From Oscillospiraceae bacterium (GTDB taxonomy: Bacteria; Bacillota; Clostridia; Oscillospirales; Ruminococcaceae), in assembly GCA_017483465.1 (NCBI GenBank), contig JAFUWN010000071.1:1-52440 (forward strand): 52,440 nucleotides of DNA, in the 5' to 3' direction. The notes beneath the pieces were generated by a model. It was not told the origin of the DNA. It worked only from the letters and a program-made list of their open reading frames with translations, and did no database searches. The position numbers were made by a program, and so were the translations under genes. This document shows, one piece after another, positions 1 through 52,440 of this stretch; position 1 is the stretch's first letter, and each line of letters begins with the position of its first letter.

Positions 1-874
1 CCTCACCGCAGCCGCAGCTTTCTGCCGGAATCAGATAACCCTTGTCAATCCTGACAGGCACAGCCTGTTCACCTGTAATCATCTCATGCAGTTTCAGAAC
101 GCCCTGAATCCCCATTCCGAAGATCGGCCTTGCATAAGTCGTCACGGACGGCACATTTTCAGCAGCTTCTTTTCCTGCATCATAGCCGACAACGACAATT
201 TCTTCCGGTACTTTAAAGCCCAGTTCAATCAGTCTGTTGCAAAGCGTGATTGCCACCGTATCACAGCAGCAGACAACCGCTTCCGGCTTTTCAATCTGTC
301 CTAATACAATTTTTTCTGCTAAATCCAGAGCGGCCTGTTTCCAGAAATCGCCGTAAATAATATACCCTTCCGGAATTTCCAGATGATGTGAAGCCATGGC
401 ATTTTTATAGCCCTGTGCCCGCAGTTCTGCCTGCATGTTATTCTGAAATCCTGTCAGACAGAGAATTTTTTCAAGATGATGTGTTTCAATCAGATGACTG
501 ACAATCTGTTCCGAAGCTGTGACATCATCTACCATAATACAGGCATACTCTTGATTATCTCCCTCCAGAATCATCACAGGCACATGACATTTTTCTTTTA
601 AATCCTGTTCGATCTGTTCTCTCAGGAAATTGCTGTTGAATGCACAGGGAGCATAGATTACACCGTCAAATATCTCATAATTCACGAGATCAAAAATCCG
701 GTTTTCACCGAGCTGATATTCTGTATGATTTTCATAGCTCATGAAAGGCGAGAAAATACAGACATCATAATTCAGTTCTGCCGCCTGTGAGAGAATGCCT
801 TCTAAAAAAAGATGCTGATAAGTTCTGTATACGACAACGGCTGTCAGCACAGCGATTCTTCTGCGATCTTTCAT
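1..874 (-). CDS. LacI/periplasmic-binding-fold sensor protein, 3' end cut by window edge
   Basis: An open frame runs from ATG at 874 leftwards to base 1 without a stop (291 codons visible). It reads as a type I periplasmic-binding (LacI C-terminal-like) sensor: start MKDRRRIAVL, the mid-domain motif IMVDDVTASEQIVSHLI, then PEAVVCCCDTVAI, VVVGYDAG and, at the edge, PAESCGCGE. It begins directly with the sensor fold, so the usual N-terminal LacI helix-turn-helix is missing. In Clostridia this fold with a closing SCGC motif often precedes a GGDEF, AraC or kinase output domain (family knowledge); the output domain would lie left of base 1 and cannot be seen. No signal peptide is seen, so it is probably cytoplasmic. 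A GGTG ribosome site lies about 8 bases before the ATG and a good promoter lies upstream. The sugar or other ligand cannot be named. Confidence 0.8.
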   Translation of the reverse strand, partial: MKDRRRIAVLTAVVVYRTYQHLFLEGILSQAAELNYDVCIFSPFMSYENHTEYQLGENRIFDLVNYEIFDGVIYAPCAFNSNFLREQIEQDLKEKCHVPVMILEGDNQEYACIMVDDVTASEQIVSHLIETHHLEKILCLTGFQNNMQAELRAQGYKNAMASHHLEIPEGYIIYGDFWKQAALDLAEKIVLGQIEKPEAVVCCCDTVAITLCNRLIELGFKVPEEIVVVGYDAGKEAAENVPSVTTYARPIFGMGIQGVLKLHEMITGEQAVPVRIDKGYLIPAESCGCGE

Positions 875-925
875 AAAAATTCACCATCATTCTTATTTTG
901 CTGTGATTATTTGCATTTATCTATT

Positions 926-954
926 ATTGTAACAGATAAATAGAAAATCTGCAA
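926..954 (-). promoter_or_regulatory. sigma-A promoter for the LacI-fold sensor gene
   Basis: On the minus strand TTGCAG (954-949) and TACAAT (931-926) are separated by exactly 17 bases, with TG one base before the -10 box. It lies about 50 bases upstream of the ATG at 874 and after the end of mutS2. Confidence 0.6.
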
Positions 955-1023
955 TAGAAAAACTATGAACAAATCATTTTAGGTGTCAAAAAGCATATTC
1001 ATTTTTTGTGCATTCTGCTGATT

Positions 1024-3414
1024 TTATTTCAATGTCACAACAGTGACACCGTTTTCCCCCTCGCCGTAGACACCGTTTCTGTATTCTTTCACGCATTTCA
1101 TGGATTTCAGTTTCTGCTGAACAGCATTTCTTAATAAGCCTGTGCCTTTGCCGTGAATAATCGTTACTGTTCCGATATTGGAGAGCATCGCACTGGAAAT
1201 AAACTGCTCTACTTCATAGACTCCTTCGTCACAGGAATATCCACGGATATCCAGTTCCATAGAGCCTTTGCGTTCGACCTTGGCAGAAACCTGATGCGAT
1301 TTCTTTTTTTTCTGATTCTGATTTTGGTTTTTCCTGGAAGTATCTAATAATCTCAGACGGGAAATCTGAATTTTCATTTTCATGATGCCCATCTGGACAA
1401 AAACAGAATCTGAATTTTCATTGACATCCGAAGCAATGACGGCTTCCTGCTGAAGATCAGCGATCAGAACCCTGTCACCTTTTTTCAGAGGACGGGGAAG
1501 AACATATTCACCATTTTCATCAATACTGCCGATCACCGGATTGGCTGTTTTATACATCTCTCTTAACTGCTGTGTACTTGCGGATTTCACAGAAGAAACA
1601 CGGCTTGCGAAATCGGCTTTTTCTTTGTCTTTCCTGAGCTGTTCGAGTTCATCAAGCAGAGCATTGGACTGAGCTTTTGTGGATTCGACTATCCGGCTTG
1701 CCTGAGCAGCAGCTCTCTCGATGGTTTCTTTTTCTTCTTCGAGAATCTGATTTTTTTTCTGTTCCCATTCGGATTTTAAGCTTTCCGCTTCCTGCCGGAG
1801 ACGGGCGGCCTGTTCTTTTTCTTCTTCGAGTTCTTTCCGGGCCTGTTCAAATTTTTCGATGACATGCTCGAATTTTTTATTTTCTTCACTGATGAGAGAT
1901 TCAGCATGTTTCAGAATCACTTCCGGAACACCTAACTGTCCGGAGATCGCAAAGGCATTCGATTTTCCCGGAGAACCGGATATTAATCTGTAAGTCGGCC
2001 GGAGTGTTTCGGTATTGAATTCACAGGAGGCATTCAAGACATCAGGAGTATCAGCGGCATAGAGTTTCAGTTCCTGATAATGTGTTGTTACCATGAGTTT
2101 TGCACCGAGCTGTTTCAGATAATCAATGACAGAAATCGCCAGGGCTGCACCCTCAACCGGATCAGTGCCGGAACCTAATTCATCAAGCAGAATCAGAGTA
2201 CTGTCATCTGCTGTCTGTAGAATTTCCACGACATTGAGCGTATGCGATGAGAATGTAGAAAGATTCTGTTCAATACTCTGACTGTCTCCGATGTCAGCTA
2301 AGATGTGCCGGAAGACAGAAACTCTGCTTCCGTCCGTAACCGGAATCAGGAAACCGCACATTGTCATAGCAGTTAATAAACCGGCTGTTTTGAGTGCGAC
2401 CGTCTTACCGCCTGTATTCGGGCCTGTTACGATCAGAGCGTTATGCTGTTCTCCAAGGGCAATATCAATCGGAACCGCTTTGTTTTTATCCAGCAGGGGA
2501 TGACGGGCTTTTTTTAATTCTAAAATGCCGTCATCACTGATCAGCGGCTTCATAGCTTTCAGAGAAGCTGCATAATTGGCTTTTGCAAAATAATAATTCA
2601 GTTCGGCACAGGTATCATGCAGACGTTTCAGAGCATCTGCTTCTGCTCCGACTTCTGAGCAGAGCTTTTTCATGATTCTGTCGATCTCTTCGAGTTCACG
2701 GCTTTCCAGCAATCTGATGTCATTATTGGCTTCGACAATCTGCATGGGTTCGATAAAGATAGTCTGACCGCTCGAAGAAGTATCATGAATCAGACCGGAG
2801 ACCTGGCTTCTGTATTCTGCCTTGACAGGAAGTACAAAACGGCCGTCACGGAGCGTGACAGTATTTTCCTGTAAATATTTCTGCATGGTCTTGTTTTTGA
2901 TCATGCTGTCAAGCGTTTCTCTCAGATGCGATCTCGAACGAAGCAGTTTCTTTCGGATTTCGGCAAGAGTCGGACTCGCACTGTCAGCGATTTCTTCTTC
3001 TGATATAATAGAACGTTCGAGAGTTGCCAATAAGCTGTCATTCGGAATCAGCAGAGAAAATAAGTAATCAAGTGAAGTGGCCGATTCACTGCAATGTCCG
3101 TACCAGCTGTAAAGAGACTGCACCTGCCGGAGCAGATCGGCGACATCCAATAAATCTTTGAGAGATAATCTCGCTCCGGAGGCCGCTCTTGTTACCATAT
3201 TGCAGATATTTTTAAATTCTGTAAACGGCGGTGTTCCGAACTGTAAGGCCAGTTGCAGAGCATCGTCAGTTTTTTCGATTTCCTGACGAACTTCGGAAAG
3301 ATCAGTACTCGGCTTACAGTGCAGGAGCATCTGACGGGTGGTTTCGTTTGAGGCGAATTCTGCCGCCTGTGCTAAGACTTTATCTAATTCTAAAACTTGT
3401 TCAAAAGGTTTCAT
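1024..3414 (-). CDS. mutS2: MutS2 family ATPase/endonuclease
   Basis: Protein of 796 residues, normal for MutS2. The MutS ATPase core shows Walker A GPNTGGKT (about residue 325-335), Walker B/signature LILLDELGSGTDP and the downstream TTHY motif. A long charged coiled coil follows (about 510-640). The C-terminal Smr nuclease domain shows LDIRGYSCDEG and HGKGTGLLR in the last 75 residues. MutS2 is not a mismatch-repair protein; in Firmicutes it acts on branched DNA and on collided ribosomes (family knowledge). The ATG at 3414 overlaps the stop of the upstream gene as ATGA and has an AAGGAGG site 6 bases upstream, so translation is coupled. It is the last gene of the leftward phoH-to-mutS2 operon. 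Confidence 0.97.
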   Translation of the reverse strand: MKPFEQVLELDKVLAQAAEFASNETTRQMLLHCKPSTDLSEVRQEIEKTDDALQLALQFGTPPFTEFKNICNMVTRAASGARLSLKDLLDVADLLRQVQSLYSWYGHCSESATSLDYLFSLLIPNDSLLATLERSIISEEEIADSASPTLAEIRKKLLRSRSHLRETLDSMIKNKTMQKYLQENTVTLRDGRFVLPVKAEYRSQVSGLIHDTSSSGQTIFIEPMQIVEANNDIRLLESRELEEIDRIMKKLCSEVGAEADALKRLHDTCAELNYYFAKANYAASLKAMKPLISDDGILELKKARHPLLDKNKAVPIDIALGEQHNALIVTGPNTGGKTVALKTAGLLTAMTMCGFLIPVTDGSRVSVFRHILADIGDSQSIEQNLSTFSSHTLNVVEILQTADDSTLILLDELGSGTDPVEGAALAISVIDYLKQLGAKLMVTTHYQELKLYAADTPDVLNASCEFNTETLRPTYRLISGSPGKSNAFAISGQLGVPEVILKHAESLISEENKKFEHVIEKFEQARKELEEEKEQAARLRQEAESLKSEWEQKKNQILEEEKETIERAAAQASRIVESTKAQSNALLDELEQLRKDKEKADFASRVSSVKSASTQQLREMYKTANPVIGSIDENGEYVLPRPLKKGDRVLIADLQQEAVIASDVNENSDSVFVQMGIMKMKIQISRLRLLDTSRKNQNQNQKKKKSHQVSAKVERKGSMELDIRGYSCDEGVYEVEQFISSAMLSNIGTVTIIHGKGTGLLRNAVQQKLKSMKCVKEYRNGVYGEGENGVTVVTLK

Positions 3415-3845
3415 AAATCCTCCTTGATAGCTATTTTAACAGATTTTGAGTCTGACAAATCGAACTGCCAGACTTCATGCAGATTATTTGTAATTTCTAA
3501 TTTTGTTTCATGAGATCTGATTTTGATAAACGGGTTGGCCTCTTCCCAGAATGCAAACCATGCAATCTGATTCGATTCTGAAGAAACTGCTGTGACAAAG
3601 CCGTCACCGCCATAACTGCTCTCACCGCAGAAAATATGATAATTCTGAAAATCATATTCTGCTGTGACAGAAATATCTGAAATAATGGAAAAATCCGGTT
3701 TCTGTTCCGGCACCGGAATCAGCTTTCTGTGAAAATTCTGATCTGTGATGATCTCCAGTTTCTGATAATTTCCGTCTGCATAGAAAATTCCGTCTATTAC
3801 AGGAAGTTTCGATGCAGTCCATAGAGTATTGATATTTATTTCCAT
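3411..3845 (-). CDS. hypothetical protein between recO and mutS2
   Basis: A 144-residue protein from ATG 3845 (MEININTLW); a TTG seven codons upstream is also possible but less likely. It is soluble, with no signal peptide or membrane segment. It is rich in aromatic and acidic residues, with alternating hydrophobics suggesting a beta-rich fold (for example AEYDFQNYHIFCGESSYGG and QIAWFAFWEE). I recognise no family. Its stop overlaps the mutS2 start as ATGA and it follows recO by about 60 bases, so it belongs to the same operon. Its coding character matches its neighbours, but its role is unknown. Confidence 0.75.
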   Translation of the reverse strand: MEININTLWTASKLPVIDGIFYADGNYQKLEIITDQNFHRKLIPVPEQKPDFSIISDISVTAEYDFQNYHIFCGESSYGGDGFVTAVSSESNQIAWFAFWEEANPFIKIRSHETKLEITNNLHEVWQFDLSDSKSVKIAIKEDL

Positions 3846-3906
3846 GTGATAAATCTTTCTGATCAAAAATCAACGAAAAGATGTGACGACAAGGCCGCCA
3901 CACCTG

Positions 3907-4641
3907 CTATATTTTAATTTGTTTATAATATTCCAGAGCCGGAAAATTTTTATCAATATGATATTGCAGAAACTGTTCTGCAAATGCAAACAAAGGCTGC
4001 CGGCAGTGTTCTGCAATCCGGAACGAGAAAATTTTCTCAAAATCCTGCAAGATAATATATCTGATTGCCTGTAATGTTCCGGCAGGCATCAGAATGCCCT
4101 GCTGTTTGCAGGAGTCACAGAAGAAACAGCCGTCTTCAACAGAGAAATATAAATTTTCCGGCAGATAGTTTCCGCAGTTCCGGCACATGACGACATCCGG
4201 CTGAAATCCCAGCAGAGAAGCGATTCTTAATTCAAAAATAGCTTTTAATAATAACTCATCATGTTCCGGTTCTGCCAGATAGTGCAGCGTATTCAGCATC
4301 AGCCGGAGAATCTCCGGCGTTCCGGATTTCGGCAGAGCAGAATATAATATAATCTGTGCGAAATAAGAAGCCAGTGCAACAGAATTCAGATTGTTTCTTA
4401 ATCCATAGAAAATATTGATCGGTGTGACGTTGCTCAGGATTCTTGCTTTATTTTTTGCATGACGATCGGAAATATCAAATTCTGAATACGCAAATAACTG
4501 CGATGCACTTCCGGATTTGCTGGTCACTTTTGCCGAACCTTTCACGACAATTTCGATCAGTCCGGTTTCTGTAAGAATATCAATAAATTTATCCTGTTCG
4601 CTGAACGGCTTCTGTGACAGGACGACTCCCTTGATTGTCAT
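3907..4641 (-). CDS. recO: DNA repair protein RecO
   Basis: Read from ATG 4641 (MTIKGVVLSQKPFSEQDKF), which has AGAAAGGAA just upstream; 244 residues, normal length. The N-terminal OB-fold of about 80 residues includes GLIEIVVKGSAK, followed by a helical domain. A zinc knuckle CRNCG...CFFCDSC lies near residues 155-180, as in Firmicute RecO. RecO loads RecA on SSB-coated DNA with RecR in the RecFOR pathway. The gene follows era through a short YqzL-like gene that overlaps its first 53 bases, so it is probably translationally coupled. Confidence 0.95.
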   Translation of the reverse strand: MTIKGVVLSQKPFSEQDKFIDILTETGLIEIVVKGSAKVTSKSGSASQLFAYSEFDISDRHAKNKARILSNVTPINIFYGLRNNLNSVALASYFAQIILYSALPKSGTPEILRLMLNTLHYLAEPEHDELLLKAIFELRIASLLGFQPDVVMCRNCGNYLPENLYFSVEDGCFFCDSCKQQGILMPAGTLQAIRYIILQDFEKIFSFRIAEHCRQPLFAFAEQFLQYHIDKNFPALEYYKQIKI

Positions 4642-4720
4642 AATTTCCTTTCTGTGCGGCATATTGCAGATAATCAGCAACGGCACCGGTTTTCCGGAAC
4701 TGTTCCCATAAGTCTGACAT
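4589..4720 (-). CDS. YqzL-like small protein overlapping recO
   Basis: A 43-residue frame starts at ATG 4720 with a good GGAGTG site 8 bases upstream and stops at 4589, inside recO. The protein starts MSDLWEQFRKTGAVADYLQY. This fits the YqzL pattern of a short N-terminal helix with an aromatic, phenylalanine, T-G and then a Y-L motif (for example W-K-x-F-x-x-T-G-x-x-x-x-Y-L). In Bacillus subtilis yqzL lies in the same place between era and recO (family knowledge). Its function is unknown. The start, position and motif agree, which makes a chance frame unlikely. The tail inside recO (after residue 26) is probably constrained by recO. Confidence 0.72.
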   Translation of the reverse strand: MSDLWEQFRKTGAVADYLQYAAQKGNYDNQGSRPVTEAVQRTG

Positions 4721-4774
4721 GATCAAATCACTCCGTTCTGATTTTTTTGATTACTATCTGCATTATGAAATAAA

Positions 4775-5671
4775 TTATTCAGACAGGCCGAAACTTCTGA
4801 TCAGGCCTTCTTTATTACGCCAGTCCTCTTTGACTTTGACGAAGCATTTCAGATTGACCTGAATCTGGAAAAATTTTTCGAGTTCATATCTTGCGGAACT
4901 TGCGATTTTTTTCAGCATTGCCCCGTTTTTGCCGATGATAATGCCTTTATGGGAATCTCTCTCACAATAGATGACAGCAGAAATATCCAGTAAATCTTTG
5001 TCGTCACGTTCTTTCATGCTCTCGATGGTAACGGCAACACCGTGAGGAACTTCATCATTTAATAATCTGAGAAGCTTTTCACGGATCATTTCGGCAGCAA
5101 GAATTTGTTCCGGCTGATCGGTGAATTTATCATCCGGGAAGAAGTGAACAGAGGGTTGAGCCAATGTTCCGGCAGTTGTGAGAATTTCTTCCAGGCCGTC
5201 TTTATTTTCGGCACTGACCGGAATAATCGCATACGGATGATATTTATTTTCGAGATTCAGCATCAGCGGCATCATTTTAGATTTATCCTGCAATAAATCA
5301 ATTTTATTAATAATAATTATACAGGATATTTTTTTCTCTGTGATGGCTTTCAGCATAGCTTCATCCTGTTCATGCAGTTTTTTGGTACAGTCAATGACAT
5401 ACAGCACCGCATCGGAATCTGCTGCGGAATCCTGAGCCGTTTTGAGCATGTGTCCGCTTAATTTATTTTTCGGCTTATGCAGACCAGGTGTATCAATAAA
5501 GACAAACTGTGTATGTTCACGAGTCAAAATGCCGGTAATTCTGGTTCTTGTAGTCTGCGGCTTACTGCTGACAGAAGCAATTTTTTCACCGATCAGAGCA
5601 TTTAATAAAGTAGACTTTCCGGCATTGGTTCTGCCGGAAAGTGTCAGAAAAATAGATTTTGTTTCATTCAT
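4775..5671 (-). CDS. era: GTPase Era
   Basis: Protein of 298 residues, standard length. The GTPase domain shows G1 GRTNAGKST, G3 DTPGLHKP and G4 NKID. The C-terminal KH domain shows GIIIGKNGAMLKKI and ends with VKVKEDWRNKEG, which binds the 3' end of 16S rRNA. Era is needed for 30S maturation and couples it to the cell cycle. It starts only 2 bases after ybeY ends, next to another 16S-maturation gene, which fits a shared ribosome-assembly operon. Confidence 0.98.
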   Translation of the reverse strand: MNETKSIFLTLSGRTNAGKSTLLNALIGEKIASVSSKPQTTRTRITGILTREHTQFVFIDTPGLHKPKNKLSGHMLKTAQDSAADSDAVLYVIDCTKKLHEQDEAMLKAITEKKISCIIIINKIDLLQDKSKMMPLMLNLENKYHPYAIIPVSAENKDGLEEILTTAGTLAQPSVHFFPDDKFTDQPEQILAAEMIREKLLRLLNDEVPHGVAVTIESMKERDDKDLLDISAVIYCERDSHKGIIIGKNGAMLKKIASSARYELEKFFQIQVNLKCFVKVKEDWRNKEGLIRSFGLSE

Positions 5672-5673
5672 GA

Positions 5674-6195
5674 TTATTCCTCTGATTCTGGTGTGGTATA
5701 GGTCAGTTCTCTGGAAATGCCGAGCTTTTCGAGAACAGCTTCTTCTTTTTCTCTCATAATGCGTTCATCCAGAGAGCTTTTTTCATGATCATAACCCAGC
5801 AGATGCAGCATGGAATGTACTGTCAGAAAACCGATTTCACGGCTCAGGGAATGGCCGTAGATATTCGCCTGCTTGACAGCAGTTTCAATAGAAATGACAA
5901 TATCCCCGAGCAGGACAAAACCGGTTTCGGCATTGATCTCCATTGTGCCGTCTTCGCTTGTCAGCGGAAACGAGAGGACATCCGTAGAGGCATCTTTCTG
6001 ACGATATGCCTTGTTCAGTGTCCGGATTTCCTGATTCGAGACAAAAGAAACACTCACTTCTGCATTCTGTGTAAAGCCTTCTGAGATCAGAACCGCATGA
6101 CAGCAGCGGCGGATCAGCAGCCGGATGCCGGAAGGAATTTTGATACTGTTCTGGTTATTTTTAATACTGACTTTGAGTTTACCTGTTTGCTGCAT
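5674..6195 (-). CDS. ybeY: endoribonuclease YbeY (rRNA maturation)
   Basis: Protein of 173 residues with the UPF0054 zinc site TVHSMLHLLGYDHE (H-x3-H-x5-H) and the upstream block ALNKAYRQ-like LNKAYRQKDASTDVLSFP. YbeY is a metal-dependent RNase implicated in 16S 3'-end processing and ribosome quality control. It sits between phoH and era with only 2 bases to era and an AAAAGGAG-type site before its ATG, the arrangement common in Clostridia. The C-terminus is slightly extended beyond the zinc site (REKEEAVLEKLGISRELTY), normal for the group. Confidence 0.97.
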   Translation of the reverse strand: MQQTGKLKVSIKNNQNSIKIPSGIRLLIRRCCHAVLISEGFTQNAEVSVSFVSNQEIRTLNKAYRQKDASTDVLSFPLTSEDGTMEINAETGFVLLGDIVISIETAVKQANIYGHSLSREIGFLTVHSMLHLLGYDHEKSSLDERIMREKEEAVLEKLGISRELTYTTPESEE

Positions 6196-6234
6196 GAAAA
6201 AAATCTCCTTTTTAAAATATATATAAAATAAAAA

Positions 6235-7194
6235 TTAAGACCTGTTTTTATAAAAATTTTCATATGCACGGATAATATCCTGCACTAATTTATGCCGGAC
6301 AACATCTTTTTCCGTGAAACGCATGATCGCAATATCATCGATATTTTTTAAAATCTTCATGGCTTCAACCAGACCGGATTTTCTCTTTTCCGGCAGGTCG
6401 ATCTGTGTGATGTCACCCGTAATGACCATTTTACTGTTTGTTCCCAGACGGGTCAGGAACATTTTGATCTGTTCGGATGTCGTGTTCTGTGCTTCATCCA
6501 GGATAATAAATGCATCATCCAGCGTGCGGCCTCTCATATAAGCGAGGGGAGCCACTTCGATGATATTTTTTTCCATATGCTTTGCAAATGTTTCCGCACC
6601 GAACATATCAAACAAGGCATCATAAAGCGGCCTGAGATACGGGTCAACTTTATTTTGCAGATCACCGGGAAGAAATCCCAGTTTTTCTCCTGCCTCGACA
6701 GCAGGACGGGTCAGGATGATTTTCTGTACTTCATGGGCTTTGAATGCCTTGACTGCCATTGCAACAGCAAGATAAGTCTTTCCCGTTCCGGCAGGCCCCA
6801 CGCCAAGCGTGATGGTATTTTTCCGGATGGCATCGACATATTTTTTCTGGCCGACTGTCTTCGGACGGACGACTTTTCCGCTGGTTGTAATACAGATACC
6901 GTCATTGCTCAGTTCTTTGAGAGCCTCGGACTCGCCGTCAGACAGCATGGACATCACATAGCGGACAGTCTGTTCAGAGAGCTGCTGGCCTTTGTCGGCA
7001 AGTTCGCCCAGCATCCGGAGAGCCTGTGCGGCTTTGGCGGTGCGTTCCGGTTCGCCGGTGACGAAGACGTCACCGCCCCGCCCGGCAATCATGACCTGAT
7101 ATTCTCTTTGCAGGAGCATCAGATTCTGGTCATAACTTCCGAATACGGTCTGCACACTGGCAGGATTCTGAAAATGAATCTGTTCTTCTGTCAA
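6235..7194 (-). CDS. phoH: PhoH family ATPase (PhoH/YbeZ)
   Basis: About 319 residues. The P-loop GPAGTGKTYLAVAMA, the QNKVDPYLRPLYD block and Walker B FIILDEAQNTT are as in PhoH/YbeZ. A helical N-terminal region includes TVFGSYDQNLMLLQREY and a KH-like segment. It is the first gene of the leftward operon and pairs with ybeY, its usual partner in RNA metabolism. The start is uncertain: the sequence reads AAAGGTG, seven bases, then TTG at 7194. The AAAGGTG makes a good ribosome site for TTG 7194, while the in-frame GTG at 7203 sits inside that site. I prefer TTG. No stress operator is seen. Confidence 0.95.
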   Translation of the reverse strand: MTEEQIHFQNPASVQTVFGSYDQNLMLLQREYQVMIAGRGGDVFVTGEPERTAKAAQALRMLGELADKGQQLSEQTVRYVMSMLSDGESEALKELSNDGICITTSGKVVRPKTVGQKKYVDAIRKNTITLGVGPAGTGKTYLAVAMAVKAFKAHEVQKIILTRPAVEAGEKLGFLPGDLQNKVDPYLRPLYDALFDMFGAETFAKHMEKNIIEVAPLAYMRGRTLDDAFIILDEAQNTTSEQIKMFLTRLGTNSKMVITGDITQIDLPEKRKSGLVEAMKILKNIDDIAIMRFTEKDVVRHKLVQDIIRAYENFYKNRS

Positions 7195-7233
7195 TTTTTT
7201 CACCTTTGCTTTATTAAAAATATCTCTGCTATT

Positions 7234-7263
7234 ATTATATCATAATTTATACTGAAATTGCAA
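7234..7263 (-). promoter_or_regulatory. promoter for the phoH-ybeY-era-recO-mutS2 operon
   Basis: On the minus strand TTGCAA (7263-7258) and TATAAT (7239-7234) are separated by 18 bases, about 40 bases upstream of the phoH start. It lies in the short gap after the prepilin-like gene. Confidence 0.6.
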
Positions 7264-7291
7264 TAGGAAAATAAAATTTTTATCACAAAAA

Positions 7292-7936
7292 TCAAGCATA
7301 GACATTATCTGGGTTTGGATATAAGCGGTATCTTGGCAGACTTGCCCATTTTCCGGTAGAATCTCCTACCCAAATCTCAAGTTGTGAGCGGTCATTGTCA
7401 CGATAGCCGATAATCCATAGATCTGTTGGCTGATGATTATAAGTTTTTGACTGAATCGGAATCGGGAAATTTTTTGTTTTTGCATTCAGAATATTTTTTG
7501 CCAATGCTTCATAGATGGCTTTTCCCTCTTCGTTGCCGTTCCAGTGGTAGACACCGTTCTGATTCGGCTGATTTAAGGCAGGGCTTGCACCGGCACATTT
7601 TGCAACGACATGCAGCGTATATTTTTCTTCTTTACTGGTTCCCTCATTGACCACAACATCATGCACAGTTTTATAATCCTGATGATAGTAACAATGATTG
7701 ACAGTTTCCTGTCCATCTTTGCCCTCATAGGTAACATTTTCATCAATCAGCATGAGTGTGAATTCGTTATAAAGTTCTTTGGCATTTGCAGCATCGGTTC
7801 TTCTTCTTGCCTTATTGACATAACCAATCAAAGAGGGAATTAAAATCCCAGCCAGTACACCAATAATCGCAATCACAACAATCAATTCAACTAAAGTAAA
7901 GCCTTTTAGTTTTTCTGTATTGGTTTTCATTTTCAT
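7292..7936 (-). CDS. prepilin-like protein with N-terminal methylation motif
   Basis: Protein of 214 residues. After a short basic leader it has KGFTLVELIVVIAIIGVLAG, the class III signal cut by prepilin peptidase between G and F, with Glu at +5, followed by one hydrophobic helix. The rest is an exported globular domain with several cysteines and Tyr/Trp-rich segments (HCYYHQDYKT, YHWNGNEEG, DLWIIGYRDND). It has the form of a minor pilin or type II/competence pseudopilin. No prepilin peptidase, ATPase or other pilin gene is in the window, so it depends on machinery elsewhere. It is transcribed alone from its own promoter, divergently from infC. The two starts MKMK are three codons apart and cannot be told apart; AGAGAGGGTG lies upstream. 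Confidence 0.85.
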   Translation of the reverse strand: MKMKTNTEKLKGFTLVELIVVIAIIGVLAGILIPSLIGYVNKARRRTDAANAKELYNEFTLMLIDENVTYEGKDGQETVNHCYYHQDYKTVHDVVVNEGTSKEEKYTLHVVAKCAGASPALNQPNQNGVYHWNGNEEGKAIYEALAKNILNAKTKNFPIPIQSKTYNHQPTDLWIIGYRDNDRSQLEIWVGDSTGKWASLPRYRLYPNPDNVYA

Positions 7937-7979
7937 AAGTCAACACCCTCTCTTTAAAAAACAGGCTTTCTGTTAATTT

Positions 7980-8008
7980 ATTATACAACATTTTCACAGA
8001 AAAATCAA
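7980..8008 (-). promoter_or_regulatory. promoter for the prepilin-like gene
   Basis: On the minus strand TTGATT (8008-8003) and TATAAT (7985-7980) are separated by 17 bases, about 44 bases before the ATG at 7936. It is divergent from the infC promoter about 80 bases away. Confidence 0.6.
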
Positions 8009-8088
8009 TAGCTTTATGAAAAATTATGTGAAAATCAGCAAATCGCATAATCCAAACGGTATTTTTTTGGAAATTTTGAAAAAACCTC

Positions 8089-8117
8089 TTGACAAATCGG
8101 AATATTCATGCTATAAT
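8089..8117 (+). promoter_or_regulatory. strong extended -10 promoter for infC-rpmI-rplT
   Basis: Consensus TTGACA at 8089-8094, a 17-base spacer, and TATAAT at 8112-8117 preceded by TGC (extended -10). It lies nearly 200 bases before the coding start, leaving a long leader. Confidence 0.85.
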
Positions 8118-8308
8118 ATACAACGAAAACAAAGCAGATGTCTGCAAGGTCAGTGTCTCACCGTTTGACTGCAAATGCCGAAACGGTCAATCATGTAATT
8201 CTGTCACCCTGAAACTGTCAGGTGAATTTTGTGATGAGTGCTGGTTTCTGTAAGAATCTGTACTCATTTTTTGTTTTATATTTTTTAAAATTTTATGCTT
8301 GGGGGTGC
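8118..8308 (+). promoter_or_regulatory. structured infC leader with attenuator (L20/IF3-type)
   Basis: About 190 bases of transcribed leader with several possible hairpins. These are GCAG/CTGC near 8133-8145, a 7-bp stem ACCGTTT (8160-8166) with AAACGGT (8181-8187), a CACC...GGTG hairpin (8204-8224), then a terminator hairpin at 8234-8267 with a T-run. In Bacillus subtilis L20 binds a leader in the same place and causes early termination (established for L20 leaders). I infer the same autoregulation here but have not matched the L20 binding fold base by base. The 8273-8300 stretch is A/T-rich. Confidence 0.65.
8234..8272 (+). terminator. attenuator terminator in the infC leader
   Basis: ATGAGTGC (8234-8241) pairs with GTACTCAT (8260-8267). 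An inner stem is formed by GG.TTCT with AGAA.CT around a three-base loop. The hairpin runs straight into T(6) at 8267-8272, with more T further on. It ends 42 bases before the infC start, so it can only work as an attenuator of infC-rpmI-rplT. Confidence 0.7.
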
Positions 8309-8314
8309 TTGACA

Positions 8315-8842
8315 ATAAGCAACAAGGAAAACAAGGACATGCAGATCAATGAAATGATCCGGGATAAAGAAATCCTGGTCATTGATGCAGACGGCAAGAA
8401 ACTCGGCGTGATGTCCGCCCGTGAGGCTCAGATGCTCGCCTATGAAAAAGACCTGGATCTGGTGAAAATCGCTCCGCAGGCCAAACCGCCTGTGTGCCGT
8501 ATCCTGGATTATGGCAAATTCTGCTTTGAACAGCAGAAGCGTGAGAAAGAAGCCAAGAAAAATCAGAAAGTCATGTCAATCAAAGAAATCAGAATGTTTT
8601 CTACGATTGATACCAATGACTTCAATACCAAAGTCAATCAGGCAGTCAAATTCCTGAAAGGCGGCGACAAACTCAAAGTTTCTGTCCGGTTCCGGAAGCG
8701 TGCCATCGCTCATCCGCAGTTCGGTGAAGAGCTGCTCGAACGCTTCAAACAAGCGTGCAGCGAATACGGTGTGGTGGAAAAACCTGCCAAAGCCGAGGGC
8801 CGCAGTATTGTAATGTTCATCTCCCCGAAAGCATCCAAGTAA
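8315..8842 (+). CDS. infC: translation initiation factor IF-3, probable AUA start
   Basis: About 175 residues with both IF3 domains. The N-terminal block is [15 protein letters not shown], then [20 protein letters not shown], and the C-terminal domain includes [27 protein letters not shown]3 proofreads the start codon and keeps 30S subunits free. The frame is open to 8222 but upstream residues are not IF3-like. The ribosome site GGGGGTG (8301-8307) is 9 bases from ATA at 8315 when counted from the last G of the G-run, but only 3 bases from TTG at 8309. The residues from ATA, (I)[12 protein letters not shown], line up with Bacillus IF3, which starts with a rare AUU. A rare start is the known basis for IF3 self-control. 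ATG 8339 is another alternative. Confidence 0.93.
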
Positions 8843-8858
8843 GAAGGAGGAAGCCATT

Positions 8859-9062
8859 ATGGCAAAAGTAAAAGTAAAAACACATTCCGGTGCAAAAAAG
8901 CGTTTTAAGCTGACCGCAAACGGCAAGCTGAAATATCAGCATACCAATAAGCGTCACAGACTGACCCAGAAAGATACCAAGAGAAAGAGAATCGCAAGAA
9001 ATGCAGGCGTAGCCGATGTTTCCAACGCACCGACTCTCAAGAAGCTCGTTCCGTATCTGTAA
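8859..9062 (+). CDS. rpmI: 50S ribosomal protein L35
   Basis: Protein of 67 residues, very basic, starting [19 protein letters not shown] as in all bacterial L35. AAGGAGG lies before the ATG and the gene follows infC by 16 bases. It is a structural protein of the large subunit. It lies second in the infC-rpmI-rplT operon and is presumably controlled by the same leader attenuator. Confidence 0.98.
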
Positions 9063-9122
9063 TTTTTTAGTTTTTTATTCAGAAAATGCAGAATCGCCAA
9101 AAATATATGGAGGTACAGACTT

Positions 9123-9476
9123 ATGGCACGTATTAAAGGTGCGTTATCTACACGCAAAAGAAGAAACAAGACACTGAAACTGGCAAAGGGCTATTTCGGT
9201 GCAAAGAGCAAACACTTCAAGATGGCAAAGCAGGCCGTAATGAAATCCGGCCAGTATGCATATATCGGCAGAAAGCAGAAGAAGAGAAACTTCCGTCAGC
9301 TTTGGATTACCAGAATCTCCGCAGCCGCAAAGATCAACGGCATGAATTATTCTACGTTCATGAACGGCTGCAAGAAAGCCGGTATCACACTCAACAGAAA
9401 AATGCTCTCTGAGATTGCAATCCATGATGCTGAGGGCTTTGCAGCTATTGCTGCTCAGGCAAAAGCTGCTCTTTGA
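9123..9476 (+). CDS. rplT: 50S ribosomal protein L20
   Basis: Protein of 117 residues with the L20 pattern: [57 protein letters not shown]. It binds 23S rRNA early in 50S assembly and, in Firmicutes, represses its own operon by binding the leader. The ribosome site ATGGAGG precedes the start. A strong terminator follows 20 bases after the stop, so it ends the operon. Confidence 0.98.
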
Positions 9477-9495
9477 TGATGTAAGAAACCATCTC

Positions 9496-9530
9496 AACAC
9501 GCTCTTGACATACTAAGAGCGTGTTTTGTT
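9496..9530 (+). terminator. intrinsic terminator of infC-rpmI-rplT
   Basis: An 11-bp perfect stem, AACACGCTCTT (9496-9506) with AAGAGCGTGTT (9515-9525), and an 8-base loop, followed by a T-rich tail (TTGTTATATT). Confidence 0.88.
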
Positions 9531-9564
9531 ATATTGCCGGATTCCGGCGGAAAGCAGGCAGACT

Positions 9565-10362
9565 ATGCAGAAAATTACGGAAATCACATCAAGGGAAAAT
9601 CCGGCCGTCAGGCATTATATCCGGCTGAGAGACAAGAAAAAGGCAAGACGGGAAGAAAAATTATTTGTCCTGGAGGGTCTGAGGATTGTTCTGGATGCTC
9701 TGCAATACCCGTATCTGGTACAGCAGGTGTTCATGACAGAATCCGTATCGCAGGCAGATGCTGACAAGATTCCGGAAAAAATGCAGGAAACAGGACAGAT
9801 TTTTAAAATTCCGGATGCGATCGGAAAAAGCATGAGCGATACCGAACATACACAGGGTGTATTTGCGGTCTGCCGGATGCCGGAACAAAAAATTTCTCTC
9901 GCTCCGGACGGGAAATATCTGGTACTCTGTCAGCTTCAGGATCCCGGAAATATGGGAATGATTCTCCGGACATGTGATGCCCTCGGCACAGATGCCGTAT
10001 TATTATCACAGTGCTGTGATCTGTACAGTCCGAAAGTCATCCGTGCAACAATGGGGTCTGTGTTCCGGGTGCCTGTCCTGGAAATTCCGGAGCCGGCTGT
10101 TTTGCTGGATTTACTGCATGAAAATCAGATCTGCTCTTATGCCGCTGTTCCGGCGGAACATGCTGTTTCTCTGACAGACTGCCGTTTTTCGGGCGGCTGT
10201 GCCGTCTGGATTGGCAACGAGGGAAACGGTCTGCCGGATTCTGTGATTTCGGCCTGTGACAAGGCAGTCACCATTCCTATGAGCGGCGGTGCAGAATCGC
10301 TCAATGCTGCCATGGCTGCCGGAATTCTCACATGGGAAATGATGAAATCTGATCAAAAATAA
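9565..10362 (+). CDS. SpoU/TrmH family RNA 2'-O-methyltransferase
   Basis: Read from ATG 9565 (MQKITEITSRENPAVRHYI), 265 residues. An N-terminal RNA-binding region (KKARREEKLFVLEG) is followed by the SpoU trefoil-knot domain with all three motifs: LQDPGNMGMILRTCDALG, WIGNEGNGLP and IPMSGGAESLNAAMAAGI. It transfers methyl from SAM to a ribose 2'-OH in rRNA or tRNA; the target cannot be told from sequence. The frame is open upstream to 9526, but that part lies in the terminator tail. It starts the long plus-strand gene run, 15 bases before dprA. No clear promoter is visible. Confidence 0.93.
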   Translation: MQKITEITSRENPAVRHYIRLRDKKKARREEKLFVLEGLRIVLDALQYPYLVQQVFMTESVSQADADKIPEKMQETGQIFKIPDAIGKSMSDTEHTQGVFAVCRMPEQKISLAPDGKYLVLCQLQDPGNMGMILRTCDALGTDAVLLSQCCDLYSPKVIRATMGSVFRVPVLEIPEPAVLLDLLHENQICSYAAVPAEHAVSLTDCRFSGGCAVWIGNEGNGLPDSVISACDKAVTIPMSGGAESLNAAMAAGILTWEMMKSDQK

Positions 10363-10377
10363 CAGGAGAAAACTGCT

Positions 10378-11562
10378 GTGTTGGAAACCGATCTTATCTA
10401 CTGGCTCTGGTTTGTCATGATCATGGGTGTGGCATCTTCTGATGCGTTTTCACTGGTGAAGAAATATCAAGATATCAGAAAATTATATCAGCTTATGCTT
10501 GATCCGCAGTGCCCTTTTCTAAGTCAGAGCCATAAAAAACATATTTCTCAAAATACACTGGAAAAAGCAGAGATGATTCTTGCCGGCTGTCAGCAGAAAC
10601 AAATCAGTCTGATGACATGCCGGAGTGAATACTATCCGGAAAAACTGAAAAATATCTATGCACCGCCGGTATTGTTATTTTATCAGGGCAATCCGGCATT
10701 TCTTAGAAATGAAAAAATCCTGACCGCTGTGGGAACACGCCGGCCTTCAGAATACAGCATCCGGACAGCACAGAAACTCTATTCCCAGCTTGCAGAAGGC
10801 GGCTGTACACTGGTCAGCGGATTCGCTGTCGGACTGGATGAAGAGGCACATCTTGCAGCAATCAGAAATGAAAAATCGACTATTGCTGTTCTCGGCTGCG
10901 GTCTGGACTGCAATTATCCTAAGGGCAGCCGTCCGCTGAAAGAGAAAATTCTTGAAAACGGTCTGATTCTTACAGAATATTTTCCGGGAACTCCGCCTTA
11001 TGGAAGAAATTTCCCCGTCCGGAACAGAATCCTGTCCGGTATCAGCGATGCCGTTCTGGTGACAGAAGCCAGCCTTCGCAGCGGCTGTATGATTACGGCA
11101 AATCTTGCCTGCGAACAGGGAAAAACAGTATTCTGCATTCCTCCGGCTGATATTTTTTCTTCACGATATGACGGACAGGCTCATCTGCTTCGTGACGGAG
11201 CAACACCTGTTTTCAGTGCGGATGATATCTTTCAGGAATTTGAATGCCATGAAATCAAGCCGGATTTTCAGCAGGATATTCAGGAAATACCGCCGGAACA
11301 GAATCCCGTCTCTGTACAGAACACAGAACCTTTGCAGGAACAGAAAAAAGAAAAAGAGATCTCCCGCTCTTTTCTTCCGGAAGAACAGGCAATTCTTGCG
11401 GCTTTGGCCGAAAGTGAAAAAAATATCAATATGCTCTGCTGCGTCACAGGAATGAAGTTTGAAACCGTTTCCATGCATCTGCTTGAACTCGAAATGATGG
11501 GCTGTATCACCAGCAGCAGCGGAGATTTTTATAAACTATCTGAAAATTATGATAAATTATGA
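10378..11562 (+). CDS. dprA: DNA-processing protein DprA/Smf
   Basis: Protein of 394 residues. The Rossmann-like DprA core shows GTRRPSEYS, LVSGFAVGLDEEAHLAAI, VLGCGLDCNYPKG, FPVRNRILSGISDAVLV and ASLRSGCMITANLACEQGK. After a low-complexity Gln/Glu/Pro linker (about residues 295-330) comes a C-terminal winged-helix-like domain. DprA loads RecA on incoming single-stranded DNA during transformation and is also kept in many non-competent species. The start is GTG at 10378 with AGGAG upstream; the next codon TTG is possible. The end overlaps the region before topA, as in many Firmicutes (dprA-topA-trmFO). Confidence 0.96.
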   Translation: MLETDLIYWLWFVMIMGVASSDAFSLVKKYQDIRKLYQLMLDPQCPFLSQSHKKHISQNTLEKAEMILAGCQQKQISLMTCRSEYYPEKLKNIYAPPVLLFYQGNPAFLRNEKILTAVGTRRPSEYSIRTAQKLYSQLAEGGCTLVSGFAVGLDEEAHLAAIRNEKSTIAVLGCGLDCNYPKGSRPLKEKILENGLILTEYFPGTPPYGRNFPVRNRILSGISDAVLVTEASLRSGCMITANLACEQGKTVFCIPPADIFSSRYDGQAHLLRDGATPVFSADDIFQEFECHEIKPDFQQDIQEIPPEQNPVSVQNTEPLQEQKKEKEISRSFLPEEQAILAALAESEKNINMLCCVTGMKFETVSMHLLELEMMGCITSSSGDFYKLSENYDKL

Positions 11563-11612
11563 TCAAACAAGCAGTGCATGAAAGGAGTGTGTGCCGGTTA
11601 TACGGCAGAACT

Positions 11613-13685
11613 ATGTCAAATTTAGTCATTGTGGAGTCTCCGGCAAAAGCCAAGACAATTCAGAAATATCTCGGAGAAGGCTATGAAGTAGTTGCTTCGA
11701 TGGGACATGTGCGTGACCTGCCGAAGTCAAAACTTGGTGTAGATGTCGAAAACGGCTTTACACCGCAGTATCTTGATATGAAAGGCAAGGAAGATGTCAT
11801 AAAAGACCTCAAAAAAAGAGCGAAAAAAAGCGATTATGTCTACCTTGCCACTGACCCTGACCGGGAAGGAGAAGCCATTTCATGGCATCTTGCACAAATG
11901 CTGGATCTCGATCTGAATGCAGATAACCGTGTCGCTTTTAATGAAATCACCAAAACAGGCGTACAGAACGGGATGGCAAATCCGCATAAAATAGATCTGG
12001 ATCTGGTCAATGCTCAGCAGGCAAGAAGAATTCTTGACAGACTGGTGGGATATAAACTCAGTCCGTTTCTCTGGAAGAAAGTCAAGAGAGGCCTTTCCGC
12101 AGGCCGTGTGCAGTCTGTTGCCGTCCGGCTGATTGTTGACAGAGAAGAGGAAATCAAGGCTTTTGTTCCTAAAGAATACTGGAGTATCGATGCAAAATTC
12201 AGTGCAAATGACAAACAGTTTTCCGGAAAACTCTCTTCTGTAGACGGAAAGAAAATTGAAATTCCTGATCAGACACAGGCAGATGCTTTATTAGCCCGGC
12301 TCAGACCAGCGGCTTTTACTGTGAAAAGTATCAAGAAACGCATTACTAAAAAGCAGCCGTCTCCGCCGTTTATTACTTCAACATTACAGCAGGAGGCTTC
12401 CAAACGATTGGGCTTTCAGTCAAAACGGACTATGAAAGCCGCTCAGGAACTCTATGAGGGGATTGATGTCTACGGTATGGGTGCTGTCGGCCTGATTACT
12501 TACATGAGAACCGACAGTTTAAGAATCTCTGCCGATGCACAGAAAGTCGCTGCGGATTATATCAAGGCTACTTACGGTGACAGTTATCTGCCGGATAAGC
12601 CAAGAGTTTTCAAAAGCAAGAAAAATGCTCAGGATGCTCATGAGGCGATTCGTCCTTCCATGCCGGATGTCACACCGGACAGCATTAAAAACAGTCTGAC
12701 CAGCGATCAGTATAAATTATATAAATTAATCTGGGAAAGATTTATCGCCAGTCAGATGGCAAATGCCCTGCTGGATACGATTTCTGTGGATATTGAAGCC
12801 GATCACTGTATTTTCAAATCTTCCGGCTATTCTGTGAAATTCAACGGCTTTACGATTCTCTATGAAGAAAAAAATGATTCTGAAGAAGAAAATCCCAAGA
12901 TGCTGCCGCCGCTCGCTGAAAATTATATTCTGAAAGTTGTCAGTCTGGACGGCAACCAGCATTTCACACAGCCGCCGGCCAGATTTTCCGAAGCGACTCT
13001 GATCAAGACCCTCGAAGAAAACGGCATCGGCCGGCCGAGTACCTATGCTCCTACCATTACTACGATCTTAGCCAGAATGTATGTCGAGCGTGAGGGAAAA
13101 CAGCTCCGTCCGACTGCTCTCGGGGATGTCACGACTCAGGTCATGAAAGAACATTTCCAGCATATCGTTGATCCGGAATTTACTGCGAAAATGGAAGCCG
13201 ATCTTGACAGTATCGAACAGGGCAAGGATGACTGGGTAAAAATGCTCGAAGTTTTCTATGAAGATTTCGCTAAAACACTGACTGCCGCCGAAGAAGCCAT
13301 GGAAGGCAAGCATATGAAAATTCCGGACGAAAAAACAGATATTGTCTGCGAACAGTGCGGAAAGCCGATGGTAATCAAAATCGGACGTTTCGGTAAATTC
13401 TTAGCCTGCACAGGCTATCCGGAGTGTACCAATACCAAAAAAATCGTACAGGAAACCAGCGGTATCTGTCCGAAATGCGGCAATAAAATTGTCCTGAAAA
13501 AATCCAAGAGAGGCAGAAGCTTCTACGGCTGTTCCGGCTATCCGGACTGCAATTTCATGACATGGAATGTTCCGACAGAAGAACTCTGTCCGCAGTGCAA
13601 TAGCACTCTGTTCCAGAAAGGCGGAAAATCCGGTAAGCTTGTCTGTGAAAAAGAAGGCTGCGGCTATGAAAGGAATCTGAAATAA
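11613..13685 (+). CDS. topA: DNA topoisomerase I
   Basis: Read from ATG 11613 (MSNLVIVESPAKAKTIQKYLG), 690 residues; the frame is open to 11559 but the extra residues are not family-like. The TOPRIM domain has VIVESPAKAKT and ATDPDREGEAISWHL, and the active tyrosine lies in GLITYMRTDS. The C-terminus has three topo-type zinc fingers: CEQCGKPM...CTGYPEC, CPKCGN...CSGYPDC and CPQCNS...CEKEGC. It relaxes negative supercoils. No clear ribosome site lies close to ATG 11613 (AAAGGAG is about 25 bases upstream), so the start remains slightly open. Its stop overlaps trmFO by one base. Confidence 0.97.
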   Translation: MSNLVIVESPAKAKTIQKYLGEGYEVVASMGHVRDLPKSKLGVDVENGFTPQYLDMKGKEDVIKDLKKRAKKSDYVYLATDPDREGEAISWHLAQMLDLDLNADNRVAFNEITKTGVQNGMANPHKIDLDLVNAQQARRILDRLVGYKLSPFLWKKVKRGLSAGRVQSVAVRLIVDREEEIKAFVPKEYWSIDAKFSANDKQFSGKLSSVDGKKIEIPDQTQADALLARLRPAAFTVKSIKKRITKKQPSPPFITSTLQQEASKRLGFQSKRTMKAAQELYEGIDVYGMGAVGLITYMRTDSLRISADAQKVAADYIKATYGDSYLPDKPRVFKSKKNAQDAHEAIRPSMPDVTPDSIKNSLTSDQYKLYKLIWERFIASQMANALLDTISVDIEADHCIFKSSGYSVKFNGFTILYEEKNDSEEENPKMLPPLAENYILKVVSLDGNQHFTQPPARFSEATLIKTLEENGIGRPSTYAPTITTILARMYVEREGKQLRPTALGDVTTQVMKEHFQHIVDPEFTAKMEADLDSIEQGKDDWVKMLEVFYEDFAKTLTAAEEAMEGKHMKIPDEKTDIVCEQCGKPMVIKIGRFGKFLACTGYPECTNTKKIVQETSGICPKCGNKIVLKKSKRGRSFYGCSGYPDCNFMTWNVPTEELCPQCNSTLFQKGGKSGKLVCEKEGCGYERNLK

Positions 13686-14995
13686 TGCAGAATTATGCAA
13701 TTGTCATCGGCGGCGGTCTCGCCGGATGTGAAGCCGCCTGGCAGCTCGCACAGGCCGGAATACCGGTAAAGCTGTATGAAATGAAGCCTGTCCGGTACAG
13801 TCCGGCACATCATCAGGAAACTCTTGCTGAGCTGGTCTGCTCCAATTCGCTGAAAGCCTCCCGGCTGGCTTCTGCCGGAGGACTGCTCAAAACAGAAATG
13901 GAACTCATGGGCAGTCTGCTGGTCAGATGTGCCAAGGCTTGTGCTGTTCCCGCCGGAGGGGCACTCGCTGTAGACAGAAATCAGTTTTCTCAGATGGTCA
14001 CACAGGAGATTCAGAATCATGAATTGATTCAGATTATCAGAGAAGAAATCACAGAAATTCCTGAACAGAACGCTGTGATCGCCACAGGCCCCCTGACTTC
14101 CGATGCACTCAGCAGGGAAATCGAAAAATTATGCGGAAATCGGCTCAGTTTCTTTGATGCCGCTGCTCCGGTCGTTTCGGCGGATAGTCTGGATATGAGT
14201 AAAATTTTCTTACAGTCCAGATATGACCGGGGAGATGCAGATTATCTCAACTGTCCTATGACCCGTGAAGAATACGAACATTTCTGGGAAGCTTTAGTCA
14301 ATGCCGAACAAGCCCCTCTGCATGAGCATGACAAAGAGGCTTTTAAAGTCTATGAAGGCTGTATGCCTGTCGAAGTTCTCGCTAAAAGAGGAGCAGAAAC
14401 ACTCCGGTACGGCTGTCTGAAGCCTGTCGGACTCCGTGACCCCAATACCGGAAAACGTCCGTATGCCGCTGTTCAGCTCCGTAAAGAAAACAGGGAAGCA
14501 ACGATGTATAATTTAGTCGGCTTTCAGACAAATCTGAAATTCGGAGAACAGAAACGTGTATTCGGTATGATTCCCGGCCTGGAACATGCAGAATTTTTAC
14601 GATACGGTGTCATGCACAGAAATTTTTTCCTGAACAGTCCGGAATTACTGCAATCTGATTATTCTCTGAAAAATCAGGAAACACTGTTCTTTGCCGGACA
14701 GATGACAGGAGTAGAGGGCTATATGGAATCGGCTTCGAGCGGTATCATCGCCGGAAAAAGCCTCGCTCGTAAAATGCAGGGGAAATCGGCTCTGTTTCTG
14801 CCGGAAACTACTATGATGGGTGCTCTTGCTTCTTATGTCAGCAAAGGCGGTGCAGCTGATTTTCAACCAATGGGTGCGAATATGGGGCTTCTGCCACCTC
14901 TGGAAGAACATATCAGAGGCAAACAGGAACGCTATCAGAAAATTGCAGAACAGGCTGTCGGTATACTGACAGAATTTTTACAGAATCTGGAGTAA
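13685..14995 (+). CDS. trmFO: tRNA (uracil-54 C5) methyltransferase, folate- and FAD-dependent
   Basis: Protein of 436 residues. The N-terminal FAD-binding GGGLAGCEAAWQLAQAGIPV, EMKPVRYSPAHH and ELVCSNSLKA are diagnostic of TrmFO. The C-terminal half has FAGQMTGVEGYMESASSG and PMGANMGLLPPL. It makes ribothymidine at tRNA position 54 using methylene-THF and FADH2, the Firmicute alternative to SAM-dependent TrmA. The ATG shares one base with the topA stop (TAATG), so the two are translationally coupled, in the standard topA-trmFO order. Confidence 0.98.
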   Translation: MQNYAIVIGGGLAGCEAAWQLAQAGIPVKLYEMKPVRYSPAHHQETLAELVCSNSLKASRLASAGGLLKTEMELMGSLLVRCAKACAVPAGGALAVDRNQFSQMVTQEIQNHELIQIIREEITEIPEQNAVIATGPLTSDALSREIEKLCGNRLSFFDAAAPVVSADSLDMSKIFLQSRYDRGDADYLNCPMTREEYEHFWEALVNAEQAPLHEHDKEAFKVYEGCMPVEVLAKRGAETLRYGCLKPVGLRDPNTGKRPYAAVQLRKENREATMYNLVGFQTNLKFGEQKRVFGMIPGLEHAEFLRYGVMHRNFFLNSPELLQSDYSLKNQETLFFAGQMTGVEGYMESASSGIIAGKSLARKMQGKSALFLPETTMMGALASYVSKGGAADFQPMGANMGLLPPLEEHIRGKQERYQKIAEQAVGILTEFLQNLE

Positions 14996-15002
14996 GCAAA
15001 TT

Positions 15003-16010
15003 ATGAAAATTATTGTTGATGCTTTCGGCGGCGACCATGCCCCGATGGAAGTCCTCAAAGGCTGTAAGCAGGCTCAGGACGAACTGCAGGTAGAAATCGT
15101 CCTCACAGGCGATGAAGCAAAAATCAAACAGGCCGCTCTGAAAGAAAATATTGATATTTCCGGTTTTGAAATTATTCATACACCGGAAGTATTTGATATT
15201 CACGCTCAGCCGCAGAGTATTATCAGAGAAGGGAAAAATACTTCTCTTGCTGTCGGATTGCAGGCACTCCGGGACGGAAAAGGCGATGCCTTTGTCAGTG
15301 GCGGCAGTACCGGAGGCCTTGTAACCGGTGCTACGTTCCTGACAAAAAGAATCAAGGGTGTGAAACGTGCCGCTCTTGCTCCAATGCTTCCGACAAACAA
15401 GGGCAGAAAAATGCTCCTCGATGCCGGTGCCAATATTGAATGCCGTCCCGAAATGCTGGCACAGTTTGCCGTCATGGGTTCGGCCTATATGCAATATGTC
15501 AAAGAAATCCCGAACCCCAGAGTTGCTCTGCTCAATGTCGGTGCAGAAGATACCAAGGGTCGTGAACTGGAACTGGAAACTTACCAGTTATTGCAGAAAG
15601 CTCCTGTCAATTTCTGCGGCAATATCGAAGCAAGAGAAATTCCGTCCGGTGAAATTGATGTCGTTGTCAGTGACGGTTTTTCCGGCAATGTCGCACTCAA
15701 GCTCTATGAAGGCATGGGAGCACTGTTCAGAGACAAGCTGAAAGGCTGGTTCAGCGGATTTTCCGGAAAACTGGCTGCTCTGCTCATGCTCTCTGATCTG
15801 AAAAAATTTCAGGAACAAATGGATTATAAATCCGAAGGCGGTGCAATTTTATTAGGCATTGCCTATCCGGTCATCAAAGCACACGGCAGTTCTGATGCAA
15901 AAGCATTTTTCAATGCCATCCGGCAGGCCAAAAAATGCGTGGATAAAAATATGATTTCTGAAATTACAAGTTTATTATCTACTATGAAAGAAGGCGAATC
16001 AGAATCATGA
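15003..16010 (+). CDS. plsX: phosphate acyltransferase PlsX
   Basis: Protein of 335 residues, usual length. It starts MKIIVDAFGGDHAPMEVLKG and has SGGSTGGLVTGATF, RAALAPMLPT and DVVVSDGFSGNVALKLYEG. PlsX converts acyl-ACP to acyl-phosphate, the acyl donor for PlsY in phosphatidic acid synthesis, working at the inner face of the membrane. It follows trmFO by 7 bases and overlaps rnc as ATGA. In many Firmicutes acpP lies between plsX and rnc; it is absent from that place here. Confidence 0.97.
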   Translation: MKIIVDAFGGDHAPMEVLKGCKQAQDELQVEIVLTGDEAKIKQAALKENIDISGFEIIHTPEVFDIHAQPQSIIREGKNTSLAVGLQALRDGKGDAFVSGGSTGGLVTGATFLTKRIKGVKRAALAPMLPTNKGRKMLLDAGANIECRPEMLAQFAVMGSAYMQYVKEIPNPRVALLNVGAEDTKGRELELETYQLLQKAPVNFCGNIEAREIPSGEIDVVVSDGFSGNVALKLYEGMGALFRDKLKGWFSGFSGKLAALLMLSDLKKFQEQMDYKSEGGAILLGIAYPVIKAHGSSDAKAFFNAIRQAKKCVDKNMISEITSLLSTMKEGESES

Positions 16011-16687
16011 CAGAACTTGAACAAGCAATTGCTTATGAATTTAAAAATAAAGATCTGTTGCATGAAGCACTTTCGCATTCCTCCTATGCGAATGAAAAGA
16101 AAAAACAACGGCAGAGTAACGAACGGCTTGAATTTTTAGGTGACAGTGTGCTGTCTGTAGTCGTGTCGCAGTATCTGTTTGAACACTATCCGGAACTCCC
16201 CGAAGGAGAACTGACCCGTATCAGAGCCGCTCTGGTCTGTGAAAAGTCTCTGCATAAATTTGCATTAAAAATTGATCTGGGAAAATATTTGTTATTAGGC
16301 AAGGGAGAAGAACATACAGGCGGCCGGGAACGGCCTTCGATTCTGGCCGATGCTTTTGAAGCCGTGATCGCCGCAGTCTATCTTGACGGCGGTCTGGAAG
16401 CCGCAAGAACACATATTCTGCATTTTATTCCGAAAAATATTCCGGAAAAAAGGTCAATGCTGTTCGGAGATTATAAAACGGCCTTACAGGAAGTCATCCA
16501 GAAAAATCCGGAGGAGAAAATTGATTACAGACTGATCGAAGAGTCCGGCCCTGATCATAATAAAACTTTTGTTGTGGAAGTCTGCCTGAACTCGAACGTG
16601 ATCGGCAAGGGAATCGGCAAAAGCAAGAAAGAAGCCGAACAGATGGCCGCTCAGGAGGCTCTTTCTCTGATGGGCTATGAAACATAA
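16007..16687 (+). CDS. rnc: ribonuclease III
   Basis: Protein of 226 residues. The RNase III signature ERLEFLGDSVLSVVVSQYLF is followed by ELTRIRAALVCE, DAFEAVIAAVYLDGG and a C-terminal double-stranded RNA-binding domain with DYKTALQEVIQK and GIGKSKKEAEQMAAQEAL. It cleaves structured rRNA precursors and mRNAs. The start overlaps plsX by 4 bases (ATGA) and the stop overlaps the radical SAM gene by 11 bases, giving tight coupling in an operon that continues into smc and ftsY. Confidence 0.97.
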   Translation: MTELEQAIAYEFKNKDLLHEALSHSSYANEKKKQRQSNERLEFLGDSVLSVVVSQYLFEHYPELPEGELTRIRAALVCEKSLHKFALKIDLGKYLLLGKGEEHTGGRERPSILADAFEAVIAAVYLDGGLEAARTHILHFIPKNIPEKRSMLFGDYKTALQEVIQKNPEEKIDYRLIEESGPDHNKTFVVEVCLNSNVIGKGIGKSKKEAEQMAAQEALSLMGYET

Positions 16688-17699
16688 GAATATTTCGATT
16701 TTTATTCCTCATGCCGGCTGTCCGTATCAATGTGCATTCTGCAATCAGAAAATTATTACTGCTCAGGAAAAACTGCCCCGTGCAGAAGATGTCAGAAAAA
16801 TCTGCTCGCAGGCACTCTCGGAAATGCCCGATATTTCTGATACGGAAATTGCCTTTTTCGGCGGAAGCTTTACGGCCATTCCGGAAGCCTATATGCTGGA
16901 ATTGCTCGAAACTGCTCAGGATTTTATCGGAAAAGATAAATTTTCCGGCATCCGGATTTCTACCCGTCCGGACTGTATCAGCAGGGATATTCTTGAAATC
17001 TTAAAAAAATATCATGTTACGGCAATCGAGCTCGGTGCACAGTCTATGAGCAACAGCGTATTAAAAGCCAATCGCAGAGGACATACGGCGGAACAGGTCG
17101 TGAAATCGGCAAAGCTGATCCGGCACTATGGTTTTGCACTCGGCTTGCAGGTGATGTTCGGTCTGTACAAAAGCTCCTGGACAGATGAACTCGAAACCGG
17201 ATGGCAGATTCGTGATCTCAAACCCGATACGGTCAGAATTTATCCGGTTGTGATTCTGAAAGATACTAAGCTTGCAGAATATTACCAGTCCGGAGCATAT
17301 CCGCTGTTTCCGCTTGAAGAAGCCGTTGCTTTTATCGGTCAGCAGATGATACAGTATCATGAAGCCGGTATCCGTGTGATCAAATGCGGACTTCATGCCA
17401 GTGAATTCGTCGAGAAAGATATGCTTGCCGGTTATTATCACCCGGCATTCCGGGAACTGTGTGAGAATCATATTTATTTTTCAAAAATCAATTCTCTGAT
17501 GATAGAAGCCATTACAAACAAGCAGAAACTTCCGGAGATATTTGCCGTCCGTCCGGACTGTATCAGTAAAGCAGTCGGCCAGAAAAAAACAAATGTGAAC
17601 TATTTTCAGAATCAATATCAGATAAGAATAAAAATCATAGGCGATGAAAATTTAGATTTATATGAAGTCAAATCAGCAGAGGAGTCAGTATGTATTTAA
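16677..17699 (+). CDS. radical SAM protein (Elp3-like/YhcC-type)
   Basis: Protein of 340 residues. The radical SAM cluster motif is CPYQCAFCNQK (C-x3-C-x2-C, residues 14-21), followed by FFGGSFTAIP, ISTRPDCISRDIL and IELGAQSMSNSVL, the layout of Elp3-like radical SAM enzymes. The C-terminal acetyltransferase domain of true Elp3 is missing. A homologue in this place between rnc and smc is frequent in Clostridia. The substrate is not known; related YhcC-type proteins are unassigned. It overlaps both neighbours (11 bases with rnc, 10 with smc), so it is strongly coupled to them. Confidence 0.9.
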   Translation: MKHKNISIFIPHAGCPYQCAFCNQKIITAQEKLPRAEDVRKICSQALSEMPDISDTEIAFFGGSFTAIPEAYMLELLETAQDFIGKDKFSGIRISTRPDCISRDILEILKKYHVTAIELGAQSMSNSVLKANRRGHTAEQVVKSAKLIRHYGFALGLQVMFGLYKSSWTDELETGWQIRDLKPDTVRIYPVVILKDTKLAEYYQSGAYPLFPLEEAVAFIGQQMIQYHEAGIRVIKCGLHASEFVEKDMLAGYYHPAFRELCENHIYFSKINSLMIEAITNKQKLPEIFAVRPDCISKAVGQKKTNVNYFQNQYQIRIKIIGDENLDLYEVKSAEESVCI

Positions 17700-20600
17700 A
17701 ATCACTGGAATTGCAGGGATTCAAATCCTTTCCGGATAAGATAAAACTGAATTTCGACAAGGGTCTGACCGCCGTCGTAGGTCCGAACGGAAGCGGAAAA
17801 AGTAATATCGGTGATTCCGTCCGCTGGGTGCTCGGAGAACAATCTACTAAAACACTCCGTGGCAGTAAGATGGAAGACGTTATTTTTTCCGGTACGGTCG
17901 GCAGAAAACCAATGGGGTTCGCTTCTGTCACACTTGTGATTGATAATTCTGAAAATCGTCTTGAAGGTTACGGCGATGAAGTCAGTGTCACAAGAAAATT
18001 ATACCGCTCCGGTGACAGTGAATACAGAATCAACGGCAAGGCCGTCAGATTAAAAGATATTAACGAACTGTTCATGGATACCGGACTCGGCAGAGACGGC
18101 TATTCTATCATAGGTCAGGGCAGAATTGCCGAAATCGTCGGTGCAAAAAGCAACGACAGAAGAGAAATTTTTGAAGAAGCCGCCGGTATCTCAAAATTCA
18201 GATACCGTAAAGCTGAAGCGGAACGCAAGCTTGATCAGGCTCAGGAAAAAATGGAGCGTGTGCAGGATATTTTTCAGGAACTGGAAAGCCGGCTTTCACC
18301 GCTGAAATTACAGGCACAGAAAGCAGAAAAATATCTCGTACTCGCCAAAGAAGAAAAACAGCTCGAAGTTTCCGTCTGGATTCAGCAGCTTGCCGATCTA
18401 CAGCAGAAATTAAAAATTCTGGAAGAAAAGTTTATCGTCAGCCGTACAGAATATGAAAATGCCGAACGGAATATCCGGAATCAGGAAGAAGAAATTCAGT
18501 CCTGTTATCTCAAAATGCAGGAATATTCTGTTGAATCCGAAGAAGCTCATCAGGCTGTGAAAGACCTCAGAGCACAGACCGCTCAGGCTCAGGCAGATAT
18601 TGCAGTTCTCCGGAATGATATTATTCATCATCAGGAAGCTGTAAAACTCGCTCAGAGCCGTCATGAACAAGATCAGAAAGATCAGTCTGCCCAGCAGAAA
18701 AAACTGGAAGAGGCTCAGAAACAAGCCGAATCTATGATGCAGATTTTTACGGATACTCAGCAGGCTCTGACACAGGCACAGAAACGCTTTGCAGTTTCTG
18801 AACAGGCATTTCTGACAGAGGATGAAAATTCCCGTCAGACAGATGAAGCTCTGCATCAGTTATATCTGGAACGCAGTGAATTACAGTTTGCAATCCGTTC
18901 GGATGAGGAAAAAGCTGACCAGATAAGCAAAGAAATTCAGTCTACAGAAGAAGCCACCCTCGGAACAGAACAGGATTTAAAACAGGCCGAAGAAAATTAT
19001 CAGTCTGCTTTGTCTGCCATGCAGGAAATTCAGAATCAGATCACAGCTCAGGAAACAGAAATCACAAAATTCCGGGAAGCTCTGAATCAGGCCAGACAGC
19101 AGAAAAATCAAGCCGAAGAACAATTCCGGCAGATCGGCTTTCAGATGCGTGATAAAAAACAGCGGCACAGAATCCTGACCGATCTGGAAAATCATATGGA
19201 AGGCTTTTCCGGCAGTGTCAAGGCCGTTATGCGGGCAGTTCAGAACGGGAATTTAAAATCTGTTTTCGGAAGCGTGGCACAGCTGATTCAGGTAGATCAG
19301 CAATACGGCATTGCTGTCGAAACGGCTCTTGGTGCAAGTGTACAGCATATTATTGTCGCAGATGAAACCGCTGCCAAAGCCGGCATTCAGTTTCTGAAAG
19401 ACAGCCGTGCCGGACGTGCGACATTTCTGCCATTGACTACCATCCGTGGCAGAAAGCTCAATCCTCAGGATATTCAGGAAATCTCCAGAATGCCGGGCTT
19501 TATTGCCGTCGCAAGTGATCTGGCGGCCTGTGATGCAAAATACAGACAGATTGCCGAAAATCTTCTCGGAAGAATTATTATTGCCGATCAGATTGACAAT
19601 GCGGCTGCAATCGCCAGAAAAAGCGGCTATAAATACAGAATTGTTACTGCTGACGGACAGGTCATCAATGCAGGCGGTTCGTTTACAGGCGGTTCTGTTC
19701 AGAAAACAGGCGGTATGCTTACCAGAAAAACAGAACTGAATGCTCTTCAGAATGAAATTCAGAATCTTGCCTTGCAATGCACACAGGCTGAACAGTCCGC
19801 CCGTCAGACTGCGGATGCCTGTATTCAGGCTGAAAAAAATTTGGATGCTCAGAGCCGGATTTTTGAACAGCTCCGGCAGAAATTCATGACCGCTCAGACA
19901 GATGCTCAGAAAGAAGCCTTTCCGGTTTCACAGTATCGTCAGCAATTGCAGAAACAGACTGCTCTGATGACTGAACTGAAACAGCAGTCTGCTCAGGCTG
20001 ACAGCAGCCTTGCAGAAAAAAAACTGCAGTATGCAAATAAATTACAGGAAATTCAACAGGCAGAAGAAATGCTCTCCGGCATGAAAAACCGGAAATCAGA
20101 ACTTCTGACAGAACGTCAGGAAGCATTTGAAAATTACAGCAATCTGAAAATCAAACTCGCTCAGACAGAAAAAGATAAAGAATCTGCGGAACAAACATTG
20201 CTTCAGATACAGAATATGATAACCAATACACAGGACAGAGAAAAACAATATCTCTCTGAACTGGAAAATTATCAGAAGCAGATTACTCAAAAAACGCAGG
20301 AAATTCAGCAGAAAGAAATATTTTTCTCAGAAACGGAACAGAAAATCAGCTCTGCTGAACAGAAAGCAAAATCGGCTTCTAAAAATCACGATGCTCAGAG
20401 CATTCAGATCAGAAGTCTGCAATCGGATTTAAATACTCTGCATACAGAGAAAGAAAAACTTTCGGCAGAAGTCTCCAGACTCTCAGAACGGCAGAACAGT
20501 ATGCAGACAGAATGCGATCAGATTATTAATAAACTGCTGGAAGTCTATGAACTGACCCGCTCTGAAGCTCAGGCCTTTGCTCAGCCCGTGGAGGATATGA

Positions 20601-21268
20601 CAGAAGCTAAAAAACAGCTCTCTGTTCTGAAACAGAAAATCAGAAGCCTGGGGGCTGTGAATACAGAGGCTATTGCTGAATTCAAAGAAGTATCGGAACG
20701 CCATGCTTTTTATTCCCGTGAAATGACAGACATCAAAAAAGCCCGTCAGGAACTTGAAAAAATGATTCAGGAGCTGACAGGCGAAATGTGCCGGATTTTC
20801 TCGGAAAATTTTCAGATCATCAATCAGAATTTCAAAGAAATTTTTCAGGATTTGTTCGGCGGCGGCCGTGCCGAACTGACTCTCACAGAACCTGAACATG
20901 TCCTGACTTCCGGCATTGAAATCAATGTCGCTCCGCCCGGAAAGGTGATTAAAAATCTGATCTCGCTTTCAGGCGGCGAACAGTCTTTCGTTGCAATTGC
21001 AATTTATTTCGCAATTCTCCGGCTTCGTCCGGCTCCATTCTGTATTCTCGATGAAATCGATGCCGCTCTTGATGAAGCCAATGTCCGAAAATATGCTCGT
21101 TATCTGAAACATTTTACAGATAATACCCAGTTCGTGCTTGTCACCCACAGACGCAGTGCTATGGAAGAAGCCAGCGTTCTCTACGGCGTTACCATGCAGG
21201 AGGACGGCATTTCCAGACTGCTCCGGCTTGAACAGCCCGAAGATATGCCCGAAGAAAATTTGAATTAA
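17690..21268 (+). CDS. smc: chromosome segregation ATPase SMC
   Basis: Protein of 1192 residues, full SMC length. The N-terminal head has LQGFKSFPDKIKL and Walker A GPNGSGKSNIGDSVRWVLGE. Two very Gln/Glu-rich coiled coils flank a hinge near residues 510-670 (VFGSVAQLIQVD, GGSFTGGSVQKTGGMLTRK). The C-terminal head has LSGGEQSFVAIAIYF and FCILDEIDAALDEANV. It forms the condensin-like ring with ScpA and ScpB, whose genes are not in the window. AGGAG precedes the ATG, which lies inside the end of the radical SAM gene. ftsY follows after 13 bases. Nothing suggests a broken frame. Confidence 0.98.
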   Translation: MYLKSLELQGFKSFPDKIKLNFDKGLTAVVGPNGSGKSNIGDSVRWVLGEQSTKTLRGSKMEDVIFSGTVGRKPMGFASVTLVIDNSENRLEGYGDEVSVTRKLYRSGDSEYRINGKAVRLKDINELFMDTGLGRDGYSIIGQGRIAEIVGAKSNDRREIFEEAAGISKFRYRKAEAERKLDQAQEKMERVQDIFQELESRLSPLKLQAQKAEKYLVLAKEEKQLEVSVWIQQLADLQQKLKILEEKFIVSRTEYENAERNIRNQEEEIQSCYLKMQEYSVESEEAHQAVKDLRAQTAQAQADIAVLRNDIIHHQEAVKLAQSRHEQDQKDQSAQQKKLEEAQKQAESMMQIFTDTQQALTQAQKRFAVSEQAFLTEDENSRQTDEALHQLYLERSELQFAIRSDEEKADQISKEIQSTEEATLGTEQDLKQAEENYQSALSAMQEIQNQITAQETEITKFREALNQARQQKNQAEEQFRQIGFQMRDKKQRHRILTDLENHMEGFSGSVKAVMRAVQNGNLKSVFGSVAQLIQVDQQYGIAVETALGASVQHIIVADETAAKAGIQFLKDSRAGRATFLPLTTIRGRKLNPQDIQEISRMPGFIAVASDLAACDAKYRQIAENLLGRIIIADQIDNAAAIARKSGYKYRIVTADGQVINAGGSFTGGSVQKTGGMLTRKTELNALQNEIQNLALQCTQAEQSARQTADACIQAEKNLDAQSRIFEQLRQKFMTAQTDAQKEAFPVSQYRQQLQKQTALMTELKQQSAQADSSLAEKKLQYANKLQEIQQAEEMLSGMKNRKSELLTERQEAFENYSNLKIKLAQTEKDKESAEQTLLQIQNMITNTQDREKQYLSELENYQKQITQKTQEIQQKEIFFSETEQKISSAEQKAKSASKNHDAQSIQIRSLQSDLNTLHTEKEKLSAEVSRLSERQNSMQTECDQIINKLLEVYELTRSEAQAFAQPVEDMTEAKKQLSVLKQKIRSLGAVNTEAIAEFKEVSERHAFYSREMTDIKKARQELEKMIQELTGEMCRIFSENFQIINQNFKEIFQDLFGGGRAELTLTEPEHVLTSGIEINVAPPGKVIKNLISLSGGEQSFVAIAIYFAILRLRPAPFCILDEIDAALDEANVRKYARYLKHFTDNTQFVLVTHRRSAMEEASVLYGVTMQEDGISRLLRLEQPEDMPEENLN

Positions 21269-21281
21269 TCAGGAGGATGTT

Positions 21282-22631
21282 ATGGGATTCTTTTCTAAAA
21301 TCAAAGAAGGCCTGCAAAAAACCAGAGATGCTATGATGCAGAGATTTCAGGCAATTATCAACTCATTCACAAAAATTGACGAAGAACTGTTTGAACAGCT
21401 CGAAGAAACTATGATCATGAGTGATATGGGCGTGGAAACTTCTGTGGAAATCTGCGACAGGCTCCGGAAACTTGTCAAGGAACGTGGCGTGAAAGACCCT
21501 GCGAAAATCATGGATTTAATCGAAGAAGTCATCAGTGATATGCTCGGTGAAGAAACGGAACTGGATTTATCTACCAAACCTTCTGTGATTATGGTAATCG
21601 GTGTCAACGGTGCAGGCAAGACGACTACAATCGGCAAGCTTTGTCATCAGTTCAAGAATGACGGAAAGAAAGTGCTTGTTGCTGCGGCTGATACATTCCG
21701 TGCTGCTGCGATTGATCAGCTCGAAGTTTGGACTCAGAGAGCCGGTGTCGATATTGTCAAACATGCTGAGGGCAGCGATCCGGCTGCTGTTGTATTCAAT
21801 GCGATTACCGCCGCTGTCGCCCGTGAATGCGATGTTCTGATTATTGATACTGCCGGCCGTCTGCATAATAAGAAAAATCTCATGAACGAACTCGCTAAGA
21901 TCAACAGGATTCTTGAACAGAAAGCCGAGGGCTGTTCAGTCGAAACGCTTCTTGTTCTGGATGCGACTACCGGTCAGAATGCCGTCAGTCAGGCGAAGTT
22001 ATTCAACGAAGTGGCGAAGATTACAGGCATTGTCTTAACCAAGCTTGACGGTACTGCTAAGGGCGGTATTATTGTATCTATCAAGAATGAACTCGGCATT
22101 CCGGTGAAGCTGGTCGGTGTCGGAGAAAAAATTGAAGATTTACAGAGATTCAATAATTCTGATTTTATTAAAGCACTGTTCGATCATTCGGATGATGTGA
22201 AGATAGATGAAAAGAAAGAAACTCCGGCCGAAGAAGAATCCGCTCCGGAAATCGAACCGGAAGAAACTCCGGCTGAAGAAGAATCCGCTCCGGAAATTGA
22301 ACCGGAAGAAATTCCGGCTGAAGAAGAATCCGCTCCGGAAATCGAACCGGAAGAAGTTCCGGCCGAAGAAGAATCCGCTCCGGAAATCGAACCGGAAGAA
22401 ATTCCGGCCGAAGAAGAATCCGCTCCGGAAATCGAACCGGAAGAAATTCCGGCCGAAGAAGAATCCGCTCCGGAATCTGAATCCGAAGAAACTCCGGCCG
22501 AAGAAGAAAAGAAAAAGCCGTTTTCATGGCTCTTTATGGAAATCGGCCCTAAAAAGAAAAATAAGGATAACGATGAAAAAGATACTAAAAAAAGAAAAAC
22601 TCTGTTTTCTTCTAAAAAGAAAGGAGAATAA
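21282..22631 (+). CDS. ftsY: signal recognition particle receptor FtsY with acidic repeat C-terminal tail
   Basis: Protein of 449 residues. Residues 1-305 are a complete FtsY NG GTPase: [61 protein letters not shown] and [12 protein letters not shown]. It receives SRP-ribosome complexes at the membrane. After the GTPase comes an odd extension. Six tandem 15-residue acidic repeats of the type E-[TIV][13 protein letters not shown] (22218-22487) and a partial seventh are followed by a basic end rich in lysine that contains PFSWLF and FSSKKK. Acidic tails in FtsY normally precede the NG domain (E. coli A domain). Typical Firmicute FtsY is about 310-330 residues. GGAGG precedes the ATG. Confidence 0.97.
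22218..22508 (+). repeat. six tandem 45-bp repeats in ftsY
   Basis: Six in-frame 45-base units (22218-22487) plus a 21-base partial unit. The units differ mostly at the second codon (ACT, ATT or GTT) and at synonymous sites; the sixth has a changed end (SESE). The repeat is a coding minisatellite that can change length without a frameshift. Confidence 0.92.
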
Positions 22632-22634
22632 TCT

Positions 22635-23222
22635 ATGAAAATTGTTATGGCTACCAATAATCAAAATAAATTAAGAGAGGCAAGAGAAATTTTCGGTTCT
22701 CTCGGAATTGAAATTCTCTCCCAGAAAGAAGCCGGCGTTTCGGTCAATCCCGAGGAAAACGGCACAACTTTTGCCGAAAATGCCCTGATTAAAGCCCGTG
22801 CTGTCTATGAGCTGGTTCATCTGCCTGTGATTGCCGATGACAGCGGTCTTTGTGTTGATGCTCTCAACGGTGCTCCGGGAGTGTATTCCGCAAGATACGC
22901 TCCTGAAAATCTGCTCTGTGAAACACTTCTCGAAAATATGAAAGATATTCCGGCAGAGCAGAGAACTGCCAGATTTATGACAGTTGTCGCATTTATCAAC
23001 AAAAACGGCGAAGAAATTACCCTCGAAGGAAGCTGTGAAGGTGTGATCGGCTTTGAAAAACGGGGTTCACATGGTTTCGGCTATGATCCTGTATTTATGT
23101 ACGGAGATAAATCATTTGCCGAACTCGAACCGGAACAGAAAAATGCCGTCAGTCACAGAGGTGCGGCTTTCCGGAATTTATATGATTATTTCAGACTGCA
23201 TGATACACAGGAGGAAAACTGA
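22635..23222 (+). CDS. rdgB: XTP/dITP pyrophosphatase (RdgB/HAM1)
   Basis: Protein of 195 residues. The HAM1 motifs are MATNNQNKLREARE (residues 5-18), TFAENALIKARAV, VIADDSGLCVDALNGAPGVYSARYA, GFGYDPVF and AVSHRGAAFRNL. It removes inosine and xanthosine triphosphates from the nucleotide pool. It follows ftsY by 3 bases, with AAAGGAG inside the end of ftsY, and precedes yhbY by 2 bases, so all three are one transcript. Confidence 0.97.
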   Translation: MKIVMATNNQNKLREAREIFGSLGIEILSQKEAGVSVNPEENGTTFAENALIKARAVYELVHLPVIADDSGLCVDALNGAPGVYSARYAPENLLCETLLENMKDIPAEQRTARFMTVVAFINKNGEEITLEGSCEGVIGFEKRGSHGFGYDPVFMYGDKSFAELEPEQKNAVSHRGAAFRNLYDYFRLHDTQEEN

Positions 23223-23224
23223 TT

Positions 23225-23524
23225 ATGCTTACCAGTAAACAAAGAGCCTATCTCAGAGGACTTGCATCCGGATATGAAACGATCTTCCAGATCGGAAAAG
23301 GCGGTATTTCTGAAAATCTGCTCCAGCAGGTAGATGATGCACTCAGAAAGCGGGAATTAATCAAGCTCAGAGTGCTGGATAATTCCATGCTGACTTCCAG
23401 AGAAGCCGCCGATCAGATCGCAGAAGCCGTCAAAGCTGATGTGGTACAGGTCATCGGCAGCAGATTTGTCTTATTCAAGAGAAATCCGCAGGAACCTGTG
23501 ATTGACCTGAAAGCAGCAAAATAA
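23225..23524 (+). CDS. yhbY: YhbY family ribosome-assembly RNA-binding protein
   Basis: Protein of 99 residues forming one CRM domain: MLTSKQRAYLRGLAS, the RNA-binding loop GKGGISENL, DDALRKRELIKLRVLD and GSRFVLFKR. YhbY binds pre-50S particles. It is placed directly before nadD with the stop sharing one base with the next ATG (TAATG). This yhbY-nadD-yqeK order is widely conserved in Firmicutes. Confidence 0.96.
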   Translation: MLTSKQRAYLRGLASGYETIFQIGKGGISENLLQQVDDALRKRELIKLRVLDNSMLTSREAADQIAEAVKADVVQVIGSRFVLFKRNPQEPVIDLKAAK

Positions 23525-24159
23525 TGCGGAAAATCGGATTGTTCGGCGGTAGTTTCAATCCGCCGCACCTGGGACATCTGCATCTTGCAGAGATTCTGCA
23601 TGATGCACTCTGTCTGGACGAAGTGATTCTGATTCCGGCTAAAAAGCCGCCGCATAAATCAGATAAAGACTACGCTCCGGCAGAGGACAGATTCAGAATG
23701 TGTCAGCTGACGGCAGAATCACATGACTGGCTGCATACCAGCAATTTTGAACTGAAACAGGAACAGGTCAGCTATACTTACTATACGGCGAAATATTTTA
23801 CAGAGAATAATCCGGAGGATAAATTTTTTCTGCTGGTCGGGAGCGATATGCTGACCAGTTTTACAGAATGGTTCCGCTGGCAGGAAATTTTACAGATGGT
23901 GTCACTCGCCTGTATCGCAAGAGAACAGAATGAATATGAAAAATTGATTCCCTATGCCGAAAACTTACGTCAAACTGGTGAAATCCTGCTGGTGAATGCG
24001 GAAAGTTTTACAGTATCTTCTACAAAAATAAGAGACATGCTAAGAAAAAATCAGAATTGTTCTTGCTATTTGTCAGAAAAAATAGTAAAATATATTAGAG
24101 AGAAAAATTTGTATACAGGAAGTGATGCAAATCATGCAGAGATACCAGGTAAAAGATAA
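23524..24159 (+). CDS. nadD: nicotinate-nucleotide adenylyltransferase
   Basis: Protein of 211 residues with the nucleotidyltransferase start GLFGGSFNPPHLGHLHLAE (G-x-F-x-P-x-H-x-G-H), LIPAKKPPHK, LLVGSDMLTSFTEWFRWQEIL and the C-terminal SSTKIRDMLR. It makes deamido-NAD from nicotinate mononucleotide and ATP. It overlaps yqeK by 26 bases (38 if yqeK starts earlier) and yhbY by one base. Confidence 0.97.
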   Translation: MRKIGLFGGSFNPPHLGHLHLAEILHDALCLDEVILIPAKKPPHKSDKDYAPAEDRFRMCQLTAESHDWLHTSNFELKQEQVSYTYYTAKYFTENNPEDKFFLLVGSDMLTSFTEWFRWQEILQMVSLACIAREQNEYEKLIPYAENLRQTGEILLVNAESFTVSSTKIRDMLRKNQNCSCYLSEKIVKYIREKNLYTGSDANHAEIPGKR

Positions 24160-24736
24160 GATTGCTTTTCTGGAAAACAGGCTTTCTCCGAAGCGGTTCC
24201 GGCATTCCTGCAATGTGGCAAGAGCTGCCCGGCAGCTCGCTCAGAAATACGGTGCGGATATGGAACAGGCCTATTTTGCCGGACTGGTGCATGATATCTG
24301 TAAAGAAATCCCGTTTGAAGAACAATATCAGCTGATGACGGCCGGAACATTTCACCCCGATCTGGCGGAACTGAATTCCAGAAAGCTATGGCACGGCATT
24401 GCCGGTGCGGAGTTTATCCGGTCAGAATTTGCAGTAGAGAATGAAGATATTCTGAATGCTGTCCGGTTTCATACTGTCGGCAGGGCCGGAATGTCACTTC
24501 TGGAAGAGATTATTTATATTGCTGATATGATTTCTGAAGAACGGGATTATAAAGGCGTTGAGAAAATGCGGCGGCTCGCTCAGAATGATCTTCAGACTGC
24601 CATGCTGGAAGCCCTGAAAGATGCCATTGCTTCTGTCATGAAGAAAAAAGGGCTGCTTTCGCAGAATACAATTGAGGCCTATAATTTTTATATTTTACAG
24701 GCACAGGAACATAAAACAGATGTGATCAAGAAATAA
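24134..24736 (+). CDS. yqeK: HD-domain diadenosine tetraphosphatase (YqeK)
   Basis: About 200 residues. HD-domain metal motifs are FRHSCNVARAA, LVHDICKEIPFEEQ, WHGIAGAEF, VRFHTVGRAGM and IYIADMISEERDY. The family (YqeK) cleaves Ap4A symmetrically to ADP in Firmicutes. AGGAAG at 24117-24122 is 11 bases from ATG 24134, so I chose it over ATG 24125 and GTG 24122, which are too close. It lies between nadD and an LCP gene with rsfS further on, the conserved Firmicute order. Confidence 0.95.
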   Translation: MQRYQVKDKIAFLENRLSPKRFRHSCNVARAARQLAQKYGADMEQAYFAGLVHDICKEIPFEEQYQLMTAGTFHPDLAELNSRKLWHGIAGAEFIRSEFAVENEDILNAVRFHTVGRAGMSLLEEIIYIADMISEERDYKGVEKMRRLAQNDLQTAMLEALKDAIASVMKKKGLLSQNTIEAYNFYILQAQEHKTDVIKK

Positions 24737-24782
24737 TAGAATAGTATCAATATTGTCTGACTAAGAAAGGAGCTTTCCTGTT

Positions 24783-26135
24783 ATGCCTGAAATCAAAAGC
24801 AGAAAGAAAAATGAAGAAATCCCCGAAGAACATGTTCCGGAAACAAAAAAGAAATCCGAAAAAAAAGCTCAGGTAATCGCTGAACATGATACAGCTGTCA
24901 ATGTCTGGATTAAGATTATTTCTATTCTGATGACACTTGTCCTGATCGTGCTCATGATTCTGAATGCACCGATTATTGAATATACCGCAACAGATCATTT
25001 TAATCAGATCTCACAGATTTCTATTACCAAATATTTCAAAACCAGAAAGCCTATGCAGTATATCGAAGGCAATATCAAGCCGATGAAAAATCAGGAACTC
25101 GAAATCCGTGAAGATGTTGACAAGACTTTCAATGACGGTCTCGATCTGAAACAGACAATCGAGGGACAGTTCACAGTTTTGTTTCTGGGTTTCGACAGCA
25201 CGGAAAACGGAAGCGGCCATCTGCATGATGTGAATTATATGATACAGTTCAATCTCAGAGAAGCCAGCATGAATATTCTCCAGATTCCCCGTGATACGTA
25301 TATGCCGGGTTATACAAATGCCTATACGCATAAATTCAACAGTGTCTATACGTTCGGAAATGAAAAGAAAAGCAATATCCAGCGTATTGTGGACTGCGTT
25401 CAGGAAAATTTCGGCATTCCGGTCGATGCCTATGTGACAACAACCTGTGATAATATTGCCGATATTATTGATATTGTCGGCGGTGTGCCGATTGATATGC
25501 CCTATCCGATTGTATTTGAGGCTGATAAAGTCATCCCCAACGGTGAACAGGTGCTCAGCGGTCAGGAATCAGAATGGTTTTTAAGATTCCGCTACGGCTA
25601 TCAGAACGGCGACATCGGACGGGTGCAGGCTCAGAGAATCTTTATGGCTGCTGCTATGAAAAAAGCCATCAGTATGAGTTCGGTGCAGATTTTCAGTGCC
25701 GTAAATAAAATCTATAAACAAGAATTAATTGCTACTGACATGAGCATGGAGGATATCAGCCGTCTGGCTGATCTTGCCGGTACAATTGATATGGCAAATG
25801 TCAATGTCTTCATGCTCCCCGGTGAGTATACCATGGCAGAGGATCAGGCGATCTGGTCTATTCATAAATCTGCCGCACTCGAAATGCTGAACAAGTATTT
25901 CCGTACCCAGCAGGTGGCTCTGTCTGCCAAGAAAAGTACTATGGTCGAATATATTCCGGAAGATGAATATCAAAGCACGGAATATGATAACCTGGAAGGC
26001 AATCTCCGGGAAATTGATGAAAACGGCGGTGCCAACCCGGAACTGAATTATAATTATAAAGATCAGTTCGACAGAGATTATGACAAGAGAAATCAGACTG
26101 AAACAGAAAGCAGTCAGGATGATGATGAAGATTAA
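24783..26135 (+). CDS. LytR-CpsA-Psr (LCP) family wall-polymer transferase
   Basis: Protein of 450 residues. A charged cytoplasmic start (about 40 residues, Lys/Glu-rich) is followed by a membrane helix near 41-62 (IKIISILMTLVLIVLMILN), then an extracellular LCP domain with FLGFDSTENG, MNILQIPRDTYM, HKFNSVYTFG and later FLRFRYGYQNGDIGRVQAQR. LCP proteins attach teichoic-acid-like or capsular polymers from a lipid carrier to peptidoglycan. The acidic tail ends in a run of aspartates. AAGGAG precedes the ATG. It lies between yqeK and rsfS, as in Clostridia. Confidence 0.93.
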   Translation: MPEIKSRKKNEEIPEEHVPETKKKSEKKAQVIAEHDTAVNVWIKIISILMTLVLIVLMILNAPIIEYTATDHFNQISQISITKYFKTRKPMQYIEGNIKPMKNQELEIREDVDKTFNDGLDLKQTIEGQFTVLFLGFDSTENGSGHLHDVNYMIQFNLREASMNILQIPRDTYMPGYTNAYTHKFNSVYTFGNEKKSNIQRIVDCVQENFGIPVDAYVTTTCDNIADIIDIVGGVPIDMPYPIVFEADKVIPNGEQVLSGQESEWFLRFRYGYQNGDIGRVQAQRIFMAAAMKKAISMSSVQIFSAVNKIYKQELIATDMSMEDISRLADLAGTIDMANVNVFMLPGEYTMAEDQAIWSIHKSAALEMLNKYFRTQQVALSAKKSTMVEYIPEDEYQSTEYDNLEGNLREIDENGGANPELNYNYKDQFDRDYDKRNQTETESSQDDDED

Positions 26136-26159
26136 ATACTAACAAGAGGTGATTCTAAT

Positions 26160-26525
26160 ATGACAGCAGAAGAAAAAATTAAAATCGCAGTCAAAGCACT
26201 GGACTCTAAACGAGGAGAAAATATTCAGGTGCTGAAAGTCAGAGATCTGACAATCTTAGGCGATTATTTTATTATCGCCAACGGTAACAGCACCACACAG
26301 ACCAAGGCTCTCGCTGAAGAAGTCGAATTCCAGCTCTCTCAGCACGGAATCGAACCCCATCATACAGAAGGTATGAACGGTTCCAACTGGTATATTCTGG
26401 ATTATACTGATGTGATTATTCATGTATTCTATCAGGAAACCAGAGATTTCTACAGACTGGAACAGCTCTGGGCAGATGCCGAAAAAATAGATATTTCTGA
26501 CCTGATCATCAAAGAAGGCGAATAA
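26160..26525 (+). CDS. rsfS: ribosomal silencing factor RsfS
   Basis: Protein of 121 residues, single RsfS domain: GDYFIIANGNSTTQTKALAEEVE, EPHHTEGMNGSNWYILDY and VIIHVFYQETRDFYRLEQLW. It binds L14 and stops subunit joining under poor growth conditions. An AAGAGGTG site precedes the ATG. It is 24 bases after the LCP gene and 1 base before the small membrane protein gene, within the same run. Confidence 0.97.
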   Translation: MTAEEKIKIAVKALDSKRGENIQVLKVRDLTILGDYFIIANGNSTTQTKALAEEVEFQLSQHGIEPHHTEGMNGSNWYILDYTDVIIHVFYQETRDFYRLEQLWADAEKIDISDLIIKEGE

Positions 26526-26526
26526 A

Positions 26527-26853
26527 ATGTCAGAAACAGGCAAAAAAATTGCAATGGGAATCAGTATGTATCTGATTCTCAAACAGCTCCTGAATGTGAT
26601 TCTCGGTGCAGGAGTTCTCTCGATGATACTGCCGGTTTTTATTTCTGTGTTCCTGTATCTGAATGTATGGGAATATACAAATTATGCTGCCGCTGCTCTG
26701 ATTACGCTGGTTGCTCTGAGATACCTGCCGGATAATCTCAGGAATCTGCCGTCTTCATGGCTGTATCTTACCGAGGGAATTTTAGATATCGGCGTGTCTG
26801 CTGTGCTGATTCTCTCACAGGATGTCAAAGCATATTTTAATAAATCTGAATAA
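26527..26853 (+). CDS. small membrane protein of unknown function
   Basis: Protein of 108 residues with about three hydrophobic segments: near 8-25, 25-50 (VLSMILPVFISVFLYLNVWE) and 54-70, plus a weaker one near 85-100 (ILDIGVSAVLILSQ). The start MSETGKKIAMGISMYLILKQ suggests an integral membrane protein with a cytoplasmic N-terminus. I recognise no family. It starts 1 base after rsfS and ends 21 bases before leuS, and its coding character matches its neighbours, so it is very likely a real gene of this operon. Confidence 0.8.
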   Translation: MSETGKKIAMGISMYLILKQLLNVILGAGVLSMILPVFISVFLYLNVWEYTNYAAAALITLVALRYLPDNLRNLPSSWLYLTEGILDIGVSAVLILSQDVKAYFNKSE

Positions 26854-26874
26854 CCAGAAAGAAGGATATTTTTC

Positions 26875-29283
26875 ATGAACAAGTACGATTATGAGAAAAT
26901 TGAGAAAAAATGGCAGAAGTATTGGGATGAACATCAGACTTTCCATGCTGAAAATGATTATTCCAAACCGAAATTCTATGCACTGGTAGAATTTCCCTAT
27001 CCGTCCGGACAGGGTCTGCATATCGGCCATCCAAGACCTTACACGGCAATGGATATTGTCGCAAGAAAAAGAAGATTGCAGGGCTATAACGTTCTGTTCC
27101 CGATGGGCTGGGATGCGTTCGGTCTGCCGACGGAAAATTTTGCAATTAAGAATAAAATTCATCCGGCAATCGTGACAGAAAATAATGTCGCAAGATTCAA
27201 GGGTCAGCTGAAATCTTTAGGATTAAGCTTCGACTGGGACAGGGAAGTCAATACTACTGATCCAGATTATTTCAAGTGGACTCAGTGGATTTTCCTCCAG
27301 TTATTCAAGAAGGGTCTGGCTTATAAAAAAGAAATGGCTGTCAACTGGTGTACTTCCTGTAAAGTCGTGCTTGCCAATGAAGAAGTAGTCGGCGGCTGCT
27401 GTGAACGCTGCGGCGGTGAAGTCATCCGGAAAGTCAAGAGTCAGTGGATGCTCAAAATTACTGAATATGCTCAGAGATTGATTGATGATCTGAGCGAAGT
27501 GAATTATTTAGATAAAATCAAAGTCACCCAGACAAACTGGATCGGCCGTTCCGAGGGTGCAGAAGTCGATTTTGATACGACTGCCGGAGATACGCTGACT
27601 GTCTATACTACCCGTCCGGATACGCTCTTCGGTGCGACTTATATGGTTATCGCTCCGGAACATCCTATGATTGAAAAATGGGCTGATCAGCTCACCAATA
27701 TGAACGAAATCAAGGCTTATCAGGAACTTGCCGCTAAAAAGTCCGATTTCGACAGAACCGAAATGAATAAAGATAAGACCGGTGTCAGACTCGAAGGCGT
27801 AAAAGCAGTCAATCCTGTAAACGGCACAGAAATTCCGATCTTTATTTCTGACTATGTTCTGATGAGTTACGGTACCGGTGCGATCATGGCTGTTCCGGCT
27901 CATGACGACAGAGACTGGGAATTCGCAAAAGTATTTAATATTCCCATGATCGAAGTCGTTGCAGGCGGCAATATCGAAGAAGCCGCTTTCACAGACTGTG
28001 CAACAGGCGTGATGGTTAATTCCGGCTTCCTGACAGGATTATCCGTAGAAGATGCCAAAGTTAAAATCAAAGACTGGCTCGAAGAAACCGGAAAAGGTCA
28101 CAGAAAAGTCAATTTCAAACTCCGTGACTGGGTGTTCAGCCGTCAGAGATACTGGGGTGAACCGATTCCGCTCGTGAACTGCCCGAAATGCGGATGGGTT
28201 GCCATTCCCGAAGAAGAACTTCCGCTCCGTCTGCCCGATGTGGAAAGCTATATGCCGACCGATAACGGTGAATCTCCTTTGTCTACACTCGAAAGCTTTA
28301 TCAATACCACATGCCCCTGCTGCGGAGGCCCTGCAAAGCGTGAAACGGATACTATGCCTCAGTGGGCCGGCTCTTCATGGTATTTCCTGAGATACTGCGA
28401 TCCGCATAATGATAAAGAATTAGCTTCTAAAGAGGCTCTCAAATACTGGATGCCTGTTGACTGGTATAACGGCGGTATGGAGCATACCACTCTGCATCTG
28501 TTATATTCCAGATTCTGGAACAAGTTCCTGTATGATATTGATGCTGTGCCTTATAAAGAACCCTATATGAGAAGAACTTCTCACGGTATGATTCTCGGCG
28601 AGGACGGTCAGAAAATGTCCAAATCCAGGGGAAATGTCATCAATCCGGATGATGTTGTCCGTCAGTATGGCGCCGATACACTCAGATTATATGAAATGTT
28701 CATCGGTGATTTTGAAAAAACAGCTCCGTGGAGTCCTTCCAGTATCAGAGGCTGTAAGCGTTTCTTAGACCGTGTATGGGCTTTACAGGAAATCCTGACA
28801 GACGGCGATGCTTACCGTCCGGAAATGATGTCTAAATTCCATAAGACCATCAAGAAAGTTACCGAAGATATTGAATCTCTCAAGTTCAATACCGCCATTG
28901 CCGCTATGATGGCTCTGGTCAATGATATTTATACTTCCGGCAGTATCACAAAAGCAGAATACAGAACTTTTGTAATGCTCCTGAATCCGTTTGCTCCGCA
29001 CCTGACAGAAGAAATTTATGAAATCTGCAATTTCGGCGGCGTGCTCAACGAACAGACATGGCCGGAATTCGATGAAGCTCTCTGCACAGATGAAACTGTT
29101 GAGATCGTTGTACAGATCAACGGCAAAGTTAAGATGAAACTCAATATTCCTGCCGATGCCGAAAAAGATACTGTACTGGCTCAGGCTCTCGCAGAACCCA
29201 GAATCGCTGAAGCTGTCGCCAGAAAGAATCTCGTCAAGCAGATTTATGTACAAAATAAGCTCGTGAATTTTGTGGTAAAATAA
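26875..29283 (+). CDS. leuS: leucyl-tRNA synthetase
   Basis: Protein of 802 residues, bacterial LeuS. Class I signatures are [19 protein letters not shown] (HIGH) and [13 protein letters not shown] (KMSKS). The zinc ribbon [13 protein letters not shown]...CCERCGG, the editing domain ([20 protein letters not shown] and [13 protein letters not shown]) and the anticodon domain are all present. It is the last gene of the long run; AAGGA precedes the ATG. No T-box leader is possible in the 21-base gap before it, so expression follows the operon. Confidence 0.98.
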
Positions 29284-29311
29284 CAAAGTTTGCGTAATTT
29301 GCAAAACACTC

Positions 29312-29340
29312 TTGACAAACAGACTGACCTATGCTATAAT
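29312..29340 (+). promoter_or_regulatory. extended -10 promoter for rpsU
   Basis: TTGACA (29312-29317), a 17-base spacer and TATAAT (29335-29340) preceded by TGC. It lies 136 bases before the rpsU start. Confidence 0.85.
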
Positions 29341-29401
29341 AAACATATGCCATTCATAAAACAGTAATAATAAAAATGTAATGAATGTAATTTGGTTCAA
29401 A

Positions 29402-29447
29402 ACTAATTCCCGCAAGGGGTTTAGTATACTGTCTGTGATACAGACAG
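29402..29447 (+). promoter_or_regulatory. two-hairpin leader of rpsU
   Basis: Hairpin 1: ACTAATTCCC (29402-29411) pairs with GGGGTTTAGT (29416-29425) with one T-T mismatch, closed by the GNRA loop GCAA. Hairpin 2: CTGTCTG (29429-29435) pairs with CAGACAG (29441-29447) around a five-base loop. They lie 30 bases before the ATG with no T-run after them, so they are not a terminator. A role in mRNA stability or translational control is inference. Confidence 0.6.
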
Positions 29448-29476
29448 AACCTCTGAACAAAGGGAGGGAATAAGAA

Positions 29477-29650
29477 ATGGCAGAAGTTCGTGTCGGCAAG
29501 AATGAATCTCTGGATACTGCTTTAAAGCGTTTTAAGAGAACTTGCGCAAGAGACGGCGTGATTGCTGAGGTTCGTAGAAGAGAACATTACGAAAAACCTT
29601 CGGTAAGACGCAAGAAGAAGTCTGAGGCTGCTCGTAAACGCAAGTATTGA
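29477..29650 (+). CDS. rpsU: 30S ribosomal protein S21
   Basis: Protein of 57 residues starting [20 protein letters not shown], with [19 protein letters not shown] and a very basic end; this is bacterial S21. S21 sits near the anti-Shine-Dalgarno end of 16S rRNA and is added late in 30S assembly. GGGAGGG lies upstream of the ATG. It stands alone between its own promoter and terminator, with a folded 136-base leader. Confidence 0.97.
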
Positions 29651-29667
29651 TAAGCTACGATGAAATG

Positions 29668-29701
29668 CAAGGGTGTGCCTTCCGGTGCATCCTTGTTTTT
29701 T
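29668..29701 (+). terminator. intrinsic terminator after rpsU
   Basis: A 12-bp stem, CAAGGGTGTGCC (29668-29679) with GGTGCATCCTTG (29684-29695), with three G-T pairs and a TTCC loop, followed by T(6) at 29696-29701. Confidence 0.85.
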
Positions 29702-29727
29702 CAGATGTGCAAGGAGGTGTTCTGTAA

Positions 29728-30252
29728 ATGTTTCAGTCTACAGCGGCAGTACGGTCAGTCTGTGATATTACACCCGCTCTGCTCCGGAGCATGGGGATTA
29801 AAGGCCTTTTGCTGGATATTGATAACACGCTGACAACACATGATAATCCTGCTCCGGCCGAAGGGGTTACAGAGTGGGTTGCCTGTATGAAAAGATCAGG
29901 CATTCAGATGCGGCTGATCTCGAATAATCATGAGCCAAGAGTGACTCCGTTTGCCAAAAAATTAGGCATTGCATGTATCTGTGAAAGCTGGAAGCCGCTC
30001 GGCAAAGGGTTTTATACGGCAATGAAAGAAATGCATCTGCCGAAAGAACAGCTTTGTGTTGTCGGTGATCAGATTTATACGGACATCTGGGGAGCGAATC
30101 TGTTCCGGGTCAAGAGTATCTATGTCAGTCCGATTCAGCGTGAAACATGGAAAGGACATGAATTTCTGTGCGTGAAGCGTGTACTGGAAATTCCGTTCCT
30201 GCCGAAAAAATATGAATATCTTCCGGCAAAAAACAAGAAAGAAAGCAAGTGA
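29728..30252 (+). CDS. YqeG family HAD phosphatase
   Basis: Protein of 174 residues. HAD motif I GLLLDIDNTLTTHD, motif II with the serine in LISNN, and motif III VVGDQIYTDIWGAN are all present, and the length fits the YqeG (HAD-IIIA) group of Firmicutes, whose best-known member is a phosphatidylglycerophosphatase-like protein. The substrate here is not known. AAGGAGGTG precedes the ATG. It starts 26 bases after the rpsU terminator with no visible promoter of its own, so it may rely on read-through. aroQ follows after 4 bases. Confidence 0.9.
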   Translation: MFQSTAAVRSVCDITPALLRSMGIKGLLLDIDNTLTTHDNPAPAEGVTEWVACMKRSGIQMRLISNNHEPRVTPFAKKLGIACICESWKPLGKGFYTAMKEMHLPKEQLCVVGDQIYTDIWGANLFRVKSIYVSPIQRETWKGHEFLCVKRVLEIPFLPKKYEYLPAKNKKESK

Positions 30253-30256
30253 GCTT

Positions 30257-30691
30257 ATGAAAAAGATTTTAATTATGCATGGCCCTAATCTGAATCTGCT
30301 CGGTGAGCGTGAACCCGGTATCTACGGAGATACCAATTTTGAAACGCTGAACCGGCATCTTGCGGAGTATGCTGAAACACTCGGCATGAAAGCTGAAATT
30401 TTTCAGTCGAATCATGAGGGTGCTCTGATTGATCAGATTCATGAGGCAAGAAAGAATTTTGACGGAATTATACTCAATGCCGGTGCTTATACGCATTACA
30501 GCTATGCAATCGCTGATGCAATCAAGGCGATTAAAATTCCGGTGATTGAAGTGCATATCAGCAATATCTTCGCAAGAGATGAATTCCGGTCAAAATCTGT
30601 GATTGCTCCGGTCTGTGCCGGAAGTATTTCCGGATTCGGATTGTTAAGCTATGATCTGGCTGTGAAAGCCTTGGCGGAGATGAAAGCATGA
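30257..30691 (+). CDS. aroQ: type II 3-dehydroquinate dehydratase
   Basis: Read from ATG 30257 (MKKILIMHGPNLNLLGEREPGIYG), 144 residues, the exact family length. NLNLLGEREP..YG, FQSNHEGALIDQIHEA, LNAGAYTHYSYAIADAI and EVHISNIFARDEFRSKS carry the catalytic Tyr, Arg and His residues. It converts 3-dehydroquinate to 3-dehydroshikimate in aromatic amino-acid synthesis. The frame is open further upstream inside yqeG, but the family begins here. It overlaps the next gene by 4 bases (ATGA). Confidence 0.97.
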   Translation: MKKILIMHGPNLNLLGEREPGIYGDTNFETLNRHLAEYAETLGMKAEIFQSNHEGALIDQIHEARKNFDGIILNAGAYTHYSYAIADAIKAIKIPVIEVHISNIFARDEFRSKSVIAPVCAGSISGFGLLSYDLAVKALAEMKA

Positions 30692-31764
30692 TGAAAGAAC
30701 GGATTCAGAAGTTAATTCAATTATTTCAGGACAAGGCTGACTGTGCCTTGATTACGGATGACATCAACAGAAGATACCTCACGGGAATGAAGTCATCTGC
30801 CGGCTATGTGCTGGTATTCCCGGAACAGAGCTATTTAATTATTGATTTCCGGTATATTGAAAAGGCTCGTGAAGTTGTGAAACACTGTGAAGTGATCGAA
30901 CAGCAGGCAGGCGTTTTCCGGCAGTTTGATGAACTGTTCAAAAAACATCATGCGAAAACAATCGCTGTCGAAGCTCAGAGTTTAACACTCCAGAGATGTG
31001 ATAATCTGAAAAATCATATGAAAAATTATGAATTTTTAACAGATTCTACACTCAGTCAGGCTCTGTATGATCTGAGAACTGTCAAATCTGCTGAAGAAAT
31101 CAGTAAAATCAAGGCAGCTCAGAGAATCGCAGAAGATGCCCTTCATGCTCTGCTGGAAAAACTTCATGCAGGCATGACCGAAATTCAGGTCGCTCTGGAA
31201 CTGGATTTCTATATGAGAAGCCACGGTGCAGAAGATCTTTCTTTTGAAACAATTGCTCTCACCGGAGCACATACTTCTATGCCTCACGGTGTTCCGGATG
31301 AAAGAGTCATTCAGAAAGGTGATTTTGTCCTGATGGATTTCGGTGCTGTCGTGGACGGCTATCACAGCGATATGACAAGAACCGTATGTATCGGCGAACC
31401 CTCACAGAAAATGCGTGAGATCTATGAAATTGTCCGTACCGCTCAGGATACCGCCAGAGCTGCGGCAAAAGCCGGTATGACCGGAAAAGCTCTCGATGCC
31501 GCTGCCCGTGATGTGATTGCTCAGGCAGGCTACGGCGAGTATTTCGGCCATTCGCTCGGACATGGCGTAGGTCTTGAAATTCATGAATATCCTGTTGCTA
31601 CTCCGAACAGAGAAAATATTCTCCCTGAAAACGGTGTGGTTACAATCGAACCGGGTATTTATCTCCCCGGCGAATTCGGTGTGCGAATTGAAGATTTCGT
31701 GCATATTACCAAAAATGGCTGTGAAAATTTGACAAATATTCCAAATAGTTTGATTTGTCTCTGA
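30688..31764 (+). CDS. Xaa-Pro aminopeptidase (M24 family)
   Basis: Protein of 358 residues. The N-terminal creatinase-like domain (ALITDDINRRYLTGMKSSAG) is followed by the pita-bread metallopeptidase domain with metal ligands in VLMDFGAVVDGYHSDMTRTV, FGHSLGHGVGLEIHE, VVTIEPGIYLPGEFGVRIED. It removes N-terminal residues before proline. The GGCGGAG site and the ATGATG start overlap the end of aroQ. It lies just before the efp promoter; in Clostridia aroQ, this peptidase and efp are commonly adjacent, and both peptidase and EF-P deal with proline. Confidence 0.95.
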   Translation: MMKERIQKLIQLFQDKADCALITDDINRRYLTGMKSSAGYVLVFPEQSYLIIDFRYIEKAREVVKHCEVIEQQAGVFRQFDELFKKHHAKTIAVEAQSLTLQRCDNLKNHMKNYEFLTDSTLSQALYDLRTVKSAEEISKIKAAQRIAEDALHALLEKLHAGMTEIQVALELDFYMRSHGAEDLSFETIALTGAHTSMPHGVPDERVIQKGDFVLMDFGAVVDGYHSDMTRTVCIGEPSQKMREIYEIVRTAQDTARAAAKAGMTGKALDAAARDVIAQAGYGEYFGHSLGHGVGLEIHEYPVATPNRENILPENGVVTIEPGIYLPGEFGVRIEDFVHITKNGCENLTNIPNSLICL

Positions 31765-31780
31765 TATTTTGGAATAACTA

Positions 31781-31809
31781 TTGCAAAATTTCTGTTTTTG
31801 GTGTAAAAT
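31781..31809 (+). promoter_or_regulatory. promoter for efp
   Basis: TTGCAA (31781-31786), a 17-base spacer and TAAAAT (31804-31809), 37 bases before the efp ATG. Confidence 0.6.
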
Positions 31810-31846
31810 AAATATATATTAAAAAAATTACGGAGGTTTTTATTTT

Positions 31847-32407
31847 ATGATTACAGCAGGCGATTTCAGAAACGGTGTTACTTTTGAACTGGACGGCAAC
31901 GTGGTTCAGGTAGTAGAATTCCAGCACGTAAAGCCCGGCAAAGGTGCAGCGTTCGTCAGAACCAAATATAAGAATGTCATCACAGGTTCTGTGGTAGAAC
32001 GTTCTTTCAACCCGACAGAAAAATTTCCGACTGCTTTCATTGAAAGAAAAGATATGCAGTATTCCTATGCAGACGGTAATCTGTATCACTTCATGGATAC
32101 CGAAACATGGGAAGATGTTGCAATCGAAGAAGAAAAGCTCGGCTCTAATTTCAAGTTTGTCAAAGAAGAAATGGTTGTCAAGGTACTTTCTTACAAAGGC
32201 AATGTATTTGGTGTAGAACCGCCTTATTTCGTAGATCTTCAGGTAACACAGACAGACCCCGGCTTTGCAGGCGATACTGCAACCAATGCATCTAAGCCCG
32301 CTACTCTTGAAACCGGTGCAGAAATCCGTGTACCCCTGTTCATCAACGAAGGCGATATCATCCGTGTTGATACCAGAACCGGCGAATATATGGAGCGTGC
32401 AAAGTAA
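31847..32407 (+). CDS. efp: elongation factor P
   Basis: Protein of 186 residues, three beta-barrel domains. The start is [19 protein letters not shown], the tip loop that reaches the peptidyl transferase centre is [12 protein letters not shown] (Lys near residue 32), and the C-terminal signature is [21 protein letters not shown]. It rescues ribosomes stalled on polyproline. ACGGAGG precedes the ATG. The last base is shared with the start of the following gene (TAATG), so the two are translationally coupled. Confidence 0.98.
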
Positions 32408-32985
32408 TGGATAAGATTGCATATATGGAAGGCCTCATGAAAGGCCTGGGCGTTCATCCGGAATCCAGAGAAGGCCAGCTTTTCGGAGCTGTCTGTGATG
32501 CCCTCAAAGAATCGGCAGAATATATCAAGAAACTCGAAAGCCGTGTTGCGGAACTCGAAGAACTTTGCAGTATTCTTGACGAAGATTTAGGCGTTCTGGA
32601 AGAACTTGTAGATAATGAAGAAGTCGGCTGCGGTGCATGTCCGTCATCTGAGACTAAGATCAAGTATTATTATCCGGAAAAGGAAACAGAAACCAAACCT
32701 AAAGAGGAGAAGAAGCCGTCAGCAGTTGAAACCGTTGTTCCGGTTCCTGAAGAAATTCCGGATGAAGTAATTGTTGATTCTGATGACGAAACAGACGGCT
32801 TTCTTGATGAAGAAGAATATGAGACAATCTGTCCTACCTGCGGTAAAGTGATTCTGCTCGATGAACGGATGCTCGAAGAGGGCGAGACTGTCTGCCCGAA
32901 CTGCGGCGAAGAACTGGAATTCGATTTCGATGAAGAAGAAATTGAAAATCTTGCTCCGTCCGATGATGACGGTGCAGATGAATAA
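32407..32985 (+). CDS. acidic CD1247-type protein with zinc ribbon
   Basis: Protein of 192 residues. The N-terminus ([20 protein letters not shown], then KLESRVAELEELCSILDEDLGVLEELV) matches the CD1247 N-terminal domain found in Clostridia: a helix plus a short coiled coil. A proline/glutamate-rich linker follows (about 85-125), then a zinc ribbon CPTCGKVILL...CPNCGEELEF and a very acidic end. No enzymatic motif is seen. Its start is fused to the efp stop, so EF-P and this protein are made together; why is unknown. A role as a ribosome- or nucleic-acid-associated factor is only inference. Confidence 0.85.
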   Translation: MDKIAYMEGLMKGLGVHPESREGQLFGAVCDALKESAEYIKKLESRVAELEELCSILDEDLGVLEELVDNEEVGCGACPSSETKIKYYYPEKETETKPKEEKKPSAVETVVPVPEEIPDEVIVDSDDETDGFLDEEEYETICPTCGKVILLDERMLEEGETVCPNCGEELEFDFDEEEIENLAPSDDDGADE

Positions 32986-33006
32986 TCAATACTAACACCA
33001 GCACAG

Positions 33007-33040
33007 AACAGCGGCGGAGTGATTTCGCTGCTGTTTTCTG
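33007..33040 (+). terminator. probable terminator after efp operon
   Basis: AACAGCGGCG (33007-33016) pairs with CGCTGCTGTT (33026-33035) with one G-T pair. The T-tract is short (TTTTCTG), so strength is uncertain. Confidence 0.55.
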
Positions 33041-33071
33041 CATATAATCATTTCAGAAAGGATTTGAGAGT

Positions 33072-33581
33072 ATGGCTTTTATCAAGAAAAATATCGAAGA
33101 ATTACAGTTCAATCCGGTCAGCATGATCGGCAAAGAATGGTTTCTGCTGACATCCGGCACGCCGGAAGCATATAATACTATGACATGCTCATGGGGCGGT
33201 ATCGGTGTGATGTGGAACGCTCCCACTGTTACGGCCTATGTCAGAACTTCCCGTTATACGTTTGAATATCTGGAAAGAAATGACAAGTTCACTGTCTGTG
33301 TCTTTCCGGAAGAATACAGAAAAGCCCTCGCATTCTGCGGCAGTCACTCCGGCAGAGAAGTGGATAAAATCAAAGAAACCGGCCTGACTCCTGTCGCTCT
33401 GGACGGCGTACCGGCATTCGCAGAAGCAAAGCTGGTATTTGTCTGCGAAAAAGTCTATGCACAGATGCTCGAAGAAAACTGTTTTATCGACAGGGAAAAT
33501 CTGGAAAAGCTCTATGCAAAAGATGCGATGCATAAGATGTATCTGGGGAGAATTACGGCCGTTTATGAAAATCAGACATAA
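33072..33581 (+). CDS. flavin reductase-like domain protein
   Basis: Protein of 169 residues. The FMN-binding split-barrel pattern is seen in EWFLLTSGTPEAYNTMTCSWGGIGVMWNAP (LLT then an N-T-M-T-x-S-W-G loop), TAYVRTSRYTFEYLE, FTVCVFPEEYRKALAFCGSHSGREVDK. These fit the flavin reductase like family, which binds FMN and often works in NAD(P)H-linked flavin reduction; the partner enzyme is unknown. AGAAAGGA precedes the ATG, and a strong terminator lies 18 bases after the stop, so it is a single-gene unit. No promoter is sure. Confidence 0.87.
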   Translation: MAFIKKNIEELQFNPVSMIGKEWFLLTSGTPEAYNTMTCSWGGIGVMWNAPTVTAYVRTSRYTFEYLERNDKFTVCVFPEEYRKALAFCGSHSGREVDKIKETGLTPVALDGVPAFAEAKLVFVCEKVYAQMLEENCFIDRENLEKLYAKDAMHKMYLGRITAVYENQT

Positions 33582-33598
33582 AAAAGCAAAGTATAAGG

Positions 33599-33632
33599 CG
33601 GCTTGCAGTCAGTGCTGTAAGCCGTTTTTTTT
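33599..33632 (+). terminator. strong intrinsic terminator after the flavin reductase gene
   Basis: CGGCTTGCAG (33599-33608) pairs with CTGTAAGCCG (33615-33624), 10 bp with one G-T pair and a six-base loop, then T(8). It insulates the nitrogen module that follows. Confidence 0.9.
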
Positions 33633-33659
33633 CAGAAAAAAAGTTTGTTTTCAGAATGC

Positions 33660-33688
33660 TTTACAAATCTGAAAAATCAGTATATAAT
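33660..33688 (+). promoter_or_regulatory. promoter for the glutamine synthetase-like gene
   Basis: TTTACA (33660-33665), a 17-base spacer and TATAAT (33683-33688). It is only 30 bases from the ATG, so there is no room for an antitermination leader like that before the ammonium transporter. Confidence 0.65.
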
Positions 33689-33717
33689 ATAATTTGTTAT
33701 GTCAAGGAGGAATGAAC

Positions 33718-35007
33718 ATGAATTTTTCACCGAAAGAAATTCTTGATTTTGTCACGGAAAATGATGTCAAGTTTATCCGTCTGACGTTCTGCGATATGCA
33801 GGGGAATCTGAAAAATATTGCCATCATGCCAAATGAACTTCCGAGAGCTTTCTCACACGGAATTCTGCTCGATGCCGCCGGATTTTCCGACTGCTATCAG
33901 GATTTGCTGTTAGTGCCGGATATTTCTACGCTTTCTGTTCTCCCGTGGCGGCCGAAATCCGGCAGAGTTGTCAGATTTTTCTGTAGTATCAAGAATCTGG
34001 ACGGCTCGCATTATGCCGGAGAATTACGCTATACACTTCAGGAATATATCCAGAAATTATATACTAAAGGCTATTCCTGCGAGTTCGGCACAAAAAGCGA
34101 ATTTTATTTATTCGACTGCGACGACGAAGGCAGACCGACTAAAATTCCGCACGACCATGCAGGCTATCTTGATGTTGCCCCTCTGGACAAGTGTGAAAAT
34201 GCCCGGCGTGAAATCTGCCTGTCTCTTGAGGAAATGGGTCTGAATCCCCAGAGATCCTGCCATAAATACGGCCCCGGTCAGAATGAAATTGATTTCAAGT
34301 GCAGTGAGCCTGTCACAGCAGCTGACAATATGGTGCATTATAAAACGGTTGTCAAGACAATCGCCGCTCAGAACGGCTTATATGCCTCTTTCATGCCGAA
34401 GCCTTTAAACGGTACCTACGGAAGTGCCCTGACAATCGTGATCAGCCTGAAAAACAACGGCAGAAATATTTTTGAAATGCAGAATCATCAGCTTCCGGAA
34501 GAAGGTGCGGCTTTTGTTGCCGGGATTTTAAAGCATATGCCTGAAATGACTGTCTTTCTGAATCCGATTGTGAATTCTTATACTCGTCTTCGTCACAGAG
34601 GTGCTCCGAATCATATCAACTGGTCGCTCGAAAACCGTCAGCCGATGATCCGGATTCATGATAATGACGGCGAACCCGCAAGAATTGAAATCCGTAGTGC
34701 AGACTGCTGCTGCAATCCGTATCTGTCATTCCGGTTATTACTGGCAGCCGGTATTGACGGCATTCAGAATCATCTGAAACTCTCTGACGATCTCTGTGTG
34801 ACTGCCGAGAAAAAAACTTTCTCCGCTCTGCCGGAAAAGCTCTGGGCTGCTTATGAAATTTCCCGTCAGAGTGAATTTATCAAAGAAAATCTGCCGGAGG
34901 AAATCCGCAGGAATTTCTGGCGGAATGTGGAAAAACAGCTTGCCTTGTATGATGCCGCTGAGGACAAGGCTCTGTTTGAAGAACAGCAGTATTTCCTGTC
35001 TGAATAA
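33718..35007 (+). CDS. glutamine synthetase homologue with degenerate active site (possible pseudoenzyme)
   Basis: Read from ATG 33718, 7 bases after AAGGAGG; 429 residues, close to normal GlnA-I. It aligns along its whole length with Bacillus GlnA, for example PGQNEIDFK, VVKTIAAQNGLYASFMPKP, NSYTRLR and NPYLSFRLLLAAGIDGI. Key residues have changed. GPEPEF is GTKSEF (n2-metal Glu to Lys126), HHEVAPGQ is CHKYGPGQ (n1-metal Glu to Lys183), GSGMHxN is GSALTIV (metal His to Thr239), the catalytic Glu of the EAP flap is gone (RGAP, Gly295), and FDGSSI is LDAAGF. Glu128, Glu190 and the RIEIR segment remain. Ligands are named from the Salmonella enzyme. I infer loss of synthetase activity and a possible regulatory role with the ANTAR gene 18 bases downstream. 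A changed ligase specificity is the alternative. Confidence 0.88.
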   Translation: MNFSPKEILDFVTENDVKFIRLTFCDMQGNLKNIAIMPNELPRAFSHGILLDAAGFSDCYQDLLLVPDISTLSVLPWRPKSGRVVRFFCSIKNLDGSHYAGELRYTLQEYIQKLYTKGYSCEFGTKSEFYLFDCDDEGRPTKIPHDHAGYLDVAPLDKCENARREICLSLEEMGLNPQRSCHKYGPGQNEIDFKCSEPVTAADNMVHYKTVVKTIAAQNGLYASFMPKPLNGTYGSALTIVISLKNNGRNIFEMQNHQLPEEGAAFVAGILKHMPEMTVFLNPIVNSYTRLRHRGAPNHINWSLENRQPMIRIHDNDGEPARIEIRSADCCCNPYLSFRLLLAAGIDGIQNHLKLSDDLCVTAEKKTFSALPEKLWAAYEISRQSEFIKENLPEEIRRNFWRNVEKQLALYDAAEDKALFEEQQYFLSE

Positions 35008-35025
35008 TAGGGAGATGATAATTGC

Positions 35026-35595
35026 ATGGACAGAGCATTGATTATCTCCGGTTCTGAAAAAGGCATGGAAATCATCGCCCAGTTTCTGCATTCTTACGGA
35101 TATACCAATCTGACTTCTACGGCAAGCGGAAGCGAAGCAAGACGTATGGTTCAGAATACAGAATATGCGTTGATTATTATCAACACACCGCTGAAAGATG
35201 AATTCGGTCATGAATTGTCAGTCATGCTTTCTGAAAATACCAACTCCGGTATTATTTTATTATGCAAGGCGGATATTTCTGATGATGTTGCAGACAAAGT
35301 CGGAGATTACGGAGTCTGTGTGGTTTCCCGGCCAATGAACCGGAACCTGTTTCATCAGTCGATCCGGCTGGTAGAAGCCACACGCTCCAGAATGCTCGGC
35401 CTGAAACGGGAGAATTCCAAGCTGATGGTGAAAATTGATGAAATGCGGCTGATCAACCGTGCCAAATGTGCCCTGATGCAGTATCTCAAATTCACAGAAC
35501 CGGAAGCACACAGATATATCGAAAAACAGGCGATGGATACCAGATCGACCAGAAAAGAAGTCGCCCTCCGGATTTTATCAACTTATGAATTATAA
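35026..35595 (+). CDS. ANTAR RNA-binding antiterminator with degenerate receiver domain
   Basis: Protein of 189 residues. Residues 1-120 have a CheY-like receiver fold (MDRALIISGSEKGMEIIAQF, YALIIINTPLKDEFG). The phosphoacceptor Asp is Asn53, the N-terminal acidic pair is replaced by S-G, and the conserved Lys is Arg (VVSRPM), so phosphorylation is not expected. A short coiled linker follows, then a C-terminal ANTAR domain: LINRAKCALMQYLKFTEPEAHRYIEKQA. ANTAR domains bind paired hexaloop hairpins and stop terminator formation (EutV, NasR, AmiR; established). A matching site lies 207 bases downstream before the ammonium transporter. GGGAGATG precedes the ATG, and it is probably co-transcribed with the glutamine synthetase-like gene. 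Confidence 0.92.
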   Translation: MDRALIISGSEKGMEIIAQFLHSYGYTNLTSTASGSEARRMVQNTEYALIIINTPLKDEFGHELSVMLSENTNSGIILLCKADISDDVADKVGDYGVCVVSRPMNRNLFHQSIRLVEATRSRMLGLKRENSKLMVKIDEMRLINRAKCALMQYLKFTEPEAHRYIEKQAMDTRSTRKEVALRILSTYEL

Positions 35596-35760
35596 TTATA
35601 TTATAAACAGATTCTGTTTTTTATGCAATTTGCAGAATTCTGTAAAGCAATCCAGCTTCTGACTTAAAAAAACAAAACCAGAACCGGAAAATACTATACC
35701 TGTTATGAATTATGACTGAAAATCCGGAGAGATTTTTATAAAATCATACAGGATTGCCAG

Positions 35761-35789
35761 TTGACAAATCCGGAAAAATCATGTATACT
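35761..35789 (+). promoter_or_regulatory. promoter for the ammonium transporter gene
   Basis: TTGACA (35761-35766), a 17-base spacer and TATACT (35784-35789). The transcript should start near 35796, a few bases before hairpin P1. The stretch 35596-35760 before it holds no convincing gene or terminator. Confidence 0.75.
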
Positions 35790-35801
35790 GATAACTGTAA
35801 A

Positions 35802-35837
35802 CAGCAAAGACGCTGGAACATGCAAAGAAGCATGTTT
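35802..35837 (+). promoter_or_regulatory. ANTAR-binding tandem hairpins P1 and P2 in the transporter leader
   Basis: P1: CAGC (35802-35805), hexaloop AAAGAC (35806-35811), GCTG (35812-35815). P2 follows at once: GAACATGC (35816-35823), hexaloop AAAGAA (35824-35829), GCATGTTT (35830-35837). Both loops have A at position 1 and G at position 4, the signature of ANTAR targets. The 3' arm and loop of P1 are part of the terminator stem, so P1 and the terminator cannot form together. This is the known ANTAR switch: protein bound to P1-P2 blocks termination. Confidence 0.88.
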
Positions 35838-35854
35838 CAGTGTCTTTTGTTTTT
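35806..35854 (+). terminator. attenuator terminator before the ammonium transporter
   Basis: An 18-bp continuous stem (35806-35823 with 35830-35847, two G-T pairs) closed by the P2 hexaloop, followed by T-G-T(5) at 35848-35854. It lies 38 bases before the ATG at 35892, so it blocks the gene unless prevented. Confidence 0.88.
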
Positions 35855-35891
35855 ACAAGAAGATTTTCAATTTCAGAAAGGATTGAGCAAA

Positions 35892-37697
35892 ATGGATGTG
35901 TTAAGTGATGTCATGACGAATGTGGATTCTGAAATCTTCGGAATCTGGTTTCTGATTGGTGCAGCATGGGTGTTCTTTATGCAGGCGGGGTTTGCTATGG
36001 TCGAAACGGGGTTCACCCGTGCGAAGAATGCCGGAAATATCATCATGAAAAACCTGATGGATTTCTGTATCGGTACAGTAGTATTCAGTCTGCTGGGGTT
36101 TGGTCTGCTGATGGGTGAAGATGCCCTCGGAGGATTCATCGGTCTGCCAACACTTGGAATTTTTACAGATTATGCAAATTTTGACTGGTCTACATTCGTA
36201 TTTAACTTAGTATTCTGTGCTACGACGGCTACAATCGTATCTGGTGCGATGGCAGAAAGAACGAAATTTTTATCTTACTGTATTTATTCCGGTATCATTT
36301 CTGCTGTTGTTTATCCGATTGAAGCCCATTGGATCTGGGGCGGCGGCTGGCTTTCTCAGTTAGGATTTCATGATTTTGCAGGTTCCTGTGCAATTCATAT
36401 GGTCGGCGGTATCTCGGCTCTGATCGGTGCAGCAATCGAAGGTGCAAGAATCGGCAAATTCAAGAAAGACAAAGACGGAAAAATCATCAAAGTCAATGCG
36501 ATTCAGGGTCATAACCTGACAATCGGAGCACTGGGATGTTTTATCCTGTGGTTCGGCTGGTATGGCTTCAACGGTGCAGCTGCAACATCCGGCGGACAGC
36601 TGGCAAGCATTTTCGTAACAACGACAATTGCACCGTCAATTGCAACTTTTACATGTATGGTATTTACATGGCTGAAATACGGAAAACCGGATGTTTCCAT
36701 GTGTCTGAACGCTTCTCTTGCCGGTCTGGTCGGCGTGACTGCCGGATGTGATGTTGTCGATGCCCTCGGTGCGACATGTATCGGCATTGTTTCCGGTCTG
36801 CTGGTAGTCTTCGGCGTATGGCTGTTAGATTATGTTCTGCATGTGGATGACCCTGTCGGTGCGGTTGCCGTGCATATGATGAACGGTATCTGGGGAACTT
36901 TTGCAGTCGGTCTGTTTGCGACTACTTCCGTACCCGGAAATGATACAATCACAGGTCTGTTCTATGGCGGCGGATTCCATCAGCTGGGACTGCAGTTACT
37001 GGCAATTGTAACAGTCGGTGCATGGACTGCAATCACAATCACAGGTACTTTTATGATCATTAAGAAAGTGATTGGCCTCAGAGCTTCTGCGGAAGAAGAA
37101 ATTATCGGCCTTGACCTGACAGAACACGGCTTATCCAGTTCTTATGCGGATTTCGCTCCTGCTGCTGATACCATGTTACAGGTCAGCCGTCAAGCAGCCC
37201 GTCATGATGTAGACAGTGAAGAAGTCCGTCATGTCTTCGGTTCTGATGCCGATAAACTCAATACCGGTGAACTTCCTGTCATCACAGAAACCAGAAGAGA
37301 AAATACAGCTTCCAAATCCGGTGCGAAACTGACTAAGCTTTCCATTGTCTGCAAGCCCGGCAAACTGGAAGAATTACAGGCAAGTCTTGCAGCAGTCGGC
37401 ATTGACGGTATTACGGTGACACAAGTACTCGGCTACGGAACACAGATGGGTCATACAGCTTATTACAGAGGCGTAAAACAGGAACTGCCTTCGCTGCATT
37501 CCAAAGTAAAAGTAGAAGCAGTAATCACGGCTGTTCCGGTTGACAAGGCTCTTGCAGCAGCAAGAAAAGCTCTCTATACAGGCAATATCGGAGACGGAAA
37601 AATCTTTATCTATGATGTCGAAGATGTTGTGAAAGTCAGAACAAACGAACGGGGCTATGATGCATTGCAGGATTCTCCTCAGCCGAAAGCAAGCTGA
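35892..37697 (+). CDS. amt: Amt ammonium transporter fused to a PII (GlnK) domain
   Basis: Protein of 601 residues from ATG 35892 (MDVLSDVMTNVDSEIFGIWF), with AAAGGA upstream. The Amt part (about 1-400) has 11 membrane helices with the twin-histidine pore: DFAGSCAIHMVGG and DPVGAVAVHMMNG. A linker of about 80 residues (charged, Ala/Glu-rich) leads to a PII domain from about residue 479: KLSIVCKPGKLEELQASL, TVTQVLGYGTQMGHTAYYRGVK with the T-loop Tyr525 (Tyr51 of GlnB), and GDGKIFIYDVEDVVKVRT. PII normally is a separate GlnK that plugs Amt when nitrogen is high; here the plug is tethered. The leader carries an ANTAR switch. Transcription ends at a strong terminator after the gene. Confidence 0.95.
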   Translation: MDVLSDVMTNVDSEIFGIWFLIGAAWVFFMQAGFAMVETGFTRAKNAGNIIMKNLMDFCIGTVVFSLLGFGLLMGEDALGGFIGLPTLGIFTDYANFDWSTFVFNLVFCATTATIVSGAMAERTKFLSYCIYSGIISAVVYPIEAHWIWGGGWLSQLGFHDFAGSCAIHMVGGISALIGAAIEGARIGKFKKDKDGKIIKVNAIQGHNLTIGALGCFILWFGWYGFNGAAATSGGQLASIFVTTTIAPSIATFTCMVFTWLKYGKPDVSMCLNASLAGLVGVTAGCDVVDALGATCIGIVSGLLVVFGVWLLDYVLHVDDPVGAVAVHMMNGIWGTFAVGLFATTSVPGNDTITGLFYGGGFHQLGLQLLAIVTVGAWTAITITGTFMIIKKVIGLRASAEEEIIGLDLTEHGLSSSYADFAPAADTMLQVSRQAARHDVDSEEVRHVFGSDADKLNTGELPVITETRRENTASKSGAKLTKLSIVCKPGKLEELQASLAAVGIDGITVTQVLGYGTQMGHTAYYRGVKQELPSLHSKVKVEAVITAVPVDKALAAARKALYTGNIGDGKIFIYDVEDVVKVRTNERGYDALQDSPQPKAS

Positions 37698-37717
37698 ATA
37701 AAATAAAAAATATTTTT

Positions 37718-37752
37718 ACAGCAGACTGATTTTCTCAGTCTGCTGTTTTTTT
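37718..37752 (+). terminator. strong terminator after the amt-PII fusion
   Basis: A 12-bp perfect stem, ACAGCAGACTGA (37718-37729) with TCAGTCTGCTGT (37735-37746), a TTTTC loop and T(6). Confidence 0.92.
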
Positions 37753-37762
37753 GTAAATTTGC

Positions 37763-37791
37763 TTGATTTTTGAAATCAAATATGTTATAAT
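37763..37791 (+). promoter_or_regulatory. promoter for the GH16 gene
   Basis: TTGATT (37763-37768), a 17-base spacer and TATAAT (37786-37791), 31 bases before the TTG start. Confidence 0.65.
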
Positions 37792-37822
37792 ATAAAATAT
37801 AACTAAAAAGAAGGTGAAATTC

Positions 37823-38917
37823 TTGAAAAAAATAGTTTTTTCTGCCCTGCTGTCAGGAATACTGTTATTGTACAATTGTCCGGTATTGGCAGTTACTGCC
37901 GAAGATTCTGATGTTTTTTATGAAGATTTTTCCGGCGGTGTGCTGGATTCTGATGTCTGGCTGACGGCTTATAAAAACTGGGGCGGTACTGTTACGGAAA
38001 ACGGTGAAACAGTCGATTATAACGGCGGTGTCATCCCGGAGAATGTGAATCTGCATGACGGAAAACTGCTTCTCACTGGGTATGGAAATCAGTATACAGG
38101 CGATCTCAGGGGAATCAACCGGAACGGAACACAGCGTGAAAACGGTCAGCGTACCGGAGGGGCAATTGCTACAAAAGAGTATTTTGCTTCCGGAAGCTAT
38201 GAAATTTCTGCAAAAATTCCTCCGGTGCTGGGCTGCTGTCCGGCTATGTGGACTTTTGAATATGAAGAAGACTATTCCGGTGATCATCTCGTGATTACCA
38301 ATCATGAAATTGATATTGAATTTCCCGGACGTGATGAGGAAGATCAGTTCAGCTTACAGCATGTGCTGTGTACCAACTGGACCGGCGAGGGGGAAGACGA
38401 GCATCAGTCTGTTTCTGTCAGTACCGGAATCGACCCGACAGACGGAGAATTTCATACATATCGGTTCGACTGGCATACAGGTGATGTAAATCAGGAAAAA
38501 CGTGTGGAATATTATATTGATAATATTTTAATTCATACGTCTTATGAACATGTGCCGGATAAAGCCGGAAGATTCTGGCTCGGCCTCTGGTTTCCGAAAT
38601 ATTGGGCCGGTGTGCCTGATTTCGATACGGCTCAATTTGAAATTGATTATGTGAAAATTACGCCCTTTCATGAAGCCGGTGATCAGCCTCAGAATGAAAG
38701 CTACCCCGATCACGGATGGGCAGAAGAACGCATTCAGGGGGATGTCAATGCTGACGGGGAATTTAATACACTCGATCTGATCACTCTGCACAGATGGCTT
38801 ATGCATGACGGTACTGTGCTCAGTGACTGGAAAGCAGGAAATTTTCTGAATGATGAAATCATCAATATTTATGATTTCTGCCTGATGAAACAAAAATTAA
38901 TCGCATATTCTGAATAA
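37823..38917 (+). CDS. secreted GH16 beta-glucanase with C-terminal dockerin
   Basis: Protein of 364 residues. AAGAAGGTG ends 6 bases before TTG 37823, which I take as the start over the GTG at 37814 that lies inside the ribosome site. A signal peptide follows: KKIVFSALLSGILLLYNCPVLA, cut near VTA-ED. The GH16 domain (about 35-285) has the catalytic HEIDIEF (Glu162 nucleophile, Glu166 acid/base), the motif of lichenases and laminarinases. The C-terminal dockerin (about 306-360) has a good first calcium loop DVNADGEFNTLD; the second, NFLNDEIINIYD, is degenerate. A dockerin docks the enzyme on a cohesin scaffold (cellulosome); no scaffold gene is here. The GH16 substrate (mixed-linkage or 1,3-glucan) is not resolvable. 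glgX-like follows. Confidence 0.93.
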   Translation: MKKIVFSALLSGILLLYNCPVLAVTAEDSDVFYEDFSGGVLDSDVWLTAYKNWGGTVTENGETVDYNGGVIPENVNLHDGKLLLTGYGNQYTGDLRGINRNGTQRENGQRTGGAIATKEYFASGSYEISAKIPPVLGCCPAMWTFEYEEDYSGDHLVITNHEIDIEFPGRDEEDQFSLQHVLCTNWTGEGEDEHQSVSVSTGIDPTDGEFHTYRFDWHTGDVNQEKRVEYYIDNILIHTSYEHVPDKAGRFWLGLWFPKYWAGVPDFDTAQFEIDYVKITPFHEAGDQPQNESYPDHGWAEERIQGDVNADGEFNTLDLITLHRWLMHDGTVLSDWKAGNFLNDEIINIYDFCLMKQKLIAYSE

Positions 38918-38968
38918 TAAAAATATAAGATAATACTAGTATGATGATTCAATAAGGAGTGTTCTTTC

Positions 38969-41065
38969 ATGCGGGAAAGACAATATTATATGCAGGATAC
39001 CCAGTATATGCCAACGGAAATTATTGAGGGCTATCCTGTCCGGCCTGGACTGTATCTGCTCAACGGTGCCACACCGTTCGGAGATGCTGTGAATTTTACC
39101 ATCCGTTCTGCCAATGCAACAGCGTGTTCCGTTGTGTTGTTTCACAGAAAAGAAAGAGAACCGTTCGCCGTGATTCCGATTCCGGATAATTACAGAATCG
39201 GAGACACCTGGTCTATCATGATTTTTTATATTGATATTTATGCCGTGGAATACTGTTACCGCCTAGACGGCCCTTATCAGCCGGAAAAAGGTCTGATTTT
39301 CGATAAAAACCGGAATGTTCTTGACCCTTATGCAAGAGCTGTCACAGGGCAGAGTATCTGGGGCGAAAAACAGGGAGACTATGGCTGTTATCACGGAAGA
39401 ATCTATTCCGGTCAGTTTGACTGGGGTGATTTTCCGGAACAGAAAATGCCTCTCTCTGATCTGATTATTTATGAACTGCATGTCCGGGGCTTTACAAAGC
39501 ATAAGTCATCCGGAGTCCGTCACAAAGGCACATTTGACGGCATTATCCAGAAGATTCCGTATCTGAAGCGGCTCGGCGTGAATGCAGTCGAGTTAATGCC
39601 TGTATTTGAATTTGATGAAATGGACGGTGTCAGAGAATATAACGGCGAAAAGCTCCTGAATTACTGGGGCTATAATACAACCTGTTTTTTCGCTCCCAAT
39701 ACGAGTTATTCTTCCAGAATCGAATTTAATCACGAGGGCGATGAGCTGAAAATGCTTGTCAAAAAATTAAACGAAAACGGCATTCAGGTCTTTCTTGATG
39801 TCGTGTTCAATCATACTTCCGAAGGCGATGAAAACGGCCCTGCATTCTCATTCAAGGGGCTTGACAACAGTGTATATTATATGCTGACTCCGGACGGCCA
39901 TTATTTTAATTTCAGCGGCTGCGGAAATACGTTTAACTGCAATCATCCTGTTGTCCAGCAGTTTATTATGGACTGTCTCCGGCATTGGGTGATAGAATAC
40001 AGAATTGACGGCTTCCGGTTTGATCTGGCCTCTATTTTAGGGAGAAGCGAGGACGGCAGTCCGATGGCGAATCCGCCGTTATTAAAAAATTTAGCATATG
40101 ATCCGATTCTGAGTAAAGTAAAATTAATCGCCGAGGCATGGGATGCCGGCGGTCTGTATCAGGTCGGAAGTTTCCCGTCATGGAAACGCTGGGCAGAATG
40201 GAACGGAAAATATCGTGATGATCTCCGGAGCTTCCTGAAAGGCGATAACGGCAAGGCCTGGAGTGCCGCTCAGAGAATTATGGGTTCAAGAGATATTTAT
40301 TCTCCGGAATTGAGAGGAAATAACGTTTCTGTGAATTTTATCACCTGTCATGACGGCTTTACTCTTTATGATTTATATTCCTATAATCAGAAGCATAACG
40401 AGAAAAACGGCTGGAATAACACCGACGGCGATAATGCCCATGACAGCTGGAACTGCGGTCAGGAGGGAGAAACACAGAATCCGGAGATTAAAAATCTCAG
40501 AATCCGGATGGTCAAAAATGCCTTTGCGGTTCTGATGTGCAGCAGGGGAGCAGCAATGTTTCCGGCCGGAGATGAATTTTGTAATACACAGTTCGGAAAT
40601 AATAACGTCTACTGTCAGGATAACGAAACGGCCTGGCTCGACTGGTCAAGACTCGAAGAATTTCAGGAAGTTTTCGATTTCGTCAGGGATATGACGGCAT
40701 TCCGGAAAAATCATAAAATACTCCGGGAAGATACAGCACCATGCAGTATGAATTTTCCGTGTATGAGCATTCATAATTCTGTGCCGTGGAATCAGGAGTT
40801 CCGGAATGATACCCATGTGATCGGAATTTTATTTGCCGGGCAGGATAAGCATAAAAAAGATGATCTGGTATTTCTGGGAATTAATTCCCACTGGGAAACA
40901 CAGCCCGTACAGCCGCCCGATCTTCCGGCCGGAAAGAACTGGAATGTACAGTTCTATACAAACGTACCGCATGTCCGGAAACAGGATTATAATCCTCTTG
41001 TCCACCGGAACGGAAATATTTTCTATCTTGCTCCCCGGAGTGTGATCATCCTGACAAATTCCTGA
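38969..41065 (+). CDS. GH13 glycogen-debranching/isoamylase-type enzyme (GlgX-like)
   Basis: Protein of 698 residues without a signal peptide, so cytoplasmic. An N-terminal CBM48-like beta domain (about 25-130: GATPFGDAVNFTIRSANATAC) precedes the GH13 barrel. Catalytic motifs: DVVFNHT, DGFRFDLASILG (nucleophile Asp), LIAEAWDAGG (acid Glu) and VNFITCHDGFTLYDL (His-Asp). The pattern is that of GlgX/isoamylase, which removes alpha-1,6 branches from glycogen. AAGGAG precedes the ATG. It lies 51 bases after the dockerin enzyme; being intracellular, it works on storage or imported glucan and is not part of a cellulosome. Confidence 0.94.
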   Translation: MRERQYYMQDTQYMPTEIIEGYPVRPGLYLLNGATPFGDAVNFTIRSANATACSVVLFHRKEREPFAVIPIPDNYRIGDTWSIMIFYIDIYAVEYCYRLDGPYQPEKGLIFDKNRNVLDPYARAVTGQSIWGEKQGDYGCYHGRIYSGQFDWGDFPEQKMPLSDLIIYELHVRGFTKHKSSGVRHKGTFDGIIQKIPYLKRLGVNAVELMPVFEFDEMDGVREYNGEKLLNYWGYNTTCFFAPNTSYSSRIEFNHEGDELKMLVKKLNENGIQVFLDVVFNHTSEGDENGPAFSFKGLDNSVYYMLTPDGHYFNFSGCGNTFNCNHPVVQQFIMDCLRHWVIEYRIDGFRFDLASILGRSEDGSPMANPPLLKNLAYDPILSKVKLIAEAWDAGGLYQVGSFPSWKRWAEWNGKYRDDLRSFLKGDNGKAWSAAQRIMGSRDIYSPELRGNNVSVNFITCHDGFTLYDLYSYNQKHNEKNGWNNTDGDNAHDSWNCGQEGETQNPEIKNLRIRMVKNAFAVLMCSRGAAMFPAGDEFCNTQFGNNNVYCQDNETAWLDWSRLEEFQEVFDFVRDMTAFRKNHKILREDTAPCSMNFPCMSIHNSVPWNQEFRNDTHVIGILFAGQDKHKKDDLVFLGINSHWETQPVQPPDLPAGKNWNVQFYTNVPHVRKQDYNPLVHRNGNIFYLAPRSVIILTNS

Positions 41066-41171
41066 CAGCATATTATATGATAAAATATCACATGTGATAA
41101 GAAAACTGTATATTTTTACAAAATGTTCAGAAAATATTTACAGGAAAACCCTCTGATTTCGTCGGAAACTA

Positions 41172-41200
41172 TTGACGTAAGTTTCAGAATATGCTATAAT
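41172..41200 (+). promoter_or_regulatory. extended -10 promoter for the SseB-like gene
   Basis: TTGACG (41172-41177), a 17-base spacer and TATAAT (41195-41200) preceded by TGC. Confidence 0.75.
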
Positions 41201-41234
41201 TATTATGTCATGAAAAAACAGGAGGGTAAATACT

Positions 41235-42536
41235 ATGGCAACAATACAGGAACTGACTGAAAAACTTGGTCAGACAGAAGACAGCAAAGAAAGAGAAACT
41301 TTGTCTGAACAATTAATTGGCTTGATGAGAAAACAGGAGCTGCTGTGGGCAGCATTCTGCCCGGCTACAAAACACTATTTTCTGGCACAGGAGGAAAATC
41401 AGATTACTGCCTATCTGTTTTCCACAGAAGAACTCTGCCGGGATTTCACAGAACAGATGCGGAAACGGCATATTCTGCTGGAAGTACTCAAAAACGAGGA
41501 ACAGAACAGAATGTTCCTGTTTGCAGAGCTGTTCCGGTGCGGTGTGACACAGATCGTTATTGACAGTGCCGAAAATTATTTCGCTGTGCCGCTCTCTGCA
41601 CTGATTCCGATTCCGGATTACAGTAATCTTCCTCTGGTACAGCGGCCGGTGCTGAATCCCACTGTAACCGGAAAACTGCTCTTGCTGATGCAGGATATGC
41701 GCTGGGGCAGAGCGGACGGCAATACCGAACTGGATGCACTTCAGGAAATTTATCATTCTGCATTTCTGCATCCATTCAAGGCAGGTGAAGACGGTCAGCC
41801 GGAAGAGCCCGGAATTTATCAGATGCCTGACGGCGGCAGTCTGTTTATGATCTTTACAGATTTATACAGTCTGAAACAGGCTAATCCGGCAGGGTATGCA
41901 CATGCTAAGATTGCCAGATTTGCCGATCTGCACAAGCTTCTGGAAGAAAATCCGGATAAGACGGGAATTATTATCAATCCGGGCAGCGGTGCTCCTATGC
42001 TTCTGGATATGCAGCTGCTGGAACTCACACAGAAAGTCGCTGAAGGCGACCTGTCAGAAATCACAGTCCGGAGTATGAATGAAAACAGCGGAAAAGTAAT
42101 CGTCACCAAACCGGAAATGCCGAACCATGACATGACAAATCATATTACAGATTATGTGAAAGATAAGAATCTTATCAATCGGATCTGGCTCAGAACCATC
42201 CGGAAAGAAGAAGAAATCCGTCCGCATTATTTAATTATCATCGACTGGATGGACGGCATTGAAAAAGAACAGAGAAAACAAATCCGCCGTGAAATTTCAG
42301 AAGTCGCCCTGCCGTTTGCCAGAGGCCTGCATATTGAATATGTTTCCTATCATTATGACCATGGCAAGGCATGGACAGGCAGTTCCGAGCCGTTCTATAT
42401 CTCTGAAAGCTATACAGAACCTGCCGCTGCTGAAACAAAATCCGAAGCTCCCAAGGAAAAGCCGGCAGAAGAATCTAAAAAAGAAACACCTAAGAAAAAA
42501 GGCTTGTTCAGCGGATTGTTCGGCAAAAAATCATAA
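41235..42536 (+). CDS. SseB domain protein with lysine-rich tail
   Basis: Protein of 433 residues, soluble. The middle holds an SseB-type domain (YQMPDGGSLFMIFTDLYSLKQ, then LHKLLEENPDKTGIIINPGSGAPMLL) and the region near 320-395 an SseB C-terminal domain (YLIIIDWMDG, ending SEPFYIS). The first 150 residues look like a further, more divergent SseB-like copy (FTEQMRKRHILLEVL, AVPLSALIPIPD). SseB is named for enhanced serine sensitivity in E. coli; its biochemical role is unknown. The last 40 residues are low-complexity Glu/Lys/Pro and end KKGLFSGLFGKKS, a short amphipathic basic end that could touch membranes (inference). AGGAGG precedes the ATG. Confidence 0.85.
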   Translation: MATIQELTEKLGQTEDSKERETLSEQLIGLMRKQELLWAAFCPATKHYFLAQEENQITAYLFSTEELCRDFTEQMRKRHILLEVLKNEEQNRMFLFAELFRCGVTQIVIDSAENYFAVPLSALIPIPDYSNLPLVQRPVLNPTVTGKLLLLMQDMRWGRADGNTELDALQEIYHSAFLHPFKAGEDGQPEEPGIYQMPDGGSLFMIFTDLYSLKQANPAGYAHAKIARFADLHKLLEENPDKTGIIINPGSGAPMLLDMQLLELTQKVAEGDLSEITVRSMNENSGKVIVTKPEMPNHDMTNHITDYVKDKNLINRIWLRTIRKEEEIRPHYLIIIDWMDGIEKEQRKQIRREISEVALPFARGLHIEYVSYHYDHGKAWTGSSEPFYISESYTEPAAAETKSEAPKEKPAEESKKETPKKKGLFSGLFGKKS

Positions 42537-42545
42537 ATTCTATCA

Positions 42546-42593
42546 TTCCGGACTGGTATTTTTGTCAGTCCGGAAAAATTTTCTTGTTTTTTT
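42546..42593 (+). terminator. terminator after the SseB-like gene
   Basis: TTCCGGACTG (42546-42555) pairs with CAGTCCGGAA (42566-42575); ten bp with a ten-base loop. The T(7) tract begins 11 bases later (42587), so it is not ideal in spacing. Confidence 0.65.
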
Positions 42594-42612
42594 AAAATTT
42601 TTAAAAAAGATA

Positions 42613-42641
42613 TTGACAATCCTGAAAGTGTGTGCTATAAT
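42613..42641 (+). promoter_or_regulatory. extended -10 promoter for the metal ATPase
   Basis: TTGACA (42613-42618), a 17-base spacer and TATAAT (42636-42641) preceded by TGC. The operator overlaps the transcription start. Confidence 0.85.
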
Positions 42642-42645
42642 ATAA

Positions 42646-42670
42646 TTGAACAATCGTTCAAATGTTCAAT
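42646..42670 (+). promoter_or_regulatory. ArsR/SmtB-type metal operator
   Basis: TTGAAC (42646-42651) and GTTCAA (42656-42661) form an inverted repeat around AATC, the TGAAC..GTTCA pattern of CadC, CzrA and SmtB operators. A further half-site GTTCAAT lies at 42664-42670 and pairs with the first arm in a wider inverted repeat. It starts 5 bases after the -10 box, so bound repressor would block initiation. No ArsR-family gene is in the window. Confidence 0.75.
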
Positions 42671-42689
42671 TGTTACTTGAGGTGAGACT

Positions 42690-45143
42690 ATGAGAGTGAT
42701 CTATCGTGTGGAACATCTGCATTGTCCGAAATGTGCCGTCAAAATCGAAGAACGGCTCAGAGAACTGCCGCAGATTGAAGCGGTCAGCCTGTCATTTCCG
42801 TCCAGTCAGCTCCATCTGACTGTCACAGATACAGAAAATCTGCTGGAACAAATTCAGTCTGCTGCCTGCGAAATCGACGAGGGTGTGAAATTTTTAGATA
42901 AAGAACATGCCGGTCATCATCATGCAAAAGATTATGCACAGGAAATGAAGAAATTCAAATGCAGCGATCCGAACTGCAAATGCTGCGACTATCTGCCAGA
43001 GCCGGAAGAAACTGTTCCGGAAACACCGGTTTCTGCCGACAGTATCAGACTTGTCTATGATGTGGAAAATATCGACTGTGCCGCATGTGCCGCTAAAATT
43101 GAAAATGCTGTCCGGAAACTGGACGGCATAGAAAAAGCAGATCTCTCCTATGCAACCGGTCAGCTGCATGTCCGTGTTTCTAAAAATACAGATCAGAAAG
43201 AACTGCTGAAACAGATCAGAACCGTTTCCCGGCAGATCGAAGAAGGCATTGTATGGCATAAGCATACCACAGCAAAACCCAGAAAATCCGAGCCGGAAAC
43301 ACATAGTACAGAACTGGTGCTGTTAGTCATCGGGGCTGTGATTTTCATCATCGGCCTTGTGATCGGATGGGTTACAAAAAATGAAATACTTTCCGGCATT
43401 TTCCTGATGGCCTCTTATCTGCTGATGGGTTTTGAAGTTCTCTGGAATGCCGTCAGAAGCCTGTTCAAAGGCCAGATGATGGACGAAAATTTTCTGATGA
43501 GCATTGCTACAGTCGGAGCACTCTTTATTGGTTCCTGGGAAGAAGCCGCCGGTGTCATGCTGTTTTACAGAATCGGTGAGTTATTTGAACATATCGCTGT
43601 CGAGAGAAGCCGTAAATCTGTCATGCAGGCTATTGACATGCGTCCGGAAACTGTGCAGAAAATTTTCAGTGCCACAGACATCCGTACTGTTCCGGCCGAA
43701 CGTATTAAGGCCGGTGACCGGATTCTGGTCAGAGCCGGTGACAGAATTCCGGTAGACGGAATCGTCAGAAAAGGTGAAAGTACTGTTGATACTTCGGCTA
43801 TGACAGGGGAATCCGTTCCGACAGCTGTCAGCAGGGGAAGCGAGGTCATGTCCGGCTGTATCAATCTCAGCGGTGTACTGGAAATCAAGGCTTCTGCCGG
43901 TTTGCAGGATTCTATGATTACCAGAATTCTTGACAGTGTGGAAAATGCCGCCGCCGGAAAACCGAAATTAGATAAATTTATTACCAGATTCGCAAGAATT
44001 TATACTCCGGTAGTGGTAGGAATCGCCGTACTGACAGCAATTATTCCGTCTCTGATTACAGGAGACTGGACACACTGGATTTATACGGCTCTGAATTTCC
44101 TGATGATCAGCTGTCCGTGTGCATTGGTGCTGAGTGTACCGCTGGCATTCTTCTCCGGAATCGGAGCAGGCTCGGCAAAGGGAATCTTATTCAAAGACGG
44201 TGTTTCACTGGAAGCAATCGAGAAAATCAAAGCTGTTGTTATGGATAAGACCGGAACACTCACCAAAGGCGTTTTTACTGTCACAGAAGCAGAAACTCAG
44301 GACTGCAAAACAGAAGAATTATTTCAGCTGTGTGCCGCCTGTGAGAGCTATTCCACACATCCGGTAGCAAAGAGTATTCTGGCATATATGCAGGAACAGG
44401 GCATTGCTTACGAACCTGCTAAAATGGTTCGTGAACTCGCCGGACGGGGTATCATCGGACAGGTGAACGGTATGCAGGTCGCCTGCGGCAATGAAAAACT
44501 GATGGAAGAACTGGAAATTGAATATCCGGAATATATCAGCTCCGGAACCTGCGTTTATGTCGCTGTAAACGGAGCTTATTACGGAAGATTAGTATTGTCT
44601 GATATGCCAAAAGAACATTCTGCCGAAACGGTAAAAAAATTCAATCAGCGTGGAATCTATACTGTCATGCTGACGGGTGACAGTCCGGAACATGCCCGGA
44701 AAGTCGCAGAACAACTGGAAATTCAGGAAGCTCATGCAGGGCTTCTGCCTACGGAAAAGCCGGAATATCTGAAAAAAATCCGGGAAGCCAGAGGAGCTGT
44801 CATGTTTGTCGGAGACGGTATCAATGACACGCCTGTGCTTTCCGGTGCGGATGTCGGTGTTGCCATGGGCAGCGGTGCAGATGCCGCTATGGAAGCCGCT
44901 GATGTGGTTCTGCTCCGGTCAGACCCGGCATATCTGATCACAGCTATGGAAATTGCAAAGCGTGTGAATCAGACGGCAAGAATTTGTATATTTTTTGCTC
45001 TGGCCGTCAAGATCATCATTATGATTGCAGGATTCTGCGGATTTGCCAATATGTGGCTGTCTGTCTTTGCGGATACCGGTGTGACGATCTTGTGTGTATT
45101 ATTCGTACTGATGAGAATTCATTTTTATTACAGAAAAAAATAA
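42690..45143 (+). CDS. Zn/Cd-type P1B ATPase with two metal-binding domains
   Basis: Protein of 817 residues. HMA domain 1 has CPKC (residues 12-15), HMA domain 2 has CAAC (130-133); between them lies a His- and Cys-rich stretch (HAGHHHAKDY; CSDPNCKCCDY). After the membrane helices come the actuator motif DTSAMTGES, the ion path SCPCALVLSVPL (CPC at 475-477), the phosphorylated Asp519 in MDKTGTLTKG, the HP motif in STHPVAK and GDGINDTPVL. The final helices carry the Lys and Asp (VKIII, FADTG) typical of ZntA/CadA, so Zn, Cd or Pb export is likely (family knowledge). Expression is probably controlled by the ArsR-type operator. Translation starts 48 bases after the -10 box; TTGAGGTG precedes the ATG. 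Confidence 0.95.
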   Translation: MRVIYRVEHLHCPKCAVKIEERLRELPQIEAVSLSFPSSQLHLTVTDTENLLEQIQSAACEIDEGVKFLDKEHAGHHHAKDYAQEMKKFKCSDPNCKCCDYLPEPEETVPETPVSADSIRLVYDVENIDCAACAAKIENAVRKLDGIEKADLSYATGQLHVRVSKNTDQKELLKQIRTVSRQIEEGIVWHKHTTAKPRKSEPETHSTELVLLVIGAVIFIIGLVIGWVTKNEILSGIFLMASYLLMGFEVLWNAVRSLFKGQMMDENFLMSIATVGALFIGSWEEAAGVMLFYRIGELFEHIAVERSRKSVMQAIDMRPETVQKIFSATDIRTVPAERIKAGDRILVRAGDRIPVDGIVRKGESTVDTSAMTGESVPTAVSRGSEVMSGCINLSGVLEIKASAGLQDSMITRILDSVENAAAGKPKLDKFITRFARIYTPVVVGIAVLTAIIPSLITGDWTHWIYTALNFLMISCPCALVLSVPLAFFSGIGAGSAKGILFKDGVSLEAIEKIKAVVMDKTGTLTKGVFTVTEAETQDCKTEELFQLCAACESYSTHPVAKSILAYMQEQGIAYEPAKMVRELAGRGIIGQVNGMQVACGNEKLMEELEIEYPEYISSGTCVYVAVNGAYYGRLVLSDMPKEHSAETVKKFNQRGIYTVMLTGDSPEHARKVAEQLEIQEAHAGLLPTEKPEYLKKIREARGAVMFVGDGINDTPVLSGADVGVAMGSGADAAMEAADVVLLRSDPAYLITAMEIAKRVNQTARICIFFALAVKIIIMIAGFCGFANMWLSVFADTGVTILCVLFVLMRIHFYYRKK

Positions 45144-45149
45144 ATACAG

Positions 45150-45180
45150 AAGCACGGGAGAAGAAATTCTTCCGTGCTTT
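45150..45180. terminator. bidirectional terminator between converging genes
   Basis: A 13-bp stem, AAGCACGG-G-AGAA (45150-45162) with TTCT-T-CCGTGCTT (45167-45179), one G-T pair and a GAAA (GNRA) loop. It has T residues after it on the plus strand and an A-run before it, giving a T-run for the minus strand. It ends both the ATPase and the kinase transcripts. Confidence 0.85.
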
Positions 45181-45215
45181 TATCTGTACTCTTTTCTCTT
45201 ATTTTCAGTATGCAT

Positions 45216-46049
45216 TTATCTGGAAAGCTGAGTGATCAGCTCCGGCAGAGCGGTTTCAAATTTGACACCATACCAGTGAGAGGCATCATCAAGTGTATTT
45301 TCAATACATTTGACAGTATAATCAGCCGCAGTTCTGGCAGCGGCAAAGGCATCCTGTCCGTGCAGATAAGCTCCGATAAAGGCCGAAGCATAGACATCGC
45401 CTGTTCCGTGACTGCCCTGTGAAAGCTTCTTATGCTGATAATATTGTATCTGATTCTGATCGGCAATGACAACGCCTGTGGTTTCCGGTGTATAGCTGAT
45501 TCCTGTCAGAATAATCTGTTTTGCTCCTGCATTATGCATTTTCCGGATCATTTCAGAAATATAAGCTTCGTCATAAGATTCCTGATAGGGGGTATCTGTC
45601 AGGAGACAAGCTTCTGTCAGATTCGGGAGCATGACATCTGCATGGAAGCAGAGCGGTTTCATGGCCTCTGCATAGGCTTTGTCAAAAGCAGGGTATAATT
45701 TTCCGTTATCTGCCATAGCAGGGTCTACAAAAGTCATACTGTCCGGTCTGCCGTGTTTCCTGAAAATATCTGTGACGAAATTGATCTGCTTTTCGCTTCC
45801 GAGATAGCCGGTATAAAATGCATCGAACTGAATGTTTTCTTTCTGCCAGTATTCTGAAATCACAGGCATATCGTCCGTCAGGTCACGGCATGTGAAATTC
45901 TTGAATGCCGTATGTGTGGATAATACCGCAGAAGGCAGAATACAGGTTTCTATTCCGCAGGCCGAAAGAATCGGCAGAGCCACGGTCAGGGAACATTGTC
46001 CGACACAGGAAACATCCTGAATGGTTAAAATTTTAGGGTAAGTTTTCAT
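45216..46049 (-). CDS. pyridoxamine/pyridoxal kinase-like PfkB protein
   Basis: About 277 residues from ATG 46049 (MKTYPKILTIQDVSCVGQCS); a GTG four codons earlier is possible. It has the PdxY/PdxK features: SCVGQCSLTVALPILSACG, VLSTHTAF, FYTGYLGSEKQI, VDPAMADNG and the anion-hole GSHGTGDVYASAFIGA. It phosphorylates B6 vitamers with ATP in salvage of pyridoxal phosphate. It is a single-gene unit with its own minus-strand promoter and converges on the ATPase gene at a shared terminator. Confidence 0.9.
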   Translation of the reverse strand: MKTYPKILTIQDVSCVGQCSLTVALPILSACGIETCILPSAVLSTHTAFKNFTCRDLTDDMPVISEYWQKENIQFDAFYTGYLGSEKQINFVTDIFRKHGRPDSMTFVDPAMADNGKLYPAFDKAYAEAMKPLCFHADVMLPNLTEACLLTDTPYQESYDEAYISEMIRKMHNAGAKQIILTGISYTPETTGVVIADQNQIQYYQHKKLSQGSHGTGDVYASAFIGAYLHGQDAFAAARTAADYTVKCIENTLDDASHWYGVKFETALPELITQLSR

Positions 46050-46076
46050 GACTGCATTCACTCGCTTTCTAAAAGA

Positions 46077-46105
46077 ATCATAACATAAAATTGCGGATAA
46101 GTCAA
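46077..46105 (-). promoter_or_regulatory. promoter for the pyridoxamine kinase-like gene
   Basis: On the minus strand TTGACT (46105-46100), a 17-base spacer and TATGAT (46082-46077), about 28 bases before the ATG. Confidence 0.65.
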
Positions 46106-46166
46106 GTAAAAACGGCCTGTTCCTGCATATTCAACAAATAATTCACGTCAGGAAATAAAAAAGTCA

Positions 46167-46195
46167 TTGACTTCTGACAAAAAATATGCTATAAT
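46167..46195 (+). promoter_or_regulatory. extended -10 promoter for the SPFH gene
   Basis: TTGACT (46167-46172), a 17-base spacer and TATAAT (46190-46195) preceded by TGC. Confidence 0.75.
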
Positions 46196-46233
46196 AAAGA
46201 TACTATTTTTGAATCAGAAAGGAAGTCTGTATT

Positions 46234-47559
46234 ATGGGCTTATTAAAAGCAGTATTCAGTGCAGTCGGAAGTACAATGGCCGATCAGTGGAAAGAATTTT
46301 TCTATTGTGAAGCCCTTCCGTCCAATGTGCTTGTCACAAAAGGTCAGAAAAGAGTTTCTGCAAAATCTTCCAATACCAAAGGCAGTGAGAATATTATCAC
46401 AAACGGCAGCGGCATTGCCGTCGCTGACGGTCAGTGTATGATTATTGTCGATAACGGAAAGGTTGTTGAACTCTGTGCAGAACCCGGCGAGTATACTTAT
46501 GATACTTCTACAGAACCGAGTATCTTCTCCGGCAGTTTAGGCAACAGTATCAAAGAAACGTTCAAGACCATCGGCAAGCGTATCGGCTATGGCGGTGATA
46601 CCGGTCATGATCAGAGAATTTATTATTTTAATTTAAAAGAAATTATGAATAATAAATTCGGCACACAAAATCCTGTACCGTTCAGAGTCGTAGACAGAAA
46701 TATTAATTTAGATATTGATATTTCTATCCGATGCAACGGTGAATATACTTACAGAATTGCTGATCCTATGCTGTTTTATGCCAATGTCTGCGGCAATGTC
46801 GCACAGAGCTATACTTCTGATCAGATCGCCGCAACACTCAAAGCAGAATTTCTTACAGCATTACAGCCCGCTTTTGCACAGATTTCCGCTCAGGGTGTCA
46901 GATACAGTGCTCTTCCGGGATATACCCAGGAAATTACAGATGCCATGAATACGGCTCTTGCCCAGAAATGGAAAGAAAAACGGGGAATTGAAATTGTCTC
47001 TGTCATGATCAATTCAGCAACGGCTTCCAAAGAAGACGAAGAATTGATCAAACAGGCACAGAGAGCCGGAATGCTCCAGAGTCCCGGCATGGCTGCCGCA
47101 ACACTCACAGCGGCTCAGGCAGATGCCATGAAAGCAGCCGCCGGCAACAGCGGCGGTGCAGCACTCGGCTTCATGAATATGAATATGGCTCAGCAGGCCG
47201 GCGGTATGAATGCACAGGCTCTGTATCAGATGCATGCTCAGCAGCAGCAGACAGCTCCCGTATATACAAGCGTTCCTGAAAATGCAGATACCTGGTCTTG
47301 TGCCTGCGGTGCCAAGAATACCGGAAAATTCTGTGCAGAGTGCGGCAAGCCTAAGCCTGTTTCCAACGGCTGGACATGCTCCTGCGGTCAGTTCAATCAG
47401 GGGAAATTCTGTGCCGAATGCGGCAAGCCCAAGCCGGCCGGAGTCAAAACCTATCGCTGTGACAAATGTGGCTGGAAACCCGCTGACCCGACAAAACCGC
47501 CGAGATTCTGCCCCGAATGCGGCGATGTGTTCGATGCCAATGACGAAGTAACAGAATAA
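46234..47559 (+). CDS. SPFH-domain protein with three C-terminal zinc ribbons
   Basis: Protein of 441 residues. Residues 1-280 are an SPFH/YdjI-type domain: FFYCEALPSNVLVTKGQKR, PVPFRVVDRNINLDIDIS, YRIADPMLFYANVCG and a helix ending EELIKQAQRAGMLQ. An Ala/Met/Gln-rich linker follows (about 285-345). The end carries two near-identical zinc ribbons, WSCACGAKNTGKFCAECGKP and WTCSCGQFNQGKFCAECGKP, and a third, YRCDKCGWK...FCPECG. In Bacillus the homologue YdjI helps recruit PspA to stressed membrane; no pspA-like gene is next to it here. No membrane helix is clear. AGAAAGGAAG precedes the ATG. It is monocistronic. Confidence 0.88.
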   Translation: MGLLKAVFSAVGSTMADQWKEFFYCEALPSNVLVTKGQKRVSAKSSNTKGSENIITNGSGIAVADGQCMIIVDNGKVVELCAEPGEYTYDTSTEPSIFSGSLGNSIKETFKTIGKRIGYGGDTGHDQRIYYFNLKEIMNNKFGTQNPVPFRVVDRNINLDIDISIRCNGEYTYRIADPMLFYANVCGNVAQSYTSDQIAATLKAEFLTALQPAFAQISAQGVRYSALPGYTQEITDAMNTALAQKWKEKRGIEIVSVMINSATASKEDEELIKQAQRAGMLQSPGMAAATLTAAQADAMKAAAGNSGGAALGFMNMNMAQQAGGMNAQALYQMHAQQQQTAPVYTSVPENADTWSCACGAKNTGKFCAECGKPKPVSNGWTCSCGQFNQGKFCAECGKPKPAGVKTYRCDKCGWKPADPTKPPRFCPECGDVFDANDEVTE

Positions 47560-47576
47560 TTTATCATTCCAGAATT

Positions 47577-47604
47577 CAGAAAGGCGGTTTTGTCCGCCTT
47601 TCTG
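47577..47604 (+). terminator. hairpin after the SPFH gene
   Basis: CAGAAAGGCGG (47577-47587) pairs with CCGCCTTTCTG (47594-47604), 11 bp perfect with a six-base loop. It has no real T-run, so it is a weak or partial terminator, or a 3' stabilising hairpin. Confidence 0.55.
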
Positions 47605-47635
47605 ATTATGATACACAAGGAAAAGGGGAAAATTT

Positions 47636-50600
47636 ATGTTTCATTTTATCTTAGGCGAATGCGGCACAGGAAAATCTACAGAACTGATGCACAGAATCCG
47701 GAAAGATCTGGAGCAGAACAAACAAGTTATCATGATTGTTCCGGAACAGTTCTCATTTGAAGCCGAAAAACGGCTCTATGATTTCCTGGATGTCAGATTA
47801 TTCAACCAGATGAAGACTTATAGTTTCTATACGCTGTCACAGGATATTTTATTGAAATGCGGCAGTTCCGGAAGAAACTATGCATCCGAACAGGAAAAAT
47901 TGTTGTTTTTATATCAGGCAGTACAGGAATGTATCCGGAAAGATGCACTGAAAATCCTGTACCGGCAGAATACTCCGGATTCTCTCATGCAGCTGCAGAA
48001 ACTGGTTGCCAAAATGAGGAAAGAGGGCATCACAGCAGAAAAAATGCATGAAATTTCTCCTGTGTTTACAGACTCTGTTCAGCTGCGGGATAAAACGAAA
48101 GACCTCTCTGAAATTCTGAGTGCTTATGACCGGATTCTTCAGGCACATGGTTTATGCGATAATCTCAATGACCTGACCGGAGCGGCTCTGCTGGCACAGG
48201 AACATGATTTTTTCAGGAATCAGCATGTTTATCTTGATGAGTTCGGAGCTTTTTCAGGCGATCAGTATCAGATGCTTTCTGTCATCATGGAACAGGCAGA
48301 AGATTTTTCTATTGCAATCCGTGATACACAGGAACAGGAAAATATGATTTTCAGAAACGGACATCAGACATTCCTGAATCTGAAACAGAAAGCAGAAGAA
48401 AAACATCCTAATGCTGTAAAAATACAATACTGTAAAAAATACATGCGTTCCGGCTATGCGGATTTAAAAGCCGTCGCTTCGCAGATTTTCCGTTCAGATG
48501 TCAGTCAGAGTCCGTATGAAAATCATGTGCATGTCTTTCAGGCAGAGGATGCTGTTTCTGAAGCAGAATATATTTGTGCAGAAATTTATCATCTGTTATC
48601 TGCCGATCCGTCTTTACATTACCGGGATATTGCCATTGCAGTGAAAGAACCCTCTGTATACAGGCCTTTGCTGGAACGTGCTTTTGCAAGGTATCAGCTG
48701 CCGTATGATATTGCTGCTGAAAAATCTGTAATTCATACGGAATTAATCCGGTATTTCCTGACACTTCTGGAGATACTTGCTTCCAAAAACTGGAATACGG
48801 ATATGATTCTGAAATATCTCAAGAACAGTTTTTCCGGCTGTGACGGAGAAACTGTCGCTATGCTGGAGCATTTCTGCTTCACCTGGAGTATTGACAAAGA
48901 AGACTGGACAAAGAAATTTTATGAAGAAAATCAGACGGAGCTGAACCGCCGTTCGGAACCGTTTGACGGACAGAAACTGGAAATACTCAGAAATGCATTT
49001 ATCACAGAAATGCAGAATCTGAAAACTGCCTGTCAAAATGCAGATGTCCGGAAAATATGCCGGACTGTATATACTTATCTGGTACAGAAGAAAAATGCCT
49101 GTGATGAAACCAAAGAAGAAGTACTGAAACAAAACGAATCCGCAACACTCTGGAAAATGCTCGGAGAAACAATGGATACAGTCGTCAGAAATATGGGGGC
49201 TGAAATACTGTCTCTGTCAGAAATATATCAGTTATTCCTGATGCTCCTGAAAAACAGCAGTTTTTCCACACCGCCGGAAACACTTGACAGCATTCGGGTG
49301 ATTGAAACGCTCTATGAAGTACTTACTGTACGGCTGAATTCTCCTGCTGCGGTATTTGTTCCCGGTGTCATGAACGGGACATTCCCGTCTGAAATGCATA
49401 CACAGGGCGTATTCACAGAAAAAGAACTCCGTGAACTGGAAGAATATCATATCAGAATTGCACATCTGCTTCCGGAGCTGTATTCTGACGAACTGCTGAT
49501 TATTAATAAAATTCTTGCTGCTCCGACAAAACAGCTCTATCTGACATATCCGGCAGTCAATGCAGAACATGAACCGGCAGAGCCTTCTGTTGTAATCGGT
49601 GAGATTCTGAGAATGTTTCCGCCGGAAGCCCCTGTGCTCCACCGGCAGGAGGAGTTTTCTCCTGATTATTATGCATGGACAAAACAGGCAGCTTATTTTC
49701 ATCTTGTACGGAATCTGCATCGGGATGATGCAAAAACTGCTTCGGTCAGAGCCGTTCTGGAAGCTGATCCTGTTTATGCTTCCAGAATCCGGAAACTGAC
49801 GGAAAAACTGCCGGAACAGTGCGGACATACAGAACCGGCAGCTATGAAGAGTCTGCTCGGCAGTCAGCTGAAACTCTCTCCGACAGGCATTGAAACGTTC
49901 TATACCTGTCCGTTTCAGTATTTCTGTCGGTATTGTCTCAAAATGTATGCTCCTGAGAAAATAACGCTGACTCCCAATCATATCGGAAATTTCGCACATT
50001 ACTGCCTGGAAAAGATTCTCGGCAGTCATCCGGAAGATTTTACAGAACTGTCAGAAGATCAGCTGATACAGGAAATTGAAGAACTGGCAGAAGTCTTCAA
50101 AAAAGAAAATTTCTCTGCTTCTGTCCTGAAAAACAGCAGATTCAAATTAAGTTATCATATCAATACTCAGAGTGTTCTCAGACTGCTGAAACATCTTCAG
50201 ACAGAACTGAAAAAATCTGTCTTTGTTCCGGCTGCATTTGAAGAACGGCTCGGCCCGCAGGAAGATCTGAAACCCTATTCGCTCCGGAACGGTGAGATTC
50301 TCTGTCAGGGAAAAATTGACCGTGTTGATCTGTGTGATGCCGAAGACCGGCGGCTTATGCGTGTCATAGACTATAAAACCGGAACTAAATATTTTTCTCC
50401 GGAAAAATTAGCCTATGGTCTGGATATGCAGATGCTGATTTATTTATTCGCTCTGGAACAGAATCAGGCATTCGGTGCAGAACCGGCAGGCGTGCTGTAT
50501 CTGCCGAGCGGTCAGCCGATCAAAAGCGATTATCAGGATCGAACTAAAAAACCTGTCTCCCGGGAAGAATTTTTCCAGGATTTCTATCAGATGAAAGGCC

Positions 50601-50968
50601 TTCTGTTGGAAGATGTTCTGCCGTATATGCAGGAAGAAGCTCCTTCTCCGGCTTCCGTTATGAATCATACTGACACACAGAACCTGTTTTCTGCGACATC
50701 ACAGCAGTTCAGCAGTCTGAAAAAACATGTGGAACGTAAAATCTGTGAAATGGCTGACAGACTCTATGAAGGAGATACGGCTCCGAAGCCGTATCTGTAT
50801 CAGAAAAATTCGCCGTGTAACTACTGCCGTTATGCGGATATCTGCGGTCATGCAGATCTGAAAAAAATGACACTCACAAAAAAACTGAAACAAGAGGCTC
50901 TGAAAACTGTTTTTGAACAGGAAGAAGATCTCACAGAACAGGAGGAACATAAAGATGAAATGGACTGA
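47636..50968 (+). CDS. addB: ATP-dependent helicase/nuclease subunit B
   Basis: Protein of 1110 residues, AddB size. Walker A is GECGTGKST (residues 7-15). The degenerate helicase core shows IVPEQFSFEAEKRLYDFL, VYLDEFGAFSGDQYQML and an UvrD-type end. The C-terminal RecB-type nuclease has VIDYKTGTKYFSPEKLAYGLDMQMLIYLFAL, bracketed by the four-cysteine iron-sulphur site: CPFQYF upstream (about 757) and CNYCRYADIC near the end (about 1061-1070). With AddA it resects double-strand ends for RecA. AAGGAAAAGGGG lies upstream of the ATG. Its last 14 bases overlap addA. Confidence 0.97.
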   Translation: MFHFILGECGTGKSTELMHRIRKDLEQNKQVIMIVPEQFSFEAEKRLYDFLDVRLFNQMKTYSFYTLSQDILLKCGSSGRNYASEQEKLLFLYQAVQECIRKDALKILYRQNTPDSLMQLQKLVAKMRKEGITAEKMHEISPVFTDSVQLRDKTKDLSEILSAYDRILQAHGLCDNLNDLTGAALLAQEHDFFRNQHVYLDEFGAFSGDQYQMLSVIMEQAEDFSIAIRDTQEQENMIFRNGHQTFLNLKQKAEEKHPNAVKIQYCKKYMRSGYADLKAVASQIFRSDVSQSPYENHVHVFQAEDAVSEAEYICAEIYHLLSADPSLHYRDIAIAVKEPSVYRPLLERAFARYQLPYDIAAEKSVIHTELIRYFLTLLEILASKNWNTDMILKYLKNSFSGCDGETVAMLEHFCFTWSIDKEDWTKKFYEENQTELNRRSEPFDGQKLEILRNAFITEMQNLKTACQNADVRKICRTVYTYLVQKKNACDETKEEVLKQNESATLWKMLGETMDTVVRNMGAEILSLSEIYQLFLMLLKNSSFSTPPETLDSIRVIETLYEVLTVRLNSPAAVFVPGVMNGTFPSEMHTQGVFTEKELRELEEYHIRIAHLLPELYSDELLIINKILAAPTKQLYLTYPAVNAEHEPAEPSVVIGEILRMFPPEAPVLHRQEEFSPDYYAWTKQAAYFHLVRNLHRDDAKTASVRAVLEADPVYASRIRKLTEKLPEQCGHTEPAAMKSLLGSQLKLSPTGIETFYTCPFQYFCRYCLKMYAPEKITLTPNHIGNFAHYCLEKILGSHPEDFTELSEDQLIQEIEELAEVFKKENFSASVLKNSRFKLSYHINTQSVLRLLKHLQTELKKSVFVPAAFEERLGPQEDLKPYSLRNGEILCQGKIDRVDLCDAEDRRLMRVIDYKTGTKYFSPEKLAYGLDMQMLIYLFALEQNQAFGAEPAGVLYLPSGQPIKSDYQDRTKKPVSREEFFQDFYQMKGLLLEDVLPYMQEEAPSPASVMNHTDTQNLFSATSQQFSSLKKHVERKICEMADRLYEGDTAPKPYLYQKNSPCNYCRYADICGHADLKKMTLTKKLKQEALKTVFEQEEDLTEQEEHKDEMD

Positions 50969-52440
50969 TCAGCAGTGGGATGCCATCCGCACAAAACACA
51001 GAAGCGTAATCGTATCTGCGGCTGCCGGCAGCGGAAAAACAGCAGTTCTGGTAGAGCGGCTGCTTCAGATTCTTTCTGACCCTTCTCCTGATACACGGGT
51101 TCCGGCGGATGAAATGATTGTTGTTACGTTCACCAGAGATGCCGCCGCACAGATGAAACAGCGTCTGACGAAGAAAATTTCTGAAACACTGGACAGAATG
51201 AACCGGGAGGGTCATCATCAGGAAGCCGCTTATGACTGGCTTTTACAGCAGAGAAGTGCCCTCAGCAATGCCAAAATCTCAACAATTCATTCGTTCTGTT
51301 TTGATTTTATCAGGGAAAATGCCGATGCCTGCGGAGTTTCTGCACAATTCGGCGTGGCAGAGCCTGCAAGGGAATATGTATTCAAAAAACGTGCCGTCCA
51401 GACAGTTCTGGAACGCTGGAGCAAAGACCGCAGAGATGATATTACGCTGCTGCTGAACCGCTTGTGTACAGCAGGGGATTCTGAACTTGAAAAACTGATT
51501 CTTCTGATAGCAGAGTATAAAAATTCGCTGGCTTTTCCGTCCTACTGGACAGAACAGGCAAAAAAAATCTGTCAGGAAGAAAATAATACTGTATTTCTGG
51601 ATATGTTCCGTCAGACATTTGCACAGGAAATTCAGGAGTGTATTTCCCTGGCAGAAAAATGCCGGCCTTTTGCCACAGCCGCTTACAGCGACCCGAATAA
51701 AATGGTTTATGAAAATATCAGAAAAAATGATATTAAGCTTTTTGAAACTTGCAGAGAATATATACTTCATGCAGAACCGGAAAAGCTGCTGGCAGATCCT
51801 TTCAAGGCAGTCGGAAGTTTTGATGCTTTCCGGGGAGGCAGCTCAAAATCAGATTATTATGACGAGGATAATAAGGCAATATTCAAGAATATCCGTGGAA
51901 TGTATCAGAAAAAATACAAGGCACTGAAAGAAAAACTGCTTGAACCTCTGGGGTACTGGAAAGACGATGAAATTGTCCAGAAGCAGATCATTCCGCTTAT
52001 GCTGGAAATGACCGAAGAATATCAGCAGGAATTGTTTGAAGAAAAGAAGAAACAGAATGTTCTCAGCTTTAGTGATGCCGAACATCTGGTTTTGAATCTT
52101 CTTGCTTCGGTAGATGAAAACGGTCTGATTCACAGATCAGCCCTCGCAGAAGCCGCCGCCGAAAAATATGAACTGATCATGATCGACGAATATCAGGACT
52201 CCAATGATAAACAGGACTGTCTGTTTAAACTGCTGTCCCGAAACTGCCGTGTTTCAGAAGACGGTACGAAACTGCATTACGGAACAAATGCCTTTCTTGT
52301 CGGAGATGTGAAACAGTCAATTTATGGCTTCCGGCAGGCAAATCCCGAAAATTTCAAGAGAGCCATTCAGGAAAGTACACCCCTCGAGCAGTGCAAAGAT
52401 CAGGAAATGGCCAGAATTTATTTAAATCAGAACTTCCGGA
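50955..52440 (+). CDS. addA: ATP-dependent helicase/nuclease subunit A, 3' end cut by window edge
   Basis: Open from ATG 50955 (MKWTDQQWDAIRTKHRSVIV) to the window end (495 codons of about 1200). AGGAGG lies 8 bases before the ATG inside addB, so the pair is translationally coupled. Motifs of a UvrD-type helicase are seen: Walker A SAAAGSGKTAVLVERL, VVTFTRDAAAQMKQRL, STIHSFCFDFIRENA, motif II LIMIDEYQDSND and motif III FLVGDVKQSIYGFRQANP. The final visible segment ARIYLNQNFR matches the AddA start of motif IV. The nuclease end lies outside the window. Confidence 0.97.
   Translation, partial: MKWTDQQWDAIRTKHRSVIVSAAAGSGKTAVLVERLLQILSDPSPDTRVPADEMIVVTFTRDAAAQMKQRLTKKISETLDRMNREGHHQEAAYDWLLQQRSALSNAKISTIHSFCFDFIRENADACGVSAQFGVAEPAREYVFKKRAVQTVLERWSKDRRDDITLLLNRLCTAGDSELEKLILLIAEYKNSLAFPSYWTEQAKKICQEENNTVFLDMFRQTFAQEIQECISLAEKCRPFATAAYSDPNKMVYENIRKNDIKLFETCREYILHAEPEKLLADPFKAVGSFDAFRGGSSKSDYYDEDNKAIFKNIRGMYQKKYKALKEKLLEPLGYWKDDEIVQKQIIPLMLEMTEEYQQELFEEKKKQNVLSFSDAEHLVLNLLASVDENGLIHRSALAEAAAEKYELIMIDEYQDSNDKQDCLFKLLSRNCRVSEDGTKLHYGTNAFLVGDVKQSIYGFRQANPENFKRAIQESTPLEQCKDQEMARIYLNQNFR

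Follow-up and report, generated by a model that had tools for sequence, protein, structure and literature searches.

A decayed glutamine synthetase homologue paired with an ANTAR protein: a possible nitrogen sensor in Ruminococcaceae

Introduction

A contig of an Oscillospiraceae bacterium (GTDB family Ruminococcaceae) carries, in a row, genes for a glutamine synthetase (GS) homologue with replaced metal ligands, a receiver-ANTAR protein and an ammonium transporter with its PII domain attached. What could such a GS be doing beside an RNA-binding antiterminator, and how could that antiterminator follow the nitrogen supply if its receiver cannot be phosphorylated? A sequence-only reading of the locus had proposed that the GS-like protein controls the ANTAR protein and, through it, the transporter. 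The analysis described here suggests an old enzyme now serving as a nitrogen sensor, and we consider it rather likely that the GS homologue is a dedicated sensor, or regulatory pseudoenzyme, that keeps the unphosphorylatable ANTAR protein away from RNA when nitrogen is in excess.

The pairing of ANTAR proteins with nitrogen genes is in itself already known (PMC3369931). In glnA-nitR of Clostridium saccharobutylicum and glnA-ANTAR of C. thermocellum (Clo1313_2031/2030), an ANTAR gene likewise accompanies nitrogen-assimilation genes, and antitermination has been proposed (PMC6316151, PMC4676874); in the cited portions of those papers the GS is treated as an ordinary enzyme, and neither a pseudoenzyme nor a single-hairpin target is described. 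Deletion of the C. thermocellum type I GS (glnA, Clo1313_2031) "deregulates nitrogen metabolism", in the words of the title of Rydzak 2017, as cited in PMC9888227. ANTAR proteins can also be governed by a protein partner and no kinase: according to the cited passages, AmiC binds the pseudo-REC of AmiR (PMC8934654), and in NasS-NasT the ANTAR protein is controlled by a partner protein (PMC3795266). The present pair resembles these two systems, AmiR sharing its pseudo-REC character as well; it differs in that the partner is a GS homologue, whose contact with the ANTAR protein is putative. In Bacilli, as the cited part of PMC9249791 has it, GS reports the nitrogen state to a regulator, and GlnR is encoded in an operon with GS.

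The GS-ANTAR locus

The window, by which we mean the whole stretch of DNA analysed (52,440 nt), is one contig (C44) of a genome of 2.9 Mb that is 95% complete. Its relevant features are the following.

33660..33688, + strand: promoter-like sequence of the GS-ANTAR operon, TTTACA-17-TATAAT, 11/12 matches
33718..35007, + strand: GS-I homologue, 429 aa, catalytically decayed (K132, K189, T245 and G304 in B. subtilis numbering)
35026..35595, + strand: ANTAR protein, 189 aa, pseudo-receiver with Asn at the phospho-site
35761..35789, + strand: amt promoter, TTGACA-17-TATACT, with conserved spacing to the hairpin
35802..35815, + strand: predicted ANTAR hairpin of P2 type, CAGC-AAAGAC-GCTG; it and the terminator exclude each other
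35806..35847, + strand: predicted intrinsic terminator of the amt leader, followed by TGTTTTT
35892..37697, + strand: Amt-PII fusion, 601 aa (Amt, residues 18-414; P-II, residues 481-586)
37718..37746, + strand: terminator 3' of amt-PII

The three genes lie where the sequence-only reading had placed them, and a domain search found both the Amt and the P-II domain in one frame, as that reading had also held. Further on, at 37823-38914, is a gene for a glycoside hydrolase family 16 protein; its C-terminus resembles a dockerin, at a score just below the cut-off (22.3 bits vs 22.9). An Rfam search gave no match. The genome contains two GS matches, the window GS homologue and a GS on contig C52 with a GSIII N-terminal domain (glnN), and its single ANTAR match is the window ANTAR protein. 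The close relatives, whose GS is 70-95% identical, are MAGs; their titles read Ruminococcus, Oscillospiraceae or Clostridia, and several name rumen or gut material as the source.

The domain search confirmed the ANTAR domain of the window protein, and its model appears to match EutV and Rv1626 in fold, the other fold matches being mostly receiver domains. The phosphorylatable Asp of two-component response regulators is missing and replaced by Asn (IIINTP), in agreement with the sequence-only reading; by eye, the acidic pair, the Thr and the Lys of the receiver phosphorylation site are altered too. This state is common among related ANTAR proteins, 95 of 102 having Asn at the phospho-site and one having Asp.

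Pairing of GS and ANTAR genes across the family

Among the matches listed, the ANTAR gene follows the GS gene on the same strand in all 39 loci fetched (gaps of 11-121 nt), and in a second set it does so in 102 of 103, the gap exceeding 200 nt in three. Long frames at L208, L229 and L230 were considered as GS-ANTAR fusions; all three, when checked, proved to be overlapping frames. The last of these loci (L230, genome G109) holds a further decayed ANTAR-linked GS with A132, G189 and G304, and by eye a purF-like frame upstream. In 247 family genomes, GS (E <=1e-20) was found in 154, ANTAR in 179 and both in 143, with GS only in 11. Conversely, 36 of the 179 ANTAR-bearing genomes have no GS match at 1e-20, and of 29 class-level ANTAR loci 18 have GS upstream and 11 no adjacent GS, which means that ANTAR can work without GS; by eye, several of the latter are flanked by a GltB-like gene on one side and carA or pyrG on the other.

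Among 23 close-relative loci, some of which lie on short contigs, 8 have amt next to the GS-ANTAR pair. The three-gene order, which had been proposed as something to seek in other genomes, does exist in relatives and is local; the unit, then, is GS-ANTAR, with amt as one of its predicted targets. At the sequence level, GS-ANTAR is a common, family-wide pair, of which the locus in the window is a derived, clear case and not a rare composite; what stands of the earlier claim that these features are not usually seen together is the decay of the GS and the presence of amt as a neighbour.

The same counts bear on a different arrangement, in which the target of the pseudo-GS is GSIII or some other enzyme, which it might serve as a regulatory subunit, while the ANTAR protein takes its cue from its own level or from a different signal, the PII domain of Amt-PII being one candidate. 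A PII domain does lie next door in the source genome, an ANTAR protein with a dead receiver could be always active, and a fifth of ANTAR-bearing genomes show no GS match as counted above; set against the family-wide pairing of GS with ANTAR, however, the 8/23 adjacency of amt-PII makes this arrangement improbable.

The adjoining regulator also separates the window from Bacillus. GlnR and TnrA are MerR-type DNA binders. They are comparable in that GS signals the nitrogen state to a regulator, but there an active GS serves a DNA-binding protein, whereas the regulator next to the decayed window GS is a receiver-ANTAR protein, expected to act as an RNA-binding antiterminator.

Decay of the GS homologue

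The GS homologue retains the GS domains (beta-grasp PF03951, 54.4 bits; catalytic PF00120, 276.1 bits), and its TIGR00653 (type I GS) score of 297.8 bits is below the curated cut-off of 429.15. Three of the six metal ligands are replaced, E132K, E189K and H245T (B. subtilis numbering), not most of them as had been claimed, and the flap Glu is replaced in addition (E304G). Metal ligands E134, E196 and E333 remain, as do R298, R316, R321 and R335 in alignment with B. subtilis GS. R62 of B. subtilis GS, which has a role in feedback, has no counterpart. The D50 loop and E flap are the places that hold GlnR/TnrA in Bacillus; here the D50 loop is 4 residues shorter and the E flap is changed, and therefore any contact between GS and regulator must differ.

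The GS-like proteins of relatives were aligned, another step that the sequence-only reading had put forward. In the 23 close-relative loci, position 132 is K in 16 and R in 7, position 189 is K in every one, position 245 is never H, and E333 has become D in 7 and A in 1; no in-frame stops were found in these GS genes. With dN/dS values against the window gene of 0.060, 0.063 and 0.071 (three of seven comparisons, the other four being saturated), the close-relative GS homologues are, on codon evidence, under purifying selection. In a tree of 46 GS rows, the 16 sequences bearing Lys/Arg form one clade (support 97/89) that spans several genera, and the next branch outside it, L044, has lost just E189 and E304. 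Distinct from the Lys/Arg clade are loci L062-L064 (genus g20), where a second GS-ANTAR pair per genome has Ser132 and Val/Ile333.

A wider census scored seven residues, namely the six metal ligands and the flap Glu E304, in 143 GS rows (142 ANTAR-linked) drawn from the matches listed. It includes one row from outside the family (L235) and one with no adjoining ANTAR (L335); the contigs of L164, L172 and L182 appear to coincide with those of G028, G209 and G139. Matches G102, G123, G093:C3, G014:C13, G246 and G173 are left out, as are GS matches near 1e-27 to 1e-32; G009 and G121 were inspected separately. Among the matches listed, at least one of the seven residues is lost in 79/143 rows and at least one metal ligand in 47/143, Lys or Arg stands at one of the seven positions in 53/143, and all seven are kept in 64/143; catalysis is therefore not dispensable everywhere. 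Column identities to B. subtilis, over the same 143 rows of listed matches, are 1.0 for R298 and D338, 0.97 for E134, E196 and R335, and 0.93 for R321. On one FastTree tree, taken with no support tests, parsimony requires at least 11 changes for metal-ligand loss and at least 13 for loss among the seven residues. Separate decay (E196R) occurs in two class-level genomes of one genus (L209, L235).

In GSIII, by contrast, none of the seven residues is lost in any of the 33 rows scored; 35 loci had been given, and 28 of the census genomes supplied most of them. Residue loss that is recurrent in ANTAR-linked GS and absent from GSIII favours, as a pattern of sequence, a sensing role for the former.

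Losses that differ by lineage would be expected of relaxed catalysis and not of one new chemistry, which counts against the idea that the GS homologue acts as a ligase on a new substrate and that its place beside ANTAR reflects merely a shared nitrogen function. GS-fold ligases for other amines exist, purifying selection would suit such an enzyme, and there is a match to NF045547 (gamma-glutamylputrescine synthetase) of 218.5 bits, although the cut-off is 650. Known GS-fold ligases are, however, metal dependent, close relatives have replaced three metal ligands and the flap Glu, and nearly all GS loci fetched among the matches listed are ANTAR-linked; a new substrate seems about as improbable as separate control of the ANTAR protein. 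Similarly improbable is a trigger enzyme of the ordinary kind, an ANTAR-linked GS in which activity and sensing both matter, with the decayed forms as lineages drifting to loss. While the 64 intact rows among the matches listed would fit this, decay has persisted through a clade that spans several genera, at dN/dS of about 0.06-0.07, with Lys/Arg132 and Lys189 in 23/23 close-relative loci and no in-frame stops.

The RNA element in the amt leader

EutV targets, as the cited part of PMC3369931 describes them, include a hairpin that overlaps a terminator and whose hexaloop has A1 and G4. The amt leader of the window carries a predicted element of this kind, as the sequence-only reading had claimed, and the hexaloop A1..G4 hairpin over a terminator recurs in the glnN and asnA leaders as the predicted target. 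The amt leader folds at -29.6 kcal/mol (z -6.85; 0/200 shuffles as good), and the terminator folds of glnN and asnA have z of -8.58 and -6.95. The amt and glnN leaders have in common TTGACA-17-TATA(A/C)T or similar, then the hairpin CAGC-AAAGGC-GCUG, for which the window clade has a glnN variant, GAAAC-AAUGGC-GUUUC; in both leaders the terminator begins with the 3' part of the hairpin.

Elements were picked by a script that asked for a stem of no fewer than 4 paired bases and a loop with [AG]A.G, and 31 of 52 amt and glnN leaders passed. In a 24-sequence alignment, 3 of 4 stem pairs have changed on both sides; loop counts and covariation lean toward the expected motif, because the script selected for it. 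At L074, L075, L076 and L082 the script took another hairpin, and these were re-cut by eye. Nine of the leaders that did not pass belong, by eye, to genes inside operons, with asnA upstream in five.

The -10 box is 9-16 nt from the stem in 25/31 leaders, and in 25/31 the room upstream of the hairpin is under 12 nt from the assumed (predicted) start. An upstream P1-like hairpin of the EutV dual-hairpin type was found in none of the 31 leaders. The element is thus, as far as leader sequences can tell, one hairpin near the predicted transcript start, and it differs from the EutV arrangement in this as well as in serving a protein whose receiver is not phosphorylatable. The apical loop of the window's amt-leader terminator (35824-35829, AAAGAA) also fits A1..G4, as do the terminator loops of L075 (AACGAA) and L076 (AAAGAA); that of L077 does not. 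Autoregulation of GS-ANTAR through the element was considered and set aside: it is missing from most GS leaders, the window's included, and present in a few (e.g. L225).

Targets of the element

Three putative ANTAR elements occur in the source genome, before amt-PII, glnN (GSIII) and asnA. The anatomy of the locus fits the control model of the sequence-only reading, and the predicted regulon is wider than the transporter. Model R1 (E-values of R1 and R2 are rough) scores amt at 59.4 bits (35761-35816), a sequence in its training set, and the element before asnA, outside that set, at 43.9 bits; the asnA gene itself matches TIGR00669 at 351 bits, above the cut-off of 292.8. The next R1 match, at 33.1 bits, has no such hairpin by eye. 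The glnN element scores 65 bits with R2, of which it is a training sequence, and 27.1 bits with R1, within R1 background. Among relatives, 5/6 asnA leaders have the element.

In 27 other genomes, R1 matches were found in 10/14 with ANTAR vs 2/13 without, or, when G013 (whose leader is in the R1 training set) is removed, in 9/13 vs 2/13 (p 0.008). Of 13 R1 matches in other genomes, 11 lie by glnN, amt, asnA or GS (L220 being the G013 match), one precedes an ATP-grasp gene and one has no such neighbour. One of the two matches in genomes scored as lacking ANTAR precedes glnN, and for this reason ANTAR may have been missed there. In G063 (L228 109-1452, minus strand), a gene with circularly permuted ATP-grasp domains lies behind an element and is a possible further target. 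At L105, L106, L110, L112 and L114, asnA is directly upstream of glnN, and amt follows glnN in some genomes; judged by gene order, this asnA-glnN(-amt) arrangement is one ammonium operon behind the element.

A model for nitrogen sensing

AmiC-AmiR, NasS-NasT and GS-GlnR serve as analogues here; from them, and from the way in which residues were lost, we infer that the ANTAR protein is controlled by its co-encoded GS homologue, and with this the oligomer, the ligand, a direct GS-ANTAR contact and the sign of the switch. The GS homologue would keep the GS fold and the substrate-site arginines and would no longer make glutamine, a task left to GSIII (glnN). In nitrogen excess, the ligand-bound GS homologue would hold the ANTAR protein, the sensed ligand probably being glutamine. 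In nitrogen limitation, the ANTAR protein would be free, with no need of phosphorylation, and could bind one hexaloop hairpin, close to where nascent transcripts of amt-PII, glnN and asnA begin, and block the overlapping terminator. In C. thermocellum, nitrogen-assimilation genes reportedly went up after glnA deletion despite high glutamine, as would fit a GS that restrains ANTAR.

Extended to the family, the reading becomes a claim that we hold tentatively and regard as almost evenly poised: any GS adjoining ANTAR may be a sensor and not mainly an enzyme, may have become a pseudoenzyme many times over, with Lys or Arg in place of a metal-binding Glu perhaps replacing the metal ions, and may switch a phosphorylation-free ANTAR protein through one 5'-terminal hairpin.

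Implications

What is new is the repeated decay of GS, together with a predicted regulon of three ammonium genes and a target made of a single hairpin. A pseudo-GS with ANTAR is not described in the literature searched, which left most subscription papers outside. If the model is right, it would bear on a question raised in the cited part of PMC8934654, why two hairpins are needed if an ANTAR dimer binds one, and would offer a reading of the nitrogen deregulation that the title of the C. thermocellum study ascribes to type I GS deletion. It would also account for nitrogen sensing by clostridial ANTAR proteins whose receivers are dead, and would provide a natural gradation that runs from an enzyme to a protein that only senses.
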